Assembly: GCF_001592435.1 (NCBI RefSeq)
Contig: NZ_CP014750.1
Span: 1,488,001 to 1,552,000, forward strand
DNA length: 64,000 nt
Source: Thermococcus peptonophilus
Lineage (GTDB): Archaea > Methanobacteriota_B > Thermococci > Thermococcales > Thermococcaceae
Direction of reading: 5' to 3'
Below, piece by piece: positions 1-64,000 of the stretch. The notes under the pieces were generated by a model. It did not search any database, was not told the origin of the DNA, and saw nothing but the letters and a program-made list of their open reading frames with translations. The position numbers were made by a program, and so were the translations under genes. Position 1 is the first letter of the stretch. The number at the start of each line of letters is the position of its first letter.

Positions 1-66
1 TATGTTGATCCAGAGGAACTCTCAGACCTTCTCAGCGAACTTGGCTTCGAGGTGATGCTGTATTAG
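1..66 (+). CDS. C-terminal end of an unidentified protein
   Basis: The window opens inside a reading frame whose last 21 codons end with YVDPEELSDLLSELGFEVML-Y and a TAG stop. The tail is acidic and helical. Too little is present to name the family. It lies upstream of, and in the same direction as, the pilin-like gene, which has its own promoter. Confidence 0.6.
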   Translation, partial: YVDPEELSDLLSELGFEVMLY

Positions 67-96
67 TAGAGTGTGCCGTTCGTTTGAGAGCTTAGG

Positions 97-112
97 CCAA
101 AGGGTTATATAT
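97..112 (+). promoter_or_regulatory. BRE/TATA promoter of the pilin-like gene
   Basis: A purine-rich BRE-like CCAAAGG is followed by GTTATATAT, about 40 bases before the start codon at 147. This is the usual archaeal promoter layout. Confidence 0.6.
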
Positions 113-146
113 TTCTCCCTATTTTATTTCATGAGGGGTGAGTAAA

Positions 147-326
147 ATGATGAGGCGTGCACAGGGAGCCTTGGAATATCTATTCATGGTCGCATTGGCC
201 CTTATTATGGTCACGATTACTATCAGGTACGCTCATGAAGTTGCACGGAACGTTGCAGTGCAAATCAACCAGACTACCAGGGAGATATCAGAGATACTCA
301 AGAACATGACGTCGTCTGGGCGTTAA
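147..326 (+). CDS. class III signal peptide (type IV pilin-like) small protein
   Basis: A 59-residue protein starting MMRRAQGALEYLFM. The basic leader followed by QGALEY and a hydrophobic stretch (about residues 8-27) is the class III signal of archaeal pilins and archaellins, normally cut before the Q by a prepilin peptidase (family knowledge). The remainder is a short polar helix with an NQT sequon. The ATG at 147 is preferred over the GTG at 138 because AGGGGTGAG sits 6-8 bases upstream. Inferred role: minor subunit of a pilus-like surface structure. No assembly genes lie nearby. Confidence 0.7.
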   Translation: MMRRAQGALEYLFMVALALIMVTITIRYAHEVARNVAVQINQTTREISEILKNMTSSGR

Positions 327-375
327 AAGGAAACTCTATTAAACTTTGATTCTCTCCTTTTTGCGGTGTTTGAAA

Positions 376-1194
376 ATGAAAGTTGTGATGACGACCAAAG
401 TTGACCTCGCTTCAATGAACATCAGGGAGAAGCTCATCGAGAACTTCGGGTTTAAAGAGGGCGAACTCCTTTTTGACGGCAGTCCAGTGTATCAGAAGGA
501 TGACGTAGTGATACTGACAACTAATCAAGAGATGATTTACTACGACGGCCTCGATAAGGCTATCGAGCGCCAGACGGGAATAAAGCCCGAGATTATAGCC
601 TTCGCTTCCAGGCACTCCAGCAAACAGAAGCTTCCAGCTCTTACAACCCACGTAACGGGGAACTGGGGGAAAGCCCCCTATGGGGGAAAAGATGAAAGCC
701 TTGCAATAGCACAGCCAAGCGCTATGAAGCTTGCCCTGCTTAAAATGAATGAACTGAACGACCTTGAATGGACTGTCTGCTACGAGGCGACACATCACGG
801 ACCTAGCGAGCTTGATGTGCCAAGCTTTTTCATAGAGATAGGTTCGAGTGAGGAGGAGTGGGTCAACGATAGGGCTGGTGAGATTATAGCGGACACTATA
901 ATGTACGTCCTTGAGAACTACCAGAATTCAAAGTTCAAAGTTGCCGTTGGTATTGGTGGGGGGCACTACGCCCCGAAGCAGACAAAGAGGGCACTTCAGA
1001 CCGATTTGGCTTTTGGGCACATAGCTCCAAAATATGCTCACCCCCTCAGCAAGGAGCTTCTGCTAAAAGCCATTGAGAGAACAGCCGAGCGTGTTGAGGC
1101 GATTTACGTTGACTGGAAGGGTAGCAAGGGGGAGACGCGGCAGATGGCGAAGATGGTTGCGGAGGAGTTGGGACTTGAGTTTATTAAGGATTAA
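376..1194 (+). CDS. dtdA: D-aminoacyl-tRNA deacylase, archaeal DtdA type
   Basis: A 272-residue protein starting [20 protein letters not shown], characteristic of archaeal DtdA (GEK1-like). It hydrolyses D-amino acids mischarged on tRNA (family knowledge). Visible landmarks are the TTHVTGNWG segment, the YEATHHGP motif near residue 140 and the GIGGGHYAP motif near residue 200, which carry the family's histidines. A start at 346 would add a non-homologous [10 protein letters not shown] leader, so ATG 376 is chosen. It lies upstream of ftsZ, which has its own promoter. Confidence 0.9.
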
Positions 1195-1243
1195 GCCGAA
1201 ACATTTAAAGGACATGCCGGCCATTTACCCTTCAGTTTGGGTT

Positions 1244-1258
1244 AGCTATGTTTATATA
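1244..1258 (+). promoter_or_regulatory. promoter of ftsZ
   Basis: The TATA box TTTATATA at 1251-1258 lies 50 bases before the ftsZ start. A strong ribosome binding site, TTGGAGGGTGA, occupies 1293-1303 and selects the ATG at 1309. Confidence 0.6.
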
Positions 1259-1308
1259 CCACTCTCCCTCAAAAATTGAGGGAATCAAACTGTTTGGAGG
1301 GTGAACCC

Positions 1309-2430
1309 ATGTTAAAGCTGATTGAAGACGCAATTGAAAGGACCTCTGCCGCTCCGCAGGCCAGTGCTCCTGAGGTTAGAACTCAATCCGATATTGACGA
1401 GGAGCTTAAGAAGCTCCTTGAACAGATTCAGGCGAAGATATATGTTGTCGGTGTCGGCGGTGCGGGTTGCAACACGATAAACAGAATGATGCAGGTTGGA
1501 ATCCAGGGTGCCAAGATAATTGCTATGAACACCGATGCCCAGGATCTGTTGAAGGTTAGGGCTCACAAAAAGATTCTCCTCGGTAAAGAGTTAACTAGGG
1601 GTCTCGGAGCTGGAAACAACCCCAAGATCGGTGAAGAGGCAGCCAAGGAGAGTGAGAGGGAAATTAGAGAGGCTCTCGAGGGCGCTGACATGGTCTTCAT
1701 CACCTGCGGTCTTGGCGGTGGTACTGGTACTGGCGCCGCCCCGGTCGTTGCGGAGATCGCAAAGAAGATGGGAGCATTGACTGTGGCCGTTGTTACTCTC
1801 CCGTTCACCGTTGAGGGTATAAGGAGGATCAAAAACGCCGAGTACGGCCTTGAAAGGCTTAAGAAAAACACCGATACCGTCATAGTCATCCCGAACGACA
1901 AGCTCATGGAGGTTGCACCGAACCTGCCGATCCACATGGCCTTCAAGGTCGCCGACGAGATACTTGTCCAGGCAGTCAAGGGCATAACCGAACTTATCAC
2001 GAAGCCTGGCCTTGTTAACCTCGACTTCAACGACGTTAGGGCCGTCATGAAGGACGGCGGCGTAGCTATGATAGGCATCGGTGAGAGCGACAGCGAGAAG
2101 CGCGCCCTTGAAGCGGCCCAGCAGGCCCTCAACAGCCCGCTCCTTGACGTTGACATCAGCGGTGCCAAGGGTGCTCTGATAAGCATCAGCGGAAGCGACG
2201 TCAAGCTTGAAGAGGCACAGCAGATCATCGAGCTCGTTACCAGCAAGCTAGACCCGGAGGCCCAGGTCATCTGGGGTATTCAGCTTGACGAAGAGCTTGG
2301 CAAGATGATAAGAATCCTCCTCGTCGTCACTGGCGTCAGCTCGCCCTACTCTGTCGTTGAGGAAGAGGAGGAGTCCTACTTTGGCGAGGAGGAGAGAAGG
2401 CCGATAAAGCTCGACCTTGAAGAGCTTTGA
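1309..2430 (+). CDS. ftsZ: cell division GTPase FtsZ
   Basis: A 373-residue tubulin-like GTPase that forms the division ring. The nucleotide-binding [13 protein letters not shown] lies near residue 50, the tubulin signature [10 protein letters not shown] near residue 138, and the T7-loop region [11 protein letters not shown] near residue 240. The C-terminal tail is acidic and ends with KLDLEEL, a likely partner-binding peptide. Its place directly upstream of secE-spt5 fits archaeal FtsZ1 (inference from context). The start at 1309 follows a strong ribosome binding site; an upstream start at 1276 is less likely. Confidence 0.95.
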
Positions 2431-2459
2431 TTCCTTAAAATTTTTAAGGGGGGTTAGAA

Positions 2460-2645
2460 ATGGCAGAGTTCACCGAAAAGATCAGATCCTTCCTCGCGGA
2501 GTCCAAGAGGGTGCTGCTTGTCACAAGGAAGCCTGGGATGAAAGAGTTCAAGCTTGCTGCAAAGATAACGGGCATTGGCATGATCCTTATTGGAACCATT
2601 GGAATGATAATAAGAATCATAGGCTACCTCGTGACTGGTTCCTAA
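2460..2645 (+). CDS. secE: preprotein translocase subunit SecE (Sec61 gamma)
   Basis: A 61-residue protein with an amphipathic N-terminal helix and one C-terminal membrane segment (about residues 38-58), the standard plan of archaeal SecE. It clamps the SecY channel in the cytoplasmic membrane. AGGGGGGTTAG lies just upstream of ATG 2460. It sits between ftsZ and spt5, a conserved neighbourhood, and is probably co-transcribed with them. Confidence 0.9.
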   Translation: MAEFTEKIRSFLAESKRVLLVTRKPGMKEFKLAAKITGIGMILIGTIGMIIRIIGYLVTGS

Positions 2646-2667
2646 TGGCTCTAAAAGGTGAACACAT

Positions 2668-3126
2668 ATGGCAGAAGGAAAGATATTCACAGTGAGCGTA
2701 ACCGTAGGTCAGGAAACCACTACGGCCAATCTTATCTACAGTAAGGCCAAGACGTACAACTTGCCCATCTATGCGATCCTCTCCCCAAGCAAGGTCAAGG
2801 GCTACATCTTCATCGAGGCCCCCAATAAGAGCGCCGTTGAAGAGGCAATCAGGGGCATTAGGCATGCAAAGCGCGTTCTGCCCGGAGAGATTCCCTTCAG
2901 TGAGATAGAGCACTTCCTCGAAGAGAAGCCAGCAGTCAGCGGATTCGAGCCAGGAGACATCGTCGAGCTAATAGCAGGTCCGTTCAAGGGTGAGAAGGCT
3001 AAGGTCGTCCGCGTTGACGAGAGTAAGGATGAAATAGTCGTCGAACTCGTCAGCTCTGTGGTACCAATCCCCGTGACTGTTAGGGGAGAATACGTTAGAC
3101 TTATAAGCAAACGCCAGAAGGAGTGA
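2668..3126 (+). CDS. spt5: transcription elongation factor Spt5 (NusG)
   Basis: A 152-residue protein with an N-terminal NGN domain (about residues 1-85) and a KOW domain (about 92-150, with [17 protein letters not shown]). It binds the RNA polymerase clamp as a heterodimer with Spt4 and keeps elongation processive. It is followed 34 bases later by the L11 gene, so transcription and translation components form one operon. Confidence 0.95.
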
Positions 3127-3160
3127 CGGGCAACAGGACTAAGTTTGAGAGGTGAGATAA

Positions 3161-3658
3161 ATGGCACAGGTTGTTGAAGTTCTTGTCGAAGGTGGAAAGG
3201 CATCCCCGGGACCGCCCCTTGGTCCAGCTATCGGTCCGCTTGGACTCAACGTCAAGCAGGTCGTTGATGAGATCAACAAGGCCACCAAAGAGTTCGAGGG
3301 AATGCAGGTTCCCGTCAAGATTATTGTCGAGGATCCCAAGAAGAAGACCTTCCGCATTGAGGTCGGTATCCCGCCAACCAGTCAGCTTATCAAAAAAGAG
3401 CTCGGCATTCCAAAGGGTTCAGGGGAACCCGGTCACACTCCGGTGGGCAACCTTACTATGGAGCAGGTCATTAAGATAGCCAAAATGAAGATCGACCAGA
3501 TGCTCTCGCCGAATCTCAAGGCTGCTGCCAAGGAAGTCATTGGAACCGCGCTCAGCATGGGAGTTACCGTTGAGGGCAAGGATCCCAGGGAAGTCCAGAA
3601 AGAGATCGATGAGGGTGTCTATGACGAACTCTTCGCGAAGGCTGAGGAGGCCCAGTGA
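3161..3658 (+). CDS. rpl11: large subunit ribosomal protein uL11
   Basis: A 165-residue protein beginning [20 protein letters not shown], with the family motif GPALGP-like [18 protein letters not shown] near residue 20. It binds 23S rRNA at the GTPase-associated centre, at the base of the P stalk. AGAGGTGAGAT lies 4-10 bases before the ATG. The next gene, L1, has a separate promoter. Confidence 0.95.
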
Positions 3659-3683
3659 GGCCTCTTTTTCCCTTCCCGTTTGG

Positions 3684-3698
3684 GGAAAACTTTAAAAA
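3684..3698 (+). promoter_or_regulatory. promoter of the L1-L10 transcription unit
   Basis: GGAAAAC followed by TTTAAAAA forms a strong BRE/TATA pair in the 113-base gap between L11 and L1. The predicted transcript starts near 3720, leaving a leader of about 50 bases. Confidence 0.6.
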
Positions 3699-3771
3699 CA
3701 CATTCCTAAAGGCATCTTTGATTCTCCGTTTGGCTGTTTAAATCAACGAAAATAAGAGGGAGGGCTGTAAA

Positions 3772-4422
3772 GTGGCCTTCGACAGGCAGAAACTCGTGGA
3801 AGCGGTGAAGGAGGCGAAGGCCCGGGCTAAGCCGCGCAACTTCACACAGACCGTCGAGATGGCAGTCAACCTCAAGGATATAGACCTCCGCAAGCCGGAG
3901 AACAGGTTTAAGCTTGAGGTTGTGCTGCCCCACGGTCGTGGGAAAGAACCAAAGATCGCGGTCATTGCTGATGGTGCCGTGGCCGAGGCGGCTAAAAAGC
4001 TCGGGCTTGATGTGATTAGTGGTGAGGAGTTAGAGGAGCTGGCTAAGAGCCCGCGCCAGGCTAGGAAGCTCGCTAAGAAATACGACTTCTTCATAGCCGC
4101 TGCTCCGCTGATGCCGAAGATCGGTAGGTACCTTGGTAGGTACCTAGGTCCGAGAAACAAGATGCCAGTGGTCGTTCCACCGACAATGACCAACCTCGAG
4201 CCGATAGTTGAAAAGCTTAAGAAGACCGTCAGGATACAGCTCAAGAACAACCCGGTTGTTCACGCCCCAATAGGAACCGAGGACATGGACGACGAGAAGC
4301 TTGCTGAGAATGCTGAGGCAGTGCTCAACGCTATCATCAACAAGCTTGAGCGCGGTGAGAACCAGGTGAAGTCAGTGTACATCAAGACCACAATGGGCCC
4401 GGCCGTTAAGGTTGAGAGGTGA
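3772..4422 (+). CDS. rpl1: large subunit ribosomal protein uL1
   Basis: A 216-residue protein starting at a GTG preceded by AGAGGGAGG. It carries the L1 landmarks LPHGRG near residue 47 and [11 protein letters not shown] near residue 125. It forms the L1 stalk of the 50S subunit. In archaea L1 can bind its own mRNA and repress the L1-L10-L12 operon (family knowledge); the roughly 50-base leader is a plausible target. Its stop overlaps the ribosome binding site of L10. Confidence 0.95.
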
Positions 4423-4427
4423 GGGAG

Positions 4428-5450
4428 ATGGCTCACGTGGCAGAGTGGAAGAAGAAAGAAGTTGAAGAGCTTACCAAAATCATCAAGAGCCACCCAGTGA
4501 TAGCGCTCGTTGACGTGGCCGGTGTCCCAGCGTACCCGCTCAGCAAGATGCGTGACAAACTCCGTGGTAAAGCCATCCTTAGGGTCAGCAGGAACACCCT
4601 CATTGAGCTCGCCATAAAGAGGGCTGCCCAGGAGCTTGGACAGCCGGAGCTTGAGAAGCTCATTGACTACATCCAGGGCGGTGCTGCAATACTTGCCACC
4701 GAAATGAACCCCTTCAAGCTCTACAAGCTCCTTGAGGAGAGCAAGACCCCTGCTCCTGCAAAACCGGGGGCAGTCGTTCCTAAGGACGTTGTTATCCCCG
4801 CTGGGCCAACTTCACTTGCTCCCGGTCCGCTCGTTGGTGAGATGCAGGCACTCGGTATTCCAGCGAGGATCGAGAAGGGTAAGGTCAGCATCCAGAAGGA
4901 CTACACCGTCCTTAAGGCCGGTGAGGTTATAACCGAGCAGCTCGCCAGAATCCTCAACGCCCTCGGTATTGAGCCGCTTGAAGTCGGTCTCAACCTGCTC
5001 GCGGCTTATGAGGACGGGATTGTTTACACACCAGAGGTCCTGGCAATTGACGAGAGCGAGTACATCAACATGCTCCAGAAGGCCTACATGCATGCGTTCA
5101 ACCTGTCAGTCAACCTAGCCTATCCGACCAAGCAGACAATAGAGGCCATCCTCCAGAAGGCCTACCTCGGAGCGAAGAACGTTGCAGTCGAGGCCGGCTA
5201 CATCACCAAGGACACTGTGGAGGACATCTTTGGCAGGGCTATCCGTGCCGTCCTGCTCATAGCGCAGAACCTGCCTGAAGACCTCCTCGACGAGAAGACC
5301 AAAGAACTTTTAAACGCCCAGGCACAAATGGCAGTTGCCGCAGCTCCTCAGCCGACCGAGGAGAAGGTTGAGGAGGCGGAGGAAGAAGAGGAAGGGGAGG
5401 AAGCCTCTGAGGAGGACGCGCTCGCTGGACTGGGCGCGCTCTTCGGTTGA
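4428..5450 (+). CDS. rplP0: large subunit ribosomal stalk protein uL10 (P0)
   Basis: A 340-residue protein starting [17 protein letters not shown]. It has an N-terminal rRNA-binding domain, the archaeal insertion, helical spines for L12 dimers, and an acidic tail ending with the P-protein motif [10 protein letters not shown]. The tail matches that of L12 and recruits translation factors. ATG 4428 is chosen over GTG 4419 because it gives the family N-terminus and follows GGTGAGGGAG. Confidence 0.95.
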
Positions 5451-5519
5451 TTTCCTTTCCCATGTATCCCTCAACCCGTAATAAAAGAAAAAGGATGAAG
5501 ATGATTGGAGGTGCGAAAG

Positions 5520-5840
5520 ATGGAGTACGTGTATGCCGCTCTGCTGCTCCACGCCGCTGGTAAGGAGATAACTGAGGAGAACCTCAAGGCAGTCCTTGAG
5601 GCTGCTGGTGTTAGCCCGGACGAGGCAAGGATAAAGGCCCTCGTTGCCGCTCTCGAGGGTGTCAACATCGACGAGGTCATCGAGAAGGCTGCCATGCCGG
5701 TCGCCGCTCCGGTCGCCGTTGCCGCTGCTCCGGCTGCCGAGGGCGGTGCCGCTGAGGCCGCTCAGGAGGAGGAAGAGGAAGAAGAGGAGGAGGTCAGCGA
5801 GGAGGAAGCCCTCGCTGGTCTCGGTGCCCTCTTCGGCTGA
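5520..5840 (+). CDS. rpl12: large subunit ribosomal stalk protein P1 (L12)
   Basis: A 106-residue acidic stalk protein: helical dimerisation domain [14 protein letters not shown], an Ala-rich hinge, a run of glutamates, and the tail [10 protein letters not shown] shared with P0. Several dimers bind P0 and contact elongation factors. ATG 5520 follows GGAGGTG at 5507-5513. The unit ends here, followed by a long non-coding array. Confidence 0.95.
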
Positions 5841-5924
5841 ACTCTTTCTTCTTATTTCTATATTCCTGATTCTTGTGTTCTGATGAAACTTTGCCCTTCA
5901 AGCTTTTGGAAAAAGCTTGACCAA

Positions 5925-6213
5925 GAAACTTTGCAAGCAAAGTTTCATCAAAGTTTGTGGTTCATGTTTGACAGGTCGTTTTGGGCGGATTTTCCTTTTG
6001 AACGCTGTCTTGGATTGTGAATCTATTTTTATTTGCTCGCTCTTTGTGAGTTTGCTTTTTTAATCGACGCCCATAGGGCGTCAAGGGATTGGAAACTCCT
6101 TTTAACAGGCTGATATTTAGGGAATTCACTGATACCAGGTTGTGTGTTGTGAAAATCCTTGTAGAAATGCAATTTTAAAAGGAACCACGAGCCTTGATCA
6201 AACTTCGCGCAGG
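5925..6213. repeat. repeat unit type 1, copy in array A
   Basis: A 289-bp unit running from a GAAACTTTGC hairpin to the conserved CAAACTTCGCGCAGG. It matches 40562-40851 over its whole length; about 84% of bases agree in the 3' third by hand count. The hairpin GACGCCC-ATA-GGGCGTC is identical in both copies. Confidence 0.85.
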
Positions 6214-6217
6214 CGAA

Positions 6218-6490
6218 CAAGCTTTTGGGAAAAGCTTGACCAAAAATGTTCCCTTCTTCTCGAACTTTGCTTATTGAGTAGTGTATGCGCTTTCCAGAAA
6301 GCAAGCTCGCGTGGGTTCACTCCCAAAATCTATAACTAATTGTGATTTTTGACTTTCTTTTTAGTGTCCTTTGGGGCACTATACGGTGAGAAAATCCCTT
6401 TGAGTCAGCCAATTGAAGGTAAACCCCTCATAAAATGAGCCTGCTTAAAAATGCATGCTACTCTTCCGCTATCCGTTAAGAACGCTTGAA
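6218..6490. repeat. repeat unit type 2, copy in array A
   Basis: It starts with the hairpin CAAGCTTTTGGGAAAAGCTTG, contains the AGTG-type hairpin at 6363-6380, and ends near CCGTTAAGAACGCTTGAA. It matches 40313-40560, and its end is also found at 40029-40066. Confidence 0.8.
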
Positions 6491-6696
6491 TGTCCTTGAA
6501 AATTGGCTGTGGATTGGGGGATTCTCGCAATGAATAGGAAGAGAAGTGCGGGTTTTCTTCTTTTTAACGCCCTTTGGGCGTTATATTGTGGGCAAACCCC
6601 TCGAAAACTGCTAATTGGAGGAAAGAATCACTGAAAACTCGACAGTGTAAAAAGGACATTCACTCTTTGATGAAACTTTGCCCAGCAAAGTTTCTA
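6479..6696. repeat. repeat unit type 3, copy in array A
   Basis: It contains AACGCCCTTTGGGCGTT (6566-6582) and ends with the hairpin GAAACTTTGC-CCA-GCAAAGTTTC immediately beside the tRNA. It matches 40055-40312 and 40851-41090. Paired bases differ between copies in a compensatory way. Confidence 0.8.
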
Positions 6697-6774
6697 TGGC
6701 GGGCCGGCCGGGATTTGAACCCGGGACCTTCGGCTCCGAAGGCCGACGCCCCGTCCAGACTAGGCCACCGGCCC
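6697..6774 (-). tRNA. tRNA-Arg (anticodon TCG)
   Basis: Read on the minus strand, this gives a complete cloverleaf: acceptor GGGCCGG/CCGGCCC, D arm GCCTAGTCTGGACGGGGC, anticodon stem TCGGC/GCCGA with loop CTTCGGA, a T arm with TTCAAAT, discriminator G and an encoded CCA (6697-6699). Anticodon TCG reads CGA codons. No intron is seen. It appears to share a promoter with the upstream sRNA candidate. Confidence 0.95.
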
Positions 6775-6777
6775 GTT

Positions 6778-6840
6778 GCGCCTCAGACGTGGTGGCCCTC
6801 AGCACAGTTCAGTGCCGGGCCAACCGTTCATCCTCGGCCG
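6778..6840 (-). ncRNA. candidate box C/D guide sRNA upstream of tRNA-Arg
   Basis: In minus-strand order: C box AGGATGA (6834-6828), a 15-base guide, D' box CTGA (6812-6809), a 3-base spacer, C' box GTGCTGA (6805-6799), a 12-base guide, and D box CTGA (6786-6783). GGCC before C can pair with GGC after D. The promoter at 6861-6877 predicts a start near 6840, exactly where the RNA should begin. The tRNA starts 4-9 bases after the sRNA end, suggesting a two-RNA transcript split by RNase P. Methylation targets were not identified. Confidence 0.6.
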
Positions 6841-6860
6841 TATGGTTTTTATAGTTCTCA

Positions 6861-6877
6861 ATTATAGCTCTTTCGGT
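6861..6877 (-). promoter_or_regulatory. promoter for the sRNA/tRNA-Arg transcript
   Basis: On the minus strand, BRE CCGAAAGA is followed by GCTATAATT. It lies about 25 bases from the predicted start at 6840. A T/A-rich element at 6845-6853 may serve the divergent dCTP deaminase gene. Confidence 0.6.
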
Positions 6878-6887
6878 GGTTTGAATG

Positions 6888-7352
6888 ATGCTCCCCGATT
6901 GGAAAATTCGAAAAGAAATCTTGATTGAACCTTTCAGCGAAGAGTCTCTCCAGCCGGCGGGCTACGACCTAAGGGTCGGAGACGAAGCTTATGTAAACGG
7001 TGAAATAATCAACGTTAAGGATGCGGGGGGAGTTACAATACCCCCAAAAACTCACGCTCTAATTTTGACCCTTGAGAGGATCAAGCTTCCGGATGACATA
7101 ATGGGGGACATGAAGCTTAGGAGCAGTCTGGCCAGAGAGGGTTTGATTGGCTCATTTGCTTGGGTTGACCCTGGATGGGATGGTAATCTCACCCTGGGTC
7201 TCTTCAATGTTTCTAATGAGCCGGTGAGACTTGATTATAGTGAGCGCTTTGTTCAGATAGCTTTTATAAGACTGGAGAGGCCTGCTAAAAATCCCTACCG
7301 TGGGAATTATCAGGGAAGCAAGAATCTTGTGCTTTCAAAGAGGAAACAATAA
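6888..7352 (+). CDS. dcd: dCTP deaminase / dUTPase family protein
   Basis: A 154-residue protein starting MLPDWKIRKEILIEPFSEES. The trimeric dUTPase/dCTP deaminase fold is supported by LQPAGYDLRVG, the conserved KLRSSLAREGL segment near residue 66 and WVDPGWDGNLTLGLFN near residue 86, which holds the catalytic-loop residues. It supplies dUMP and/or keeps dUTP low. Whether it is mono- or bifunctional cannot be decided here. ATG 6885 is an equally possible start. It is transcribed away from tRNA-Arg. Confidence 0.85.
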   Translation: MLPDWKIRKEILIEPFSEESLQPAGYDLRVGDEAYVNGEIINVKDAGGVTIPPKTHALILTLERIKLPDDIMGDMKLRSSLAREGLIGSFAWVDPGWDGNLTLGLFNVSNEPVRLDYSERFVQIAFIRLERPAKNPYRGNYQGSKNLVLSKRKQ

Positions 7353-7623
7353 CAGACGTTGATAGTCAGTTGTTTTCTATTTCCCTCAGTTTCTCTAGCC
7401 TGATTGCGATTCAGCCCGATCACTGTGGTTGTCTTTGATTGTCTGCTTTTCAGGACTCTTTAATCGGGATTAAAAAGCTTCACCTGGATAAGCCCTTTGA
7501 TGGGGTTCAATATCCCTCTCCTGAATTGTGGCTGTGAGTAAATCACTGGTAGCACTCATATCTAAAAATTGAATGTATCCAAGGGTTCATTTGGAATTAG
7601 GCCCTAAGAGATTGCTCCGTTTA
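7353..7623. other. intergenic stretch with no recognised gene
   Basis: About 270 bases, AT-richer than the flanking genes. No open frame with a ribosome binding site and no clear RNA structure was found. Its right end leads into the histone promoter. Confidence 0.5.
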
Positions 7624-7640
7624 CCGAAAGCTTTATATAT
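7624..7640 (+). promoter_or_regulatory. strong promoter of the histone gene
   Basis: CCGAAAG followed by CTTTATATAT is a near-ideal archaeal BRE/TATA pair, about 55 bases before the histone ATG. The AAGGAGGTG ribosome binding site follows at 7677-7685. Confidence 0.8.
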
Positions 7641-7690
7641 CTCCAATTGCCTAAAACTTAATGAAAAGCCCTTTTAAGGAGGTGTTGTGA

Positions 7691-7894
7691 ATGGCCGAGC
7701 TTCCGATTGCCCCGGTTGACAGGCTTATAAGGAAGGCCGGCGCTGAGAGGGTCAGCGAGGATGCTGCCAAGATTCTCGCCGAGTACCTCGAGGAGTACGC
7801 CATAGAGCTCAGCAAGAAGGCCGTTGAGTTCGCCAGGCACGCTGGCAGGAAGACCGTTAAGGCTGAGGACATCAAGCTTGCTATCAAGGCCTGA
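7691..7894 (+). CDS. archaeal histone
   Basis: A 67-residue single histone fold starting [20 protein letters not shown] and ending [12 protein letters not shown]. It is the HMf/HTk type without tails. Dimers stack into extended hypernucleosomes wrapping DNA (family knowledge). The strong promoter and near-perfect ribosome binding site fit an abundant protein. Confidence 0.97.
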
Positions 7895-7976
7895 AGACCT
7901 TTTTGGCTCTTTTCTGATTTTGTCTTCTCGTTTCCCTACCGTTACCATTTTAAGACCCTTTTACTGTTCTGAACCC

Positions 7977-9251
7977 ATGCCAGAGATAGCAGTGAGGATG
8001 ACCAAGAGGAACCACAACGCATTCGTCCACCTTCTTGGCGCTCTGGAGAGTCAGGGCTTTGATATGGGGGAGCTTTTGATTACCAAGGATTTCAATGAAA
8101 TACTCAAAGCTAACCCTAAGATCGTCCTGTACTCTTTCTTCACCGAGGAAATCTGGGGCTCATTGAGAGATGAAGTCAGGCTTTTGAAGGAACGGGGGGC
8201 TCTCTTAGTTGCGGGGGGCTATCATGCGATAGCCATGCCGAAACATACGTTAAATGTGCTCGGTTTTGACATAGCGGTCATTGGTGAGGGGGAAGAAGTT
8301 CTCTACCAGCTCCTCACGACTCTAAAGAAGACGGGCTATAGGATCACGAAAGAGCTCGCCAATATTAGGGGCCTTGCGTTCTACTTAAACGGGAAGTTCG
8401 TGTTTACGGGTTTTGCAAAGGTCGAGGACTTCTGGCGCTTCCCACCTTATCCTGAGAGCGTCCGCCTGATTTCGCCGATAGAAATCACCCGTGGCTGTCC
8501 CTTCGGCTGCTACTACTGCCAGACACCTTATATCAAGGGCTTTCGCATGAGGCACAGGCCGATAGACCAGATCGTTAAGTATTCAAGAAAAATGAAGGAC
8601 ATGCGTTACATAACTCCAAACGCCTTTGCTTATGGGAGCCCTGGGGCCATATTAAAACTCGACAAACTTGAGGCTCTTCTAAAGGCCCTTCAGCCGCTGA
8701 GGAAGGAGGGCAGGAGACTGTTCTACGGGACGTTTCCAAGCGAAGTAAGACCGGAGTTCGTCCTTCCCGAGACGCTGGAACTTCTCATAGACTACGCCGA
8801 CAACAGGAGATTGGCTATAGGTGCTCAAAGCGGTGATGATGCCATGCTAAAGGCGATGCACAGACTCCACAGGGTTGAACACGTCCAGAGGGCGGTTGAG
8901 TATATGCTTGAGTATGGCTTTGAGCCTGTTGTTGACTTCATTGTTGGACTGCCAAACGAGACCGAGGAAAGCCAGAGAAAGAGCATCGAGCTGATGAAGT
9001 GGATTATGGCGAAGGGTGGAAAGGTACGGGCGCACTACTTCATGCCCCTTCCTGGAACCCCATGGGCGAGATGCAGGCCATCACCTTTGAGCGATGAGAT
9101 GAAGAAGTTCCTCGGCAGGATGGCCGCGAAGGGAAAGATTGAAGGCTCCTGGGGCAAACAGATTGAGCTGTCTAAGAGGCTGCAGAAGCTCATAGAGGAG
9201 TTCTATGAGGAGCCTATGGCGTATCACGGGAGAGTTAGGGAGGTCTGTTAG
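7977..9251 (+). CDS. B12-binding domain / radical SAM protein
   Basis: A 424-residue protein. The N-terminal part (to about residue 130) has the cobalamin-binding-like fold, with GGYHAIAMPKHTLN. The radical SAM cluster motif CPFGCYYC lies at residues 174-181 (CxxxCxxC). A C-terminal GLPNETEES segment is typical of the SAM barrel. The layout resembles the MJ_1487 family (TIGR04013), whose substrate I cannot state. The cobalamin-binding DxHxxG motif is not obvious, so B12 use is uncertain. The start at 7977 is chosen because upstream codons run through the histone gene. Confidence 0.8.
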   Translation: MPEIAVRMTKRNHNAFVHLLGALESQGFDMGELLITKDFNEILKANPKIVLYSFFTEEIWGSLRDEVRLLKERGALLVAGGYHAIAMPKHTLNVLGFDIAVIGEGEEVLYQLLTTLKKTGYRITKELANIRGLAFYLNGKFVFTGFAKVEDFWRFPPYPESVRLISPIEITRGCPFGCYYCQTPYIKGFRMRHRPIDQIVKYSRKMKDMRYITPNAFAYGSPGAILKLDKLEALLKALQPLRKEGRRLFYGTFPSEVRPEFVLPETLELLIDYADNRRLAIGAQSGDDAMLKAMHRLHRVEHVQRAVEYMLEYGFEPVVDFIVGLPNETEESQRKSIELMKWIMAKGGKVRAHYFMPLPGTPWARCRPSPLSDEMKKFLGRMAAKGKIEGSWGKQIELSKRLQKLIEEFYEEPMAYHGRVREVC

Positions 9252-9307
9252 ATACACATAGACCCAAAACCTTATAACTCCAGTGAGTATCTACCGGCGA
9301 GGGTCTC

Positions 9308-9709
9308 ATGTACCCCGAAAACTATAAAAGGTTCCTGGAGCTTATAGACAAACTGCGAGAGTTTGAGGGTGCCCTCATAGTGGAGGGCCTGCGAGACGAG
9401 GTGGCTCTAAGGAATCTGGGGGTCAGAGCGGAGATAATAAGGCTCTCACGCCTTCCCCTGTCCGAGGTGGCGCTCATTGCATCATCCTACAAAGAGGTCA
9501 TGATACTCACAGACTTTGATAAGAAGGGAGAAGAGCTGGCCAAAAAACTCCTCAACTATCTGGCCGGCTATCCCTGCAGTGTGGACATAGAGACGTGGAA
9601 GGAACTCAGGAAGCTTGTCAGAAAGGACATAAAGGGCGTTGAAGACCTGTACGGTCTCTACCTTCGGGTTGTCTCCGTTTCTGACCCCCTGCTGGAGGGA
9701 ATCCAATGA
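9308..9709 (+). CDS. stand-alone Toprim domain protein
   Basis: A 133-residue protein with the two Toprim signatures: GALIVEGLRDEVAL (acidic residue near 27) and MILTDFDKKGEELAKKL (DxD near residue 65). Toprim domains bind metal for nucleotidyl transfer or hydrolysis in primases, topoisomerases and RNase M5-like nucleases. Its stop overlaps the dnaG start in an ATGA arrangement, so the two are translationally coupled. The substrate is unknown; an RNA-processing or primase-accessory role is inference. Confidence 0.8.
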   Translation: MYPENYKRFLELIDKLREFEGALIVEGLRDEVALRNLGVRAEIIRLSRLPLSEVALIASSYKEVMILTDFDKKGEELAKKLLNYLAGYPCSVDIETWKELRKLVRKDIKGVEDLYGLYLRVVSVSDPLLEGIQ

Positions 9710-11100
9710 AGAGAAAGAAAACCGTGCTCCAGCAGATTTTGTCCGAAAAACGAAAAAAGGTCAAGGAAGGTGATGGTATGTCCGGAAAGGACGAGTTCGG
9801 AACGACTAAGTACGTCATTTACGCTGAGTTTGAGGCAAACGGTGTCGTTGAAAGGCCCGATGTCGTTGGTGCAATCTTCGGTCAGACTGAGGGTCTTCTT
9901 GGAGACGACCTCGACCTGAGGGAACTCCAGAAGACCGGAAGGATCGGCAGGATAAGGGTTGAGGTTCACAACAAGGCCGGCAAGACCTACGGAACGATAA
10001 CGGTTCCGTCGAGCCTCGATAGGGTCGAGACAGCGGTTCTCGCCGCTGCTCTGGAGACCATTGACAGGGTCGGACCAGCAGAGGCCCGGATTAAGGTTCT
10101 CCGCATTGAGGACGTCAGAGCTACAAAGAGAAAGTACATCATTGAGAGGGCTAAGGAAATACTTGAAACCCTGATGGAGCAGGAGATACCCGAGACTCAG
10201 GAGATAACCGAAGAGGTCAAGAAGGCCGTACGTGCCAAGGAGCTGATCGAGTACGGTCCGGAGAAGCTCCCAGCTGGCCCACACGTGCCGTTCTCTGACT
10301 CAATAATCGTCGTCGAGGGAAGGGCTGACGTCCTCAACCTGCTCAAGCACGGCATAAAGAACGCCATAGCTGTCGAGGGAACTTCGATACCGGAGACGAT
10401 AATCAAACTCAGCAAGGAGAGGATAGTCACGGCCTTCACAGATGGAGACCGCGGCGGTGAACTTATCCTCAAGGAGCTTCTTCAGGTGGCGGATGTTGAC
10501 TACGTTGCTAGGGCACCGGAGGGCAAGGAAGTTGAAGAGCTTACTAAGAAGGAGATTGTGAAGGCCCTCAGGAGCAAGGTACCGGCTGAGCAGGTCATCA
10601 ACGAAATGTTCAACAAGGGCAGAAGCTTCTATGAGCTGATCAGGGATAGGGAGAGTGAAAGTGAGAGACAGCCAAGGCAGGTAACCAAACCAGAGCTTGG
10701 AGTGGTTAAGACACAGCCCAAGGTTGAAACGCCCGAAGAAAAGAGGGAGCCAGCCACCGTCGTTAGGCCTTCAGTCGAGAAGATAGTAAAACCCATTGAA
10801 ACGTCAAAGAGTGCGCCCGAGCTTGAAGAGTTCAGGGAGTTCATCGAGCGGGTAAAGAAGGACGGCGTCGCACTGCTCCTCGACGAGAACAAGAACGTAA
10901 TAACGGAGATCCCAGTTAGGGAGCTGACAAACCAGCTGAAAGAGCGCAAGGACGTCTATGCTGTTGTCTTCAACGGTGTAATAACCCAGAGGCTCATTGA
11001 TACGGTCAGCGAGAGCGGAGTCAAGTACATCGTAGGTGCCCGCAAGTACAACGTTGTTAGAAGGCCTGTTAGTCTCAAGATTATCACGTTCGCTGAGTGA
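9706..11100 (+). CDS. dnaG: archaeal DnaG-type primase / exosome-associated DnaG
   Basis: 464 residues from ATG 9706, or 440 if translation begins at ATG 9778, which follows GGAAGGTGAT and gives the typical MSGKDEFGTTKYVIYAEFEA start. The central Toprim domain shows DSIIVVEGRADVLNLL and AFTDGDRGGELI. A charged, variable linker and a helical C-terminal domain follow. Archaeal DnaG makes short RNA primers in vitro and is a stable subunit of the RNA exosome (family knowledge). It is coupled to the preceding Toprim gene. Confidence 0.92.
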   Translation: MKRKKTVLQQILSEKRKKVKEGDGMSGKDEFGTTKYVIYAEFEANGVVERPDVVGAIFGQTEGLLGDDLDLRELQKTGRIGRIRVEVHNKAGKTYGTITVPSSLDRVETAVLAAALETIDRVGPAEARIKVLRIEDVRATKRKYIIERAKEILETLMEQEIPETQEITEEVKKAVRAKELIEYGPEKLPAGPHVPFSDSIIVVEGRADVLNLLKHGIKNAIAVEGTSIPETIIKLSKERIVTAFTDGDRGGELILKELLQVADVDYVARAPEGKEVEELTKKEIVKALRSKVPAEQVINEMFNKGRSFYELIRDRESESERQPRQVTKPELGVVKTQPKVETPEEKREPATVVRPSVEKIVKPIETSKSAPELEEFREFIERVKKDGVALLLDENKNVITEIPVRELTNQLKERKDVYAVVFNGVITQRLIDTVSESGVKYIVGARKYNVVRRPVSLKIITFAE

Positions 11101-11177
11101 TTCATTTCTAATTTTTCTCTGTTCTCTTCGCAATCTTTTTAACTTCTGAAAGTAAATATTCTTCTGGGTGTATTGTA

Positions 11178-11390
11178 ATGAGGATAGATGTGTTGCTCTT
11201 TGTGATTTGGAGTACTGCTCTGGGTATCCTGCTGGCTCTTCTTCAGTTAGGTGTGCTTGGGTTTCTTTTTGGAATTGTTGGATTTTGGATTATGGTCGAT
11301 GAAGCAATACAGGAAAGGAAGACTCGGAAGACTAAACTTTATAACGTCCCTACCTCTTCTATTCCCGGTGGTCAAAGATGGAGGAAATAA
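11178..11390 (+). CDS. small membrane protein of unknown function
   Basis: 70 residues with two closely spaced hydrophobic segments (about 5-22 and 26-42), followed by a basic, polar tail. GGGTG lies 8 bases before the ATG and a T-rich promoter-like CTTTTTAAC lies upstream. The end overlaps the first codons of gltX by 13 bases in another frame. I do not recognise the family. The gltX promoter lies inside its 3' end, so the gene is plausible but not certain. Confidence 0.5.
   Translation: MRIDVLLFVIWSTALGILLALLQLGVLGFLFGIVGFWIMVDEAIQERKTRKTKLYNVPTSSIPGGQRWRK
11333..11346 (+). promoter_or_regulatory. promoter of gltX
   Basis: TAAACTTTATAAC lies about 35 bases before the gltX start, which predicts a very short mRNA leader. 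It lies within the end of the small membrane-protein gene. Confidence 0.55.
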
Positions 11391-13099
11391 TGGAGCTTAT
11401 CCTGAAGTACGCGCTCATCAACGCCTATACGCACAAGGGGAAGGCAAACCCGAAGGCGGTCATTGGTAAAGTCCTTGGAGAGAACCCGGAGCTCAGAGAG
11501 AAAGCCAGAGAAATAGTCCCTCTTGTAAACGAGGTCGTTGAAGAGGTAAACTCTCTCTCACTCGAGGAGCAGGAGGCTAAACTGAGGGAAATCTATCCCG
11601 AGTTCTTTGAGGAGAAGGAGGAGAAGAAAGGGGAGAAGAAGGGCCTTCCGCCGCTCCCGAAGGCCGAGAAAGGTAAGGTCGTTACCCGCTTTGCACCGAA
11701 CCCCGACGGTGCCTTCCACCTCGGAAACGCGAGAGCCGCCATTCTGAGCCACGAATACGCCAGGATGTACGACGGCAAGTTCATTCTCCGCTTCGATGAC
11801 ACAGACCCAAAGGTCAAGAGGCCTGAGCCGATATTCTACGAGTGGATAAAGGAGGACCTTGAGTGGCTTGGGTTCAAGATAGACGAGATTCACATAGCCA
11901 GCGACAGGCTTGAAATCTACTACGACTACGCTGAAAAGCTCATAAAGATGGGAAAGGCCTACGTCTGCACCTGCCCGCCTGAGAAGTTCCGCGAGCTCAG
12001 GGATAAGGGAATAGCCTGCCCGCACAGGGATGAACCCGTCGAAGCCCAGCTCGAGCGCTGGAGGAAGATGCTCAACGGCGAGTACAAAGAGGGTGAGGCA
12101 GTCGTCAGGATAAAGACCGACCTCAATCACCCAAACCCTGCTGTCCGTGACTGGCCGGCCCTCAGGATAATAGACAACCCAAACCACCCAAGAACGGGCA
12201 ACAAGTACCGCGTCTGGCCGCTCTACAACTTTGCCTCTGCCATTGACGATCACGAGCTTGGAGTTACCCACATCTTCCGCGGCCAGGAGCACGCCGAGAA
12301 CGAGACGAGGCAGAGGTACGTCTATGAGTACTTTGGCTGGGAATATCCAGTCACAGTTCACCACGGAAGGCTCTCCATAGAGGGCGTCATCCTGAGCAAG
12401 TCCAAGACGAGGAAGGGAATCGAGGAAGGCAAGTACCTCGGCTGGGACGACCCGAGGCTCGGAACGATCAGGGCATTGAGGAGGCGCGGAATAAGGCCCG
12501 AGGCGATAAGGGAACTGATCATAGAGGTCGGTCTCAAGAGGAGCGACACCACTATAAGCTGGGATAACCTCGCGGCGATAAACAGGCGCATAGTTGAGCC
12601 CATCGCCAACAGGTACTTCTTCGTCGCCGACCCGATTCCGATGTACATTGAGGGGGCGCAGGAGTTCACGGCCGAGATACCCCTCCACCCCGACTACCCT
12701 GAGAGGGGGGTTAGGAGGCTCAAGTTTGAGCCGGATAAGCCGGTCTATGTCTCAAAGGACGACATGGAGCTGTTCAAGCCCGGAAACTTTGTGAGGCTTA
12801 AGGATCTCTTCAACGTTGAAATCCTTGAAGTGAATGGAGAAGGCATTAGGGGCAGATTTCACAGCTTTGAATATGAGGTTGCGAGGGAGAACCGCTGGAG
12901 AATGGTTCACTGGGTCACAGAAGGAAGGACGTGTGAGGTCTGGGTTCCGGAAGGTGAAGAGCTTGTCATTAGGAAGGGCCTGCTGGAGAGCGACGCAGAC
13001 GTTAAGGTGGATGACATCGTCCAGTTCGAGCGCTTCGGCTTCGTTAGAATCGATGACGTCAAGCCGGAGAAAGTTGTTGCAATTTTTGCACACAAATGA
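11378..13099 (+). CDS. gltX: glutamyl-tRNA synthetase
   Basis: A 573-residue class I synthetase of the archaeal/eukaryotic type. The ATP-binding HIGH-like motif appears as FAPNPDGAFHLGNARA near residue 108, and the KMSKS equivalent as ILSKSKTRKG near residue 342. The N-terminal ~100 residues are a helical, acidic domain, and the C-terminal half is the beta-barrel anticodon-binding domain of the GlnRS-like class. It charges tRNA-Glu and, in archaea, usually also tRNA-Gln for later amidation. Confidence 0.96.
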   Translation: MEEIMELILKYALINAYTHKGKANPKAVIGKVLGENPELREKAREIVPLVNEVVEEVNSLSLEEQEAKLREIYPEFFEEKEEKKGEKKGLPPLPKAEKGKVVTRFAPNPDGAFHLGNARAAILSHEYARMYDGKFILRFDDTDPKVKRPEPIFYEWIKEDLEWLGFKIDEIHIASDRLEIYYDYAEKLIKMGKAYVCTCPPEKFRELRDKGIACPHRDEPVEAQLERWRKMLNGEYKEGEAVVRIKTDLNHPNPAVRDWPALRIIDNPNHPRTGNKYRVWPLYNFASAIDDHELGVTHIFRGQEHAENETRQRYVYEYFGWEYPVTVHHGRLSIEGVILSKSKTRKGIEEGKYLGWDDPRLGTIRALRRRGIRPEAIRELIIEVGLKRSDTTISWDNLAAINRRIVEPIANRYFFVADPIPMYIEGAQEFTAEIPLHPDYPERGVRRLKFEPDKPVYVSKDDMELFKPGNFVRLKDLFNVEILEVNGEGIRGRFHSFEYEVARENRWRMVHWVTEGRTCEVWVPEGEELVIRKGLLESDADVKVDDIVQFERFGFVRIDDVKPEKVVAIFAHK

Positions 13100-13115
13100 A
13101 AAGGTGGAAGCCCCT

Positions 13116-14426
13116 TCATGCGGGGGCTCCCTTAATCAATATTTTGTCTGCCAGGAGTCCGAACAGAATTATTGCTATGGCTATTGCTGGGGACAGTAAG
13201 TATAAGTGTCCCTGCTTTGCTGCTGAGTACATTGAGTACAGACCCTCGATTATGAAGAACGTAATGGCCACTACGACAATTCCCATTTCAAGTGGTGAGA
13301 GCTTTGAGTTCAATATTTTCAGCACCTTGCTGGATATCACTGGATACAGCTCGAAGATTCCTGTGAAGAATATCGTTATTGAGACTGCCCTGAGCATCAT
13401 GTCTGCTATGGACGGGACTGAATCGGGAATGCCCAGGAGTAGTGATGTGGCTATGAGATACATGGCCGCTTTTGTTCTGGAGACGTTGAACATGGAGGAT
13501 ATTATCTGAACACCAACTTCAGCAGTGGGCAGTATGCTGGTAAGCCCGGCGAAGAATATTGAGAGTGCTATCAAGATCAGTAGGGAGGAATATTCCGAGA
13601 GTATGTCTGGCAAGTCCCCCATAAGTTTGATTGCCTGTTCCTCTCCTCCATAAGCGTAGAGGAGAAGTCTCTCGGGACTGCTAGGTGCTATTGCATAGAC
13701 GATTGTCATGGTGGCCAAAAGGCTCACTATCACCTGTATCAGTATACCCGTACCGATAATTGTTTTTGCGTTGAAGCGTTCGTTTATGAAACTGCCAAGC
13801 ATTATGTAGAATCCAAAGCCCAGTCCAACACCGTAGAGCGCCCTCTCGGCGGCCGCTCTAACCATTGAAAGGCTTATGGGTTGCCAGCTGTAGACCATGT
13901 GCTTCGCAGTTGCAAGGAACGCTGCCGTCGGGGGGATTTTGACCTTGAAGAGAATAGCGGTGAAGATCGTAACCACGATGAAGAACAGCGAACCAATGGA
14001 CATGATTGCAAAGGTCTTTTCCTTTGCCCTGGTTATTATCACGAACATCAGTGCCAGCATTATGATCTTCGCTATTAGCCTACCAGTAGTTCCAGTACCA
14101 ACATACGGGCCGAGGAGGATAAGCATGACGTTTGCTGAGTAGTATGAGAGGAACCCTATTATCGTTACCGCGATAGCTAGAATCATTGCAGGTCTCTGAA
14201 GGATCTTTCTATAAAGCTCGACAAAGTAGTAACCTGACTTCATGACTCTCTCTGTTTCGAACATAGCAACTAGAGTGAACACCAGCAGGAATCCAAGGTG
14301 TACTACCAAGCCCGTTAGTCCATAGTGGAGCCAGAACTGTGGAAACAGGCCGATGCTCCCTATGCCCGTTGCGAATCCGGCCACGAGGAATATCAAATAT
14401 ACTGCCCACTTTTGGGTCTGGTCCAT
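13116..14426 (-). CDS. neurotransmitter:sodium symporter (NSS/SNF) family transporter
   Basis: A 436-residue polytopic membrane protein with about 11-12 hydrophobic segments. The N-terminal FAGFATGIGSIGLFPQF-like segment (residues 15-31) corresponds to the first unwound helix of LeuT-type transporters, which normally binds sodium and an amino acid. The substrate is probably an amino acid or a related solute (inference). The gene converges on gltX with a 16-base gap. GGAGGTGAT precedes its ATG. Confidence 0.75.
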   Translation of the reverse strand: MDQTQKWAVYLIFLVAGFATGIGSIGLFPQFWLHYGLTGLVVHLGFLLVFTLVAMFETERVMKSGYYFVELYRKILQRPAMILAIAVTIIGFLSYYSANVMLILLGPYVGTGTTGRLIAKIIMLALMFVIITRAKEKTFAIMSIGSLFFIVVTIFTAILFKVKIPPTAAFLATAKHMVYSWQPISLSMVRAAAERALYGVGLGFGFYIMLGSFINERFNAKTIIGTGILIQVIVSLLATMTIVYAIAPSSPERLLLYAYGGEEQAIKLMGDLPDILSEYSSLLILIALSIFFAGLTSILPTAEVGVQIISSMFNVSRTKAAMYLIATSLLLGIPDSVPSIADMMLRAVSITIFFTGIFELYPVISSKVLKILNSKLSPLEMGIVVVAITFFIIEGLYSMYSAAKQGHLYLLSPAIAIAIILFGLLADKILIKGAPA

Positions 14427-14583
14427 TTTATCACCTCCATTATTGTATCGAGAAGTTCATTGAAGTAATCCTTAAAACTATTGTCCTTGTTAATTTTATG
14501 TCTTTAAGAACCTCTCGTGTTACTGAGTATTATTCTTGTTCCTGAAATCGAACAGATTGTTATGAATAGGAAAAATGGAATAA

Positions 14584-17076
14584 TCAGTCAAGCCCCCTCC
14601 ACTTAACTAGGCCCAACAGGAACCTGTGAGGAAGCTTTTCGTGGTGTGGATGGACCCTTACCGCGTAGTGCCAGCACGGGTCTCCAAGGTGCCTGAGGGC
14701 ATTTCCTTCGTAGGTGTAGAGCCACTCGTTTTCTCCCACCTGTTCAGGATGCCTCAGCTCGACGATGTGAGGCTTTTCTATCTCGTAGCCCTGTGCCCTG
14801 ACGCCGTAGTAGAGTTCAACCTCAACGTCTTCTGGCTTGAGACCGTCGAGGTAGACCCTTACCTTAAGCCTGTTGCCCTCTACCTTGGCGTCCATTATTT
14901 CCACATTGTCCCATGAAGAGGTAACCCTGTCCTTCCACGCCGCTATCTCCTTTGCACCGCTGTAGTTCTCCCTCGTGAGCCAGATGTAGTTGCTCATGGC
15001 CTTTGAGTAGAACCTGTCCATGTATTCCTTGACCATCCTGTGAGTACTGAAGCGCGGGGCTATGCTTTTTATGCTCTCCTTCATCATGTATATCCATCTT
15101 GCCTTGTTCTCGTAGTATGTCGGGATGACCTCCTCCTCAAGCAGAGTGTAGAGGCTCTCCGCGTCCTTCGGATCGTCCGCCTCTGTCTCCGGCTCGGTGG
15201 TCTCCTCACCGATGACCCAGCCGTTCTTTCCGTTGTAGCCCTCGACCCACCAGCCGTCGTAGATGCTGACGTTCAGGACACCGTTCAGCCCGGCCTTCAT
15301 TCCGCTCGTCCCGCTGGCTTCCATTGGCCTGCGTGGGTTGTTGAGCCACACATCAACGCCAGCCACCATCAGCCTCGCGCTGCCCATGTCATAGTTCTCC
15401 ATAACGAATATCTTACCCCTGAACTCGGGCATCTTGGAGACCTCGTAGACCCTCCTGAGGAACTCCTTTCCTCCCTCGTCCCTCGGGTGGGCCTTGCCGC
15501 CGAAGACAATGTAAACCGGCCTCTCGGGATTGTTTAAGATTTTCTTCAGCCTCTCAAGGTCAGTGAGGAGGAGGGTAGCGCGCTTGTAGGTTGCAAATCT
15601 TCTCGCAAAGCCTATTATGAGGGCGTTCTCGTCTATGTTTGGTATCGGGTCGTCTATCCCGAGCCTCTTGTTCCGTTCTATGGCCTTCCTCCTAAGGAGC
15701 TCTATGAACTCCCTCTTAGCTTGGAGATGGGCTTCCCAAAGCTCCTCGTCTGGAATTCTTTCAACAGCGTACCATATGCCCTCGATGTTTGTGTGCTCCC
15801 TCCAGACCCTACCGATGTACCTGTCAAAGAGCTTTCTCATTTCATTGTGTACCCAGGTCATGGTGTGGACGCCGTTCGTGATTCCCTCGATGGGTATCTC
15901 GTTGAGCGGAACGCCCGGCCAGAGGTCTTTCCACATCCTCTTGCTTACCTCGGCGTGGAGCTGGCTGACGCCGTTCACGTAGCTGGAGGTTCTTATGGCA
16001 AGGAGAGTCATGTTAAGCTGGTCGCCCTCCCTTCCGAGTTCGAGGAGCTCTTCTCTGCCCTCAAGGAACTTTGCGAGCCTCTTCTTCACTTCATCAATCG
16101 GGAATCTGTCGTGGCCGGCCGGAACCGGCGTGTGGGTTGTGAAGACTGTAGTTCCTCTCACGATGCTTAAGGCCTCAGTGAAAGTTAGGCCCTCTTCCAT
16201 ATACCAGGCCACCCTCTGGAGGTTCGCAAAGGCCGGGTGCCCCTCATTGAGGTGGATGACCCCCGGTTCAATTTCCAGGGCCTTAAGAAGCCTCATCCCA
16301 CCGATTCCAAGGAGGATTTCCTGCTTTATCCTCTTGTCCATTTCGGCGTTGTAGAGGTAGTCGCAGATCGTCCTGTCGTCGGGGCTGTTCTCGGGGACGT
16401 CAGTGTCGAGGAGGTAGAGCTTCACCCTGCCGACGTTTACCTCGAAGGCCCTCGCATAGATAATCCTATCCTCAATCGGAACCTCGATGCGAAGCGGCTT
16501 TCCTTCCCTGTCGAGGACGGGCTTTATCGGCATCTCCTCGGGCTTGTACTCGGGGAATATCTCGACCTGCCTGCCGTCTTTGTCAATCTCCTGCCTGAAG
16601 TAGCCGTGCTTGTAGAGAAGGCCTATTGCTATGAACGGAAGCCCCAGGTCGCTCGCGGTCTTCACGTGGTCGCCGGCGAGGATTCCAAGGCCGCCGGAAT
16701 AAATTGGCAGGCTCTTGCTTATTCCGTACTCCATACAGAGATAGACTATGGGCTTGTCCCATTTGGGGTAGTTCGTAGAGAACCAGGTTGAGTTTGGGTT
16801 CATGTAGGCGTGGAACTGATCCATAACCAGCTCGTAGAGGTTCATGAAGTCGTCATCGCGGACGAGCTCCTTAAAGCGCTCCTCCGGAGTGTCGAGAAGT
16901 AGCTTTACCGGGTTCTTGTACTCCCTCCAGTGCTCAGGGTCGATGTACTCCCAGAGCTTCGTGGCTCTCCTGTTCCAGCTCCACCAGTAGTTGTAGGCCA
17001 GATCGACGAGGTCTCCGAGCGGATACGGGAGCTTCTTCTTTATTTCATCCTCAACAGCATTGGAAACGTTTACCAT
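14584..17076 (-). CDS. malP: maltodextrin (alpha-glucan) phosphorylase
   Basis: A 830-residue GT35 enzyme releasing glucose 1-phosphate from maltodextrin or glycogen. The PLP-lysine region ASGTSGMKAGLNGVLN lies near residue 600; the N-terminus has the short form without allosteric sites, with YNYWWSWN near residue 30. Three in-frame starts (17085 GTG, 17082 ATG, 17076 ATG) are possible; 17076 is chosen because AGGTGAT lies 5 bases upstream. A Tgr-like palindrome lies between TATA and start, the position linked to repression of glycolytic genes. pckG lies upstream. Confidence 0.93.
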   Translation of the reverse strand: MVNVSNAVEDEIKKKLPYPLGDLVDLAYNYWWSWNRRATKLWEYIDPEHWREYKNPVKLLLDTPEERFKELVRDDDFMNLYELVMDQFHAYMNPNSTWFSTNYPKWDKPIVYLCMEYGISKSLPIYSGGLGILAGDHVKTASDLGLPFIAIGLLYKHGYFRQEIDKDGRQVEIFPEYKPEEMPIKPVLDREGKPLRIEVPIEDRIIYARAFEVNVGRVKLYLLDTDVPENSPDDRTICDYLYNAEMDKRIKQEILLGIGGMRLLKALEIEPGVIHLNEGHPAFANLQRVAWYMEEGLTFTEALSIVRGTTVFTTHTPVPAGHDRFPIDEVKKRLAKFLEGREELLELGREGDQLNMTLLAIRTSSYVNGVSQLHAEVSKRMWKDLWPGVPLNEIPIEGITNGVHTMTWVHNEMRKLFDRYIGRVWREHTNIEGIWYAVERIPDEELWEAHLQAKREFIELLRRKAIERNKRLGIDDPIPNIDENALIIGFARRFATYKRATLLLTDLERLKKILNNPERPVYIVFGGKAHPRDEGGKEFLRRVYEVSKMPEFRGKIFVMENYDMGSARLMVAGVDVWLNNPRRPMEASGTSGMKAGLNGVLNVSIYDGWWVEGYNGKNGWVIGEETTEPETEADDPKDAESLYTLLEEEVIPTYYENKARWIYMMKESIKSIAPRFSTHRMVKEYMDRFYSKAMSNYIWLTRENYSGAKEIAAWKDRVTSSWDNVEIMDAKVEGNRLKVRVYLDGLKPEDVEVELYYGVRAQGYEIEKPHIVELRHPEQVGENEWLYTYEGNALRHLGDPCWHYAVRVHPHHEKLPHRFLLGLVKWRGLD

Positions 17077-17090
17077 AGCCATCACCTATG

Positions 17091-17107
17091 TATCATCTTT
17101 GGTGATA
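17091..17107. promoter_or_regulatory. Tgr/TrmBL1-type palindrome (TGM) at malP
   Basis: TATCAT-CTTTG-GTGATA differs by one base from the Thermococcales Glycolytic Motif TATCAC-N5-GTGATA. It lies at the predicted transcription start, downstream of the TATA box at 17121-17134. Known practice: the site represses glycolytic genes when downstream of TATA and activates gluconeogenic genes when upstream. Confidence 0.75.
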
Positions 17108-17120
17108 CCAAATAGAAAAG

Positions 17121-17134
17121 GGACTTAAAAAGTC
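17121..17134 (-). promoter_or_regulatory. TATA region of malP
   Basis: On the minus strand the sequence GACTTTTTAAGTCC lies about 50 bases before the malP start, placing the transcript start at about 17100, within the palindrome. Confidence 0.55.
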
Positions 17135-17171
17135 TTGCCGCTCGTCGAATGACGAAAAAAGGGAGAGAAGC

Positions 17172-19043
17172 TCACTCGCCCCCAAGGACAAAGGGGCTTA
17201 TGTAGTCACCGTACTTTTCCCTGGCCTCAAGAAGCCTCTTCCTCTCCTCCTCAAGAACTTGGAAAAGCTCCTCGGGAACGTTGTCGAGCTTCTCGTATAT
17301 CCCCTCAATTCTGTCTATCTTCGCCAGCAGCTCCGGAACCCTTATCTTGAACTGCCTCTCGTAGTCTTCTTTCGTGTACTCCTTGTTGAGTACGTCCTTG
17401 AACAGCTTGGCAAGGTCTTTGTACTTCGGGATGTAGCCGATTGGGGTCTTTATCGCATCAACGTCGCCGTGTACGCGGAGCTCCATCCACTTGAGCCAAA
17501 CGGCTTTGTCGAGCTTGTGGTTGAGCCAGACTCCGTTCTCGCGGAGGAAGTAGTTGACTGCGAATATCTTCGGGGCCTTCTTGAGCTTCCTGCCGAACTC
17601 AAGGTAGTTCCTGAGGTAGTCCCCGAGGTGGACGCTCATGAAGTCGAGGATCGCCATCGGGTTGAAGACCCTAACTCCTTCCTTTCCGAGGGTTGCCGCA
17701 GTGGTCTCGCTCTCAAGGGAAGCACCCATTGTTATGACTCCGTGCTCCCAGCTGAACGCTTCTCTTACCGGAGGCCATGTGTCGGCATCTCTTCCGCCGA
17801 ATATCATGCCGCCCACTTCAACGCCGCAGGGACTCTCGAGGGCTTCCATATCGACGTTCGGAAAGTGTTCGAGTGAAACGGTGAAGCGCGCGTTCTTGTG
17901 GCTCGGCGGTATCTCGTTGCCCTCAGCGTCTTTCTTTCCGCGCCACCACTTCCCGCTGTGGTTCTCGCCTTCGTCTGGGATCTCTACTCCCATGTCGTTC
18001 CAGTAGGGCTTTCCACCCTTGACGAGGACGTTGGAGAAGATTATCTCAACTGGGGAGTGGAGAACCTGCCAGATTATCGGGTCGTCCTCCGGGTTTACGC
18101 CCTGGATTATGCCGAAGACACCCTTCTCGACGTTCGCTCCTCTAGCAACTCCATTCACGGGCAGGATGAAAGTCAGGTCGTCGCCGACGATGTTCTCCCA
18201 GGGTATCATGGCGGTTGACGTTTTTCCGCACATGCTCGGGTAAGCACCTGTGAAGTAGGTCTTCCTGCCGTGCGGGCCGTTCACGCGCATCAGGAACATG
18301 TGCTCGCTCAACCAGCCCTCCTCAACGGCCCTCTTGATTGTGAGCCTGAAAGCAAGCTTCTTGAGGCCTATCGTGTTTCCGCCGTACTGGGTGTTGACGG
18401 AATAGACCGTCTCGTCTTCGAGGTCAATGTATATCCTACGCTTGTCAATGTTCTTGCTCGTCTTCCTCTCGTCTAGTTCACCAGCACTGTGAACGAACCT
18501 GAAGAAGTGCGCACTCCTGCCCAAGCGCTTGAACTCTTCGTAGCCCTTCCTGTAGAGGATGAACTCGGAATGGGCAACGTAGGCCGAATCGGTGAGCTGG
18601 ACGGCTGGGATCGTGAATATCGAGTTTTTAGGCCCAAGGACGAAGAAGCACACAAAGAGTTCCTTTCCCTTCATTATCCCTTTCATCAGCTCGCGTATCT
18701 CCTTCAGGCCCTCTTCTCTGTCCTTGGTATTTATGTATGGGAGCTTCTTACCCCCAGGCAGAAGAATTGCAGTGTTTGCCTTGTCCCTTGCCTGGTCGTA
18801 GTAGTTGTCGAAGTGTACAGTATGGTTTGGCGTTTCCAGCATCTTTTCTTCGCCGTAGTAGAGGGCCTTCCAGCGGACGTACTGCTCGTCCTCGGGACTG
18901 TCAGTGCAAACGAAAACTTTATCGGGCTCGAGCCACTCAATCCAGTCCGCCAGAAACTCGTGGAGTTCCGGGTTGTCTATGGCCTTTATCTTTTCAAACT
19001 GTTCCTTATCAAGGAGCTTTTCAAGCCGTTCAAGAGCGTTCAT
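17172..19043 (-). CDS. pckG: phosphoenolpyruvate carboxykinase (GTP type)
   Basis: A 623-residue protein with the GTP-PCK signatures: the substrate loop TQYGGNTIGLKKLAF near residue 220, the P-loop segment YPSMCGKTSTAM near residue 270, and FGGRDADTWPP near residue 420. It interconverts oxaloacetate and PEP with GTP/GDP and joins the C3 and C4 pools. GGAGGCGGT precedes ATG 19043. It lies upstream of malP in the same direction, separated by the malP promoter. Confidence 0.95.
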   Translation of the reverse strand: MNALERLEKLLDKEQFEKIKAIDNPELHEFLADWIEWLEPDKVFVCTDSPEDEQYVRWKALYYGEEKMLETPNHTVHFDNYYDQARDKANTAILLPGGKKLPYINTKDREEGLKEIRELMKGIMKGKELFVCFFVLGPKNSIFTIPAVQLTDSAYVAHSEFILYRKGYEEFKRLGRSAHFFRFVHSAGELDERKTSKNIDKRRIYIDLEDETVYSVNTQYGGNTIGLKKLAFRLTIKRAVEEGWLSEHMFLMRVNGPHGRKTYFTGAYPSMCGKTSTAMIPWENIVGDDLTFILPVNGVARGANVEKGVFGIIQGVNPEDDPIIWQVLHSPVEIIFSNVLVKGGKPYWNDMGVEIPDEGENHSGKWWRGKKDAEGNEIPPSHKNARFTVSLEHFPNVDMEALESPCGVEVGGMIFGGRDADTWPPVREAFSWEHGVITMGASLESETTAATLGKEGVRVFNPMAILDFMSVHLGDYLRNYLEFGRKLKKAPKIFAVNYFLRENGVWLNHKLDKAVWLKWMELRVHGDVDAIKTPIGYIPKYKDLAKLFKDVLNKEYTKEDYERQFKIRVPELLAKIDRIEGIYEKLDNVPEELFQVLEEERKRLLEAREKYGDYISPFVLGGE

Positions 19044-19164
19044 GATACCGCCTCCAGAGGGGATGCCCCGATGTATTAAAATAGTTTGCCGGTAGGTTTA
19101 AGTACTCTGACGAATAAATACGGACATCGAAAGCTACCGATAACCTCAAAAATGGAGTAATTTT

Positions 19165-19181
19165 AAACACTCACGGTGATA
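19165..19181. promoter_or_regulatory. partial Tgr-type palindrome at the phosphohexomutase-like gene
   Basis: AAACAC-TCACG-GTGATA keeps the right arm of the TGM perfectly and four of six bases of the left arm. It overlaps the end of a TTTTAAA box (19160-19167) and stops one base before the ATG at 19183. A regulatory role is inference. Confidence 0.45.
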
Positions 19182-19182
19182 C

Positions 19183-19908
19183 ATGGGGGTGAAAGAAGTG
19201 GAGCTATACTACTCTGAAAAATTCAACCCCGAAGAGCTTGCCCTTCTGGGAAGGGCCGTTGGTACCGTGGCCCAGGGGACAGTAATAGTCGGCAGGGACG
19301 GCAGGGCGATATCGAGGTATGGAAAGCGTGCCATGGTCGTTGGCATAGTCAGTACTGGCTCAACGATAATGGACGTGAGGCTCATCCCGCTTATAGCGCT
19401 AAAGGACTTTGCCCACAGCAAGGGTATGCCATTAGCTTACGTTTACTACCACGGGGGCGTTAGGGTTGAGGTAAACGGTCTGGACGTTGATGAAGTTGAG
19501 GCAATCCTGAAGAGCAGGAGCTTTATAGAGGCCCATCCGAATGATATAGGGGCTACGGTTTATTATCCAAACGCCCTTGACGACTTCCTTCACGACCTCT
19601 TCAAGCGCTACAACTTCAAGATCGGTGGAAAGGCCCTTGTGGACGCTATGAACACTCCTGCGGTGCTCTTCTTCCCGAGGCTCAGTGAGCACTTTGGCTT
19701 CGAAGTCGAGCTCATAAACGACATGATGACCAGCTACATCCCGCCGAAACCGAAGGAGGTCTTCCTCCACAAGCTGAACAAGGGCGACTACACCTTTGGA
19801 CTGCGCTTCAGACCGGACGGAATAGCCGAGTTCTACAAGGACGGCGAAGAGAAGACGTTTGCAAGCATGTGGTCCCTCTTTGACTACCTCAAGAGGATCT
19901 TCAAGTGA
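19183..19908 (+). CDS. phosphohexomutase-like protein lacking the catalytic serine loop
   Basis: 241 residues resembling the N-terminal domains of alpha-D-phosphohexomutases (VGRDGRAISRYGKRAM near residue 35, VDAMNTPAVLFFP near 150). The phosphoserine loop (TASHNP in active enzymes) is replaced by VYYHGGVRVE near residue 90. The DGDxDR-like metal loop is reduced to FRPDGIAEF near residue 210, and the C-terminal domains are absent. It is probably not a mutase; a sugar-phosphate sensor role is speculation. GTG 19198, preceded by GGGGGTG, may be the true start, since the TATA box is only about 20 bases before ATG 19183. Confidence 0.65.
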   Translation: MGVKEVELYYSEKFNPEELALLGRAVGTVAQGTVIVGRDGRAISRYGKRAMVVGIVSTGSTIMDVRLIPLIALKDFAHSKGMPLAYVYYHGGVRVEVNGLDVDEVEAILKSRSFIEAHPNDIGATVYYPNALDDFLHDLFKRYNFKIGGKALVDAMNTPAVLFFPRLSEHFGFEVELINDMMTSYIPPKPKEVFLHKLNKGDYTFGLRFRPDGIAEFYKDGEEKTFASMWSLFDYLKRIFK

Positions 19909-19971
19909 GGGCGGCAGTTTTATAAGAGTTGCTCCTTCTCTACTATCTGTCCTATTTTGGGGGTGGCACTG

Positions 19972-20589
19972 GTGTTCATCGTACTCGAGGGAATAGACGG
20001 CGCCGGCAAGTCCACGCAGGCAAAACTCTTGGCAGAATGGTTCGAAAACAGGGGATACGATGTTGTTCTAACAAAAGAGCCAACAGATACTCCTTTTGGT
20101 AAGCTCATAAGGAGGCTCGTTCTTACGGGCGGTAAAGAAGGGATAATAGACGGGGCTAAAATAAGCCACGAGGCAGAGGCCCTTCTCTTCGCCGCCGACA
20201 GGGCCGAGCATGTTGACAAGCTGATAAAGCCTTCTCTTGAGGCTGGAAAGGTCGTCATATCCGATCGCTACTTCTATTCGTCCCTCGCATATCAGTGGGC
20301 GAGGGGTCTTGACCTTGAGTGGCTCATAGACCTCAACCGCTTTGCCGTAAAGCCTGACATAGTTTTTCTCCTTGATCTTCCAGTAAAGGAGAGCATGAAC
20401 AGGATAAGGAGTCGGAAGGTAAAGAGCGAGTTCGACAAGATATTCGAGCTCCAAAGAAGGGTCAGGGAGAACTACCTAAAGCTGGCCGAGATGTTCCCTG
20501 AAATGAAGATAATCAACGCGATGGATGACGTTAAGACCGTCCACAATCAGATAATCGCGATCATTGAGACGCTCCTTGGAGAAAAGTGA
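19972..20589 (+). CDS. tmk: thymidylate kinase
   Basis: A 205-residue P-loop kinase starting [20 protein letters not shown]. The [16 protein letters not shown] motif near residue 95 (the DRx segment) and the LID region [12 protein letters not shown] near residue 145 are present. It phosphorylates dTMP for dTTP synthesis. GTG 19972 is chosen because GGGGGTGG lies 6 bases upstream and the length matches the family; GTG 19963 is possible. Confidence 0.93.
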
Positions 20590-20656
20590 GGGGTCGGCCA
20601 GTGCCAGTCTCTTCATCCAGCAGCTATCAGACCGGTAAACGCTCTTCATCCCCCGT
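20589..20656 (-). ncRNA. candidate box C/D-like sRNA, minus-strand member of a divergent pair
   Basis: In minus-strand order: C box GGGATGA (GATGA at 20650-20646), a 15-base guide, CTGA (20630-20627), a second GATGA (20617-20613), a 15-base guide, and CCGA (20597-20594). GGGG before C can pair with CCCC after D. The first 24 bases from the C core through D' match the plus-strand partner at 18 of 24 positions. The TATA palindrome at 20671-20683 predicts a start near 20656. The D'-C' spacer (7) and the CCGA D box are unusual. The end touches the tmk stop codon. Confidence 0.4.
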
Positions 20657-20670
20657 CTTATTTTCCGGTT

Positions 20671-20683
20671 GCTTTTTAAAAGG
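20671..20683. promoter_or_regulatory. near-symmetric TATA box between the two sRNA candidates
   Basis: GCTTTTTAAAAGG is almost a palindrome and lies 25-30 bases from the predicted 5' ends of both sRNA candidates, so one TATA element may serve both directions. BRE sequences are weak on both sides. Confidence 0.45.
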
Positions 20684-20697
20684 TTCACTCCAACTCT

Positions 20698-20766
20698 TCT
20701 CGGCCGATGACGAGCGTTAGCCACGCTGAAGGGTGAGGAAAAGAGGGTTAGCCGAGGCCACAGTCC
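20698..20766 (+). ncRNA. candidate box C/D-like sRNA, plus-strand member of a divergent pair
   Basis: C box CCGATGA (20704-20710), a 15-base guide, D' CTGA (20726-20729), a 3-base spacer, C' GTGAGGA (20733-20739), a 12-base guide, and D CCGA (20752-20755). The 15/3/12 spacing is identical to that of the sRNA candidate at tRNA-Arg. CTCGGC before C can alternatively pair with GCCGAG around D. A T-rich stretch follows. The C box and D box each deviate from consensus, so class assignment is tentative; a K-turn RNA of another type is possible. Confidence 0.45.
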
Positions 20767-20789
20767 GTTCTTTCTAGGTTCTTCAGTTT

Positions 20790-21055
20790 TCATTTCCGTT
20801 TTAACCAAAAGAGGCCAAAGTACCTTGTTCTCCCATGTATGCCGGTTATCCTAGTCATGAAATGTCCCACAAAGGCGGCAATCAAGGTCACAATGATGAG
20901 CAGCGCTATGAAGAGTATTGCCTCCCCTTTGGTGAATCCCAGAACCATCAGGCCGCGAATTATTCCGCCAAAGAGAGCTAGGAAGAGGCCCCCCGAAAAC
21001 TCCTAGTAAGAATAAGTTTGTACCCGTACCTTTCCATGAATAGGGCTAGATCCAT
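20790..21055 (-). pseudogene. frameshifted small membrane protein
   Basis: On the minus strand a frame opens at ATG 21055 after GGTGGGAGG and reads MDLALFMERYGYKLIL, then hits a stop near 20983. After a run of six G (complement of C at about 20989-20994) a second frame continues with hydrophobic sequence (GGLFLALFGGIIRGLMVLGF and on) to the stop at 20790. One extra G would join them into an 88-residue protein with two or three membrane segments. Either a real frameshift in a homopolymer or a sequencing error. Family not recognised. Confidence 0.55.
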
Positions 21056-21143
21056 GCCTCCCACCGTGGATATCTATGGTCTGGTTGTATTTAGGTTTTT
21101 TGCAAATAGTTTAAAAGTCATTAAGTTCTGCTAAAACCTTGTG

Positions 21144-21230
21144 ATGGATATTAACAATCTGGCGTCTGAGCCATTTAACACCTTTGAATTCCACGGAACC
21201 GACACTGCAAAACGTGCCGTGGGTGTCTGA
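21144..21230 (+). CDS. possible leaderless micro-ORF (28 residues)
   Basis: A TTTAAAAG box at 21110-21117 predicts a transcript start near 21140, right at the GTGATGG preceding this frame, which reads MDINNLASEPFNTFEFHGTD and eight more residues. No homology is recognised; it may be the remnant of a longer gene. Support rests only on promoter spacing. Confidence 0.2.
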   Translation: MDINNLASEPFNTFEFHGTDTAKRAVGV

Positions 21231-21275
21231 GTATAACAACGCTGGAAGGGTAGGGTGGAAATAAAGGAAGAAACC

Positions 21276-22145
21276 TCAGAGATACTTCCTGAGGAATTCC
21301 CTGACTTTTGCCTTCCACTCCTCGGGGTGGAACTTGAGGGTTCTGACGTGGGGTGCATCGGTAACCCAAAGCTCAACGTTCGGGTTGATCTTCCTGTTCC
21401 TCTCGTAGAACTCCTTGACTTCTTCAACCTTAACTAGGGGGTCTTTCTCTCCAGCTATGAGGAAGATAGGCTTCTTAACTCTGTCCGCGTACTCAATGGG
21501 ATGTATCTCCTTTCCGCCGCTGAAGAGCTTCGTAAATGGCTTGACGAAGACGTAAAGCCACTCTGGAAGGTTAGCGAAGTACTTCAGGCCCCTTGCCCCG
21601 GTTTTGTCAAGGTCCATCGGAGGTGAGTCGGCAACGCCGCAGCAGACGTCTTCAATCTCAGCGAGCGACCTTATGGTGACCATTGCACCCATTGAGAATC
21701 CGATGAGTCCAATCTTGCCTGCCTTCTCCGGGTGGGTCTTCTTCAGCCACTCCACGGCGGCCTTGACGTCCAAGAGCTCTTTGTCGCCAACTGTTGTGTA
21801 CTTCCCCCCGCTCTTTCCGTGGGCACGGAAGTCAAAGACGAGGACGTTGTAGCCTCCCTTCAGGAGGAACTCAACGGTCGGCTTCATGTAGAGGGGGTAC
21901 CATCTGCTGGCGGTGTAACCGTGGAGCGGGATGACCGTTTTGTCGCTCCCGTTGTCAACCCACCAGCCGCTGAGCTTAACTCCATCTTCCGTTGTGAACT
22001 CGACATCTTCGTAGTCAAAGCCAAAGTCCTTCGGTGTCCAGTCTTCAACCAGCCTTGGAGGTTTGACCATCTTGTAGCCGACGAAGGCCACAAACGCGAG
22101 GAAAACAATGAGGACAAGAACAAAAATGAAAAGGAGCAATCCCAT
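21276..22145 (-). CDS. membrane-anchored alpha/beta hydrolase
   Basis: 289 residues from ATG 22145: an N-terminal membrane helix (about 2-24), then an alpha/beta hydrolase domain. The oxyanion segment PLHGYTAS lies near residue 75, the nucleophile elbow GFSMGA near 150 (serine), an aspartate in GEKDPLV near 235, and the histidine in DAPHVR near 265. The active site probably faces outside the cell. Substrate unknown (esterase or peptidase-like). The ATG overlaps the stop of the MFS gene by one base, so the two are coupled. Confidence 0.8.
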   Translation of the reverse strand: MGLLLFIFVLVLIVFLAFVAFVGYKMVKPPRLVEDWTPKDFGFDYEDVEFTTEDGVKLSGWWVDNGSDKTVIPLHGYTASRWYPLYMKPTVEFLLKGGYNVLVFDFRAHGKSGGKYTTVGDKELLDVKAAVEWLKKTHPEKAGKIGLIGFSMGAMVTIRSLAEIEDVCCGVADSPPMDLDKTGARGLKYFANLPEWLYVFVKPFTKLFSGGKEIHPIEYADRVKKPIFLIAGEKDPLVKVEEVKEFYERNRKINPNVELWVTDAPHVRTLKFHPEEWKAKVREFLRKYL

Positions 22146-23476
22146 CACTCCTTCCCTCCCTCGACGTCGAGATTCTTCATCATCCACACCATTGGCAGTG
22201 CGAAGAGGACGAGGAGAGCACCTATCGGGAAGAGCACCCTGTAGTTCTCACCGGCTAAATCCACTATTGCCCCACCGATCGTTCCTGCTAGGAGTACCGG
22301 AAGGGAGCGGGTGGCCTCAAAGAAGCCGTAGTACCTGCCGGTAAAGGCCTCCCTCTCGAACTTGGTCAGGAGGTCGCCGATTACAGGGTATGATGCCGCC
22401 ATGAGGATTCCCCAGCCTATGCCCGCTATTCCAAGGGTTATCGTTATCTGGGCCTTGGTCGTTATGAACCATCCCCATATCTGGGGGATTGCAAAGATGA
22501 GGCCGCCAAGGACTATGCTCAGCCTCCTGCCTAGCTTGTCGTAAATGATTCCCCCAGGAAGGGCGCCGATAAGCACTGTGACGTTGAAGAGCGCCATCAG
22601 GTATAGACCGAGGGAGGTTACCGCTTTGATGTTCTCTTCCGTTGCTGAACCGTAGAGTATGAATGCGAGGATTCCGTATAGGAAGACCGCTATGAACTCA
22701 AAGCTCATCCACCAGAGGGTCTGCGCCGCGTAGAACTTGAGGAAGTCCCTGTTCCTGACGATGCTCCAGAGGTACTCTCCAAGGCTCTCGTTCTCCTCGA
22801 TGTCGGGTGCTTTAGGTTCTCTAACGATTAGGTAAACAAAGACCGCGGCACCTATGAGGAAGAACGCCGTGACGAGGAAGGGTATCTTGAGGTAGGGCGT
22901 CTGGGTGAGTGCCTTTATTCCCTCGCTCTCTCCGGTCATCGCCACGGCCTTAGCGATGAGGTAGCCGGCCAGCCCGAAGAGGAAGAGGTTGCCGGCCCAC
23001 TCAAGCAGGGTTATCACACCGCTAGCTGTACCGCGCTTCCCGCTCTCGATGGTGTCGGGCATAAGGGCCCTGAACTGGGCCGTATAGAGGTGCATCGAGA
23101 GGTAGAACAACGCAAGAGTCAGGGCGAAGCCGAGCAGGGGGACGCCCATAGCGTAGGCGGTGTATATCATTATGGCCGCTATGCCCGCCAGAAGGCCTCC
23201 AATCATGATGAAAGGTCTTCTCCTTCCGTGCTTCGACTTGAGCGTATCGCTGTAATAGCCGAGGAGCGGTGGGACAAGTATTCCGATAAGCCCCTCAAGG
23301 GCCAGGATCGTGCCTTTAACAAACGCTGACTGGGTATAACTTGAGAGCAGCGGGAAAGACAGACCCTTGTTGAGTGCCCATCCAACGCTCCTGCTGAATC
23401 CGAGCAGGGCGAGACCAAGGACAAGGCCCCAGCTGAAGCCCTTCCTCACAACCTTTTGGCTCGATTCGGATTCCAT
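22145..23476 (-). CDS. MFS transporter, sugar-type (SLC45/GPH-like)
   Basis: 443 residues, about 12 membrane segments. The loop between helices 2 and 3 carries GYYSDTLKSKHGRRRPFI (residues 74-91), the MFS motif A variant typical of sugar transporters, and a KLGRRLS copy lies in the second half. Transcribed with the hydrolase downstream. A second MFS gene of similar type lies just upstream, so this is a transporter cluster. Substrate not determined. Confidence 0.8.
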   Translation of the reverse strand: MESESSQKVVRKGFSWGLVLGLALLGFSRSVGWALNKGLSFPLLSSYTQSAFVKGTILALEGLIGILVPPLLGYYSDTLKSKHGRRRPFIMIGGLLAGIAAIMIYTAYAMGVPLLGFALTLALFYLSMHLYTAQFRALMPDTIESGKRGTASGVITLLEWAGNLFLFGLAGYLIAKAVAMTGESEGIKALTQTPYLKIPFLVTAFFLIGAAVFVYLIVREPKAPDIEENESLGEYLWSIVRNRDFLKFYAAQTLWWMSFEFIAVFLYGILAFILYGSATEENIKAVTSLGLYLMALFNVTVLIGALPGGIIYDKLGRRLSIVLGGLIFAIPQIWGWFITTKAQITITLGIAGIGWGILMAASYPVIGDLLTKFEREAFTGRYYGFFEATRSLPVLLAGTIGGAIVDLAGENYRVLFPIGALLVLFALPMVWMMKNLDVEGGKE

Positions 23477-23609
23477 GTTAACACCTCCTTAATTTTCGTT
23501 GTTCTACTAAATATAGCCAGACTAGACAAAATTCTGGTTGTTGTTACTTTTTACAATTTCGGGTTTGCGCACTAGGAGGTTTCCAAATAACAAAAGGGAA
23601 GGAGAGAAT

Positions 23610-24980
23610 TCAGTCCATATCGGGGACGTACTCGTAAGCGTCCTCAGCACCTCCTTTGACGTCCCCCCGTCTGACGAACTGCATTGCTATCAATGCCAGC
23701 AGGAAGAACGCCACTGCAAACGGCAGGAGAGTTTCGTAGCCTATCAGATCCAGCAGTGCACCGGCGAAAGGCGGTGCTACCAGATTGGCTGCTTGGCTGA
23801 AGAAGTAGTACAACCCCGTGTATCCGCCGACCTTTTCGTTCACGGTCATGTCAACGACCATTGGGAGCGAGTTGACGTTCACCATGGCCCAGCCTATTCC
23901 GCCGAGGAAGAACAGGCCCATGAACCTCATGATAACGGGGTCTGTAAGGGCAACATCCTGCGGCTTGGATGTTTCACCGATGAAGAACGCTGCAAGGATT
24001 ATTGCGATCACCGTGAGGAGGCCGAGGGTTATCGTTTTCCTCCTCCCTATCCTCGCCCCGAGGAACCCTACCGGTATTGCGAAGATCATGAAGCTGAGAC
24101 TGAACATTCCCAGCATAAAGGCACCCGTGCTTTCTATTTTTCTGGTTATCTCGGTTTCAGGGGCTCCCACTGGGATTCCATAGAGGTGGTACTTGACGTA
24201 GCTGGTAAAGAACGTCTCAAGGGAGTTGAAGGCTATGAACCAGAAAAATATCGCTAGGAGAATCGCCATAAGGCTCTTCTCGTGGCTGGCAAAGACGTCC
24301 TTGAGGTTCTCCTTGAGCTCGCCGAAGCTCTTGTGGGATGTTTCAGACAGGAGCTCCATTATGTTTATCTTCTTGCCTGGAACGCGGTACTCTTCGGGCT
24401 CCGGGACAAAGAGCACAACCAGCAGGTTGGCCAGGAGCATTATAAGGGCGCCCGCATAGAAGGGGTAAGCGTAGTTCATATCGTAGAGCACTTTGCCGCC
24501 GAAGTAAGCTAGAAGGGCGCCGAGACCTCCCATGAAGTTGATTATGCCGTTAGCCTGGCTCCTCTTTTCGCTGGGGGTTATGTCTGGCATGAATGCAACA
24601 ACCGGTGAGCGGAACAACGCCATGAAGAAGTTCATGAAGATTATCGTGCCCATGAAGAGAGCAAGGTTACCGTGTTCCCTCGCCACGGGAATGAGCGCGA
24701 ACATCAGCGCCGCTGATGGCGCGCCAAGCAGGATGTACGGCTTTCTCCTTCCAAGCCTAGTCCGTGTCATGTCGCTGAGCGCACCCAGGAACGGCAGGAG
24801 CAGGACGGCGAAGAGGTTGTCTATCGTCATTATGAAGCCCGTTATCGTCCTGTTCATGTGGAAGGTGTCCTGCAGGAATATTGGGATGTAAGCGTTGTAG
24901 AGTGCCCATATTATGCTTATACCGAAGAAACCGAAACCGAGCAGGAATATTCTGCTGTATTTGAACTCCACCATTTTCAT
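23610..24980 (-). CDS. MFS transporter, sugar-type (SLC45/GPH-like)
   Basis: 456 residues with about 12 membrane segments and the motif GALSDMTRTRLGRRKPYI near residue 65, plus ARIGRRKTITLG in the second half. Related in plan to the MFS protein encoded downstream. ATG 24980 follows GGGGGG directly; ATG 24974 has better spacing and may be the real start. Transcribed divergently from the glycerophosphodiesterase gene at 25065. Substrate unknown. Confidence 0.8.
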   Translation of the reverse strand: MKMVEFKYSRIFLLGFGFFGISIIWALYNAYIPIFLQDTFHMNRTITGFIMTIDNLFAVLLLPFLGALSDMTRTRLGRRKPYILLGAPSAALMFALIPVAREHGNLALFMGTIIFMNFFMALFRSPVVAFMPDITPSEKRSQANGIINFMGGLGALLAYFGGKVLYDMNYAYPFYAGALIMLLANLLVVLFVPEPEEYRVPGKKINIMELLSETSHKSFGELKENLKDVFASHEKSLMAILLAIFFWFIAFNSLETFFTSYVKYHLYGIPVGAPETEITRKIESTGAFMLGMFSLSFMIFAIPVGFLGARIGRRKTITLGLLTVIAIILAAFFIGETSKPQDVALTDPVIMRFMGLFFLGGIGWAMVNVNSLPMVVDMTVNEKVGGYTGLYYFFSQAANLVAPPFAGALLDLIGYETLLPFAVAFFLLALIAMQFVRRGDVKGGAEDAYEYVPDMD

Positions 24981-25064
24981 CCCCCCAGACGATAGAGGCT
25001 AGAGTAATCTCTAAAACTGTGGATAGAAGGGTTTTTAAGGCTTTTTTGAACATAATCGGGCAGG

Positions 25065-25763
25065 ATGGAAGTGCTCACGTTAGGACACCGGGGCGTCAGG
25101 GGAAAGCTCGAAAATACCGTTCCAGCCTTCAAAAGGGCCCTTAGATGGGCGGACGGTGTTGAGATGGACGTCAGGGTTGCTGTAGATGGTAAGCTTGTAG
25201 TCCACCACGATGGGGGCTTCTGGAGCAATGGAAATTACTATCTGGTTTCTGAGCTGACGTTTAAAGATCTAAAGCGCCTTCACCCTCTTGGAAAGCTCGT
25301 TCCGAGCGTTAAGGAAGTGATCAGGAGTGTTTCGGGCTTTTTCGATTTTGATGTCAAAGAACCTGAAGCCGTTGAACCGCTTTTGAGCCTGGTTGAGAAG
25401 AACTCTCTTTTTGCATCCTCGGTGTTTTCAGCGGATAATCCTGATATTGTGAAGAAACTGATCTCTGAGTGTCCGGACTGCAGGGTGGGCTTCTCAATAA
25501 CCGGTTATTCAAACGCTATTGTTCTCCCGACTTTGAGAGGTCTCTATTCCGTCCACGTCCCGATAGATGCAGTTTCATACGTTGGTTTCAGGAATCTGGT
25601 GGCGATTCTCCGGACTGCCCGAAAAAGAGGCCTTAAGATCTTCCTCTGGAACTACAGGATGGACGAGCTAACCTGGGTCCCAAGGTTTCTACCATTTGTT
25701 GATGCGGTCATCTCCGACGATCCAGCGAGGCTGAGAAAAGCTTTTATGAACGATGCGTATTGA
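25065..25763 (+). CDS. glycerophosphodiester phosphodiesterase
   Basis: A 232-residue GDPD TIM-barrel protein with the catalytic set: [12 protein letters not shown] near residue 7, the metal ligands in VEMDVR near 32, and VVHHDG near 46. It splits glycerophosphodiesters into glycerol 3-phosphate and an alcohol. Its sequence is more divergent than that of the second GDPD. The end overlaps the upstream codons of the next gene. It heads the glycerol module 25-31.3 kb. Confidence 0.85.
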
Positions 25764-25779
25764 ACGCGAGGCGGTTGTT

Positions 25780-26526
25780 ATGTGGGAGCGCGATAGGATT
25801 ATCGTCCTCGGACACAGGGGGTACATGAGCGACTATCCCGAAAACACCCTTCTCTCCTTCAGGAAGGCGGTCGGGGCAGGTGCGGACGGCATAGAGCTGG
25901 ACGTCTGGCTTACAAAGGACGGGCGCGTAGTGGTGATGCACGACGAGACCATAGACCGGACGAGTAACATGAAGGGCAGGCAGAAAGACATGACCCTCGA
26001 AGAACTCAAGAAAGCGGATGTTGGACAGGGTGAGAGAATCCCGACTCTTGAAGAGGTCTTTGAGGCCATTCCGAAGGATGCGCTTGTGAACGTTGAGGTG
26101 AAGGACAGAGACGCCGCCCGCGAGGTTGCTAAAATCGTCGCCGAGAACAACCCCGATAGGGTAATGATATCATCCTTCGATATAGATGCCCTCCGCGAGT
26201 ACAGAAAGTACGACGATGAGACAACAATGGGCCTCCTCATAGACCGCGAGGAGGTAGTGCCTCTAATCCCGAAGCTCAAGGACGAGCTCAACCTCTGGTC
26301 GGTGAACGTCCCCATGGAAGCAATTCCCATAATCGGGCTTGAAAAAACCTTCCAGGCAATTCAGTGGGCCCGTTCTCTGGGCCTGAAGGTTGTCCTGTGG
26401 ACTGAAAACGACGTTCTGTTTTACAAGGACGACAACCTCGCCAAGCTGAAGGGGCTCTTTGAAGTGGTCATAGCGAACGACGTGGTGAGGATGATAGAGT
26501 ATCTCAAAAAGCTAGGACTTAGATGA
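25780..26526 (+). CDS. glycerophosphodiester phosphodiesterase
   Basis: A 248-residue GDPD starting [20 protein letters not shown], with PENT, IELDVW and [13 protein letters not shown] motifs intact. It is the canonical member of the pair. ATG 25780 is preferred to 25753 because it gives the family N-terminus and follows GAGGCGG. Product glycerol 3-phosphate would feed the dehydrogenase encoded downstream. Confidence 0.9.
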
Positions 26527-26571
26527 GCAAGTCTAATAAGTCCCCTTTTCTCTATTCTCCTTAGGTGAGGC

Positions 26572-28062
26572 ATGGTGGAGAAGTTCATACTTTCTCTCGA
26601 TGAGGGCACAACTTCTGCCAGGGCGATAATCTTCGACAGGGAGAGCAACATCCACGGTATGGGCCAGTACGAGTTTCCACAGCACTATCCAAAGCCAGGA
26701 TGGGTCGAGCACAACCCCGAGGAGATATGGGATGCCCAGATTCGGGCGATAAAGACCGCGATCGAGAAGGCTAAAATCGAGCCGAACCAGATAGCGGCGA
26801 TAGGAGTTACCAACCAGCGCGAGACGACGCTCGTGTGGGACAAAGAAGGAAGGCCACTCTACAACGCAATAGTCTGGCAGTGCAGAAGAACAGCAGAGAT
26901 GATAGAAGACATCAAGAGGGAATACGGGACGATGATCAAGGAGAAAACCGGTCTCGTTCCCGATGCCTACTTCTCTGCCTCAAAGCTCAAGTGGCTCCTC
27001 GACAATGTTCCAGGCCTTCGAGAAAAAGCTGAGAAGGGCGAGGTAATGTTTGGAACGGTTGATACTTTCCTTATCTATCGCCTTACTGGAGAGCACGTTA
27101 CTGACTACTCCAACGCTTCAAGGACGATGCTCTTCAACATCAAAAAGCTCGAATGGGACGAGGAACTCCTTGAGCTCTTCAACATTCCTGAGAGCGTCCT
27201 TCCCGAGGTCAGGGAGTCGAGTGAGATCTACGGCTTCACGAAAAGGGAAATTCTCGGCGCTGAGATCCCGGTGAGCGGTGACGCTGGCGACCAGCAGGCG
27301 GCCCTCTTCGGCCAGGCGGCCTTCGAGACGGGAATGGTTAAGGCCACCTACGGGACGGGGAGCTTTATCTTGGCCAACACCGGCAAGATGGTCCGCTATT
27401 CCGAAAACCTTCTAACTACCATAGCATGGGGTCTTAACGGGAGGGTAAACTACGCCCTAGAGGGGAGCATCTTCGTTACAGGTGCCGCTGTCCAGTGGCT
27501 CAGAGACGGAATAAAGATAATCAAACACGCCTCAGAAACAGAGGAACTCGCTAAAAAACTCGCGAGTAACGAAGGTGTGTACTTTGTTCCCGCCTTTGTG
27601 GGTCTCGGTGCGCCTTACTGGGACCAGTTTGCCCGCGGTCTGATAATCGGAATAACTCGCGGCACTGGTAGGGAGCACCTCGCAAGGGCGACGCTTGAAG
27701 CCATAGCTTACCTTACTCGGGATGTTGTTGAGGAAATGGAGAAGCTTGTTGGGATTAAAGACCTGCGCGTTGACGGTGGGGCCACTAAGAACGACTTCCT
27801 CATGCAGTTCCAGGCAGACATCCTGAACAGGAGAGTCATCAGACCCGTCGTTAAGGAGACAACAGCCCTTGGAGCAGCTTACCTCGCCGGACTCGCAGTA
27901 GGTTACTGGGACAGTGTTGAGGAGATAGCCGAGCTGTGGAAAGCTGAGAAAGTGTTTGAGCCGAACATGGACGAAGAAACAAGGGAAAGGCTCTACCGCG
28001 GGTGGAAAGAAGCAGTGAAGAGGGCCAGGGGATGGGCAAAGGTCGTTGAAGCTACCTCCTGA
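26572..28062 (+). CDS. glpK: glycerol kinase
   Basis: A 496-residue FGGY kinase starting [20 protein letters not shown], with the ATP site GTTSARA and [14 protein letters not shown] near residue 240. It phosphorylates glycerol to sn-glycerol 3-phosphate, for degradation or for archaeal lipid precursors. AGGTGAG lies 5 bases upstream. It sits between the GDPD genes and the glycerol 3-phosphate dehydrogenase genes. Confidence 0.96.
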
Positions 28063-28160
28063 ATGTGCTAAGTTATTCATTGGAATGGTGTTCTCCTCTG
28101 TTCTTCCCTTTTGTGCCTGAAAACGTTCTTTAACCCTCTCTAAGTGAAACTAAAGGTTAA

Positions 28161-28174
28161 GGAAAGCTTTAAAA
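28161..28174 (+). promoter_or_regulatory. promoter of the glycerol 3-phosphate dehydrogenase operon
   Basis: GGAAAGCTTTAAAA is a good BRE/TATA pair 41 bases before the ATG at 28215. GGAGGTG at 28203-28209 is the ribosome binding site. Confidence 0.65.
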
Positions 28175-28214
28175 CCTGAAAATCCGTTCCTCCTTTTAGT
28201 TTGGAGGTGTGAGC

Positions 28215-29702
28215 ATGAAGACCAAGGTTGTCATCATCGGTGCTGGAATAAGTGGTGCTAGCATAGCGCGCGTCTTGAGCAAATACGAGAACCTTGAGGT
28301 TCATCTCATTGAGAAAGCCCCTGACGTCGGGTGGGGCGTGAGCAAGGCGAACACAGCTTTGATACATGGCGGCTACGACGATGACCCGGACAAGTACCCA
28401 ATGAGGGCAAAGTTATGCATTAGGGGAAACCGTCTCTGGCACCAGTGGGTGAAGGAGCTCCAGATTCCCCACGTCTGGAACGGGGCTTTGATAGTTGCTA
28501 CGAAGGAAGAGGACTTCGACGAGCTTGAGAAGCTTCTGGAGCGCGGACGGAGAAACGGTGTTCCCGAGATGCGTATTGTTGAGGGGGATGAGCTCTTCCG
28601 TCTCGAACCGGGCCTGACGAGGGAGGCAATAGGCGCCCTGTGGGTTCCAATAGTTGGGCAGATAAGCCCCATCCCGGCAGTTATAGCCCTTGTTGAGAAT
28701 GCAGTTGAGAATGGTGTTAAAACCCACCTTGAGACAGAAGTTAGGGGCATAAAGGTTGAGAATGGTGAAGTTAAGGGCGTTGAGACAAACCACGGCTTCA
28801 TTGAGGCAGACATTGTAATAAATGCCGCCGGTCTCTACGCCGACGAAATTGCCAGAATGGCTGGAATAGAGTACTTTGAGATACACCCGAGGAAGGGAGA
28901 GTATTACCTCTTTGACGACGATGTTCCGGGTCCGAGGAGGGTTCTCTTCCCAACACCGACGCCCATAAGCAAGGGAATAGTTGTTACCACTGAGATAAGC
29001 GGTCATTTAATGATAGGGCCAAACGCACAAGATTTGCCACCAGAGGAAAAGGACAACCTTGCCACGACGGAGGAAGGGCTTAGAGAAGTCTGGGAAGGTG
29101 CTAAAAAGCTCTGGCCAAACCTCCCGCCGAAGAGCAAGGTGATAAGGACTTTTGCAGGTTTGAGGCCTGAGCCCACCGGAGGAGACTTTATAATCAAGGC
29201 AGAAGAGATTTGGGGCTTCATAAACGTCGCGGGTATACGTTCGCCTGGTTTAACGAGCGCTCCCGCCATAGCCTACGAGGTCAGGGACATCATACAGCGC
29301 GACCTCGGGATAAAACTCGTTGAGAAAGAGAAGTGGAACCCATACAGGAAGGAGATAACGCACTTCTTCATGCTCCCACCGGAGAGAGCGAATGAGCTGA
29401 TAAAGAAGAATCCCTCTTACGGAAAGATAGTGTGCAGGTGCAACAACGTCAGCGAGGGAGACATCCTTGAGGCCATTGAGAGGATGAAATTCATAGGCGT
29501 TAAGACTCCGAGCGTTGACTCCGTCAAGTTCAGGACTAAAGCAACAACCGGAACCTGCCAGGGAAGTTTCTGCAGGCCCAAGATCGTTCAGCTTTTGGCC
29601 AGGGAATACGGCGTCGAGCCCTGGAAGATAACCCTCAAGGGAAGGGGGAGCGAGATTGGGATAGGCGACGTTAAGACCTTCCTCAGGGGGGAGGACGCAT
29701 GA
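28215..29702 (+). CDS. glycerol-3-phosphate dehydrogenase, GlpA-like, with BFD-type [2Fe-2S] domain
   Basis: A 495-residue FAD protein. The Rossmann motif VVIIGAGISGASIA is at residues 5-18, and the DAO fold runs to about residue 370. The C-terminal BFD-like domain holds four cysteines in CRCNNVSEGD (near 409) and GTCQGSFC (near 448). It oxidises glycerol 3-phosphate to dihydroxyacetone phosphate. It has no membrane segment. The next two genes overlap head to tail, so the three products probably form one complex. Confidence 0.88.
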   Translation: MKTKVVIIGAGISGASIARVLSKYENLEVHLIEKAPDVGWGVSKANTALIHGGYDDDPDKYPMRAKLCIRGNRLWHQWVKELQIPHVWNGALIVATKEEDFDELEKLLERGRRNGVPEMRIVEGDELFRLEPGLTREAIGALWVPIVGQISPIPAVIALVENAVENGVKTHLETEVRGIKVENGEVKGVETNHGFIEADIVINAAGLYADEIARMAGIEYFEIHPRKGEYYLFDDDVPGPRRVLFPTPTPISKGIVVTTEISGHLMIGPNAQDLPPEEKDNLATTEEGLREVWEGAKKLWPNLPPKSKVIRTFAGLRPEPTGGDFIIKAEEIWGFINVAGIRSPGLTSAPAIAYEVRDIIQRDLGIKLVEKEKWNPYRKEITHFFMLPPERANELIKKNPSYGKIVCRCNNVSEGDILEAIERMKFIGVKTPSVDSVKFRTKATTGTCQGSFCRPKIVQLLAREYGVEPWKITLKGRGSEIGIGDVKTFLRGEDA

Positions 29703-30967
29703 TGGAGCCGATGCCGCAGATACCAATTCTCTCCTATGACGTTGTTGTCATCGGCGGCGGGCCAGCGGGAATGGCGGCTGCCATAAAGGCGAGGGAACTT
29801 GGACTCAACGTTCTCCTCCTCGACGAGAACGATTATCTGGGCGGAATCCTCCCGCAGTGCATACACCCAGGCTTTGGCCTCCACTACTTCAAAGAGGAGC
29901 TTACAGGCCCGGAGTTCGCATCGAGACTTGCGAAGCGTCTCGTAGAGCTTGGCGTTGAGTACCGGACAGCGGCGAGAGTACTTGAGATAAAGAACTACTC
30001 CGACCTTGAGAAGGTGGTGATATTTACCTCGCCCACTGGAGTCTATCAGGTCTGGGCGAAGGCTATCATCTACGCTGCAGGCGCGAGAGAGAGACACGCC
30101 TTTGAAATCGGCATAGTCGGAGACCGTGTTGCTGGAATCTACACGGCTGGAGAGGCACAAACTCTCATGGACATCTACGGTGTCCTTCCCGGCAAAGAGA
30201 TCGTCATCGTCGGCTCTGGCGACGTTGGCCTAATAATGGCGCGCCGCTTTGCCCTCGAAGGTGCGAAGGTAAAAGCAGTTGTTGAGCTTATGCCCTACCC
30301 CGGTGGTCTTGCGAGGAACGTGATGATACTGAGGGATTTCAACATCCCGCTTTACCTGAGCCACAAGGTAGTTGAAGTCCGCGGAAAGGGTAGAGTTCAG
30401 AGGGTCAAGGTAGTCAAGGTGGATGAGAACCTCAACGAAGTTCCCGGAAGCGAGTTCTGGATCGAGGCGGACACGCTCGTGATCTCAGCTGGATTAGTCC
30501 CGAACGTCAAGAAGCTCAAGAAGATTGGCGTCGAGATAGACCCAGCTACCGGTGGCCCGGTTGTGAACGACAGGCTCGAGACGACCGTTCCTGGAATTTT
30601 TGTTGCCGGAAACGCCCTTCTCATAAACGACCTCGTGGATTATGTTGCAGAACAGGGAGAGCTTGCTGCTGAAGGTGCCAAGGAGTTTATCGAAAACGGT
30701 GGGATCGAGAGCAAGAAGTGGGTGAAAGTTAAGAAGGGTCAGAACGTCCGGCTGATAGCTCCTCACTACCTCAGCGGCGACCACGATGTTTACCTGTACC
30801 TACGCGTTGCCAGGCCTATGGAGAACGTTGAGCTTAGGATTCCTGGGATTGGAAAGAAGCTTAGGCTCCCAGTTGTCAAACCCGCCGAGATGATACGGCT
30901 GAAGCTGAGGGCGAAGGAAATTCAGAAAGCCAGCGAAAAGCTCACCGTTGAGGTGGTGAGAGCATGA
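29699..30967 (+). CDS. FAD/NAD(P)-dependent oxidoreductase subunit of the G3P dehydrogenase
   Basis: A 422-residue two-dinucleotide-binding-domain protein: FAD motif VVVIGGGPAGMAAAIKA near residue 15, a second GSGDVGLIMARRFA near 173, and a C-terminal FAD site GIFVAGNAL near 298. QCIHPGFG near residue 58 is conserved in the GlpB-like/HcnB-like subunits often paired with GlpA-like proteins. Start ATG 29699 overlaps the preceding stop; ATG 29702 is equally possible. It probably carries electrons to NAD(P) or another acceptor. Confidence 0.85.
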   Translation: MMEPMPQIPILSYDVVVIGGGPAGMAAAIKARELGLNVLLLDENDYLGGILPQCIHPGFGLHYFKEELTGPEFASRLAKRLVELGVEYRTAARVLEIKNYSDLEKVVIFTSPTGVYQVWAKAIIYAAGARERHAFEIGIVGDRVAGIYTAGEAQTLMDIYGVLPGKEIVIVGSGDVGLIMARRFALEGAKVKAVVELMPYPGGLARNVMILRDFNIPLYLSHKVVEVRGKGRVQRVKVVKVDENLNEVPGSEFWIEADTLVISAGLVPNVKKLKKIGVEIDPATGGPVVNDRLETTVPGIFVAGNALLINDLVDYVAEQGELAAEGAKEFIENGGIESKKWVKVKKGQNVRLIAPHYLSGDHDVYLYLRVARPMENVELRIPGIGKKLRLPVVKPAEMIRLKLRAKEIQKASEKLTVEVVRA

Positions 30968-31308
30968 TATACCGCTTTACTTGTATTGTCTGCCCCCTTG
31001 GATGCTCCATTGAAGTTGAGGTCGAGAACGGCGAGGTCAAAGAGGTCAGGGGATATAAGTGTCCTAGGGGAATGGAGTGGGCAGTTCAGGAGGTTATCAG
31101 TCCAAAAAGGGTTGTCATGACCGTCATTCCCGTTGAGGGGGGTGCTCTCCCTACGGTGAGCGTCAAAACTGCCGAGCCAGTTCCAAAGGAGAAGATCCCA
31201 GAGCTGATGAGGTTCTTGGCAAAGCTGAAGCTCAAGGCCCCTGTGAACGTTGGCCAGGTGGTTGCGGAGTGGGAGGGAATAAAAATAGTGGCCACGAGGG
31301 GGGCTTAA
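30964..31308 (+). CDS. DUF1667 cysteine-rich protein
   Basis: A 114-residue protein whose N-terminal half has four cysteines, CIVCPLGC (residues 7-14) and KCPRG (near 33), suggesting bound metal or an Fe-S cluster. DUF1667 genes usually accompany GlpA/GlpB-like dehydrogenases, and here the start overlaps the preceding stop in an ATGA arrangement. A role as third, electron-transfer subunit is inference. Confidence 0.8.
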   Translation: MIYRFTCIVCPLGCSIEVEVENGEVKEVRGYKCPRGMEWAVQEVISPKRVVMTVIPVEGGALPTVSVKTAEPVPKEKIPELMRFLAKLKLKAPVNVGQVVAEWEGIKIVATRGA

Positions 31309-31314
31309 CCCCTC

Positions 31315-32118
31315 TCATCCAAATACTTCCTCAAAGTTCCCAGCGCTTTTTATTCCCTCCGGAGTTGATATGTTGACGGGCCTGTTTATGTCCGAAAGGA
31401 TCGTTGAATCGTGAATTACCTCGCGCACTGTTACAGGTTCTTGGGGGGATATATCAAAGGTTATTGTCAGGTTCATGTAGGTCTCAATAAACGTCGGAGT
31501 CCCATCGCTTCTGAAGTGGACTTCGACCCACCCAGTGTTCGTGTTGACCGTTATATTATCAGAGAGGGGACCCCACATTTCATTTAGGTATGCGCTCTGG
31601 TTAGTTGCATTGACGAATTCCCAGAACGTCACGTTAACGCGAAAGGCATACTCCTCGCCAAGCTTTTTGAACGTCACGTTTTTTTCTTGGAGGAGCTTTT
31701 CTATATAACCAACGTTTAGGGAACCTTTAGCTTTGTCATAGAGATCGTTGTTTGAGGGGACGAGGTACCACTTGCCGTCAATCTTAAAATATACATTGGA
31801 ACCATTAGCGAAGTATGGCCAGTTCATGCTGATGTTCATTCCCATAGTGCGAGTGGTCACGCTCATATTGCCAACTTCAATGCCGGCACTTTTATTGAAG
31901 ACTCCTCTCGCATTACCTGACATCATTACGTTGAGTGTCTTATTGGTGTTAGGGTCATATACATTCATGTTCATGGAGAAGCTTTCGTTGTAGTGGGCAG
32001 TCTCTATGTTCTGAATGGCCGTTAGTACCTTCTCCTTAGTTAGTCCTGCCTTTTCTCCAATGCATCCGCTTGCAATTGCCAACATCCCGAGGAGGAGTAC
32101 TGCAATAATTTTTCTCAT
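31315..32118 (-). CDS. secreted lipoprotein of unknown function
   Basis: 267 residues. A signal peptide MRKIIAVLLLGMLAIASGC ends in a lipobox (ASGC), so it is probably lipid-anchored outside. The body is rich in N-glycosylation sequons (NES, NKT, NMS, NGS and more) and beta-strand-like. A start at 32151 is rejected because GGAGGT lies upstream of ATG 32118. The gene converges on DUF1667 with a 6-base gap. A similar but distinct surface protein is encoded next. No function assigned. Confidence 0.7.
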   Translation of the reverse strand: MRKIIAVLLLGMLAIASGCIGEKAGLTKEKVLTAIQNIETAHYNESFSMNMNVYDPNTNKTLNVMMSGNARGVFNKSAGIEVGNMSVTTRTMGMNISMNWPYFANGSNVYFKIDGKWYLVPSNNDLYDKAKGSLNVGYIEKLLQEKNVTFKKLGEEYAFRVNVTFWEFVNATNQSAYLNEMWGPLSDNITVNTNTGWVEVHFRSDGTPTFIETYMNLTITFDISPQEPVTVREVIHDSTILSDINRPVNISTPEGIKSAGNFEEVFG

Positions 32119-32284
32119 GTTGTTACCTCCTAAAGTTGTTGTCAAGAACACATAGAATAGATGTTTAAATACTTTTCGAAGTTTTTATTATAACATCCCG
32201 CCTGGTTTAAAATGTTGAACAGGGACACGGAAAAGAAACAAAAGAACTGGATTATTCATTGTGAGACAATAACAAAACAAACAA

Positions 32285-32947
32285 TTACCTGAGTACCTTC
32301 TTAAACCATTCTGGTTTCCTGCACTCCTCTCTGATAATGGCGATAATTGTCCGCTTTTCAGTTTGTCTGCCCTGTGTTCCCACTTCCACGTTGAACATAA
32401 GTCTGGTGACTCTTTCACCATCCCAGAAGACTGTGACCGTACCGTTCATCTCGATGTTTAGGCTTGGGGGCACTGTTATATCAAAGGTATACGTAATGTT
32501 GTTCTTGCCCTTTTCTACAAGTTTCCCAGCCCCCACAGCTTGGAGGCCTATTTTAACGGGATCGACTGATAAAGACAGAGCCTTTCCATCCTTCGAGAGA
32601 GTTATGTTAACGTCCTTTGTTGTCTCGTTCGTTATGATGCGCTCCTTCAGCGTGTTGTTGATAATAACGGCGTACCAGTGCAGTCCGGAGCGCTGACCCT
32701 CGAAGTAGTACGTCCCATAAATTCTGCCTCCATTTATTGTGGACTCTGTGGTCTCGTTCCCGATGGTGGTGGTGATGTTTTCCTGATATGAATAGCAGTC
32801 TAGCCCCCCAAGGTATGCTAGAATTTGGGCTCTGGTGGTATCTATCTCGGGGGAGTGTTCTTTGGCTCTAGTAGTGGTGTAGAGATACCCTCCGAGGATC
32901 ACTAAGCCGATTATGAGAACTGCTAGAACCACTCGTGAGCCTTTCAT
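32285..32947 (-). CDS. membrane-anchored extracellular protein of unknown function
   Basis: 220 residues with an N-terminal membrane anchor (about 5-24, no lipobox) and an outside domain with many sequons (NIT, NET, NNT). It has the same general style as the lipoprotein encoded downstream and may share its fold. A run of genes from 33900 down to 32285 has short gaps and may be one operon. Confidence 0.65.
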   Translation of the reverse strand: MKGSRVVLAVLIIGLVILGGYLYTTTRAKEHSPEIDTTRAQILAYLGGLDCYSYQENITTTIGNETTESTINGGRIYGTYYFEGQRSGLHWYAVIINNTLKERIITNETTKDVNITLSKDGKALSLSVDPVKIGLQAVGAGKLVEKGKNNITYTFDITVPPSLNIEMNGTVTVFWDGERVTRLMFNVEVGTQGRQTEKRTIIAIIREECRKPEWFKKVLR

Positions 32948-32962
32948 CCTGGATCACCCCTT

Positions 32963-33184
32963 TCATTCGCTGATCAGTGCCGCAAACTTCTGCAGGAATA
33001 TTCTGAGGTCTGTTTTGAACGGCTCATCGGCCCGCTCCATTTCCTCGTTGATGAGTTCAATAAAGTTTTTTTCATCCGTAGACTCTTCCCACAGTTTTTC
33101 AACCAGTTCTTTAAGCCTGTCCCAGTATTCGACGTAAGGCCTCGCTTCAAATAGGGCATCATCCAGGATGTTCTTCCCTTTCAT
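32963..33184 (-). CDS. small acidic helical protein of unknown function
   Basis: 73 residues, mostly charged helices (EYWDRLKELVEKLWEESTDE). Its ATG overlaps the stop of the PrsW-like gene (CAATGAAAG), so it is translated with it. Not recognised; a partner or regulator of the protease is speculation. Confidence 0.65.
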   Translation of the reverse strand: MKGKNILDDALFEARPYVEYWDRLKELVEKLWEESTDEKNFIELINEEMERADEPFKTDLRIFLQKFAALISE

Positions 33185-33885
33185 TGCATTCCCCTCCTGA
33201 ATAGGTAGTACCAGATTTTGCTTCTCTCCTCTATTTCGGCCAGCATGAGGAAGTAGCGCAGTATAGCCGCGTTGAGCAGGATCAAGAATATCAGCACTAT
33301 GTTGTATGCTGGAATTCTTGCACTCAGAAATGCAAAATAGTCCCAGATTGCGTGCAGGAGCATGGCTAAAGCTAGAAAGCTCCCCGTTGAATACGCTTTT
33401 CCCTCAGCCACCAGCCCATATCCTACACCGACTATGGCACTCCATGTGGCGTGAGCAAAGGGCGTTAGGAATGCCCTCGCTATTGTGACTCCTACTCCCC
33501 AGCCGAGTCCGTAAAGGAAGTTCTCCGTGGCGGCAAACCCAAGACCTGCCGCGACACCATAGACAAGCCCGTCCATAATGCCGTCCATCTGGCCTGCCGC
33601 GAAGGGATACCTTATTGCGAGTGCCTTTGCGGGCTCTTCAACAATTCCGGCCACTAGCGCGACGTAAAAGGCCGTTGTAGGCAGTATTGGCTTGATTATT
33701 CCCCCTACCGTGAGCACGCTCTCAAGGATGTATGCGATTCCCACCGATAGGGTGGCCCCGAGTAGAAACGTTGCCACTACGTATCTCTTCGGCTCGGGCT
33801 CATATCTGTCCTTGTGATAAAAGTACCAGAGTATGGCGAGCGCGGGGGCATAGGCGAAGAACGCGATATACGTTATAAGATTCAT
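33181..33885 (-). CDS. PrsW-family intramembrane metalloprotease
   Basis: A 234-residue protein with about seven membrane segments. Conserved PrsW motifs: VEEPAK near residue 87 (EExxK), ATENFLYG near 118, HATW near 145 and HAIWD near 180, whose glutamates and histidines form the proposed metal site. Bacterial PrsW cuts an anti-sigma factor; the archaeal target is unknown. ATG 33885 is favoured by GGAGGTCGAGGAG; ATG 33900 is possible. Confidence 0.82.
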   Translation of the reverse strand: MNLITYIAFFAYAPALAILWYFYHKDRYEPEPKRYVVATFLLGATLSVGIAYILESVLTVGGIIKPILPTTAFYVALVAGIVEEPAKALAIRYPFAAGQMDGIMDGLVYGVAAGLGFAATENFLYGLGWGVGVTIARAFLTPFAHATWSAIVGVGYGLVAEGKAYSTGSFLALAMLLHAIWDYFAFLSARIPAYNIVLIFLILLNAAILRYFLMLAEIEERSKIWYYLFRRGMQ

Positions 33886-33932
33886 CTCCTCGACCTCCAT
33901 TCTATTCTGAACTTCGGTGTTTAAACTTTTTG

Positions 33933-34610
33933 CTACAGCCTTTTTAGGGCTTCCTGCAGTTTTGATAGAGTTCCAAAGTCGAGAACTTCTTTATCCACCG
34001 GTACTAAAACCTTGAAGTCTTCCCGTCTGTACTTTAAGAAAGGAGACACAATCTCCCTCAGAACATCGTTGCCGTAGGCCCAGGGGCTGAACGCTGGCAG
34101 GGTTATTAGATGATTCCCCATTAAAAATATAGGCACTTTGATAACGGCTCCAACTTCGTCCCTCAGCCTTATTGCGGGGTGCTCGTGTCCTATTATGAAG
34201 TTTTTGCCTTCCACGAGTTTATGCCCGTGGACGAGCTTCCATTTCCCAATTTCAAGTTCATCCACGATCTCAACGCCAAGCTCCTTCAGCCAGAGAATGC
34301 CGACATCATGGTTGCCCCTCACGAGGACTACCTCAGATACCAGTGGAGATACCTCTTCGAGAAAAGCCCGGAGTTCTGTTTTTTCCCGCCACTCCGGAAC
34401 AAAGGAGTGTTTGAAGTCTCCGTTTATTATTAACCTCTTCGGCTTTTCTCTCTCCAGGAGGTTTTTCAAGCTTTTCACAACGTCGTGGAAAACCCGGGGG
34501 AGGTAGAACCCTTCTTTGGCCATTGCGATTTCGTAGCCGAGATGAACGTCCGCTATGATAATGTTCTTCCCCAGCTTCAAGGCCTTCTCTGGGAGGGGTT
34601 TTGGTTTCAT
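33933..34610 (-). CDS. calcineurin-like metallophosphoesterase (SbcD-related, TIGR00024 type)
   Basis: A 225-residue protein with all metallophosphoesterase motifs: ADVHLGYE near residue 20, NGDFKHS near 62, GNHDVG near 98, GHKL near 130 and GHEHPA near 143. It is a single-domain archaeal relative of Mre11/SbcD nucleases. Substrate unknown; nuclease activity is a family-based guess. Divergent from the gene at 34702. Confidence 0.82.
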   Translation of the reverse strand: MKPKPLPEKALKLGKNIIIADVHLGYEIAMAKEGFYLPRVFHDVVKSLKNLLEREKPKRLIINGDFKHSFVPEWREKTELRAFLEEVSPLVSEVVLVRGNHDVGILWLKELGVEIVDELEIGKWKLVHGHKLVEGKNFIIGHEHPAIRLRDEVGAVIKVPIFLMGNHLITLPAFSPWAYGNDVLREIVSPFLKYRREDFKVLVPVDKEVLDFGTLSKLQEALKRL

Positions 34611-34701
34611 GATGAAAAGTTTGCGCTTTGGCTTTTAAGTTTTGTTAGGGAAACCGAAAAGGTTTTAAATTCTGACCAATAGTTCACACAGGTGAGTAAA
34701 G

Positions 34702-34980
34702 ATGGCCTACATTGGGTTTGCTCGAAGTCCCCACAACCCGTCAAGAACCTACGAGATGATACTTGATGAACTGAAAAAGTTGGGGTTTAAAGTGATATTC
34801 TCAAAGCATCACTGGATGGGAGATGCCCCGTTTGGTCTTGTTATCGTGGAAACCAACAGAGGAGACGTCGCCATAAGATGGTCACTGGGTGATGAGTTTC
34901 GCCTTAAGCTAGAGGAAGTCGAAAAAGAAGACCATGACGAGTTTGTTGAAGATACTCTGGAGTACCTCAGCGGCGATTGA
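34702..34980 (+). CDS. hypothetical protein
   Basis: A 92-residue soluble acidic protein starting MAYIGFARSPHNPSRTYEMI. AGGTGAG lies 6 bases upstream, and a BRE/TATA-like CCGAAAAGGTTTTAAATT at about 34650-34670 supports expression. Its last 14 bases overlap the end of the convergent gene. No family recognised. Confidence 0.6.
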   Translation: MAYIGFARSPHNPSRTYEMILDELKKLGFKVIFSKHHWMGDAPFGLVIVETNRGDVAIRWSLGDEFRLKLEEVEKEDHDEFVEDTLEYLSGD

Positions 34981-35548
34981 CTAAATGGATTCCAGTCGAG
35001 TTTGTTATTTTCTCCAGTTCTTCGAGTGGCATCAGCATGTAGTTGTTGCTCAAAGAAGGAGCCTTATATCCAACGTACGAGCCATTTATGAACATCCAGT
35101 CGCCAATCTGGCGGAAGTATATGTATCCATCGTTTGTCGAAGTTGTTCCGACCCAGACGTCTATGGTTAGCGTGTTGGGGGGTTCTGTGAAGTTTGCAGT
35201 GAGATACCCATATGTCAGCTCTCCACTGCACTCGAACGAAGGCATTTCTTCCGAGGGGTTAATTACCCGGAATGCTTTAGAATCCATTTCATAAACAATA
35301 AGCTTCCCCGGAGGGGTGTAGTTGTAAACGTAAGCCACTGCACAGTCAGTTAGTATTCTGTCTTCAACTTTAAACTGCCACGTTCCGTTGGGGGCAGTGG
35401 TTCCGAGGTAAACGGCTGTTACATTTAGTCCTTCTGACTTTATGCTCTCGGATATCTTGTTTATCCAAGGAGTAGTTGATAAAACCATAATCACCACAAA
35501 CAGCACCAGCAGGAGGACTACCACTTTGTTTTTCAAAGGATTGGTCAT
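34967..35548 (-). CDS. membrane-anchored extracellular protein of unknown function
   Basis: About 193 residues: an N-terminal anchor helix (about 9-25), then an outside domain with sequons (NVT, NGT, NFT) and three cysteines. ATG 35548 is better placed than 35554 relative to GGGAGATG. No homology recognised. It lies next to the HAD and DOMON genes in the same direction. Confidence 0.6.
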   Translation of the reverse strand: MTNPLKNKVVVLLLVLFVVIMVLSTTPWINKISESIKSEGLNVTAVYLGTTAPNGTWQFKVEDRILTDCAVAYVYNYTPPGKLIVYEMDSKAFRVINPSEEMPSFECSGELTYGYLTANFTEPPNTLTIDVWVGTTSTNDGYIYFRQIGDWMFINGSYVGYKAPSLSNNYMLMPLEELEKITNSTGIHLVNRR

Positions 35549-35590
35549 GGTCATCTCCCAAGTGACTAAGGAGAAAGAGAATAAAATACT

Positions 35591-36283
35591 TTATGCTTTT
35601 TCTTTGGCATTCTCTCTCCGTCTCTTGACGTTTTCAATCACATCGAACAGACTCCAAAGGTCCCTTATCACGTGGAGGTGCGGGATCAACGCCAGCACCT
35701 CCCTCTTTTTCTCCACAAATTTGGCGGTAAATGGGAAGTAGTACCAGACGTACTCGGTGTTCTCATCCCCATGGCCTATGAATCGCCAGGGCTTGTCGTC
35801 AACCCATATGAAGACCTCGTCCCCGTACTTCTTGCGGACAAGCCTGAACGCCTCGTCTATCGTCATGTCGTGACCGAAGACTATAATGTCGTCAAAGAGG
35901 TCGTAGATACCCATTGCCTTCAGCCTTCTGACCTTCATTCCGTCAATGAAGTCTTCAGCCGAGAAGGAGATTACAGTGTGGCCCTGTTCCTTGAGCTTCT
36001 TCAAAAGCGCCGGTGCGTCGTCAATTGGTCTGCTCAGTTTGGCTCTCTCCTCGAACCACCTCTCAAAGAACTTCGTCCTTAGGAAGAATGGTGGCTTGCT
36101 CTTCTTCTTGTGTTTCCCAAAGGTTGGCCGCTCGAACTGGAGCTCTATTTTGGTGAGTAGCTTTGCCCAGAGGGATTTTCCTGGGAGCCAGCGGTAGTGC
36201 TTTTCCAGAGCATGCCTGAACGCCTCTTCGATGCATGAGTACGTATCGGCGAGAGTCCCGTCGAAGTCGAAGGCGATTATCAT
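35591..36283 (-). CDS. HAD-superfamily phosphatase
   Basis: A 230-residue protein with motif I DFDGTLADT (nucleophile Asp6, Asp8), motif II in VISFSAED near residue 107, and motif IV IWVDDKPW near residue 167. A basic insert HKKKSK precedes the cap region. Small-molecule or protein phosphatase; substrate unknown. Its ATG overlaps the stop of the DOMON gene. Confidence 0.8.
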   Translation of the reverse strand: MIIAFDFDGTLADTYSCIEEAFRHALEKHYRWLPGKSLWAKLLTKIELQFERPTFGKHKKKSKPPFFLRTKFFERWFEERAKLSRPIDDAPALLKKLKEQGHTVISFSAEDFIDGMKVRRLKAMGIYDLFDDIIVFGHDMTIDEAFRLVRKKYGDEVFIWVDDKPWRFIGHGDENTEYVWYYFPFTAKFVEKKREVLALIPHLHVIRDLWSLFDVIENVKRRRENAKEKA

Positions 36284-36888
36284 TTCTCCCCCTCCAGCGT
36301 TACGTAAACGTGGCCTGCTTTTATGTGCATCGATTGAAAGTCATCTGTGGGTCCGTAAGCCCAGATGACCCTAAACGACTTTCCAGTGGGGATTGGATAG
36401 TCGTACTTGTCACCAGTATTCAACGGCCTTGAGAACTCCACAACGGTTCCGTTCTCGTCCTCGCGTCCACTGTAAGACAGTATGTCGTCGTATCCTCCCA
36501 GAAAAGTGTCGGGATTATGCGGTCCAGAGAAGCCGGCGGAGTACGAATCGCTGATTTCAACAGTCCCGTTGGGAAGAACGTAGGCTATTACTATGTCGGT
36601 GTTCTTCATTCCCGGCCCGCCGCCAAAGCCAATTGCAACCCACCCGTGAGTTTCAGCGGAAATTCCAACGTAGAGTATGTCGTTCTCAACGCGGAAGTGA
36701 AGGGACATTTCACCGAGATCCTTTTCTACTGTGTATTCGCCGTTGCTTATTTTGCCGTCGGGTACCCACTCTGTTAATCCTGTCTTGATGGAACTAACCT
36801 CTTCGGGAGTTCCAAGGCATCCCATGGAGAGGATTTGGCTCATCAGCGAGAGGAAGATCAAAACTGTGATAGACTCTCTTCTATTCAT
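36280..36888 (-). CDS. DOMON-domain lipoprotein
   Basis: 202 residues with a signal peptide ending in LSMGC (lipobox near residue 24) and a DOMON-like beta-sandwich: WVAIGFGGGPGMKNTDIVIA near residue 80 is the family core. DOMON domains bind haem or sugar and often feed electrons to membrane partners (family knowledge). The ligand here cannot be decided; a methionine that could ligate haem is present in the core. It is coupled to the HAD gene. Confidence 0.75.
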   Translation of the reverse strand: MNRRESITVLIFLSLMSQILSMGCLGTPEEVSSIKTGLTEWVPDGKISNGEYTVEKDLGEMSLHFRVENDILYVGISAETHGWVAIGFGGGPGMKNTDIVIAYVLPNGTVEISDSYSAGFSGPHNPDTFLGGYDDILSYSGREDENGTVVEFSRPLNTGDKYDYPIPTGKSFRVIWAYGPTDDFQSMHIKAGHVYVTLEGEK

Positions 36889-37012
36889 GGCATTTTAGAG
36901 GGCTTGGCCGCTTTAAAAGTTAACTCTCCTAGAACGTTTATAGCTGAGCTTGGACGGGTTTGATATTATCAACGTTCATTTATGTCCATACCTCTAATTC
37001 AGTCCATCAGGC

Positions 37013-37028
37013 CACAAAGCATATATTA
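37013..37028 (+). promoter_or_regulatory. promoter of gcvPA-gcvPB
   Basis: CACAAAGCATATATTA is a BRE/TATA pair 50 bases before ATG 37078. Because it lies downstream of the alternative start at 36982, it argues against that start. Confidence 0.6.
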
Positions 37029-37077
37029 CTCTGAACCAACTCCCGATGAGCATCTAAAAGCTCAGAAGGTGGTAAGT

Positions 37078-38436
37078 ATGGGCAAACACTACATTCCAAA
37101 CTCGGCCCACAAAGAGGAGATGCTGAAGGAAATCGGCTTTTCCTCGATTGAAGATCTGTTCTTGGACGTCCCAAAAGGAATGGTCAAGGAGTTCAACCTT
37201 CCCGAAGGAAAGAGTGAGTATGAGGTTTTTACAGAGCTCAACGAAACGCTAAGCAAAAACAGGACAGTTCTCGAGATGCCGAGCTTCCTTGGAGCAGGAA
37301 CATACTTCCACTACGTCCCGGCCCACGTGAAGTACCTCATCGAGAGGAGCGAGTTTTTGACGGCTTACACCCCATACCAGCCGGAGATAAGCCAGGGCAT
37401 GCTTCAGGCGCTCTTTGAGTACCAGAGCCTCATAGCCGAGCTAGTCGGCCTTCCCATCGTCAACTCCTCGATGTACGACTGGGGAACGGCAATGGCGGAA
37501 GCTGCCTTAATGTCAGCCCGCGTGACAAAGAGAAACAAGTTCGTTGTCCCAAAGCACCTCAGCCCCGAGAAGAAGCTCGTTCTCAAGACCTACACAGCTG
37601 GCCCGGCCCTCGAGATAGTCGAAGTCCCCTGGGATGAGAGGGGTCAGATGGACATAGAGAAACTTAAAGAAGCGGTTGAGGGTGCTGCAGGCGTTTACGT
37701 AGAGATACCGAACTTCTTCGGCCTGCTTGAGGAAAACATAAGGGAAATTGGTGAGATAGCCCACGAGGCAGGTGCGCTCTTCATTGTCGGCGTTGACCCA
37801 ACGATCCTTGGGATAGTGGAAGCACCGGGAGAACTCGGAGCCGATATCGTTGTCGGTGAAGCCGCCTACTTCGGAAGCCCGATGAACTTCGGTGGTCCGA
37901 GAGCCGGAATCTTTGCGGTCAAGAACGATAGGAAGCTGATAAGGCAGATGCCAGGAAGGATAATAGGTATGACCAAGGACGCGGATGGAAAGAGGGCATT
38001 CGTGATGACGCTCCAGACGAGGGAGCAGCACATAAGGCGCGCCAAAGCAACCTCAAATATCTGTTCTAACGAGGCCCTCGTTGCCGTTGCGGCAGCCATA
38101 CACCTCGCCACGCTTGGCCCGAAGGGTGTTAAGGAACTTGGCGAGGTAATTCTCAAGAACACTGCTTACCTCAAGAAGCGCCTAGCTGAGGTCGGAGAGA
38201 TCGTCTTTGATGGAATCAACTTCAAGGACGTGCCGGTCAAGTTTGAGATTCCGTACAGTGTAATCCACGAGAGGCTTCTTGAGAGGAACATCCACGGCGG
38301 TTACTACCTCGGAAAGCACTTCCCGGAGCTTGGGGAGACGGCACTCTTCGCCGCCACAGAGACCACAAGGAAGGAGTGGATTGAGGGCCTCGTTGATGCT
38401 CTCAGAGATAATCGGAGAGGCGGAGCTGTGAGGTGA
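37078..38436 (+). CDS. gcvPA: glycine dehydrogenase (decarboxylating) P-protein subunit 1
   Basis: A 452-residue protein starting [20 protein letters not shown]. It is the N-terminal half of the glycine cleavage P-protein, with the conserved [16 protein letters not shown] region near residue 77. With subunit 2 it decarboxylates glycine and passes the aminomethyl group to H-protein lipoate. GGTGGTAAG precedes the start. The stop overlaps the next gene's start region. Confidence 0.95.
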
Positions 38437-38441
38437 TGAAA

Positions 38442-39950
38442 ATGTTCCAGCAGGCAAAATGGGGCGAACCCACCATATTTGAACTCTCACGCCCTGGAAG
38501 GATTGGATACATCCTTCCCAAGCCGATTGAGGACGTTGATGTTGAGATTCCTGAGAAGCTGAGGAGAAAGAGCCCGCTAAACCTTCCCGAGCTGAGTGAG
38601 CCAGAGGTAGTTAAACATTATACCCGGCTGAGTGAGATGAACTACGGCGTCGATTCCGGCATTTATCCGCTCGGTTCCTGTACGATGAAGTACAATCCTA
38701 AGATCAATGAGGAGGTTGCATCCCACCCGGGCGTTGCTTATATCCATCCATACCAGGACGAAAGAACCGTCCAGGGTGCACTCAAGATAATGTGGGAGCT
38801 GGAGCAGTGGCTGAAAGAAATTACCGGAATGGATCGCTTCACCCTCCAGCCCGCCGCTGGGGCTAACGGCGAGTTCACCGGCGTTTCCATAATCCGCGCC
38901 TACCACCTCGACCGCGGGGAGACCCAGAGGACTGAAATGCTCGTTCCGGACTCTGCTCACGGAACAAACCCTGCAAGCGCTGCCATGGCGGGCTTCAAGG
39001 TGATAGAAATACCCTCTAACGAGAACGGCACAGTTGATCTTGAGGCGCTTGAGAACGCGGTGAGCGAGAGGACGGCAGGTCTAATGCTAACGAACCCAAA
39101 CACCCTGGGTATCTTTGAGGACGAGATACTTGAGATAGCAAAGATAATACACAAAGCGGGGGGCCTGCTCTACTACGATGGTGCTAACCTCAACGCCGTC
39201 CTTGGAAAGATAAGACCCGGAGACATGGGTTTCGACGTTGTTCACCTCAACCTCCATAAGACTTTTTCAACACCCCACGGTGGCGGCGGCCCGGGAAGCG
39301 GCCCGGTCGGCGTAAAGGACTTCCTGAAGGACTACCTTCCGGTTCCGCTCGTAAGCTACGACGAAGAGAACGATCGCTATTACCTCGACTACAACGTGCC
39401 GAAGAGCATAGGCAAGGTTAAGGAGCTGTACGGCAATTTCGCGGTTATTGTTAGGGCCTTGACCTACCTCAAGATAATGGGGAGAGATGGCCTTAGGGAG
39501 GTCAGTGAAGTTTCAGTTCTCAACGCCAACTACATAACCCAGAAGCTCAAGGGAACTCGCGGGTATGAACTTCCTGGTAAAGAACTTAGAAAACACGAAA
39601 CTGTCTTTTCAGCCGAGCCTATGAAGAAGGAGACGGGCGTTAAGGCTCTTGACGTTGCGAAGAGATTACTCGACTTCGGTATGCACGCCCCGACCATCTA
39701 CTTCCCGCTGATAGTCCATGAGGCACTTATGATTGAACCTACGGAAACGGTTAGCAAGGAGGAGCTTGATGCATATGTTGAGGCCCTCAAGAGGATCAGC
39801 GAGGAGGCATACAGTAATCCGGAAGTCGTCACAAGCGCACCCCATAACACCGCCGTGAAGAGAGTTGATGACGTTTTGGCCGCAAAGAAGCCCGTAATTA
39901 CCTGGAGGATGTACAGGGAGCTGAAGGAGAAGGGAGAGATAGACTACTGA
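38442..39950 (+). CDS. gcvPB: glycine dehydrogenase (decarboxylating) P-protein subunit 2
   Basis: A 502-residue protein, the PLP-binding half of the P-protein: the lysine site [19 protein letters not shown] lies near residue 270, and the N-terminus [20 protein letters not shown] is typical. ATG 38442 has AGGTGAT 5 bases upstream; ATG 38436 overlapping the gcvPA stop is possible. No H-, T- or L-protein gene lies in the window. Confidence 0.95.
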
Positions 39951-40054
39951 GCTTTTCTCTTTTGGCCCAATCCTTTTCATTTTCCTTAGGGACTTGTAAA
40001 TACCCTTTAAGGTAAAGCTTGTTAGAATTGCATACTCTTCTTCCGCCATCCGTC

Positions 40055-40312
40055 AAGGACGCTTGAACGACAGTGAAAGCGGCGCTGAAGCTTTTAGGAA
40101 AAGCTTCACCAAAAGGTTGAATGTCTCTGTGAATTGGCTGAGAATTGGGATTCTCATGACAAACTTGCAGATGAATAAGGGTTTCTTCCTTTTTAACGCC
40201 CTTTAGGCTTTATACTGTGAGTAAAACCCTTGAAAATTGCCAATTGATGATAAGAATCACTGAAAAAACAGGACACTCAAAAGGACATTCGCTCCTTGAT
40301 GAAACTTTTCAG
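40055..40312. repeat. repeat unit type 3, first copy in array B
   Basis: Contains a decayed AACGCC...GGCTTT stem (40195-40211) and the CCCTTGAAAATTGCCAATTGA stretch shared with the other type 3 copies. Its terminal GAAACTTTTC half-hairpin is fused directly to the next unit's CAAGCTTTT hairpin. Confidence 0.75.
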
Positions 40313-40560
40313 CAAGCTTTTGGAAAAAGCTTGACCAAAAATTGCCCTTCTTCTCAAACTTTGCTTATTGGGGAGTGTATGCTCGTCCAGAAAGCAAGCG
40401 GGTTTATTATTAAATCCAACACTGTATCTGAGCGATTTTAACTTCTTTTTTAGTGCCCTTCTGGCACTATACAGTAAGAAAATCCTTTGAATTAGTCAAC
40501 TGAAGTAAACCCTCATAAAATTAGCCTGTTTTAAAAAGCATACTCCTTTTCCGCCAGCGC
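40313..40560. repeat. repeat unit type 2, copy in array B
   Basis: Starts with the CAAGC hairpin (40313-40333), includes TTTGCTTATTG and the AGTGCC/GGCACT hairpin (40452-40468), and ends near CCGCCAGCGC. It matches 6218-6490. Confidence 0.8.
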
Positions 40561-40561
40561 T

Positions 40562-40851
40562 GAAACTTTGCAAGCAAAGTTTCATCAAAGTTTGTGGTTC
40601 TTGCTTGGCATGACATTTTGAGGGGATTTTCTTTTTGAATGCTGTCTTGGGTTGTGAATTCTATTTTTAATTTGCTCTCTCTTTGTGAGTTTGCTTTTTA
40701 ATCGACGCCCATAGGGCGTCAAAGTGAGAAAACTCCTTTTCAGCAGGCTGAAACTTAGGGAATTCACTAATGCTAGCTTGTGTATCTTGAAAATCCTCGT
40801 AGTAGAGCAATTTTAGAAGGAACCACGAGCATTGATCAAACTTCGCGCAGG
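40562..40851. repeat. repeat unit type 1, copy in array B
   Basis: A 290-bp unit matching 5925-6213 (289 bp) over its whole length, including an identical GAAACTTTGC hairpin, an identical GACGCCC hairpin and the end CAAACTTCGCGCAGG. Confidence 0.85.
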
Positions 40852-41090
40852 AAGCTTTTAGAAAAAGCTTCACCAAAAGTTTGAATGTCCTCGAGGAGTG
40901 GCTAGTAAAATGGATTCTCCTGGTGAACGAGCAGAGTAATGCGGGTTTTCCTTCCTTTTTAACGTCCTTCGGACGTTATATTGTGAGTAAACCCCTTGAA
41001 AATTGCCCCATTGATGGAGAATCACCTAAAAAGCAGGACACATAAAATGACATTCCACCTTTGATGAAACTTTTCGTCAGAAAAGTTTCT
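40851..41090. repeat. repeat unit type 3, second copy in array B, at the tRNA
   Basis: Contains AACGTCCTTCGGACGTT (40961-40977) and the terminal hairpin GAAACTTTTC-GTCA-GAAAAGTTTC. Both differ from array A by paired changes that keep the stems. Confidence 0.8.
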
Positions 41091-41091
41091 G

Positions 41092-41169
41092 TGGTGGGCC
41101 CGGGGGGCTTTGAACCCCCGACCACGCGGTTATGAGCCGCGCGCTCTGACCAGGCTGAGCTACGGGCCC
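41092..41169 (-). tRNA. tRNA with anticodon CAT (elongator Met or Ile2)
   Basis: Minus-strand cloverleaf: acceptor GGGCCCG/CGGGCCC, D arm GCTCAGCCTGGTCAGAGC, anticodon stem CGCGG/CCGCG with loop CTCATAA, T loop TTCAAAG, discriminator A, encoded CCA. The acceptor lacks the features of archaeal initiator tRNA. The GGGCCCG acceptor resembles tRNA-Ile, so a tRNA-Ile2 with modified CAT is as likely as elongator Met. Confidence 0.93.
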
Positions 41170-41175
41170 ACCTGA

Positions 41176-41251
41176 TGGCGCCGCCGCCCGGATTCGAACC
41201 GGGGACCGCCGGATTAACAGTCCGGCGCTCTACCAACTAAGCTACGGCGGC
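41176..41251 (-). tRNA. tRNA-Asn (anticodon GTT)
   Basis: Minus-strand cloverleaf: acceptor GCCGCCG/CGGCGGC, D arm GCTTAGTTGGTAGAGC, anticodon stem CCGGA/TCCGG with loop CTGTTAA, T loop TTCGAAT, discriminator G, encoded CCA. It lies 6 bases upstream of the CAT tRNA and probably shares its transcript. Confidence 0.96.
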
Positions 41252-41280
41252 TCGACCCAATGTAGGGAATGAGAGGTTGA

Positions 41281-41320
41281 TTTATAAATTTTGCGGTTTT
41301 GAGAAAAGAAAAATTTATAA
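41281..41320. promoter_or_regulatory. divergent tRNA promoters
   Basis: AAATTTATAAA on the minus strand (TATA at 41281-41289) lies about 30 bases before tRNA-Asn. On the plus strand AAATTTATAA (41311-41320) lies 25-34 bases before tRNA-Thr. The two face apart in a 93-base gap. Confidence 0.65.
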
Positions 41321-41344
41321 CTGCTCATTCAACTCTTATCCCGT

Positions 41345-41421
41345 GCCCCGGTAGCCTAGCCTGGCGGGGCGGCGGACTTGTAATCCGCAGGTCGCGGGTT
41401 CAAATCCCGCCCGGGGCTCCA
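41345..41421 (+). tRNA. tRNA-Thr (anticodon TGT)
   Basis: Cloverleaf: acceptor GCCCCGG/CCGGGGC, D arm GCCTAGCCTGGCGGGGC, anticodon stem GCGGA/TCCGC with loop CTTGTAA, T loop TTCAAAT, discriminator T, encoded CCA. Anticodon TGT reads ACA and probably other ACN codons. No intron. Confidence 0.96.
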
Positions 41422-41424
41422 TCT

Positions 41425-42093
41425 TCAAACCTTTACCGGTTCTCCGAACGCTCTATCACCAGCGTCTCCTAGGCCAGGGAGGATGTAGCCCTTGTCGTTG
41501 AGCTCTCTATCTATTGCCGCCACGAACATTTCGACATCCGGGTGGGCTTCTTTTATCCGGGTTATTCCCTCTGGAGCTGCTAGAACGCCGACTATGACGT
41601 AGCGCTTGGCTTTCCCGTACTTTTTAACCTCACCTAAGACTTTGATGAGCGTTGAGCCAGTTGCTATCATCGGGTCGGCTATTATGACGGTGTCTTCCGC
41701 CTTTATCCTGGGCACTTTGACGTACTTCATCTCAATTTCAAACTTTGGCGCTTTTCCCCTGGATGCGGAGACTATTCCAACCCTGGCGTGTTCGAAAACT
41801 TTAATGAGTCCCTCCATTAATGGAATCGCGGCCCTAAGAACGGTAATTATCACGACGTTTCTGCGGTCCTTCACAATTATGCCCTCTGTTTCTTCCAGCG
41901 GCGTTCTGATGAGAACCTTTTCCGTCGCCATAGTCTTGGTTATTTCGTATGCCATGTAACGTCCAAGTTTGACGAGGCCCTTTCTGAACGCTATCGGGCC
42001 AGTGTTTTCGTCCCTCAACTCCGTGAGAATCTCCATTATGAACGGGCTGTCCTCAAAAGAGTACACGCCTTCCCAGCGCTCGTCCCTCTTCAT
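41425..42093 (-). CDS. upp: uracil phosphoribosyltransferase
   Basis: A 222-residue type I PRTase with the PRPP-binding loop [12 protein letters not shown] near residue 135 and the uracil-binding C-terminus [16 protein letters not shown]. It salvages uracil to UMP. ATG 42093 is chosen because GGGTGAAG lies just upstream; the GTG at 42102 adds three residues. Its stop is 3 bases from tRNA-Thr on the opposite strand. Confidence 0.95.
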
Positions 42094-42188
42094 GGACTTC
42101 ACCCGGGTTCACTTGGAGTGGGGTCTTATTAACATTCCGATGCTGATACCTTCAAAGTGGAGTTGGTGGTTTTGATGATCATCTGTTT

Positions 42189-42205
42189 GTCTCAAGGGAT
42201 GAGAC
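42189..42205. other. short hairpin in the upp / chemoreceptor intergenic region
   Basis: GTCTCA-AGGGA-TGAGAC forms a 6-bp stem within the 265-base gap between divergent genes. The gap also holds AT-rich promoter-like stretches near 42118-42140 (minus strand) and 42318-42340 (plus strand). No gene was found in it. Confidence 0.35.
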
Positions 42206-42367
42206 TTCAACGAAAAAGTTGACATAAAGTTCCGATATTCACTGACAGCCAAGTGTGTATGTTTTTATGTAGGTAGTTACTATTACTGCTTATAGTTGAA
42301 TTATTACTTACATCCGATAAAAAATCTTAAATAGAAGATCCATGTTAAAGCTAAATGGTGGTGCTTC

Positions 42368-43627
42368 ATGGAACCGAAAGTTCAACTGACACTCTCCTCA
42401 GCTGTTGTTTTCCTGCTTACACTTGTCCCAATGACATTTGCAGGGATCCTTGGGGGAGTTGTGGGGGGACTCATCGGCATTGCAATATCCCTGGTTCTAA
42501 CGAAGGATCTTCAGAAACGTGAAGAGATGCCCTCGGACGTTCTTAGATACAAAGAGGAGATAGAACGGCAGATCGATGCAATAGTCGGGATCCTTGACAG
42601 GATAGCAGAGGGCGACCTTTCCGTTGAAGACACTGCTCTCAGTGGGCATCTGGGCAAGATCCGCAAAGCTATAGAAAAGATGCGCAAAAGCCTTCGCAAT
42701 ATGGTTGATGAAATACAGCAGGCCACAAAGGTCGTCGAGGAGCGTAGCCATCTCATAAAGGAAAACATTGAACAAGTCAGTGAAGCTATTCAGCAGGTAG
42801 CGGAGGCCATCAACCAGGTTAGCATCGAAGCACAGCGCGAGCAGGAAAACATAAACCAGATGACAGAGACAATGCGCTATATAGACGACATTGGAAAGGA
42901 AACCATAAGCACCATGGAAGACTTTGAAAACTCAATGAGCGAAGCTGTAGGCCTGGCGCGCGAGGGTGGCGAGAAGGGCGAGGAGGCAATCAGGCAGATC
43001 GAGGAGATCCAGAGCATGATGCTTAAGATCCAGGAAACTGTCAAGGGAGTAGCAGAGATGGGCAAAAACATAACCAACATAACCAACGTCATAACCGGCA
43101 TTGCTGAGCAGACGAATCTTCTGGCTCTTAACGCGGCGATTGAAGCGGCTAGGGCTGGAGAGGCCGGAAAGGGCTTTGCAGTAGTCGCCGATGAGATCAG
43201 AAACCTGGCCGAGGAAAGTAAGAAGGCCGCAGATGACATACGAAATATCGTGAGCAAGATAATGGAGCAGATACAGCAGAGTGTTGAGGTTACAGAGAAG
43301 AGCGCCGATACTGTCTCTAAGTCAACTGAAATTCTCAAGGAGAGCGTGTCCTACTTAACTCATATCGCAGAGCTTATGCAGGAAATGGAGATGAAAGCCA
43401 ACGAGCTTAAGAACAAAGTTCTTGAAGAGGGTGAAAAGATCGAAGAAGGCCTGCACTTCCTCGAGAACCTAGCGGCCAGTGCCGAGGAGACAACCGCAGC
43501 CGCGGAGCAGGTCAGCGCCGCCGCTGAAGAGCAGACCTCCGCCCTTGAGGAGGTCAACGCAGCTATAGCTGACTTTGAAAAGGTTATCGAAGAGCTCAAA
43601 CAGCTAGTCATGAGGTTTAAGATTTGA
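42368..43627 (+). CDS. methyl-accepting chemotaxis protein without an external sensor domain
   Basis: A 419-residue protein with a hydrophobic N-terminal hairpin (about residues 8-45), a HAMP-like linker, and a long coiled coil. The highly conserved signalling tip [20 protein letters not shown] lies near residue 243. The Gln/Glu-rich flanks are typical methylation regions. There is no ligand-binding domain between the two membrane segments, so it may sense internal or membrane states (inference). No che genes lie nearby. GGTGGTG precedes the ATG. Confidence 0.9.
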
Positions 43628-43629
43628 GC

Positions 43630-45051
43630 TTATTCTTCTATTATCCTTTTCATCCACGTGCCCCTACTGAACCATAGTAAGGCCACCATCGCCGCTAAAA
43701 AGTTGCTCATACCCATTCCGAAGAACACTCCCTTGGGGCTCATCCCGAAGAGCTCCGCGAGAGGTATTCTAAGTCCAAAAACCGTTACCGCCGCGACGTA
43801 GCCGAAGACGTAGCTCAGGGGTATCCTGAAGCCCCAGAGGCGGAGCATGCTGAGAACCATACTCTTCTTGGTGTGTCCAGCTGAGCTAAAAGTCCTCGTC
43901 ACGACAACGAAGATTCCGTTGAAGAACGGAACGGATATCAGGAAGTACTTGAGCACGTACTCACTCTGGGCTATAACCTTCGGGTCGTCGAGGAAGACCT
44001 TGAAGACGGGAACCCTAAAGAGTCCGATTATCAGGATCGCCGAAGAGGCTATGAAGAAGTTGATCACCATTGCCCTCTCTGCTATTCTCTTGGCCCTCTC
44101 GTATCTCTCCGCCCCGATGTTCTGGGCTATCATCGTTCCCATAGCCATGCTGACACCGCGGGCTATGCTCGTTATGAAGTTCACGAGGCGGGTGGTTATT
44201 GTGTAGGCCGCGTAGGTTACATCTCCGTATCCGTAGATTATCCTCGTCAAAACAACGAAGCCAAAGCTGTTGGCGGACTGACCGACGGCTGAGGGAAGGC
44301 CAACGCGGAAAATCCTTGAGTAGAACTCCATATCTGGCCTGAGCGTTTCCCTCGTAAGGTGAAGGCCGGCCCTTCCGCTCGTTAAGAGACGAGCACCTAT
44401 GAGGGCTCCGGTGGCGTTTGAGAGAACAGTTGCTATGGCCGCCCCAGCAACGCCCCACTCGGGGAAGGGTCCAATTCCGAAGATCAGGAGAGGGTCGAGC
44501 ATGATGTTCATGGCAACTGTGAGCATGCTTATCTTCACGGGCGTTTTTGTGTCCCCAGAGGCCCTCATTAGAGCGGAGAACGCCATGAACGTGAAGGAGA
44601 AAGGAACACCCGCAAAAACGACTGTGGCGTAGGCCTTGGCATAGGGATAAACGTTTGGGGTCACTTTCATGAAGTGGAGCGCGTAGGGCAGGACGGCAAG
44701 GCTTATTAAAGCTGTTGCCGTTGAGAAGAAGAGCATGAGGGAGTAGAGCGCTCCAGCTGAGCGGTTGGCCCTCTCGTAGTTCCCAGCACCGATGTACTGC
44801 CCCACAAAGGCGAAGCCTGCGGTGGCAAACCCCATGCCGAGGGCCATAAGGGTTCCTATTATCGGCCAGCTCGTTCCCGGAGCGGCCAAGGCCTCCCTGC
44901 CAAGCTTGCCGAGCCAGAAGGTGTCGGTTATGTTGTAGAGAACCTGCACGAGGTTGCTGACGATTAGAGGGTAGGCTAACTTGAGTAGGGTCTTCTCTAT
45001 CGGCCCGTTGAGAATTTCCTGCCTCATCGCCTGAATCTTTCCGCGCTCCAT
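43630..45051 (-). CDS. MATE-family efflux transporter
   Basis: A 473-residue, 12-helix protein of the MATE/MOP superfamily: LAYPLIVSNLVQVLYNITDT near residue 24 and internal duplication with GLPSAVGQSANSFG near residue 255. It expels drugs or metabolites using an ion gradient. ATG 45051 is favoured by the TATA box at 45084-45093; ATG 45027 (MRQEILNGPI) is an alternative matching the paralogue. The interrupted gene at 48529-51793 is a close paralogue. Confidence 0.88.
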   Translation of the reverse strand: MERGKIQAMRQEILNGPIEKTLLKLAYPLIVSNLVQVLYNITDTFWLGKLGREALAAPGTSWPIIGTLMALGMGFATAGFAFVGQYIGAGNYERANRSAGALYSLMLFFSTATALISLAVLPYALHFMKVTPNVYPYAKAYATVVFAGVPFSFTFMAFSALMRASGDTKTPVKISMLTVAMNIMLDPLLIFGIGPFPEWGVAGAAIATVLSNATGALIGARLLTSGRAGLHLTRETLRPDMEFYSRIFRVGLPSAVGQSANSFGFVVLTRIIYGYGDVTYAAYTITTRLVNFITSIARGVSMAMGTMIAQNIGAERYERAKRIAERAMVINFFIASSAILIIGLFRVPVFKVFLDDPKVIAQSEYVLKYFLISVPFFNGIFVVVTRTFSSAGHTKKSMVLSMLRLWGFRIPLSYVFGYVAAVTVFGLRIPLAELFGMSPKGVFFGMGMSNFLAAMVALLWFSRGTWMKRIIEE

Positions 45052-45083
45052 TCCTACCACAGTAAGACGGGCATCGAAGCGGG

Positions 45084-45114
45084 GATATAAAAAGTTAATG
45101 GAAAGGGTTATATG
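45084..45114. promoter_or_regulatory. divergent promoters of the MATE and DUF4405-like genes
   Basis: TTTTTATATCC on the minus strand (45084-45093) and GGTTATAT on the plus strand (45107-45114) lie back to back in the 95-base gap. Each is about 30-40 bases from its start codon. Confidence 0.55.
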
Positions 45115-45146
45115 GTCGGCGGTCTTTTCGTTACAAGGTGATGCGA

Positions 45147-45398
45147 ATGAACCCAACACAGAAGGTCAAGACAAAAGCCGTTCTCTCCACGATACTGCTT
45201 GCCGTCTATGTGGGGGCGCTGATCCTCACCGCGGGGCAGTTTATAGCGACAAAAAGTGGAAGCTTCCTTGGGATGAGGCAGCTCGATGTTCTGAAACTTA
45301 AGGCCCGCTACGGCCTGATAATGCTGGCCCTGATAGCAGTACACCTAACCCTCAATCTGGACCTCCTCAAAAACGAGTTGAAAGCTCTGGGAAGGTGA
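45147..45398 (+). CDS. small two-helix membrane protein, DUF4405-like
   Basis: An 83-residue protein with two membrane segments (about 13-34 and 56-73) and a histidine in the second (AVHLTLN). It resembles the core of the DUF4405 protein at 46666-47034, which has AVHLFVN at the matching place. The conserved histidine could ligate haem (inference from similar membrane cytochromes). AAGGTGAT precedes ATG 45147. Confidence 0.65.
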   Translation: MNPTQKVKTKAVLSTILLAVYVGALILTAGQFIATKSGSFLGMRQLDVLKLKARYGLIMLALIAVHLTLNLDLLKNELKALGR

Positions 45399-45587
45399 TC
45401 AGACCTCCTCGAGCTTTTTCCTCACTTCTTCGGTGTTCTTCTTGGTCTCCTCAAGGGTGTTCCTGAGCTTCTCCAGCTCAAGCTTCATCTCGTTCAGCGT
45501 CTTGTTCATCTGGTAGAACACGAATATGAACACCACCAGGAGTATCAGGCCGAGGATTATGCTTATCCACCCACTTGGAGTTGACAC
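45399..45587 (-). CDS. single-helix membrane protein with coiled coil
   Basis: A 62-residue protein with one membrane segment (about 7-26), then a charged coiled coil ending RKKLEEV. The GTG at 45587 is chosen because GGGGAGGTGAG lies 4-10 bases upstream; ATG 45608 would lack this signal. It follows the ArsR-type regulator and may share its operon. Function unknown. Confidence 0.65.
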   Translation of the reverse strand: MSTPSGWISIILGLILLVVFIFVFYQMNKTLNEMKLELEKLRNTLEETKKNTEEVRKKLEEV

Positions 45588-45611
45588 GTGCTCACCTCCC
45601 CACGGCATGTT

Positions 45612-45911
45612 TCATTCCTCCAGGCTCTTTATCGTTTCGGTGTCTATAACCACTCTAAACTGCTTTGCGCGGTAGTACTTCTTGGCCCTCGGGTCGTCTG
45701 GCTCAAGGCGTAGCTCGCTCTCGACGAGGCCGGCCTTTTCGAGCTTCTTGAGGTGGAGATAGAGGAGCTGCCTTGAGATTCCCAGCTCCTTGGCCAGCTC
45801 GTAGACGTACCACTCCTTCTGGCAGAGGAGTTTAAGTATTCTAACCCTCACTGGATTGCCGAGGGCCTCTCCGAGGGCCACGAGTTCGTCAACGCTCCGT
45901 ACCATGTCCAT
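45612..45911 (-). CDS. ArsR-type winged-helix transcription regulator
   Basis: A 99-residue protein with a winged helix-turn-helix: GNPVRVRILKLLCQKEWYVY (helix 1-2) and LAKELGISRQLLYLHLKKLE (recognition helix near residue 50), then the wing with YYRAKQFRVV. It has one cysteine (residue 30) and no CVC metal site. It follows the DUF2202 operon on the same strand and is the best local candidate for binding the palindrome at 48381-48406. That link is inference. Confidence 0.85.
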   Translation of the reverse strand: MDMVRSVDELVALGEALGNPVRVRILKLLCQKEWYVYELAKELGISRQLLYLHLKKLEKAGLVESELRLEPDDPRAKKYYRAKQFRVVIDTETIKSLEE

Positions 45912-45982
45912 CACTTTTGGACTGCGTATGCAATCAACACCTTACAGAAAAGAAAAGGGAGAGAGTAGATAAAAGCTTTCCG

Positions 45983-46663
45983 TTAGTTGGGACCGACTAT
46001 CTCGGAATACTCCTCCTCGCTGAGTATCACCGGGCTGTACTTTTCCCCGTTCTTCTCAATGTTGTTCACAAAGGCGCGGAGGTGGTTCTCGCTTCCCTTC
46101 CTCAGGTTTTCAAAGACCACCCTTATGTCCTGGTTGTCAACCTTTTCGAGCCATTCGTTGAGGTCTTTTATGTCCAGCTCCTCTATGTAAGCCCCGACCT
46201 TCAGGGCCTCCAGCTTGCTGGTCTTCCCCCTCTCAACGAGCTCGTTGTAGAGACTTTCCATTTCAGGGCTCGCGAATTCTCCAATTCCCAGTCCCTCAAC
46301 CGGGTCGGTGAGGTTGTATTTTTCGATTAAGGACAGCACCATGTCCATGTGGGTCTCTTCACTCTTCTCTATGTTTCTAAACACCGTCAATCCCGTCTCG
46401 TTGTAGAGCGTTAGGTAAACGTCCCTCGCGAGCTTCTCCTCTTCGCGCATGTAGAGGATTGCCGCCATCTCATCCTGGCTGAGGTTCTCGGCGGGCAGTG
46501 TTGAGACGTCCACGTCTTCCCCCACTCCCTTGCCGTAGCCCTTGTCCTCCGGGGGCCCTCCACTGGCATTCTCATTTGGAGTGCTGCTGCTCGATATGCA
46601 CCCGCTCGCAACGACGAGGATAATCAAAAGGCCGACCAGTCCAAAGATCGCGTTCCTTTTCAT
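45983..46663 (-). CDS. DUF2202 ferritin-like lipoprotein
   Basis: A 226-residue protein with a lipoprotein signal (VVASGC, cysteine near residue 20) and a DUF2202 four-helix domain. Candidate metal ligands: EEKLARDVY near residue 74, EETHMDM near 100, and GSENHLRAF near 190. It is a close relative of the protein at 47490-48365. ATG 46663 has GAGGGG 7 bases upstream; 46669 is possible. Last gene before the regulator. A role in metal or oxidant handling at the cell surface is inference. Confidence 0.8.
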   Translation of the reverse strand: MKRNAIFGLVGLLIILVVASGCISSSSTPNENASGGPPEDKGYGKGVGEDVDVSTLPAENLSQDEMAAILYMREEEKLARDVYLTLYNETGLTVFRNIEKSEETHMDMVLSLIEKYNLTDPVEGLGIGEFASPEMESLYNELVERGKTSKLEALKVGAYIEELDIKDLNEWLEKVDNQDIRVVFENLRKGSENHLRAFVNNIEKNGEKYSPVILSEEEYSEIVGPN

Positions 46664-46665
46664 TT

Positions 46666-47034
46666 TCATCCCCTCATCACGGCGTAGATTATTCCTCCAC
46701 CAACGAAGAGCACGGAGAGGGCTATTAGGGCAGCTGTGCTCCTCCAGTTTACCTTCCGCTCCTTTCTGTTGGTGACGATGTTTCTCAGCATGCACAGCAT
46801 CGGGTTGAAGTTGACGAAGAGGTGGACTGCCACCAGCGCTATCATGGCGAAGCCAAAGTATATGTGGAGCCCTTCCCATGCCTCTTTGCCGAGGCCTAGG
46901 AAAGTCCAGAACTCCTCTCTCGCAATCCGCCCGTTTGGGGCGAGGTACAGGGCTATCCCCGAAAGGGCTTCGAAGATAAAATCAAAGAGCAGGAGCAGGT
47001 CGAGGGTTGGCTTAAACCATCTCGGGACTCTCAT
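46666..47034 (-). CDS. DUF4405-type membrane protein
   Basis: A 122-residue protein with three membrane segments and histidines in HIYFGF (near residue 57) and AVHLFVN (near residue 70), spaced as in small membrane b-type cytochromes. Haem binding is suggested but not shown. Its ATG overlaps the stop of the 46-residue microprotein, and its stop abuts the next gene, so it is inside a tight operon. Confidence 0.78.
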   Translation of the reverse strand: MRVPRWFKPTLDLLLLFDFIFEALSGIALYLAPNGRIAREEFWTFLGLGKEAWEGLHIYFGFAMIALVAVHLFVNFNPMLCMLRNIVTNRKERKVNWRSTAALIALSVLFVGGGIIYAVMRG

Positions 47035-47171
47035 TCTTCATTACACTCCTCTATTTCTTCTTCCCTGAAAGAGCCTCTCGCGATAAGGTATCCGACCACC
47101 ATCACCGCGGCGATCACTATAAGGCCAACCACGAGGCCAATCTCATTTCTACCAGCGTCAATAGGCCCCAT
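47031..47171 (-). CDS. 46-residue single-helix membrane microprotein
   Basis: Reads MGPIDAGRNEIGLVVGLIVI and on: one membrane helix (about 10-30), then an acidic tail EEEIEECNEE with one cysteine. GGAGGG lies 8 bases upstream, the stop overlaps the DUF4405 start (ATGA), and its start overlaps the end of the 39-residue frame. Tight overlaps on both sides argue it is real. Confidence 0.6.
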   Translation of the reverse strand: MGPIDAGRNEIGLVVGLIVIAAVMVVGYLIARGSFREEEIEECNEE

Positions 47172-47277
47172 CTCTTTTGCCCTCCTCTCTGTGGATAGCC
47201 GGTGAGGGTTGGGGGCTCTGGGTTCCCTTGATGAGCTTTAATATGAAGTTCAGGATTGTCGTTATGGACTTACTCAT
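47158..47277 (-). CDS. 39-residue microprotein
   Basis: Reads MSKSITTILNFILKLIKGTQ and on: an amphipathic helix, then a proline- and charge-rich tail. GGAGGTAAG lies 3-11 bases before the ATG. It overlaps the next gene by 14 bases. Function unknown; support is the ribosome binding site and operon position. Confidence 0.5.
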   Translation of the reverse strand: MSKSITTILNFILKLIKGTQSPQPSPAIHREEGKRDGAY

Positions 47278-47281
47278 TGTC

Positions 47282-47455
47282 TTACCTCCTCAGCAGGGCA
47301 TAGATTATTGCGCCGAACAGGAGCAGGGGCAGTAGGAGTAGTGCAAATCTCGCCATCAGGAAGAGAATTCCGAATATCCCTAAGCCCCACCAGCCCCAGC
47401 CGAACCCTCTTCTCCCGTGCATCGGGCCAATCATTGGACCGAACCCGCGTGGCAC
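47282..47455 (-). CDS. 57-residue Gly/Trp-rich membrane microprotein
   Basis: Starts at a GTG preceded by GGAGGTGAG and reads VPRGFGPMIGPMHGRRGFGW, then WWGLGIFG and a long hydrophobic stretch (one long or two short membrane helices) ending YALLRR. It follows the first DUF2202 gene by 34 bases. Function unknown; probably a small membrane partner of the operon's products. Confidence 0.6.
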   Translation of the reverse strand: MPRGFGPMIGPMHGRRGFGWGWWGLGIFGILFLMARFALLLLPLLLFGAIIYALLRR

Positions 47456-47489
47456 TTCTCTCACCTCCAAAAGGGAATAAAGAGAGGCT

Positions 47490-48365
47490 TCAGGCTCCAT
47501 CAGCCTGCATGGGGCAGTCCCCTCTGCCGTAGCCCCTCATGGGCTTGTTCCCTTCACCGTTGCCGCCTTTTCCATGTTCGTGGGTGCCTTTCTCGTGTCC
47601 GTTGCCCTTCATCCTTCCGTCCATTTTTCCTCTCTGTCCCTTTGTCATCCTGTCACTGTTCTTCATGTGGTCGTGATTTCCTCCTGCCATCATCTTCCCG
47701 TGTCCGCTGTGGCTAGCCTCTCCAGCCAGTATTTCGTCAACCTGCTCCTGTGGAAGCACCTGGGCGGTGTACTCAACACCCTGTGCTTCAAGGTTCCTCA
47801 CGAAGGCCCTAAGGTGGTTCTCGCTTCCGGCCATAAGGTTGCTGTAAACCCTTACTATGTCCTCGTTGTCTGTCTTGGCGATCCACTCCTCAAGGTCCTT
47901 GATGTCGGTTTCCTCTATGAGCGCCCCAACTTTGAGTGCATCAATAGTGCTCTGGCTTCCCTGCTCGACCAGCTGGTCGTAGAGAGCCTGGAGCTCAGGG
48001 TTCTCAAAGACGCCAATCTGGTCGAGCGTGCTCGGTGCGGTCAGGTTGTACTTCTCGATCAGCGACAGCATGGCATCCATGTGTCTCTGCTCGCTCTGGG
48101 CTATCCTCTCGAAGACTGTGAGACCTGTTTCGTTGTGGAGCGTTAGGTAGACATCCCTCGCAAGCTTCTCCTCCTCGACCACGTAGATCAACCCACTGGC
48201 CTCTTCGTCGCTTAGCGGTGCGTAGTAATCGGCATAACTACTCTGGTAGAGCTGCTCTGCTTCCGGGTTCGGACCAGGTGTGCCTCTGTAGGCCGCTACT
48301 CCCCCCAGCACCAGCCCGAACAGGGCCAGCACCAGGAAACCAATTCCCAATATTTTCTTTCTCAT
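47490..48365 (-). CDS. DUF2202 ferritin-like secreted protein with Met/His-rich tail
   Basis: A 291-residue protein: signal or anchor helix (about 5-26), a DUF2202 helical domain (about 45-210) with EEKLARDVY, SEQRHMDAM and GSENHLRAF, then a low-complexity tail rich in His, Met, Gly and Lys (SHSGHGKMMAGGNHDHMKN) of the kind that binds copper or other metals. First gene of the operon. Outside metal sequestration is inference. GGAGAG precedes the ATG. Confidence 0.82.
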   Translation of the reverse strand: MRKKILGIGFLVLALFGLVLGGVAAYRGTPGPNPEAEQLYQSSYADYYAPLSDEEASGLIYVVEEEKLARDVYLTLHNETGLTVFERIAQSEQRHMDAMLSLIEKYNLTAPSTLDQIGVFENPELQALYDQLVEQGSQSTIDALKVGALIEETDIKDLEEWIAKTDNEDIVRVYSNLMAGSENHLRAFVRNLEAQGVEYTAQVLPQEQVDEILAGEASHSGHGKMMAGGNHDHMKNSDRMTKGQRGKMDGRMKGNGHEKGTHEHGKGGNGEGNKPMRGYGRGDCPMQADGA

Positions 48366-48380
48366 GTTGGTTCATCTCTC

Positions 48381-48406
48381 CATATGTAACTTTAATATTA
48401 CATATG
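48381..48406. promoter_or_regulatory. perfect palindromic operator at the DUF2202 operon
   Basis: CATATGTAA - 8 bases - TTACATATG is a perfect 9-bp inverted repeat. The promoter BRE/TATA CGAAAGCTTTATAAAC (minus strand, 48411-48430) predicts a transcript start near 48396-48400, inside the palindrome. That position suits a repressor. Confidence 0.75.
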
Positions 48407-48410
48407 TCTT

Positions 48411-48430
48411 GAAAGTTTATAAAGCTTTCG
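48411..48430 (-). promoter_or_regulatory. promoter of the DUF2202 operon
   Basis: On the minus strand CGAAAGCTTTATAAACTTTC is an excellent BRE/TATA pair about 50 bases before the start codon at 48365. Confidence 0.7.
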
Positions 48431-48528
48431 GTTGGGGCCACGAGAACGAAACAGGTATATTTTGAGTACTAGTCTCAATGAGCGTTACAGGAAAATTGAA
48501 GAAGAATGACAGAACTCATAATGGGAAA

Positions 48529-49720
48529 TCAGTGCCTCTCGATTATCGCCCTCATCCAGCTCCCCCTAAGGAACCAGGCGAGCGCTATGACTGCTCCAAG
48601 GACGTTGCTGAGGCCCATTCCAAGCCACATTCCGGCGGTGTCCCTCATAAGAACCCCAAGGCTGTAGCTGAGGGGGAGCCTTATGCCCCAGAGGCGGATC
48701 ATCCCAATTACCATGCTCTTCTTGGTGTGTCCCGCGCTGTTGAAGGTGTTGTTTACAGCGGAGAATATCCCGAAGAAGGGGAGCGAAGCTGAGAAGTAGA
48801 GAACTACCTTCCTGCTCTCAGCTATTATGGCTGGGTCGTTGATGAAGAACCGGAATATCGGGACCCGAAAGACTGCAAAGAGTGTTGTCCCAACGCTCAG
48901 GATTGTGAAGTTTATGAGCATAGTCTTCTCGGCTATCTTCTTAGCCCTATCATAGAGGCCCGCTCCAATGCTCTGGCCGACCATAGTTCCCATCGCCATG
49001 CTTATGCCATCGGAGAAGGCGAACATGAAGTTGGTGAGCCTGTTGGTTATGCTGTACGTCGCGAAGGCCACATCCTCATAGTGCGGAAGCCCATGTGCTT
49101 CTCCGTAGAGCCTTCCAACGGTGAAGATTACCCTTGTGAGGATGACGAAGCCGAGGGCTGTGGTTGATGAGCCGACGCTTGAAGGAAGCCCCACGCGGAA
49201 TATTCTCGAGTAGAATTTGAGGTCGGGCTTGAGGGTTTCAGGTGTGAGGTGAATTCCCACTCTGCCCGTGAACAGGAGATAACCACCTATTATCGAGCCA
49301 GTTGTGTTTGACAGCATCGTCGCAACGGCCGCACCAACGACGCCAAGCTGTGGAAACGGCCCCCACCCGAAGATGAAGAAGGGATCAAGGACGAGGTTGA
49401 GGAGGACCGTACCGATGTTTATCTTAACCGGCGTCCTCGTGTCGCCAACCGCCCTCAGGAGGAAGTTGAAGGCGAAGAGCGTGAAGGAAAAGGGTATGCC
49501 CGCAAAGATGACCCTCGTGTATCTGAGGGCGTAGGGAAATATCGTGTTGCTTACGCCCATCAAACGGAGCAGATAGGGGGCGAGAATAACACCGAGGATT
49601 CCAACGGCCGTCGCGAAGAGGAGCATGAGGGAGTAGAGTGCTCCAGCGTAGCGGTTGGCCTTGTCGTAGTCCTTCGCCCCAACGTACTGGCTCACGAAGG
49701 CGAAGCCCGCTGTTGCAAAC
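48529..49720 (-). pseudogene. C-terminal part of a MATE transporter split by an IS607-family element
   Basis: 396 codons, from FATAGFAFVSQYVGAKDY to the stop, homologous along its length to the MATE protein at 43630-45051. The frame ends abruptly at the element boundary near 49720. Joined to the 74-codon N-terminal piece at 51572-51793 it gives 470 residues, close to the paralogue's 473, with no residues lost. Apart from the insertion, the frame is intact. Confidence 0.9.
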
Positions 49721-49726
49721 CGTTCT

Positions 49727-49774
49727 GGTCAGCCGTAATTTGCGTAAAGCTCGTAAGCATCGCTACGGCTGACC
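49727..49774 (-). ncRNA. terminal hairpin of the element, likely 3' part of an omega-like guide RNA
   Basis: GGTCAGCCGTA (49727-49737) and TACGGCTGACC (49764-49774) form a perfect 11-bp stem over the last codons and stop of tnpB. In other TnpB systems the RNA from the 3' end of tnpB plus flanking DNA is the guide RNA; a guide here would read into the MATE sequence beyond 49721. The RNA itself is inferred. Confidence 0.5.
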
Positions 49775-50910
49775 TTCCCCACTCCCGTCTTCATCGTGGG
49801 GCTTTCGGGGGGAACGGAGACTCCCCACATCTTCAGGGCTTTTAACCGAATATTCCAAGAGCCGACAACGTCCCTATCGGCCTCAAAACCACACTTGGGG
49901 CACTTCAAAACCCTGTGCCCATTCGGGCTTAGTTTCTCCCCACATACCGGACACAGGGAGGACGTGAAAGCAGGATTAACGAAAACAACTTTTATTCCCT
50001 TCAATTTAGCCTTGTATTCGATTATGCTCTGGAGTTTCCTAAAACTCCACCGGTGAAGCCTACCATTCACTTCAGCAGAATACCTAATCGAATCCCTGAT
50101 TTCAGTTAAATCCTCCAGAGCGATACCACCGTATTTCTCGGCCAACTCAACGATTTTATTGGCCAATTTGTGATACAAATCGTCCCGCCTGTTCCTCTCC
50201 CTTTGCCCATACTTTTCGAGAAGTTCTTTCCTCTTCTTTCCAGCCCTAAGCTTTTTCTGAATTTTCCTCCGCTTTACGAAGTAGCCAGTCCTAATCTCCT
50301 TCTCGTGGGTGATTATCTGAACGAATTCACCGTTTGGAAGGCTGAGCGTAACGTTGTTCTCGTTCAAGTCCACGCCGACGAAGGCTTCAGGCTCTCTCAC
50401 TTCAACCTCTCTGGAGAAGACCACGTTGATGAAAACGCCTTTTGGAGTCCTCACTAACCACGCTTGACCGATTTTCCAGTCCTTAAACTTCTCGTGATAC
50501 TTTGCGGAGCAAAACTCCAGCTCAATCCTCCCTTTCGGGGTGGAGAGTTTTATTATTCCAGCGTCAAGGTCGAGCTTGAAAAGGTGGTCGTCGAGCATTA
50601 TGGCCTCCTTCTTGAAAACGGGCTTTCCCTTTGCTTTCCCCTTCTTTTTCCTCTTCCGATAACTCCTGTAAATCATTGTAGCCATTTGAGTGGCCGTGTA
50701 GTGGTAATGACTTGGCAGTTCTGGATACTCCTTGCGGAGGCTTTTGTATGTTTCCTTTTTGAGCCTGTAAAAGCTCGTAATGTGGTTCTCGAAAGCATAG
50801 CTGATGAGGTAGTTCACAATCTCTCGATAAGTAGAGAAGAGGTCGTTTAGCCCCTCTGGCGGGTTTTTGAGCTTGAATTTTGCGGTGAGTTTAATCGTCT
50901 CTGAGGGCAT
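49729..50910 (-). CDS. tnpB: TnpB RNA-guided nuclease of the IS607-family element
   Basis: A 393-residue protein with a RuvC-like nuclease: VGVDLNENN near residue 180 (Asp), ALEDLTEIRDSIRY near 265 (Glu), and ADRDVVGSWN near 350 (Asp). The zinc finger CPVCGEKLSPNG...CPKCG lies just before the last motif. All catalytic residues are present. TnpB proteins cut DNA at sites matching the element's guide RNA, helping the element persist (family knowledge). Its start lies inside the tnpA end, so the two are coupled. Confidence 0.92.
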   Translation of the reverse strand: MPSETIKLTAKFKLKNPPEGLNDLFSTYREIVNYLISYAFENHITSFYRLKKETYKSLRKEYPELPSHYHYTATQMATMIYRSYRKRKKKGKAKGKPVFKKEAIMLDDHLFKLDLDAGIIKLSTPKGRIELEFCSAKYHEKFKDWKIGQAWLVRTPKGVFINVVFSREVEVREPEAFVGVDLNENNVTLSLPNGEFVQIITHEKEIRTGYFVKRRKIQKKLRAGKKRKELLEKYGQRERNRRDDLYHKLANKIVELAEKYGGIALEDLTEIRDSIRYSAEVNGRLHRWSFRKLQSIIEYKAKLKGIKVVFVNPAFTSSLCPVCGEKLSPNGHRVLKCPKCGFEADRDVVGSWNIRLKALKMWGVSVPPESPTMKTGVGKVSRSDAYELYANYG

Positions 50911-51499
50911 TCTTTACCGCCTCAACGAGGCGTTTTTTCTTGTGAGAACGCATACCATAAAGCTTTCCAGCAAAGGAAGTTACAATAGCTAAAAGGTCTT
51001 CAACCAGTTCTTTCTCTGGTGTTTTTTCCTCGTCATCAAAGATTACCTCAATCTCGACACCGTGAGAGTTGAAGTATTGTTCGAGGTATCTGAAGCCAAA
51101 GCGGGTGAGCCTGTCCCTGTAAGTTATCACGACTTTGGTTACCTCTCCGCTCTCGACAAGTTTGAAGAGCTGTTTTAGGCCTTTCCTGTTCTCGTTCAAG
51201 CCTGATGATACGTCGGTGAGAATTTTGGCTACTTGGTAGCCTTTTGCGGAGCAGTAGTTTTTGAGGTATTCGACCTGTCTTTCGAGGTCTTCTTTCTGGT
51301 CTCTGCTTGAGACTCTGGCGTAAATGACGACTTTATCGGAGATTTTACCCTCAAGAAGTCTTTTGATTTCGCTTTCTGGAATGCGGTATTCTCTGCCTAT
51401 TTTGTAGGCTTTTATCTCGCCTGTTTTGATTTTTCTGAGGAGTGTTGGTTTGCTGATGCCCAAGAGTTCTGAGGCTTTCCCTGTCCGATAAAGCCTCAT
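50891..51499 (-). CDS. tnpA: IS607-type serine recombinase (transposase TnpA)
   Basis: A 202-residue protein with an N-terminal MerR-like helix-turn-helix (YRTGKASELLGISKPTLLRK) and a serine recombinase domain: IYARVSSRDQKEDLERQ near residue 63, with the catalytic serine, and TYRDRLTRFGF near residue 130, with the active-site arginines. It moves the element through a circular intermediate without target duplication. ATG 51499 follows GGTGGAG; ATG 51514 is an alternative. Confidence 0.92.
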   Translation of the reverse strand: MRLYRTGKASELLGISKPTLLRKIKTGEIKAYKIGREYRIPESEIKRLLEGKISDKVVIYARVSSRDQKEDLERQVEYLKNYCSAKGYQVAKILTDVSSGLNENRKGLKQLFKLVESGEVTKVVITYRDRLTRFGFRYLEQYFNSHGVEIEVIFDDEEKTPEKELVEDLLAIVTSFAGKLYGMRSHKKKRLVEAVKNALRDD

Positions 51500-51571
51500 A
51501 GTGGACTCCACCAAAACAAATAATGACTCAAAAATATTTAAACTTTACGCTCTTAACTATTTATGAAACAG

Positions 51572-51793
51572 CCCCATCCCGATGCTCATGAAGAACCACA
51601 CGAGGGGCCACGCCGTTCCGGGGGCGGAGAGCTCAAGCCTTCCGAGCTTTCCAAGCCAGAATGTATCGGTGAGGTTGTAAAGCACCTGAACGAGCTGGTT
51701 GATGATTAGAGGGTAGGCTAGTAGGATTAGCGTTTTAACTATCGGCCCGTTGAGTATCTGCTCCCTCATCTTCTCTACTTTCTCGCTCCGCAT
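51572..51793 (-). pseudogene. N-terminal part of the split MATE transporter
   Basis: 74 codons from MRSEKVEKMREQILNGPIVK to IGMG, after which the frame runs into the element (LFHK, stop). The promoter CCTTTTATACC (minus strand, about 51816-51826) predicts a nearly leaderless mRNA, so this piece is probably still transcribed, reading into the element. Confidence 0.88.
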
Positions 51794-51902
51794 GATCGCT
51801 CAGATGAAAATCTAAACGTTGGTATAAAAGGCTTATCGTGGATAAAAGAGCCAGGTTTGCAGTTCAAATCTGAGAAAAACGAATAGAAAAGGAGAGAGGA
51901 CT

Positions 51903-54284
51903 TCAGAACTCCAGCTCGTCCTCTTCCTCAAAGAGCCTCTTCCTGGCAGCCTCGAGGAGGATCTTCTGCTCCTCCTGGGCGACGGTCTTCCTGATGAGCT
52001 CGACGGCATCCGGGTTGGCGCTGATGCTGTCGATGCCGAGCCTAACGAGGATCCTGGCCATCTTCGGATCACTGCCGGCCTGTCCGCAGATGCTGGTCTC
52101 GACGCCGTACTTCTTGGCGACCTTGATGACGTGCTTGATGAGCTTGAGCACGGCCGGGTGGGTCTCGTCGTAGAGGTGAGCGATCCTGTCATTGTCCCTG
52201 TCGATGGCGAGGGTGTACTGGGTGAGGTCGTTGGTACCGAAGCTGACGAAGTCGATACCCTCCTTGATGAGGTCCTCGATGATGAGTGCAGCCGCCGGAA
52301 CCTCGATCATGATGCCCCACTCAACGTCCTTGTGCGGCTCAAGGCCGACTGAGCGAGCTATTTCTTTGGCCTTCCTGATCTGCTCCGGGTGGCCGACGAG
52401 TGGGAGCATGACGCCGATGTTGTTGTAGCCCTCCTCGACGACCTTCTTGATGGCGGTGAACTCGGCCTTGAGGAGCTCCGGCTGATCGAGACCGCGCCTG
52501 ATTCCGCGCCATCCGAGCATCGGGTTCCTCTCGTCCGGCTCGTCCTCTCCACCGGGCATCTCCTTGAACTCGTTGGTCGGGGCATCGAGGGTCCTGTACC
52601 AGACCGGCCTCGGGTAGAATGCCGCTGCGACCGTCCTGATACCGTCGGCGAGCTTCTCAACGAGCTCGTCGAACTTGCCCTCCTTGATGAACTTGATCGG
52701 GTGCTGGCCGATGCTGAGGATCATGTGCTCGGCCCTGAGAAGACCGACACCGTCGGCGCCGGTGGCGGCAGCCCTCTCAGCGACCTCAGGCATTGAGACG
52801 TTGACCTTGACCTTGGTCGCGGTGATGAGCGGAGCTCCAGCAACGACGACCTGGCCGCTAGCTCCTCCAGCGGCCTTCTCCTCCTTCTTCTCGACGAGGC
52901 TCTTGACTATGCCCTTGTAGACGACACCGCGGGTACCGTCAACGGTGACGTAGTCGCCGGTCTTGAGCTTCTTGGTGGCCTCCTTGGTACCGACGACTGC
53001 TGGGATGCCGAGCTCCCTGCTGACAATAGCGGCGTGGCTAGTCCTTCCACCCTCGTCGGTGACGATAGCGGAAGCCCTCTTCATTGCCGGAACCATGTCC
53101 GGGTTGGTCATTGTGGTGACGAGGACATCGCCCTCCTTGACCTTGTCGATCTCGCTGGCGTCGAAGATGACGACGACCCTACCGGCACCGATGCCCGGTG
53201 AGGCGCCAAGACCCTTGAGGATGACCTCGGCCTCCTCAGTGCCCTCGACCTCCTCTGCCTTGGCCTCTTCCTTGAGGGTGGTGATCGGCCTGCTCTGGAC
53301 GATGTAGAGCTTGCCGTCGTCCTTGTCGTAGGCCCACTCGATGTCCTGCGGCCAGCCGTAGTGCTCCTCGATCTTGGCACCCATCTTGGCGACCTCGATT
53401 ATCTGCTCTTCTGTGAGGACCTGCTTCTCAACCCACTCCGGGCCGAGGTAGTCAGCGACCTTGACGTAGACGGTGCCCTTGCCGGTCTCTGGGTTCCTGA
53501 CGACCATGACCTCCTTCTTGGCGATGAACTTCTCCTTGATCTTCCAGGTGCCCTTCTCGACGATGTACTCGTCCGGGGTGACGCTGCCGCTGACGACGGC
53601 CTCACCGAGGCCCCAGCTGGCGTTGATCATTATCTCGTTCCTGTTGTTGGTGACAGGGTTGGCGGTGAACATGACGCCGCTCTTCTCGCTGTTGACCATC
53701 TTCTGGACGACGGCTGAGAGGTAGACCTTGCTGTGGTCGAAGCCCTGCTTGGCCCTGTAGAAGGTGGCCCTGGCGGTCCAGAGTGAGGCCCAGCACTTCT
53801 TGACCTTGTCTATGACGTCGTCAACGCCGTAGACGTCGAGGTAGGTCTCCTGCTGACCGGCGAAGGAAGCCTCCGGAAGGTCCTCAGCGGTAGCGGATGA
53901 GCGGACGGCGACGTAAACGGCGTCCTTGTTAAAGCGGGCGCTGAGCTCCTTGTAGGCCCTCTCGATCTCCTCAGCTATCTCCGGGAGCATCGGGAGCTCG
54001 ATGATCTTCTGCCTGATCTTGGCGGTGTTCTCCTGGAGCTGCTTGGAGTCATCAACGTTGGTCTGGCTGATGATCTCCATAATCCACTCCTGGAGGGTCT
54101 TACCGTCCTCAAGCTTGACGTTCTCAACAAAGTACTTGTAGGCCTCGGCAGTCACACAGAATCCGGGCGGGACGGGGATTCCGGCCCTGGTAAGTTCACC
54201 AAGGTTGGCACCCTTTCCACCGACAAGGGGGACATCTTCCTTGCTGAGTTCCTCAAACCACTTTATAAACCTGTATTCGCTCAT
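51903..54284 (-). CDS. ppsA: phosphoenolpyruvate synthase
   Basis: A 793-residue three-domain enzyme: N-terminal ATP-grasp domain (GKGANLGELTRAGIPVPPGF near residue 24), central phosphohistidine domain (GGRTSHAAIVSRELGIPAVVG near 417), and C-terminal PEP/pyruvate barrel with SICGQAGSDP near 740. It interconverts pyruvate + ATP and PEP + AMP + Pi. In Thermococcales it is a major glycolytic or gluconeogenic enzyme. Strong GC bias and codon use suggest high expression. The TATA box AATTTTAAAAG lies at about 54336-54345. Confidence 0.96.
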   Translation of the reverse strand: MSEYRFIKWFEELSKEDVPLVGGKGANLGELTRAGIPVPPGFCVTAEAYKYFVENVKLEDGKTLQEWIMEIISQTNVDDSKQLQENTAKIRQKIIELPMLPEIAEEIERAYKELSARFNKDAVYVAVRSSATAEDLPEASFAGQQETYLDVYGVDDVIDKVKKCWASLWTARATFYRAKQGFDHSKVYLSAVVQKMVNSEKSGVMFTANPVTNNRNEIMINASWGLGEAVVSGSVTPDEYIVEKGTWKIKEKFIAKKEVMVVRNPETGKGTVYVKVADYLGPEWVEKQVLTEEQIIEVAKMGAKIEEHYGWPQDIEWAYDKDDGKLYIVQSRPITTLKEEAKAEEVEGTEEAEVILKGLGASPGIGAGRVVVIFDASEIDKVKEGDVLVTTMTNPDMVPAMKRASAIVTDEGGRTSHAAIVSRELGIPAVVGTKEATKKLKTGDYVTVDGTRGVVYKGIVKSLVEKKEEKAAGGASGQVVVAGAPLITATKVKVNVSMPEVAERAAATGADGVGLLRAEHMILSIGQHPIKFIKEGKFDELVEKLADGIRTVAAAFYPRPVWYRTLDAPTNEFKEMPGGEDEPDERNPMLGWRGIRRGLDQPELLKAEFTAIKKVVEEGYNNIGVMLPLVGHPEQIRKAKEIARSVGLEPHKDVEWGIMIEVPAAALIIEDLIKEGIDFVSFGTNDLTQYTLAIDRDNDRIAHLYDETHPAVLKLIKHVIKVAKKYGVETSICGQAGSDPKMARILVRLGIDSISANPDAVELIRKTVAQEEQKILLEAARKRLFEEEDELEF

Positions 54285-54413
54285 GGCGATCCCTCCAAAT
54301 TAATTACTGCGGGTGATATATCAACTGGCCGCTTTTAAAATTAACTATCCAGACCTGTTCTTTAGTGTATAGGGATGAAAAAAGAGGAAAAAATGTCCAT
54401 TAAAGCCCGTATG

Positions 54414-56876
54414 TCACGGAAGGAACTTTGGAAGAGGATGCTGCTCAAGAAGGGAATTCAGGAACTCCATGGCTTTCTCGCTTCCGTACGCGTACATCAT
54501 GTAGCGGTATATTGAAACTGCCGCATCAAGCGGGTGTGCCTCTTTGGTTGGGTCAAAGGTTTTCATGATGAAATCGAGCGTTTTCTGTGCCTGCTCTTCA
54601 AGACCTGCAACGTGGTATATATAAGCGATCTGGACGTAGCTTGTCCTCGAGTATGCGTAGGGATACTTCTCCACCTTAAGTCTCCCTTCCTCGTCCTGCT
54701 GGTCTTTGAGCCATTCGGCGGCTTTTTTAACTGAGTTTAACACCGTCTCATTTCCTGTGAGTTGGTAATACCTTGCCAGAGCAGATGCTACCGCAAGCGT
54801 GGTGCCGATGTTATCCCTCCAGTCTCCCTTTTCACCCTGCTCATCCAAAATCTCTCTAAGAACGTTTTTCTCCGTTGTTGCATTCAGGATGCCGAGTTCC
54901 TTGTAAAGCGGAAGCAGCAGGGCGTTCACAACAAAGCTTCCCGATTTGTCCTTTGGCGTGGTCATGAAGTAATCTTCTTTTTCCCGGGATTTCAGGAGAT
55001 TGAGTGCTTTTTCGGTTCCACCAAACTGGAACTTCTTGATGGGCTCCAGTGTGTAGGCCGTGTACAGCGTGAAGTCGTTGGGAGGCACTCCCCAGGGGAA
55101 CGCCCCGTTGTCCATCTGCTTGTACTCCAGCCACCTGAGGAGCCACTCTGCCCTCTCCTTAAACCTCTCATCTCCGGTTTTGTTGTACAGGTTGTAGTAT
55201 AGGTCGACCATCCACCCGTTCAAGTTGAAGTCGGCCTTGTAGCTGGTGTCGAAGTCCGCATAGTTGTAGCCCGTCCAGAACTTCTCAAAAAAGTTCACCA
55301 GAGGAGAGTAGTTCCCATGATACTCTATGGGAAGAGGCTGTTCCATCCTGAGTTTGGGCTCTGGGATGAACCTGTAGATCACGGAACCGCCGTTGCAGAA
55401 CTCCAGCTTGAAGTGAGTATCATACGGGGCGTATTCCATGAGGCCATAGCGTACCAGCCCGTAGGAATAGCGCCGTCTGTCGACGAATATGTAGCTCACG
55501 TTGTATTTTTTCATGAGGTAATACACGAAATTTCTCTGATTGGAGCTGAACATAATGACATGATCTGTATACGCCTGTCCTGCTTCCTTTACCGTTGGGG
55601 CCTCTCCAAAGAACCCCTGATATACCTTTTTCCATACGACAACGTCCTTTCTGTGGGTATTTCCAATCAAAAGATACCCCATATCCCACCAGACGAGTAT
55701 CGTGGCGTTTTCAGGGGTATTCTGGGATATCCACTCATAGGCCTCTTTGTCCGTTATGCTTGGAATCACTATGTAGTGGTATGCTCCATAGGCCCCCTGG
55801 AATGCGGGGGTTAAGATTAAAACCGCTATTATGAGGACTTGGACTGCCCTTTTCTCGGGAAGGGCTTTCACAAGAGCGGAGCCGAATCCCCGCACGTCGT
55901 TTAGGGCTCTCTTCAAAATGGGGCCAATTGAGGGGAAAACCACATCGATGAGGTATTCCGAGGTGATTGCCGCGAGAGAAATTGTGGCGTAGGGATCCCT
56001 AAAGCGGAAGGAAACTCCACCCGCCAGCAGGAATGTCCAGGCCCACAGTACAAGACCCCTCTGAAGGGGACCTTTTTTGAAGTAATAGGAACTTCCGAGA
56101 ACCCCGAAGACAAGCTGGACGACTCCAACCCACTTGAAATATCCGAGGAAGCTTACTTCGCTCCTCTGGAGCCTTAAAAACAGTTCTCCAAAAGTTGATT
56201 TTACTTGGGGCAGGCCAAAGTATGCCAGAAGTCCGGCAAGAACCAAGATGATTACATAGTGGACGTTGCGCTTTATGGTAGGCTCCAAATAAGACAGCAA
56301 GACTATCGCCGCCGCAAAGGCAAAGAATATCCATCCCCTGTGGGTTATGGTGTAGAGACCAAAGGTCGCGGTAAAGAGGATAAAGCTTGAGATTGTCTTC
56401 TTTTTGAGGAACTTCACACCAAAAAACATACTCAGCGAGAAGAGAAGTAATCCCATGTTTTCGGGTATATAAAGGCTTGTTCTATATATGAAATCTGGAG
56501 CAAACGCCAGCAACAGCGTCGCCAGGAGTGCCTTTTTTTCGTCCTCAAAGAGTTCTTTGTAGGCGAAGTAAAACCCTAGGACTGCAAGAGTTCCGTAAAC
56601 AGCGGGTATAACGAGGAAAAAATAGTCCGAGTGGAAGATTCTGTAGAGAAAGGCCCCGATTATGTGGAAGAGGGGTGGATAACTGTAGGCACGGAGTCCT
56701 AGGAGGGACGGCAGATCCCGGGAAACTGTTCCTATTCCACCTTCAACAATCCTCAAGGTGAGGTCCCTATGAAGGTACTCGTCATAGGCCGCCAGTAAGA
56801 GGTTTCTGTGCGGGATCAGTCTAACAACGAAGGATGCAACCAGAATTAATGAGAGGTAAACCTTCTCCCGCTTCAC
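54414..56876 (-). CDS. STT3/AglB-like GT-C membrane protein fused to an alpha-toroid domain
   Basis: An 820-residue protein. The first ~380 residues hold about 12-13 membrane segments, with YDEYLHRDL in the first outer loop (acidic, DXD-like). EAYEWISQNTPENATILVWW and the WWDMG at residues 395-399 match the WWDYG motif of oligosaccharyltransferase AglB/STT3. From about residue 540 to the end lie repeated helical pairs (AEWLLRWLEYKQMDNGAFPW, AAEWLKDQQDEEGRL) like squalene-cyclase/prenyltransferase toroids. Probably transfers glycans outside the membrane; acceptor unknown. Divergent from the membrane protein at 56933. Confidence 0.75.
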   Translation of the reverse strand: MKREKVYLSLILVASFVVRLIPHRNLLLAAYDEYLHRDLTLRIVEGGIGTVSRDLPSLLGLRAYSYPPLFHIIGAFLYRIFHSDYFFLVIPAVYGTLAVLGFYFAYKELFEDEKKALLATLLLAFAPDFIYRTSLYIPENMGLLLFSLSMFFGVKFLKKKTISSFILFTATFGLYTITHRGWIFFAFAAAIVLLSYLEPTIKRNVHYVIILVLAGLLAYFGLPQVKSTFGELFLRLQRSEVSFLGYFKWVGVVQLVFGVLGSSYYFKKGPLQRGLVLWAWTFLLAGGVSFRFRDPYATISLAAITSEYLIDVVFPSIGPILKRALNDVRGFGSALVKALPEKRAVQVLIIAVLILTPAFQGAYGAYHYIVIPSITDKEAYEWISQNTPENATILVWWDMGYLLIGNTHRKDVVVWKKVYQGFFGEAPTVKEAGQAYTDHVIMFSSNQRNFVYYLMKKYNVSYIFVDRRRYSYGLVRYGLMEYAPYDTHFKLEFCNGGSVIYRFIPEPKLRMEQPLPIEYHGNYSPLVNFFEKFWTGYNYADFDTSYKADFNLNGWMVDLYYNLYNKTGDERFKERAEWLLRWLEYKQMDNGAFPWGVPPNDFTLYTAYTLEPIKKFQFGGTEKALNLLKSREKEDYFMTTPKDKSGSFVVNALLLPLYKELGILNATTEKNVLREILDEQGEKGDWRDNIGTTLAVASALARYYQLTGNETVLNSVKKAAEWLKDQQDEEGRLKVEKYPYAYSRTSYVQIAYIYHVAGLEEQAQKTLDFIMKTFDPTKEAHPLDAAVSIYRYMMYAYGSEKAMEFLNSLLEQHPLPKFLP

Positions 56877-56932
56877 TGCCCAACACCTCTAAAAATTTTT
56901 AAGCTCGGCAATCAGCTTTTACTGGTGGTGTT

Positions 56933-57994
56933 GTGAGGGGGTTAAAAATATTTAGCCTTGCTTTTTTTGGATATCTGTTTCTTGCGCTCTACTCCAATTA
57001 TCTGGATGAAGACCTTCGGGCCGTTGTCTATCAGAGGGGTTTTGTACCTTCAACTGTTTTATTAGGATTTGTTGTTGCTTTGGTTTTCTTTATGGCGTTC
57101 GCTGCGGGATATCTCTCGGGGTTTCAGCTCCCGGCATCCTTCCTCATTTCGCTGTTCCTTATACTCTCCATCCATGATTTCCCGGATGCCTTTTTAATTG
57201 CATTTGTGGCTGTAATTGGATACTATCTCAAGATTGACGTCGTTGAAAAGTTCTCCACTTTGGCCCTGTTGCTTTCAATTCTCGGCCCTATCCTCTTTTA
57301 CTTAAGCGTGGGCGTGCCTCTTTTCCACTGGGGACTCCGGTATAAACTTGTTGGCCCCCTCGTCCTCTTTGCTCTTCTGGGAGCAGGAGGTATGGTGTAC
57401 TCGAAGTTTTCCGCCAGGGTAAAAACCCTCTTTCTCTTGGCTTATTCTGTTGTGTACTTCCTCGGGACTTTCCGCTCCCTGCTGCTTCTCGGATACCTTC
57501 CGTATCTGCTGGATTACACTCTGAAACGTAAAAGAAAATGGGGAGTTGCACTTTTTGGCTCGACACTCCTTGTAATGGTGCTCGTTATGAGTGGGAGCAT
57601 CTCTGCTCTGCTTGTAAGGATTGGCTTTACGTTTCTGGTTTTCCACAACCTGGTTCGCATCTCCCTTCCCTGGGGTTACTTTCACGGCTCGGTTCTCTTC
57701 AGTGAAGGCCCCAGAGCCCTAGTCTCACAGCTCTTCGGTGCATCAACCCACTACACGTACTTCTTCTTTGGCCAAGCAGTGGCGGATTTTGGCATATTGG
57801 GTGTGCTGGAGGCTTTTCTCCTCGGTGTTTTTCTTAGAGAGAGCGAAAAGGAACATGAAACCTTCGTCTTTGTTTCTTCCCTTATGATATATGCCCTCGA
57901 TTCCGGAATAGACGCACTCATCCTGATGTTTATCGTTGGAGCGTTGATTTTCCAGAATTTAAGACTCAATACAAAAGGAGCCGAAATCTCCTGA
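56933..57994 (+). CDS. polytopic membrane protein, possibly a polysaccharide polymerase
   Basis: 353 residues, about 10 membrane segments, no clear motif. The hydropathy pattern and a long loop before the last helices (RISLPWGYFHGSVLFSEGPR) are reminiscent of O-antigen polymerase/Wzy or EpsG-type proteins. It is transcribed divergently from the STT3-like gene with a 56-base gap, which supports a role in surface glycan assembly. It starts at GTG after TGGTGGTG. Function is inference. Confidence 0.55.
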   Translation: MRGLKIFSLAFFGYLFLALYSNYLDEDLRAVVYQRGFVPSTVLLGFVVALVFFMAFAAGYLSGFQLPASFLISLFLILSIHDFPDAFLIAFVAVIGYYLKIDVVEKFSTLALLLSILGPILFYLSVGVPLFHWGLRYKLVGPLVLFALLGAGGMVYSKFSARVKTLFLLAYSVVYFLGTFRSLLLLGYLPYLLDYTLKRKRKWGVALFGSTLLVMVLVMSGSISALLVRIGFTFLVFHNLVRISLPWGYFHGSVLFSEGPRALVSQLFGASTHYTYFFFGQAVADFGILGVLEAFLLGVFLRESEKEHETFVFVSSLMIYALDSGIDALILMFIVGALIFQNLRLNTKGAEIS

Positions 57995-58229
57995 GGAAGT
58001 CTTTATAGTGCTGTTTTTAATCTGGGAAGGCATCCATTTTTGGACTTACTTCAATAATTTTGGGGTATCGATTGGTATTGAGCCAATGATTCTTAATTGG
58101 AGCTTTGATTTGCCTGGTTATTACAGTCTAAGCGCTGGTAACCATTCTGCATAGTGAAGACTTTTTTGATGATTATCTGCCTCCAATGCCTTTTATTCAT
58201 CATTAGTGATAAGATACGTTTACTCCCGG
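57995..58229. other. intergenic stretch upstream of the pyrolysin gene
   Basis: About 235 AT-rich bases. Contains the small inverted repeat ATTGG-TATTGAG-CCAAT and an ATTGG copy nearby (about 58070-58100), and TTGATGA near 58167 without matching D boxes. No gene is seen. Confidence 0.4.
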
Positions 58230-58244
58230 CGAAATCTTTATATC
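58230..58244 (+). promoter_or_regulatory. promoter of the pyrolysin-type protease gene
   Basis: CGAAATCTTTATATC is a BRE/TATA pair 46 bases before ATG 58290. GGAGGTG at 58279-58285 is a strong ribosome binding site and argues for that ATG rather than 58266. Confidence 0.7.
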
Positions 58245-58289
58245 ACTGCTGGTATCTAGTTTCCAATGCCAAACAACGGAGGTGTTGCT

Positions 58290-61200
58290 ATGAATCGAAA
58301 GGTGTTGAGCCTGCTAATCGTGGCAGTAATGGTGCTGTCGGTAGTGCCTTTGATCCAGCCAGTGAGTGCCACTACCTCTTCAGCGATGCCAGGTGTTTCA
58401 CAAACCGTCCAGGAGCCGAAGACCTTGAAGGAACTCAATCCAAAGGTCGCAGAGTACATCGACTTACTGAAGGCGAAGTTTGAATCTTCAAAAGAGCCCA
58501 GTGTAAGGCTCATTCTGGCTCCCAAGAGGGGCTATGAAGACTTGGTTTTAACTCAACTGAAAGAGCTCGGTGCTAGGATCGACCCGATAAGCAAGCCAGA
58601 GTACGACTTCATTGTTGTTACCCTCCCAGTTGACAAGCTCGATGCCCTGAAGAACGTTAAGGGTCTGTTCTATGTCTGGGAGGACAAGACAGTCAAGCTC
58701 CCCAAGCCCAAGAGGCCGGAGGAACTTCCCATAAAGGCCCCGATAGATACAATTGCCCAGAGCGGGGATAGTGGCTACTACGATCCATTCATGTGGGACA
58801 TGTATGCAATAAACGCTCCGCAGGCCAGGGAGGAGTACGGCGTTGATGGCAGCGGTGTCTACATCGGAATAGTTGATACCGGTGCAGACGTTGCCCAGCC
58901 CTATCTCCAGATAACTCCCGACGGAAGGAGGAAGATAGTCTACTGGCTTGACACCACTGGTGAGGGCGACGTCTACTTTGAAAACGAGTTCAACTCAACC
59001 CAGGTAAGCTCTGGGGTCTTGAAGGCTACTTTCAGTAACATCACAATTGACTGGGGAGTCTATTACCTCTACATGCTCAGGGAAAAGGAGCTTACAACAA
59101 TAGCAAACCTAAACCTCACTATATACTTCGATGGAAACGTTACCAACGGTACCTACCGCTTCGGATTCCTGCCGGAGAGGTACTTCGACATAAACTTTGA
59201 CCACAATTACGATGAGGTCTACTTCGTCCTGTACACCCCTGATGGCAGGGTGTACTTCTACCCGATACCGCTCCAGCTCAACACTACAAATGCAAACACC
59301 CTCAACGCAGTGTACTTTACGGGTAAATACAACCCCATTACCGGAGAACCAATCTATGCTGTAAACGAGACCCTCCTCGATCCAATAATGGACATCCCCG
59401 ACGGCATGAACTATACCTTCACCGTCAACCTGAGCATGGCTTATGAAGTCACCCCATTTGCGGAGACCGGTGACTACATCCTCCTCGGGCCCGGTTATGT
59501 TGACAACACTACCTATGTGACCTTTGAGCTCGGTGAGCCCGGCGTTATGGAGGTCGCCAACGGCACGGTTTACAACAGTATAGTGCTCTCATACGTTGAT
59601 GAATACGGTGCAACCTTTGGATGGGACGGAGGCCAGCACGGGACCCACGTCTCCGGTACTGCAGCCGGTTATGGTCCGGAAGGCACTTACTTCGAGGGAC
59701 TGGAGGGAGTCGCTCCAGGTGCCCAGCTGCTCGAGTTCAAGTCGCTCTCAAGCATGGGATTCGGTAGAACATCATGGATCATCGATGGAATGATACTCGC
59801 CGCACTCAACGGTGCAGACGTTATCAGCATGTCCCTTGGTGGTCTCTATGAGGGCTACAACGACGGTCTCGAAAGCCCGGAGAACTACTTTGCCGACCTG
59901 CTGACAGACTGGTTTGGCGTGACCTTCGCTATAGCGGCTGGAAACGACGGACCGACTACCAACACCGTCGGCTCTCCAGGTGACGCTGACCTTGTTATTA
60001 CGGTTGGAAACTACTGGAGCGGAGAGAGCTGGGAGTTCTGGTACGGAGCTCCAAACGTTGCAGACGGTCCGGCGATGAGCTCATCCCGCGGCCCAAGGCT
60101 CGACGGTATGGTCGACCCCGATGTAATGGCCCCGGGAAGCTTCATATTCTCAAGCCTGCCGATATGGAGCGTTGGTTACTACGGAACTTGGGCTTCCGAC
60201 TTCTGGGACGGAACCTCAATGGCTACACCGCACGTCAGTGGTGCAGTGGCCCTGATGATATCCTACGCAAAGACCCACAACCTCACCTATGATCCGTTCA
60301 TGATAAAGAGGGCGCTTGAGCTTTCCGCAAAGCCCGTTGAGGGCGCTACCCCCATAGACCAGGGGGCAGGCCTTATTCAGGTGGACAAGGCCATTGAGGA
60401 ACTCATCAAGCTCAGCAGTGAGAAGACAACATACATCTACGCTGGAACTTCGTTTGGACCCTACACCAACCCGCTGGGTGAGAAGGAGCTTCCACTGTTC
60501 GCCAACATACTCTTCAACAGCTACTTCATAGAGTTCAACTTCCCGTATCTCTACCGCGGTGTCTACATCAGAAACGAGAGGCCCTCTGCAGTTCCTATAT
60601 ACATCTACGGAATGGAGTATGATGGAGGTCTCGCTCCAGTTAACGGCACCTACGAGATAAGCACCAGCGTACCGTGGCTCCACGTTGACAAGGACACGGT
60701 TGAGGCAACACTCGTGGAGGACAACTTCACACTGGCAGGGATATCCTATATTGACTTCTACAAGACTACGGGTGTGGTTTACGTTACCATAGACTACTCC
60801 AAACTCGCCAAGCCAGGAACCTACGTTGGATACGTCTACATTGACGACCCAAGCACCAGCTACATCGACGGAGCGGTTCCAGTAGTTGTTACGGTTCCAC
60901 TCAACAAGGATGGGGAGAGCAAAGCCTCTCTCAGCGACGTTGAGGCACCGGGACAGGCCAAGCACTACTACGTTGACGTCCCAATCGGCACCCAGGAGCT
61001 CAAGGTAACGATGAGCATCCCCGTTGACGAGAACGGTACCTTCATGGGAAGGGCTAGGCCCTACATAGTCGACCCACGCGGTCACATAGTAGCAGCGACC
61101 GGATCAAGTACCGGATTCTACTACCTTGGGCCTGGAGGACCAGCCACTTACACCTGGGTTATCCCCAACCCGACGCCGGGTACCTGGGAGATAACAGTCT

Positions 61201-62876
61201 ACAGCAGTACGTTCACGTCTTACTTCACAGGTTATCCAGAGTCCCACTACAACCTTGATGTTGAGCTTGCGGGCATAACCGCGTCTCCGTCAAAGGTCTT
61301 TGCTGACTATGACGAACCGGGCGTACATTTAGTCTCAGTTGAGTACAAGAACGAGCTTGGAACTGTCAACGTAACACCATTTGGCTATGGACTTGGAAGC
61401 CTGGACAGGCTATATGGCTACATTGAGACCATAAACCAGGACGACTGGCAGGTAGTTGACTTCATTAACGCCACGCTCGGCCAGAAGCTCTACTACTTCA
61501 GGATGGGTATCACCGCTCCCCAGGATGACAATGCAGACCTTGACCTCTACGTGGTCTACTTCGCCAATGACACAGTTCTCAACTCATACGCGCCACTCCT
61601 GTACGATCCTGACAGTGCATTCCTCCTGATACTTTACGGATACTACGGCCTGATACCCGGTGTTAAGGTGTACCTCGACCAGATCGGTCCTACCTCCTAC
61701 GAGAGCTTTGACAGCTTCATGCCGGAGCAGGGGTACTACTTCGCCGTTGTCAACGGCTATGACGTCCCAATGGATAACATGACCTACGTTTATTACCACC
61801 AGATTCTGGCTGACAACGGTCAGATAACAACCTCAGAGGGACCATTCACATTCCAGAGCGGTGCTTCAAAGGCAATATCATACAACCTCAACGTTACCAG
61901 CGAGGGAACCTACCTGGGGGTCCTTGGACTGGCTGATTCAGAGACGGGAGTTCCGCTCACGTATGCTCCGCTTACGGTGCAGGTTGGCATGCCAGAGCTT
62001 GAAGTTGTTGCAGGAGGAGACCTTGTACTTGGTGAACCCTCCCTGATAACCATCAAGATACTCGACAAGGCAACGCTTGAGCCAGTCAAGGGGGAGACCA
62101 AGGTAATCGTAAACGGCAAGGAGTACTACGCAGTTGATGGAGAGCTCAGGTTTGTATACACACCGGCCTCTCTAGATGACATTAGCCTTAATGTCAAAAT
62201 AATCAGCGACGAATATAAGGACTTTGAGGGAGTATTTAAGCTTAAAGTATCAGAACCCTTCGAAAAACCGGTAACCAAAGTGGAGGTGAACCTCGTAGAT
62301 CAAGAGGCAGGAGCTAACGCCACCATAATGGAAGAAAAGATAGAGTCCTCTAAGGTAACCCTTGTTGTCAACGGAACCGAGAACACAACGGCGACGATAA
62401 TGATAGTACTGCCGCCCAAGGCGACAGTTGAGAGTGTGACCACTGAACCGGCAGACCACCTCATTGACTGGTGGGTAGAGACAGGAAAGAAGGCAACATA
62501 CCTCTTTGTCAAAATCAAGTTTGCTTCACCAGTAACGGTCCACGTCGAGTACAGGACTCCGAGAGAGGGCATCTCCCTCACACTCCTCAACTTCCTCGGC
62601 TACCGCTGGTACAACATGTACCATGAGAAGTTCAACGAGACTTACCAGAAGGCTCTCGAGCTCGGAGTGGACAACGAGACCCTCCAGAAGGCTCTCGAGC
62701 TCCACAAGGAGGCCGAGAAGTACTACAACGAGGCCCTTGAGGTCACCGACGGCAACATACTCACGTACCTCGGCGACCCGAGGCTCATAAGGCCACTGCG
62801 CCTGGCGTACCTCAACGAGATGAAGGCAGTGAAGCTGCTCCTCGAGGCCATCGAGGAGCTTGAAACACAGCGCTGA
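58290..62876 (+). CDS. pyrolysin-type secreted subtilisin-like serine protease
   Basis: A 1528-residue preproprotein. Signal peptide (about 1-27, ending PVSA), propeptide (about 28-150), and an S8 catalytic domain with Asp196 (VDTGAD), His450 (GQHGTHVSG) and Ser643 (GTSMATPHVSG), plus the oxyanion segment AAGNDGP near 551. The roughly 250-residue gap between Asp and His is the large insert of pyrolysins. A long beta-rich C-terminal extension with many sequons ends in a charged helical tail with repeated KALEL. Secreted, heat-stable endopeptidase feeding peptide use. Confidence 0.93.
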   Translation: MNRKVLSLLIVAVMVLSVVPLIQPVSATTSSAMPGVSQTVQEPKTLKELNPKVAEYIDLLKAKFESSKEPSVRLILAPKRGYEDLVLTQLKELGARIDPISKPEYDFIVVTLPVDKLDALKNVKGLFYVWEDKTVKLPKPKRPEELPIKAPIDTIAQSGDSGYYDPFMWDMYAINAPQAREEYGVDGSGVYIGIVDTGADVAQPYLQITPDGRRKIVYWLDTTGEGDVYFENEFNSTQVSSGVLKATFSNITIDWGVYYLYMLREKELTTIANLNLTIYFDGNVTNGTYRFGFLPERYFDINFDHNYDEVYFVLYTPDGRVYFYPIPLQLNTTNANTLNAVYFTGKYNPITGEPIYAVNETLLDPIMDIPDGMNYTFTVNLSMAYEVTPFAETGDYILLGPGYVDNTTYVTFELGEPGVMEVANGTVYNSIVLSYVDEYGATFGWDGGQHGTHVSGTAAGYGPEGTYFEGLEGVAPGAQLLEFKSLSSMGFGRTSWIIDGMILAALNGADVISMSLGGLYEGYNDGLESPENYFADLLTDWFGVTFAIAAGNDGPTTNTVGSPGDADLVITVGNYWSGESWEFWYGAPNVADGPAMSSSRGPRLDGMVDPDVMAPGSFIFSSLPIWSVGYYGTWASDFWDGTSMATPHVSGAVALMISYAKTHNLTYDPFMIKRALELSAKPVEGATPIDQGAGLIQVDKAIEELIKLSSEKTTYIYAGTSFGPYTNPLGEKELPLFANILFNSYFIEFNFPYLYRGVYIRNERPSAVPIYIYGMEYDGGLAPVNGTYEISTSVPWLHVDKDTVEATLVEDNFTLAGISYIDFYKTTGVVYVTIDYSKLAKPGTYVGYVYIDDPSTSYIDGAVPVVVTVPLNKDGESKASLSDVEAPGQAKHYYVDVPIGTQELKVTMSIPVDENGTFMGRARPYIVDPRGHIVAATGSSTGFYYLGPGGPATYTWVIPNPTPGTWEITVYSSTFTSYFTGYPESHYNLDVELAGITASPSKVFADYDEPGVHLVSVEYKNELGTVNVTPFGYGLGSLDRLYGYIETINQDDWQVVDFINATLGQKLYYFRMGITAPQDDNADLDLYVVYFANDTVLNSYAPLLYDPDSAFLLILYGYYGLIPGVKVYLDQIGPTSYESFDSFMPEQGYYFAVVNGYDVPMDNMTYVYYHQILADNGQITTSEGPFTFQSGASKAISYNLNVTSEGTYLGVLGLADSETGVPLTYAPLTVQVGMPELEVVAGGDLVLGEPSLITIKILDKATLEPVKGETKVIVNGKEYYAVDGELRFVYTPASLDDISLNVKIISDEYKDFEGVFKLKVSEPFEKPVTKVEVNLVDQEAGANATIMEEKIESSKVTLVVNGTENTTATIMIVLPPKATVESVTTEPADHLIDWWVETGKKATYLFVKIKFASPVTVHVEYRTPREGISLTLLNFLGYRWYNMYHEKFNETYQKALELGVDNETLQKALELHKEAEKYYNEALEVTDGNILTYLGDPRLIRPLRLAYLNEMKAVKLLLEAIEELETQR

Positions 62877-62919
62877 AACCTTTTTAACCCTCTTTTCTTC
62901 CTTTTCTCCCGGTGGTAAA

Positions 62920-63219
62920 ATGATATATGTGAAGGTTTATCGGGTTCAGGGGGAAGTTCTTCTTGCCGCCTGCGACGAGGAACTGCTTGGGAAGACGTTT
63001 AGAGAGGGAGAGCTGAAGCTTGAAGTCAAGGAGCGCTTTTATAAGGGCGAACTCGTCGAGGAAGACCGTTTGAAGGAGCTTCTCGATGAGGCAACGATAG
63101 CAAACCTCACCGGCGAACGATGCGTCTCAAAGGCGATAGAACTCGGGTACGTTGATCCTGAAAGAGTCCTGAGAATCCAGGGTGTCCCCCACGCCCAGAT
63201 GGCGAGACTTTTCTTCTGA
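62920..63219 (+). CDS. DUF424 family protein
   Basis: A 99-residue protein starting MIYVKVYRVQGEVLLAACDE, with NLTGERCVSKAIELGYVDPE near residue 65 and ending HAQMARLFF, as in the archaeal DUF424 family. Its role is not established; it often neighbours translation genes, as here with NMD3. GGTGGTAAAATG gives the start; a longer frame from 62860 is rejected. The promoter ACCTTTTTAACC lies at about 62878-62889. Confidence 0.85.
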   Translation: MIYVKVYRVQGEVLLAACDEELLGKTFREGELKLEVKERFYKGELVEEDRLKELLDEATIANLTGERCVSKAIELGYVDPERVLRIQGVPHAQMARLFF

Positions 63220-63264
63220 GTTAGGTTTTTAACTTATCTCCTGGCACCTTCTCCGGTGAGAGTA

Positions 63265-64000
63265 ATGAGCGAGAGGTTCTGTTACAGGTGTGGAATAAGC
63301 GAGCGAGAGGGTGGGCCGCTCATTGAGGGTCTCTGCCAGGTGTGCTACCGAAAAGAAAATCCAGTCCTTCTCATCGAGAACGAAATAAACACGGAGCTCT
63401 GCCAGAACTGCGGGAGCTATAAGAGGAGGGGTGTGTGGGTCGACCCCCAAAGCTACGAACTTGAGGAGCTCATATTTGAGGTTGCCGAAAACGCCCTGCT
63501 TGAGGCCCTTGAGGATTCCTTCAGCGACAAAATCCGCGAGTACGAGGTCGTACCACCTGAGGAGCTTGAAGAAACGGAAGAAATCCCCCTCGGCAGGGCG
63601 GTCGTCGCCTTCGAGCCAGTGGGTTACCATATAGAGTACTTCCCGGCCATAATAACATACGAAGTCCGCGTTAAGGCTAGGACCCACGAGCTCCAGAAGG
63701 AGCTTCACGACGAGCGGAAGAGGGTCACAGTGTACGTTCGCCAGACGGTCTGCCCGCGCTGTCAGAAGTTCCTCGGCGGCTATTTCGAGGCTATACTCCA
63801 GGTCAGGGCTGAGGACAGACCCCTGACGGAGGAAGAAAGAGAGGCTATCGGAAAGCTCGTCGAGGAGAAAGTGGATGAGATAATGCGCAGGGACAGGATG
63901 GGCTTTATCCAGGACACGATAGAGAAGGAAGAGGGTCTGGACTTCTACATGGGTTCAACCAGCGCCGCGAGAAAGCTGGCCCAGGCCATAAAGGAGCGCT
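63265..64000 (+). CDS. NMD3-family protein (N-terminal part, runs off the window)
   Basis: 245 codons to the window edge with no stop, starting MSERFCYRCGISEREGGPLI. Zinc-binding CxxC pairs: CYRCG (residues 6-9), CQVC, CQNCG and CPRCQ near residue 160. This matches archaeal NMD3, the homologue of the eukaryotic 60S export adaptor; in archaea a ribosome-assembly role is presumed. CCGGTGAG lies 5-10 bases upstream. The C-terminus is missing. Confidence 0.88.
   Translation, partial: MSERFCYRCGISEREGGPLIEGLCQVCYRKENPVLLIENEINTELCQNCGSYKRRGVWVDPQSYELEELIFEVAENALLEALEDSFSDKIREYEVVPPEELEETEEIPLGRAVVAFEPVGYHIEYFPAIITYEVRVKARTHELQKELHDERKRVTVYVRQTVCPRCQKFLGGYFEAILQVRAEDRPLTEEEREAIGKLVEEKVDEIMRRDRMGFIQDTIEKEEGLDFYMGSTSAARKLAQAIKER

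What the first reader, a model, noticed from the sequence alone, without database searches (positions are those of the whole stretch)
5881..6696. Tandem non-coding hairpin array anchored at the 3' end of tRNA-Arg
About 0.8 kb after L12 has no credible gene. It consists of three diverged units, each with a T-tract, a GC-rich hairpin and a GTGAG-AAA-CCCTT-like core. The final hairpin (GAAACTTTGC/GCAAAGTTTC) ends exactly 2 bases from the encoded CCA of tRNA-Arg. It is neither CRISPR nor an IS, and no known Thermococcales repeat class that I can name fits it. It could be a structured RNA read from the tRNA promoter, a DNA-level element targeting tRNA genes, or a decayed mobile element.
Basis: seen in the sequence. 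Interest (0 to 1): 0.8.

Follow-up and report, generated by a model that had tools for sequence, protein, structure and literature searches.

The report
Palindromic ladder arrays behind tRNA genes
In Thermococcus archaea about 40% of the tRNA genes are followed, two to ten bases after their end, by undescribed non-coding repeat arrays whose units are symmetric DNA 'ladders' with a 31-base pitch; they appear to act as DNA, swap among tRNA genes by recombination, and have no known function or enzyme.

Summary
The array (window 5881-6696) has three diverged units, read on the tRNA strand, starting 2 nt after the CCA of tRNA-Arg. A second array (39990-41091) starts 2 nt after tRNA-Met. The genome has 18 such loci; 17 begin at tRNA 3' ends (18 of about 46 tRNAs), always in the tRNA's orientation. 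The hairpin-behind-CCA signature is in 76 of 94 Thermococcaceae genomes, in none of nine in one genus, and in none of 21 other genomes of the phylum.

Four unit families share one plan: a central 17-nt palindrome, inverted boxes starting 24, 55, 86 and 117 nt from the dyad (31-nt pitch), and palindromic ends. Each left box matches only its own partner. Boxes differ jointly between families, and G.T pairs are not enriched over A.C, so the constraint looks DNA-level, not RNA. Units at orthologous tRNAs are no more alike than random copies, and identity tracts break inside units: recombination shuffles them. Rfam, plasmids, phages and IMG/VR give no match; the genome has no Y1 transposase.

Best reading: a tRNA-anchored, dispersed, palindromic DNA repeat family exchanged by recombination and bound by an unknown protein.

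The parts
6697..6774 (-). tRNA-Arg(TCG), anchor of array A
   Evidence: ARAGORN and Rfam
6672..6694 (-). 5' end palindrome H5 of the first unit, GAAACTTTGC-TGG-GCAAAGTTTC, 2 nt after CCA
   Evidence: sequence; palindrome genome-wide only in arrays
6485..6696 (-). unit u1 of array A
   Evidence: blastn against unit families
6566..6582 (.). central palindrome (dyad) of u1, AACGCCC-TTT-GGGCGTT
6218..6484 (-). unit u2 of array A, with 3' palindrome H3 at 6218-6238
6363..6380 (.). central palindrome (dyad) of u2 (imperfect in this copy)
5925..6217 (-). unit u3 of array A, with 3' palindrome H3 GAAACTTTGC-nn-GCAAAGTTTC at 5925-5946
6066..6082 (.). central palindrome (dyad) of u3, GACGCCC-ATA-GGGCGTC
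6048..6098 (.). ladder rung 24 of u3: GAGTTT 6048-6053 / AAACTC 6093-6098
6017..6129 (.). ladder rung 55 of u3: GTGAATC 6017-6023 / GAATTCAC 6122-6129
5987..6158 (.). ladder rung 86 of u3: GGATTTTC 5987-5994 / GAAAATCC 6151-6158
5957..6188 (.). ladder rung 117 of u3: GTGGTTC 5957-5963 / GAACCAC 6182-6188
5881..5919 (-). distal remnant: H3-type palindrome 5899-5919 plus a truncated u1 start
41092..41169 (-). tRNA-Met, anchor of array B
41066..41089 (-). H5 of array B, GAAACTTTTC-TGAC-GAAAAGTTTC, 2 nt after CCA; compensated G-C to T-A change against array A
40851..41091 (-). array B first unit, u1
40562..40850 (-). array B second unit, u3
40313..40561 (-). array B third unit, u2
40087..40312 (-). 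array B fourth unit, u1
39990..40086 (-). array B distal remnant, u2-like start

Best explanation
A dispersed, non-coding, palindrome-bounded DNA repeat family that has settled at the 3' ends of tRNA genes in Thermococcus and allied genera. Each unit (210-300 bp; four families u1-u4) works as DNA. A central 17-nt palindrome sets a dyad, short inverted boxes sit every 31 bp (three helical turns) on both arms, and palindromes close the ends. Shown: tRNA anchoring, fixed orientation, the ladder, rung-specific box matching, turnover and mosaic exchange. Inferred: units spread and are homogenised mainly by homologous recombination among arrays, with the conserved tRNA 3' half plus the end palindrome giving the left homology and the shared boxes the rest. 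Also inferred: an unidentified protein, perhaps assembling on one face of the helix or on a locally folded single strand, recognises the ladder. Whether the family is selfish or serves the host is open.
For: tRNA anchoring: 17 of 18 loci here and 19 of 20 in T. kodakarensis, always in tRNA orientation. Hairpin-after-CCA pattern in 76 of 94 family genomes, reversed-pattern control near 0, and in none of 21 other genomes of the phylum. End palindromes occur nowhere else in the genome. Ladder at 24/55/86/117 in 58 local units and again in 66 units from other genomes. Same-rung 7/7 matches 0.62 and 0.60, cross-rung at most 0.02 in the local set. Shuffles do not reproduce the common dyad. G.T is not enriched over A.C: central hairpin WC 863, GT 1, AC 3; end hairpins WC 1032, GT 4, AC 10. 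Units at orthologous tRNAs are no more alike than others; nearest relative in the same genome 48 of 75, at the orthologous tRNA 1 of 75. Identity tracts of 130-240 nt break abruptly inside units. No same-type neighbours among 50 junctions, about 14 expected.
Against: No mobilising enzyme was found; the window's genome has no Y1 transposase, and no copy was found on plasmids, phages or IMG/VR contigs. No clean empty/filled site pair was found, so insertion itself is not shown. Boxes are better conserved than expected of inert selfish DNA, which could mean a host function. No binding protein has been identified.
Confidence: 0.5

Rival explanations
1. Host-serving chromatin or insulator element: the 31-bp ladder phases a nucleoprotein (archaeal histone lattice, TrmBL2, or a site for SMC) beside highly transcribed tRNA genes, so the arrays act as chromosome-architecture marks.
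For: The pitch is close to the ~30-bp increments of T. kodakarensis histone particles (PMC11946384; PMC10516927 title and topic). Arrays are AT-rich (GC 0.41 and 0.40 against 0.51 in the window). Boxes are kept while spacers diverge. tRNA hosts are largely shared between species although units turn over.
Against: Histones have little sequence specificity and would not need rung-specific matching of left and right boxes, with different boxes in each family. Nine of nine genomes of one genus lack the pattern. No occupancy data could be examined.
Confidence: 0.22
2. tRNA 3'-end module: the end hairpin plus the T-tract about 17 nt further on terminates or protects the tRNA transcript, and further units are surplus.
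For: Hairpin 2-10 nt after CCA in all first units, with a T-tract in u1-u4 of the window's genome and T. kodakarensis.
Against: More than half of the tRNAs lack it and have other flanks instead. Nine of nine genomes of one genus lack it. The T-tract is not conserved in other species. It does not explain 200-300-nt units with a conserved ladder or arrays of up to four.
Confidence: 0.1
3. Structured non-coding RNA transcribed by read-through from the tRNA promoter.
For: Single units fold better than shuffles (z -2.6 to -4.0).
Against: Folding energy is expected from any inverted repeat. G.U pairs are not enriched. The boxes are AT-rich 7-8-mers separated by about 23 unpaired nt on each side, poor for an RNA at 85 C. 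No Rfam match. The T. kodakarensis transcriptome paper's main text has no occurrence of 'repeat' and none of the passages read mentions an RNA behind tRNAs; its tables were not readable.
Confidence: 0.07
4. Remnants of integrative elements: repeated site-specific integration at tRNA genes left accreted attachment sites.
For: tRNA 3' ends are classic integrase targets, and integrated elements do sit at some of these tRNAs.
Against: No tRNA fragments at internal junctions. At tRNA-Val(tac) here and at tRNA-Val(cac) and tRNA-Arg(tct) in T. kodakarensis, the array lies beyond a tRNA 3' half that is separated from the intact gene, so the array was there first and is not the element.
Confidence: 0.06

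Closest known systems
REP/BIME elements and RAYT (TnpA-REP) systems of bacteria
   Same: Short intergenic palindromes with a conserved motif at the hairpin foot, arranged as inverted pairs, dispersed and non-coding.
   Different: REPs are 20-40 nt and not tied to tRNA 3' ends; units here are 210-300 nt with a 31-nt ladder. No Y1 (HUH) transposase in the window's genome.
ERIC-like repeats and MITEs, including palindrome-associated IS200/IS605 derivatives of archaea
   Same: 100-300-nt imperfect palindromes without genes.
   Different: No autonomous partner or target duplication found; near-exclusive tRNA 3' anchoring; fixed orientation; strictly phased inverted boxes.
Integron attC sites and cassette arrays
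   Same: Imperfect palindromes in head-to-tail arrays next to a fixed landing point.
   Different: No cassettes or genes; ladder of four rungs. An integron integrase was not searched for.
tRNA-targeting elements (SSV-type integrative elements, Dictyostelium TRE, casposons)
   Same: Placement at tRNA 3' ends.
   Different: No integrase, no duplication of tRNA sequence, no coding capacity; integrative elements split tRNAs from pre-existing arrays here.

Membership tests
IS200/IS605-derived (REP/BIME, PATE) elements | Y1 HUH transposase available in the genome | tested here: not met
   PF01797: 0 matches in the window's genome and in many array-bearing genomes; present in 25 of 94, without matching array presence
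IS200/IS605-derived (REP/BIME, PATE) elements | Palindromic ends | tested here: met
   H5 and H3 palindromes at unit ends
MITE of a DDE transposon | Target site duplication and an empty site | tested here: inconclusive
   Four tRNA-Arg flanks compared between two species; no clean empty site
CRISPR array | Short identical repeats separated by unique spacers | tested here: not met
   Units are 210-300 nt, diverged (about 70-77% identity) and of four interspersed types
Known structured RNA (Rfam) | Match at gathering score | tested here: not met
   Only tRNAs and C/D sRNAs found
Structured RNA in general | Helices tolerate G.U and show compensatory change | tested here: not met
   Compensatory changes exist, but G.T is no commoner than A.C
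Integrase attachment-site arrays | tRNA fragments repeated at each junction | tested here: not met
   Junction sequences carry palindromes, no tRNA fragments
IS families in general | ISfinder match | not testable with these tools
   ISfinder not available; plasmid, phage and IMG/VR searches negative
Histone or TrmBL2 binding arrays | In vivo occupancy phased at the ladder | not testable with these tools
   Only the pitch (31 vs ~30 bp) could be compared

The most novel reading that the evidence does not exclude
A new class of tRNA-anchored DNA element in which left and right arms are kept complementary only at rungs 31 nt apart. That would mean a protein or recombination machine reading a folded, ladder-like DNA, used by Thermococcus to mark or exchange the ends of tRNA loci.
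Probability: 0.3. Interest if true: 0.9.

Novelty: new variant of a known kind. Interest (0 to 1): 0.75.

Why it matters
If true, a model archaeon with good genetics (T. kodakarensis) carries about 50 copies of an undescribed, conserved DNA element next to 20 or so of its tRNA genes. It offers a direct test of how tRNA genes serve as landing or organising sites in archaea. It also shows a conserved 31-bp inverted ladder that no family known to me has, and that could reveal a new DNA-binding or recombination system.

Tried and rejected
Autonomous relatives on viruses or plasmids: IMG/VR pattern scans and blastn against plasmids and phages gave nothing. Y1 transposase as mobiliser: absent from this genome. 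Array placement only between convergent genes: rejected, 11 of 16 arrays precede a co-oriented ORF. Covariation by G-test in single families: swamped by shared ancestry, only the central hairpin is clear. Fourier power at 28-32 nt on conservation alone: significant for u3, not for u1 or u2; the inverted-match test was the better one. Clean empty sites between the two species: not found. A first tally of orthologous tRNAs used some wrong labels; it was redone with corrected labels and the conclusion did not change. Apparent non-tRNA copy L129 proved to be the distal end of an array at tRNA-His. Literature: searches for these repeats in the open library found no description; subscription papers are not covered.

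Full report
What is in the window. Array A (5881-6696) holds three diverged units on the minus strand, starting 2 nt after the CCA of tRNA-Arg(TCG) at 6697. Array B (c.39990-41091) holds four units and starts 2 nt after the CCA of tRNA-Met. Read on the tRNA strand, A is u1-u2-u3 and B is u1-u3-u2-u1. No ORF inside matches Pfam, and Rfam finds only tRNAs and C/D sRNAs in the window.

Genome-wide. A DNA search of the window's own genome (1.85 Mb chromosome plus one small contig) gives 48 matches in 18 places. Seventeen of these start 2-10 nt after the CCA of a tRNA, counting two intron-bearing tRNAs and one tRNA half cut off by an integrated element. They serve 18 of about 46 tRNAs and always lie in the tRNA's orientation. 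The one exception (L044) lies upstream of a predicted methyltransferase gene and the ribosomal protein L3 gene. The exact end palindromes occur only in these arrays, 12 and 18 times, against 0 for the reversed control. Genome G024 has 2,088,737 bp, the size of T. kodakarensis KOD1 (my identification from memory of the genome size). It has 20 places, 19 of them at tRNAs; its one exception is at the same place as L044.

Distribution. The pattern 'T-arm, CCA, 1-6 nt, AAACTTYKC' is found in 76 of 94 genomes of the family, in five of six genera, with near-zero reversed controls. It is in 0 of 9 genomes of genus g3 (which I take to be Pyrococcus) and in none of 21 other genomes of the phylum. In named relatives fetched through the neighbouring dcd gene, the orthologous tRNA-Arg carries different unit types or none.

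Anatomy. Four unit families (u1-u4) share one plan. A central palindrome of 7 bp with a 3-nt loop sets the dyad. Inverted boxes of 6-8 nt start 24, 55, 86 and 117 nt from it, and the ends are palindromes. The ladder was first seen in the consensus of the local units and then tested on 66 units from other genomes. There the peaks fell at 24, 55, 85-87 and 116-119. Matching is rung-specific: 7/7 matches occur in 0.62 of units at rung 55 and 0.60 at rung 86, against 0.00-0.02 between different rungs in the local set (0.00-0.05 in the distant set; rung 24 has few perfect 7-mers, 0.05 and 0.17). A left box matches the right box of another unit of its own family at rungs 55 and 86 (0.57, 0.53) but rarely that of another family (0.01, 0.12), so the boxes changed together on both arms. 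Shuffled consensus sequences never reach the observed number of boxes about one dyad.

DNA or RNA. Single units fold better than shuffles, as any inverted repeat would. Pair types speak against RNA: the central hairpin has 863 Watson-Crick, 1 G.T and 3 A.C pairs; end hairpins 1032, 4 and 10; box pairs 1935, 67 and 53, with 225 others. The boxes and hairpins were picked by Watson-Crick matching, which lowers all mismatches alike; the comparison of G.T with A.C is the informative part, since RNA helices should accept G.U far more often than A.C. The pitch of 31 bp is three helical turns and close to the ~30-bp steps of T. kodakarensis histone particles (PMC11946384). That is a lead, not a test.

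How arrays evolve. Between the window's genome and T. kodakarensis, flanking regions are about 90-94% identical. Units at orthologous tRNAs are only about as alike as units at unrelated tRNAs (0.75, 0.69, 0.74 against 0.75, 0.69, 0.73), and the nearest relative is in the same genome for 48 of 75 copies and at the orthologous tRNA for 1. Pairs of arrays in one genome share tracts of 130-240 nearly or fully identical bases that end abruptly inside units; two of these tracts start in the tRNA. Units of the same type are never neighbours in 50 junctions where about 14 are expected (the one counted case is a single internally deleted u3). This fits recombination, with loss of tandem duplicates (inference). 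Integrated elements have separated three tRNAs from their arrays (tRNA-Val(tac) here; tRNA-Val(cac) and tRNA-Arg(tct) in T. kodakarensis), so arrays are older than those insertions and independent of them.

What it is not. It is not CRISPR (diverged long units of four types), not an att-site stack (no tRNA fragments at junctions), and not an Rfam family. It was not found on plasmids, phages or IMG/VR contigs. The IS200/IS605 (Y1) transposase that mobilises REP-like palindromes is absent from this genome and scattered without relation to the arrays elsewhere.

Most likely working. Shown: placement, orientation, ladder, joint change of partner boxes, exchange. Inferred: spread through homologous recombination using the tRNA 3' half and shared boxes; recognition of the ladder by a protein on DNA, as duplex or as a locally folded strand. 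Unknown: the protein, the original insertion mechanism and any benefit to the host. The steady conservation of boxes in most copies leaves a host role (chromatin or insulator) as the main rival.

Limits. RNA-seq and occupancy data could not be read. The literature library lacks subscription papers, so 'undescribed' means not found here.

Noticed in passing
L044 2440-2800 (G000:C1:1406578-1406895) and L128 820-1300: The one array not at a tRNA sits at the same place in both species, upstream of a predicted methyltransferase gene and the ribosomal protein L3 gene.
   Followed up: partly
L032 1014-2504 (G000:C1 c.257.2-258.7 kb): An integrase-like ORF reads through a tRNA-Val 3' half; the intact tRNA-Val(tac) is at 255,910 and the repeat array lies beyond the half, so the insertion split tRNA from array.
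   Followed up: partly
L126 714-791 and L137 354-431 against L109 and window 6697-6774: The tRNA-Arg anticodons TCG and CCG are swapped between two otherwise syntenic loci in T. kodakarensis and the window's genome, next to a shared identity tract through the array start; gene conversion between tRNA loci is likely.
   Followed up: partly
L109 920-997 and its 3' flank (G000:C1 c.1266.8 kb): tRNA-Arg(ccg) keeps only a solo end hairpin followed by ACCAAAG, as if a whole array collapsed.
   Followed up: partly
L040 and L122-L123, internal u3 starts; L114, L118, L119, L124, internal u2 starts: Internal units lose the first arm of their start hairpin, and some carry inserts of about 32 or 43 nt holding another hairpin; dyad-to-dyad distances then rise by about 31 or 43 bp.
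   Followed up: partly
G034 and G072: Two nearly complete genomes of the same genus show no match to the array or to its hairpin patterns, a natural comparison for function.
   Followed up: no
43810-49721: Several 115-155-bp diverged direct repeats (71-82% identity) spaced 1.7-4.9 kb, perhaps paralogous genes.
   Followed up: no
6781-6838: C/D box sRNA sR47 lies just upstream of tRNA-Arg here and in T. kodakarensis.
   Followed up: no
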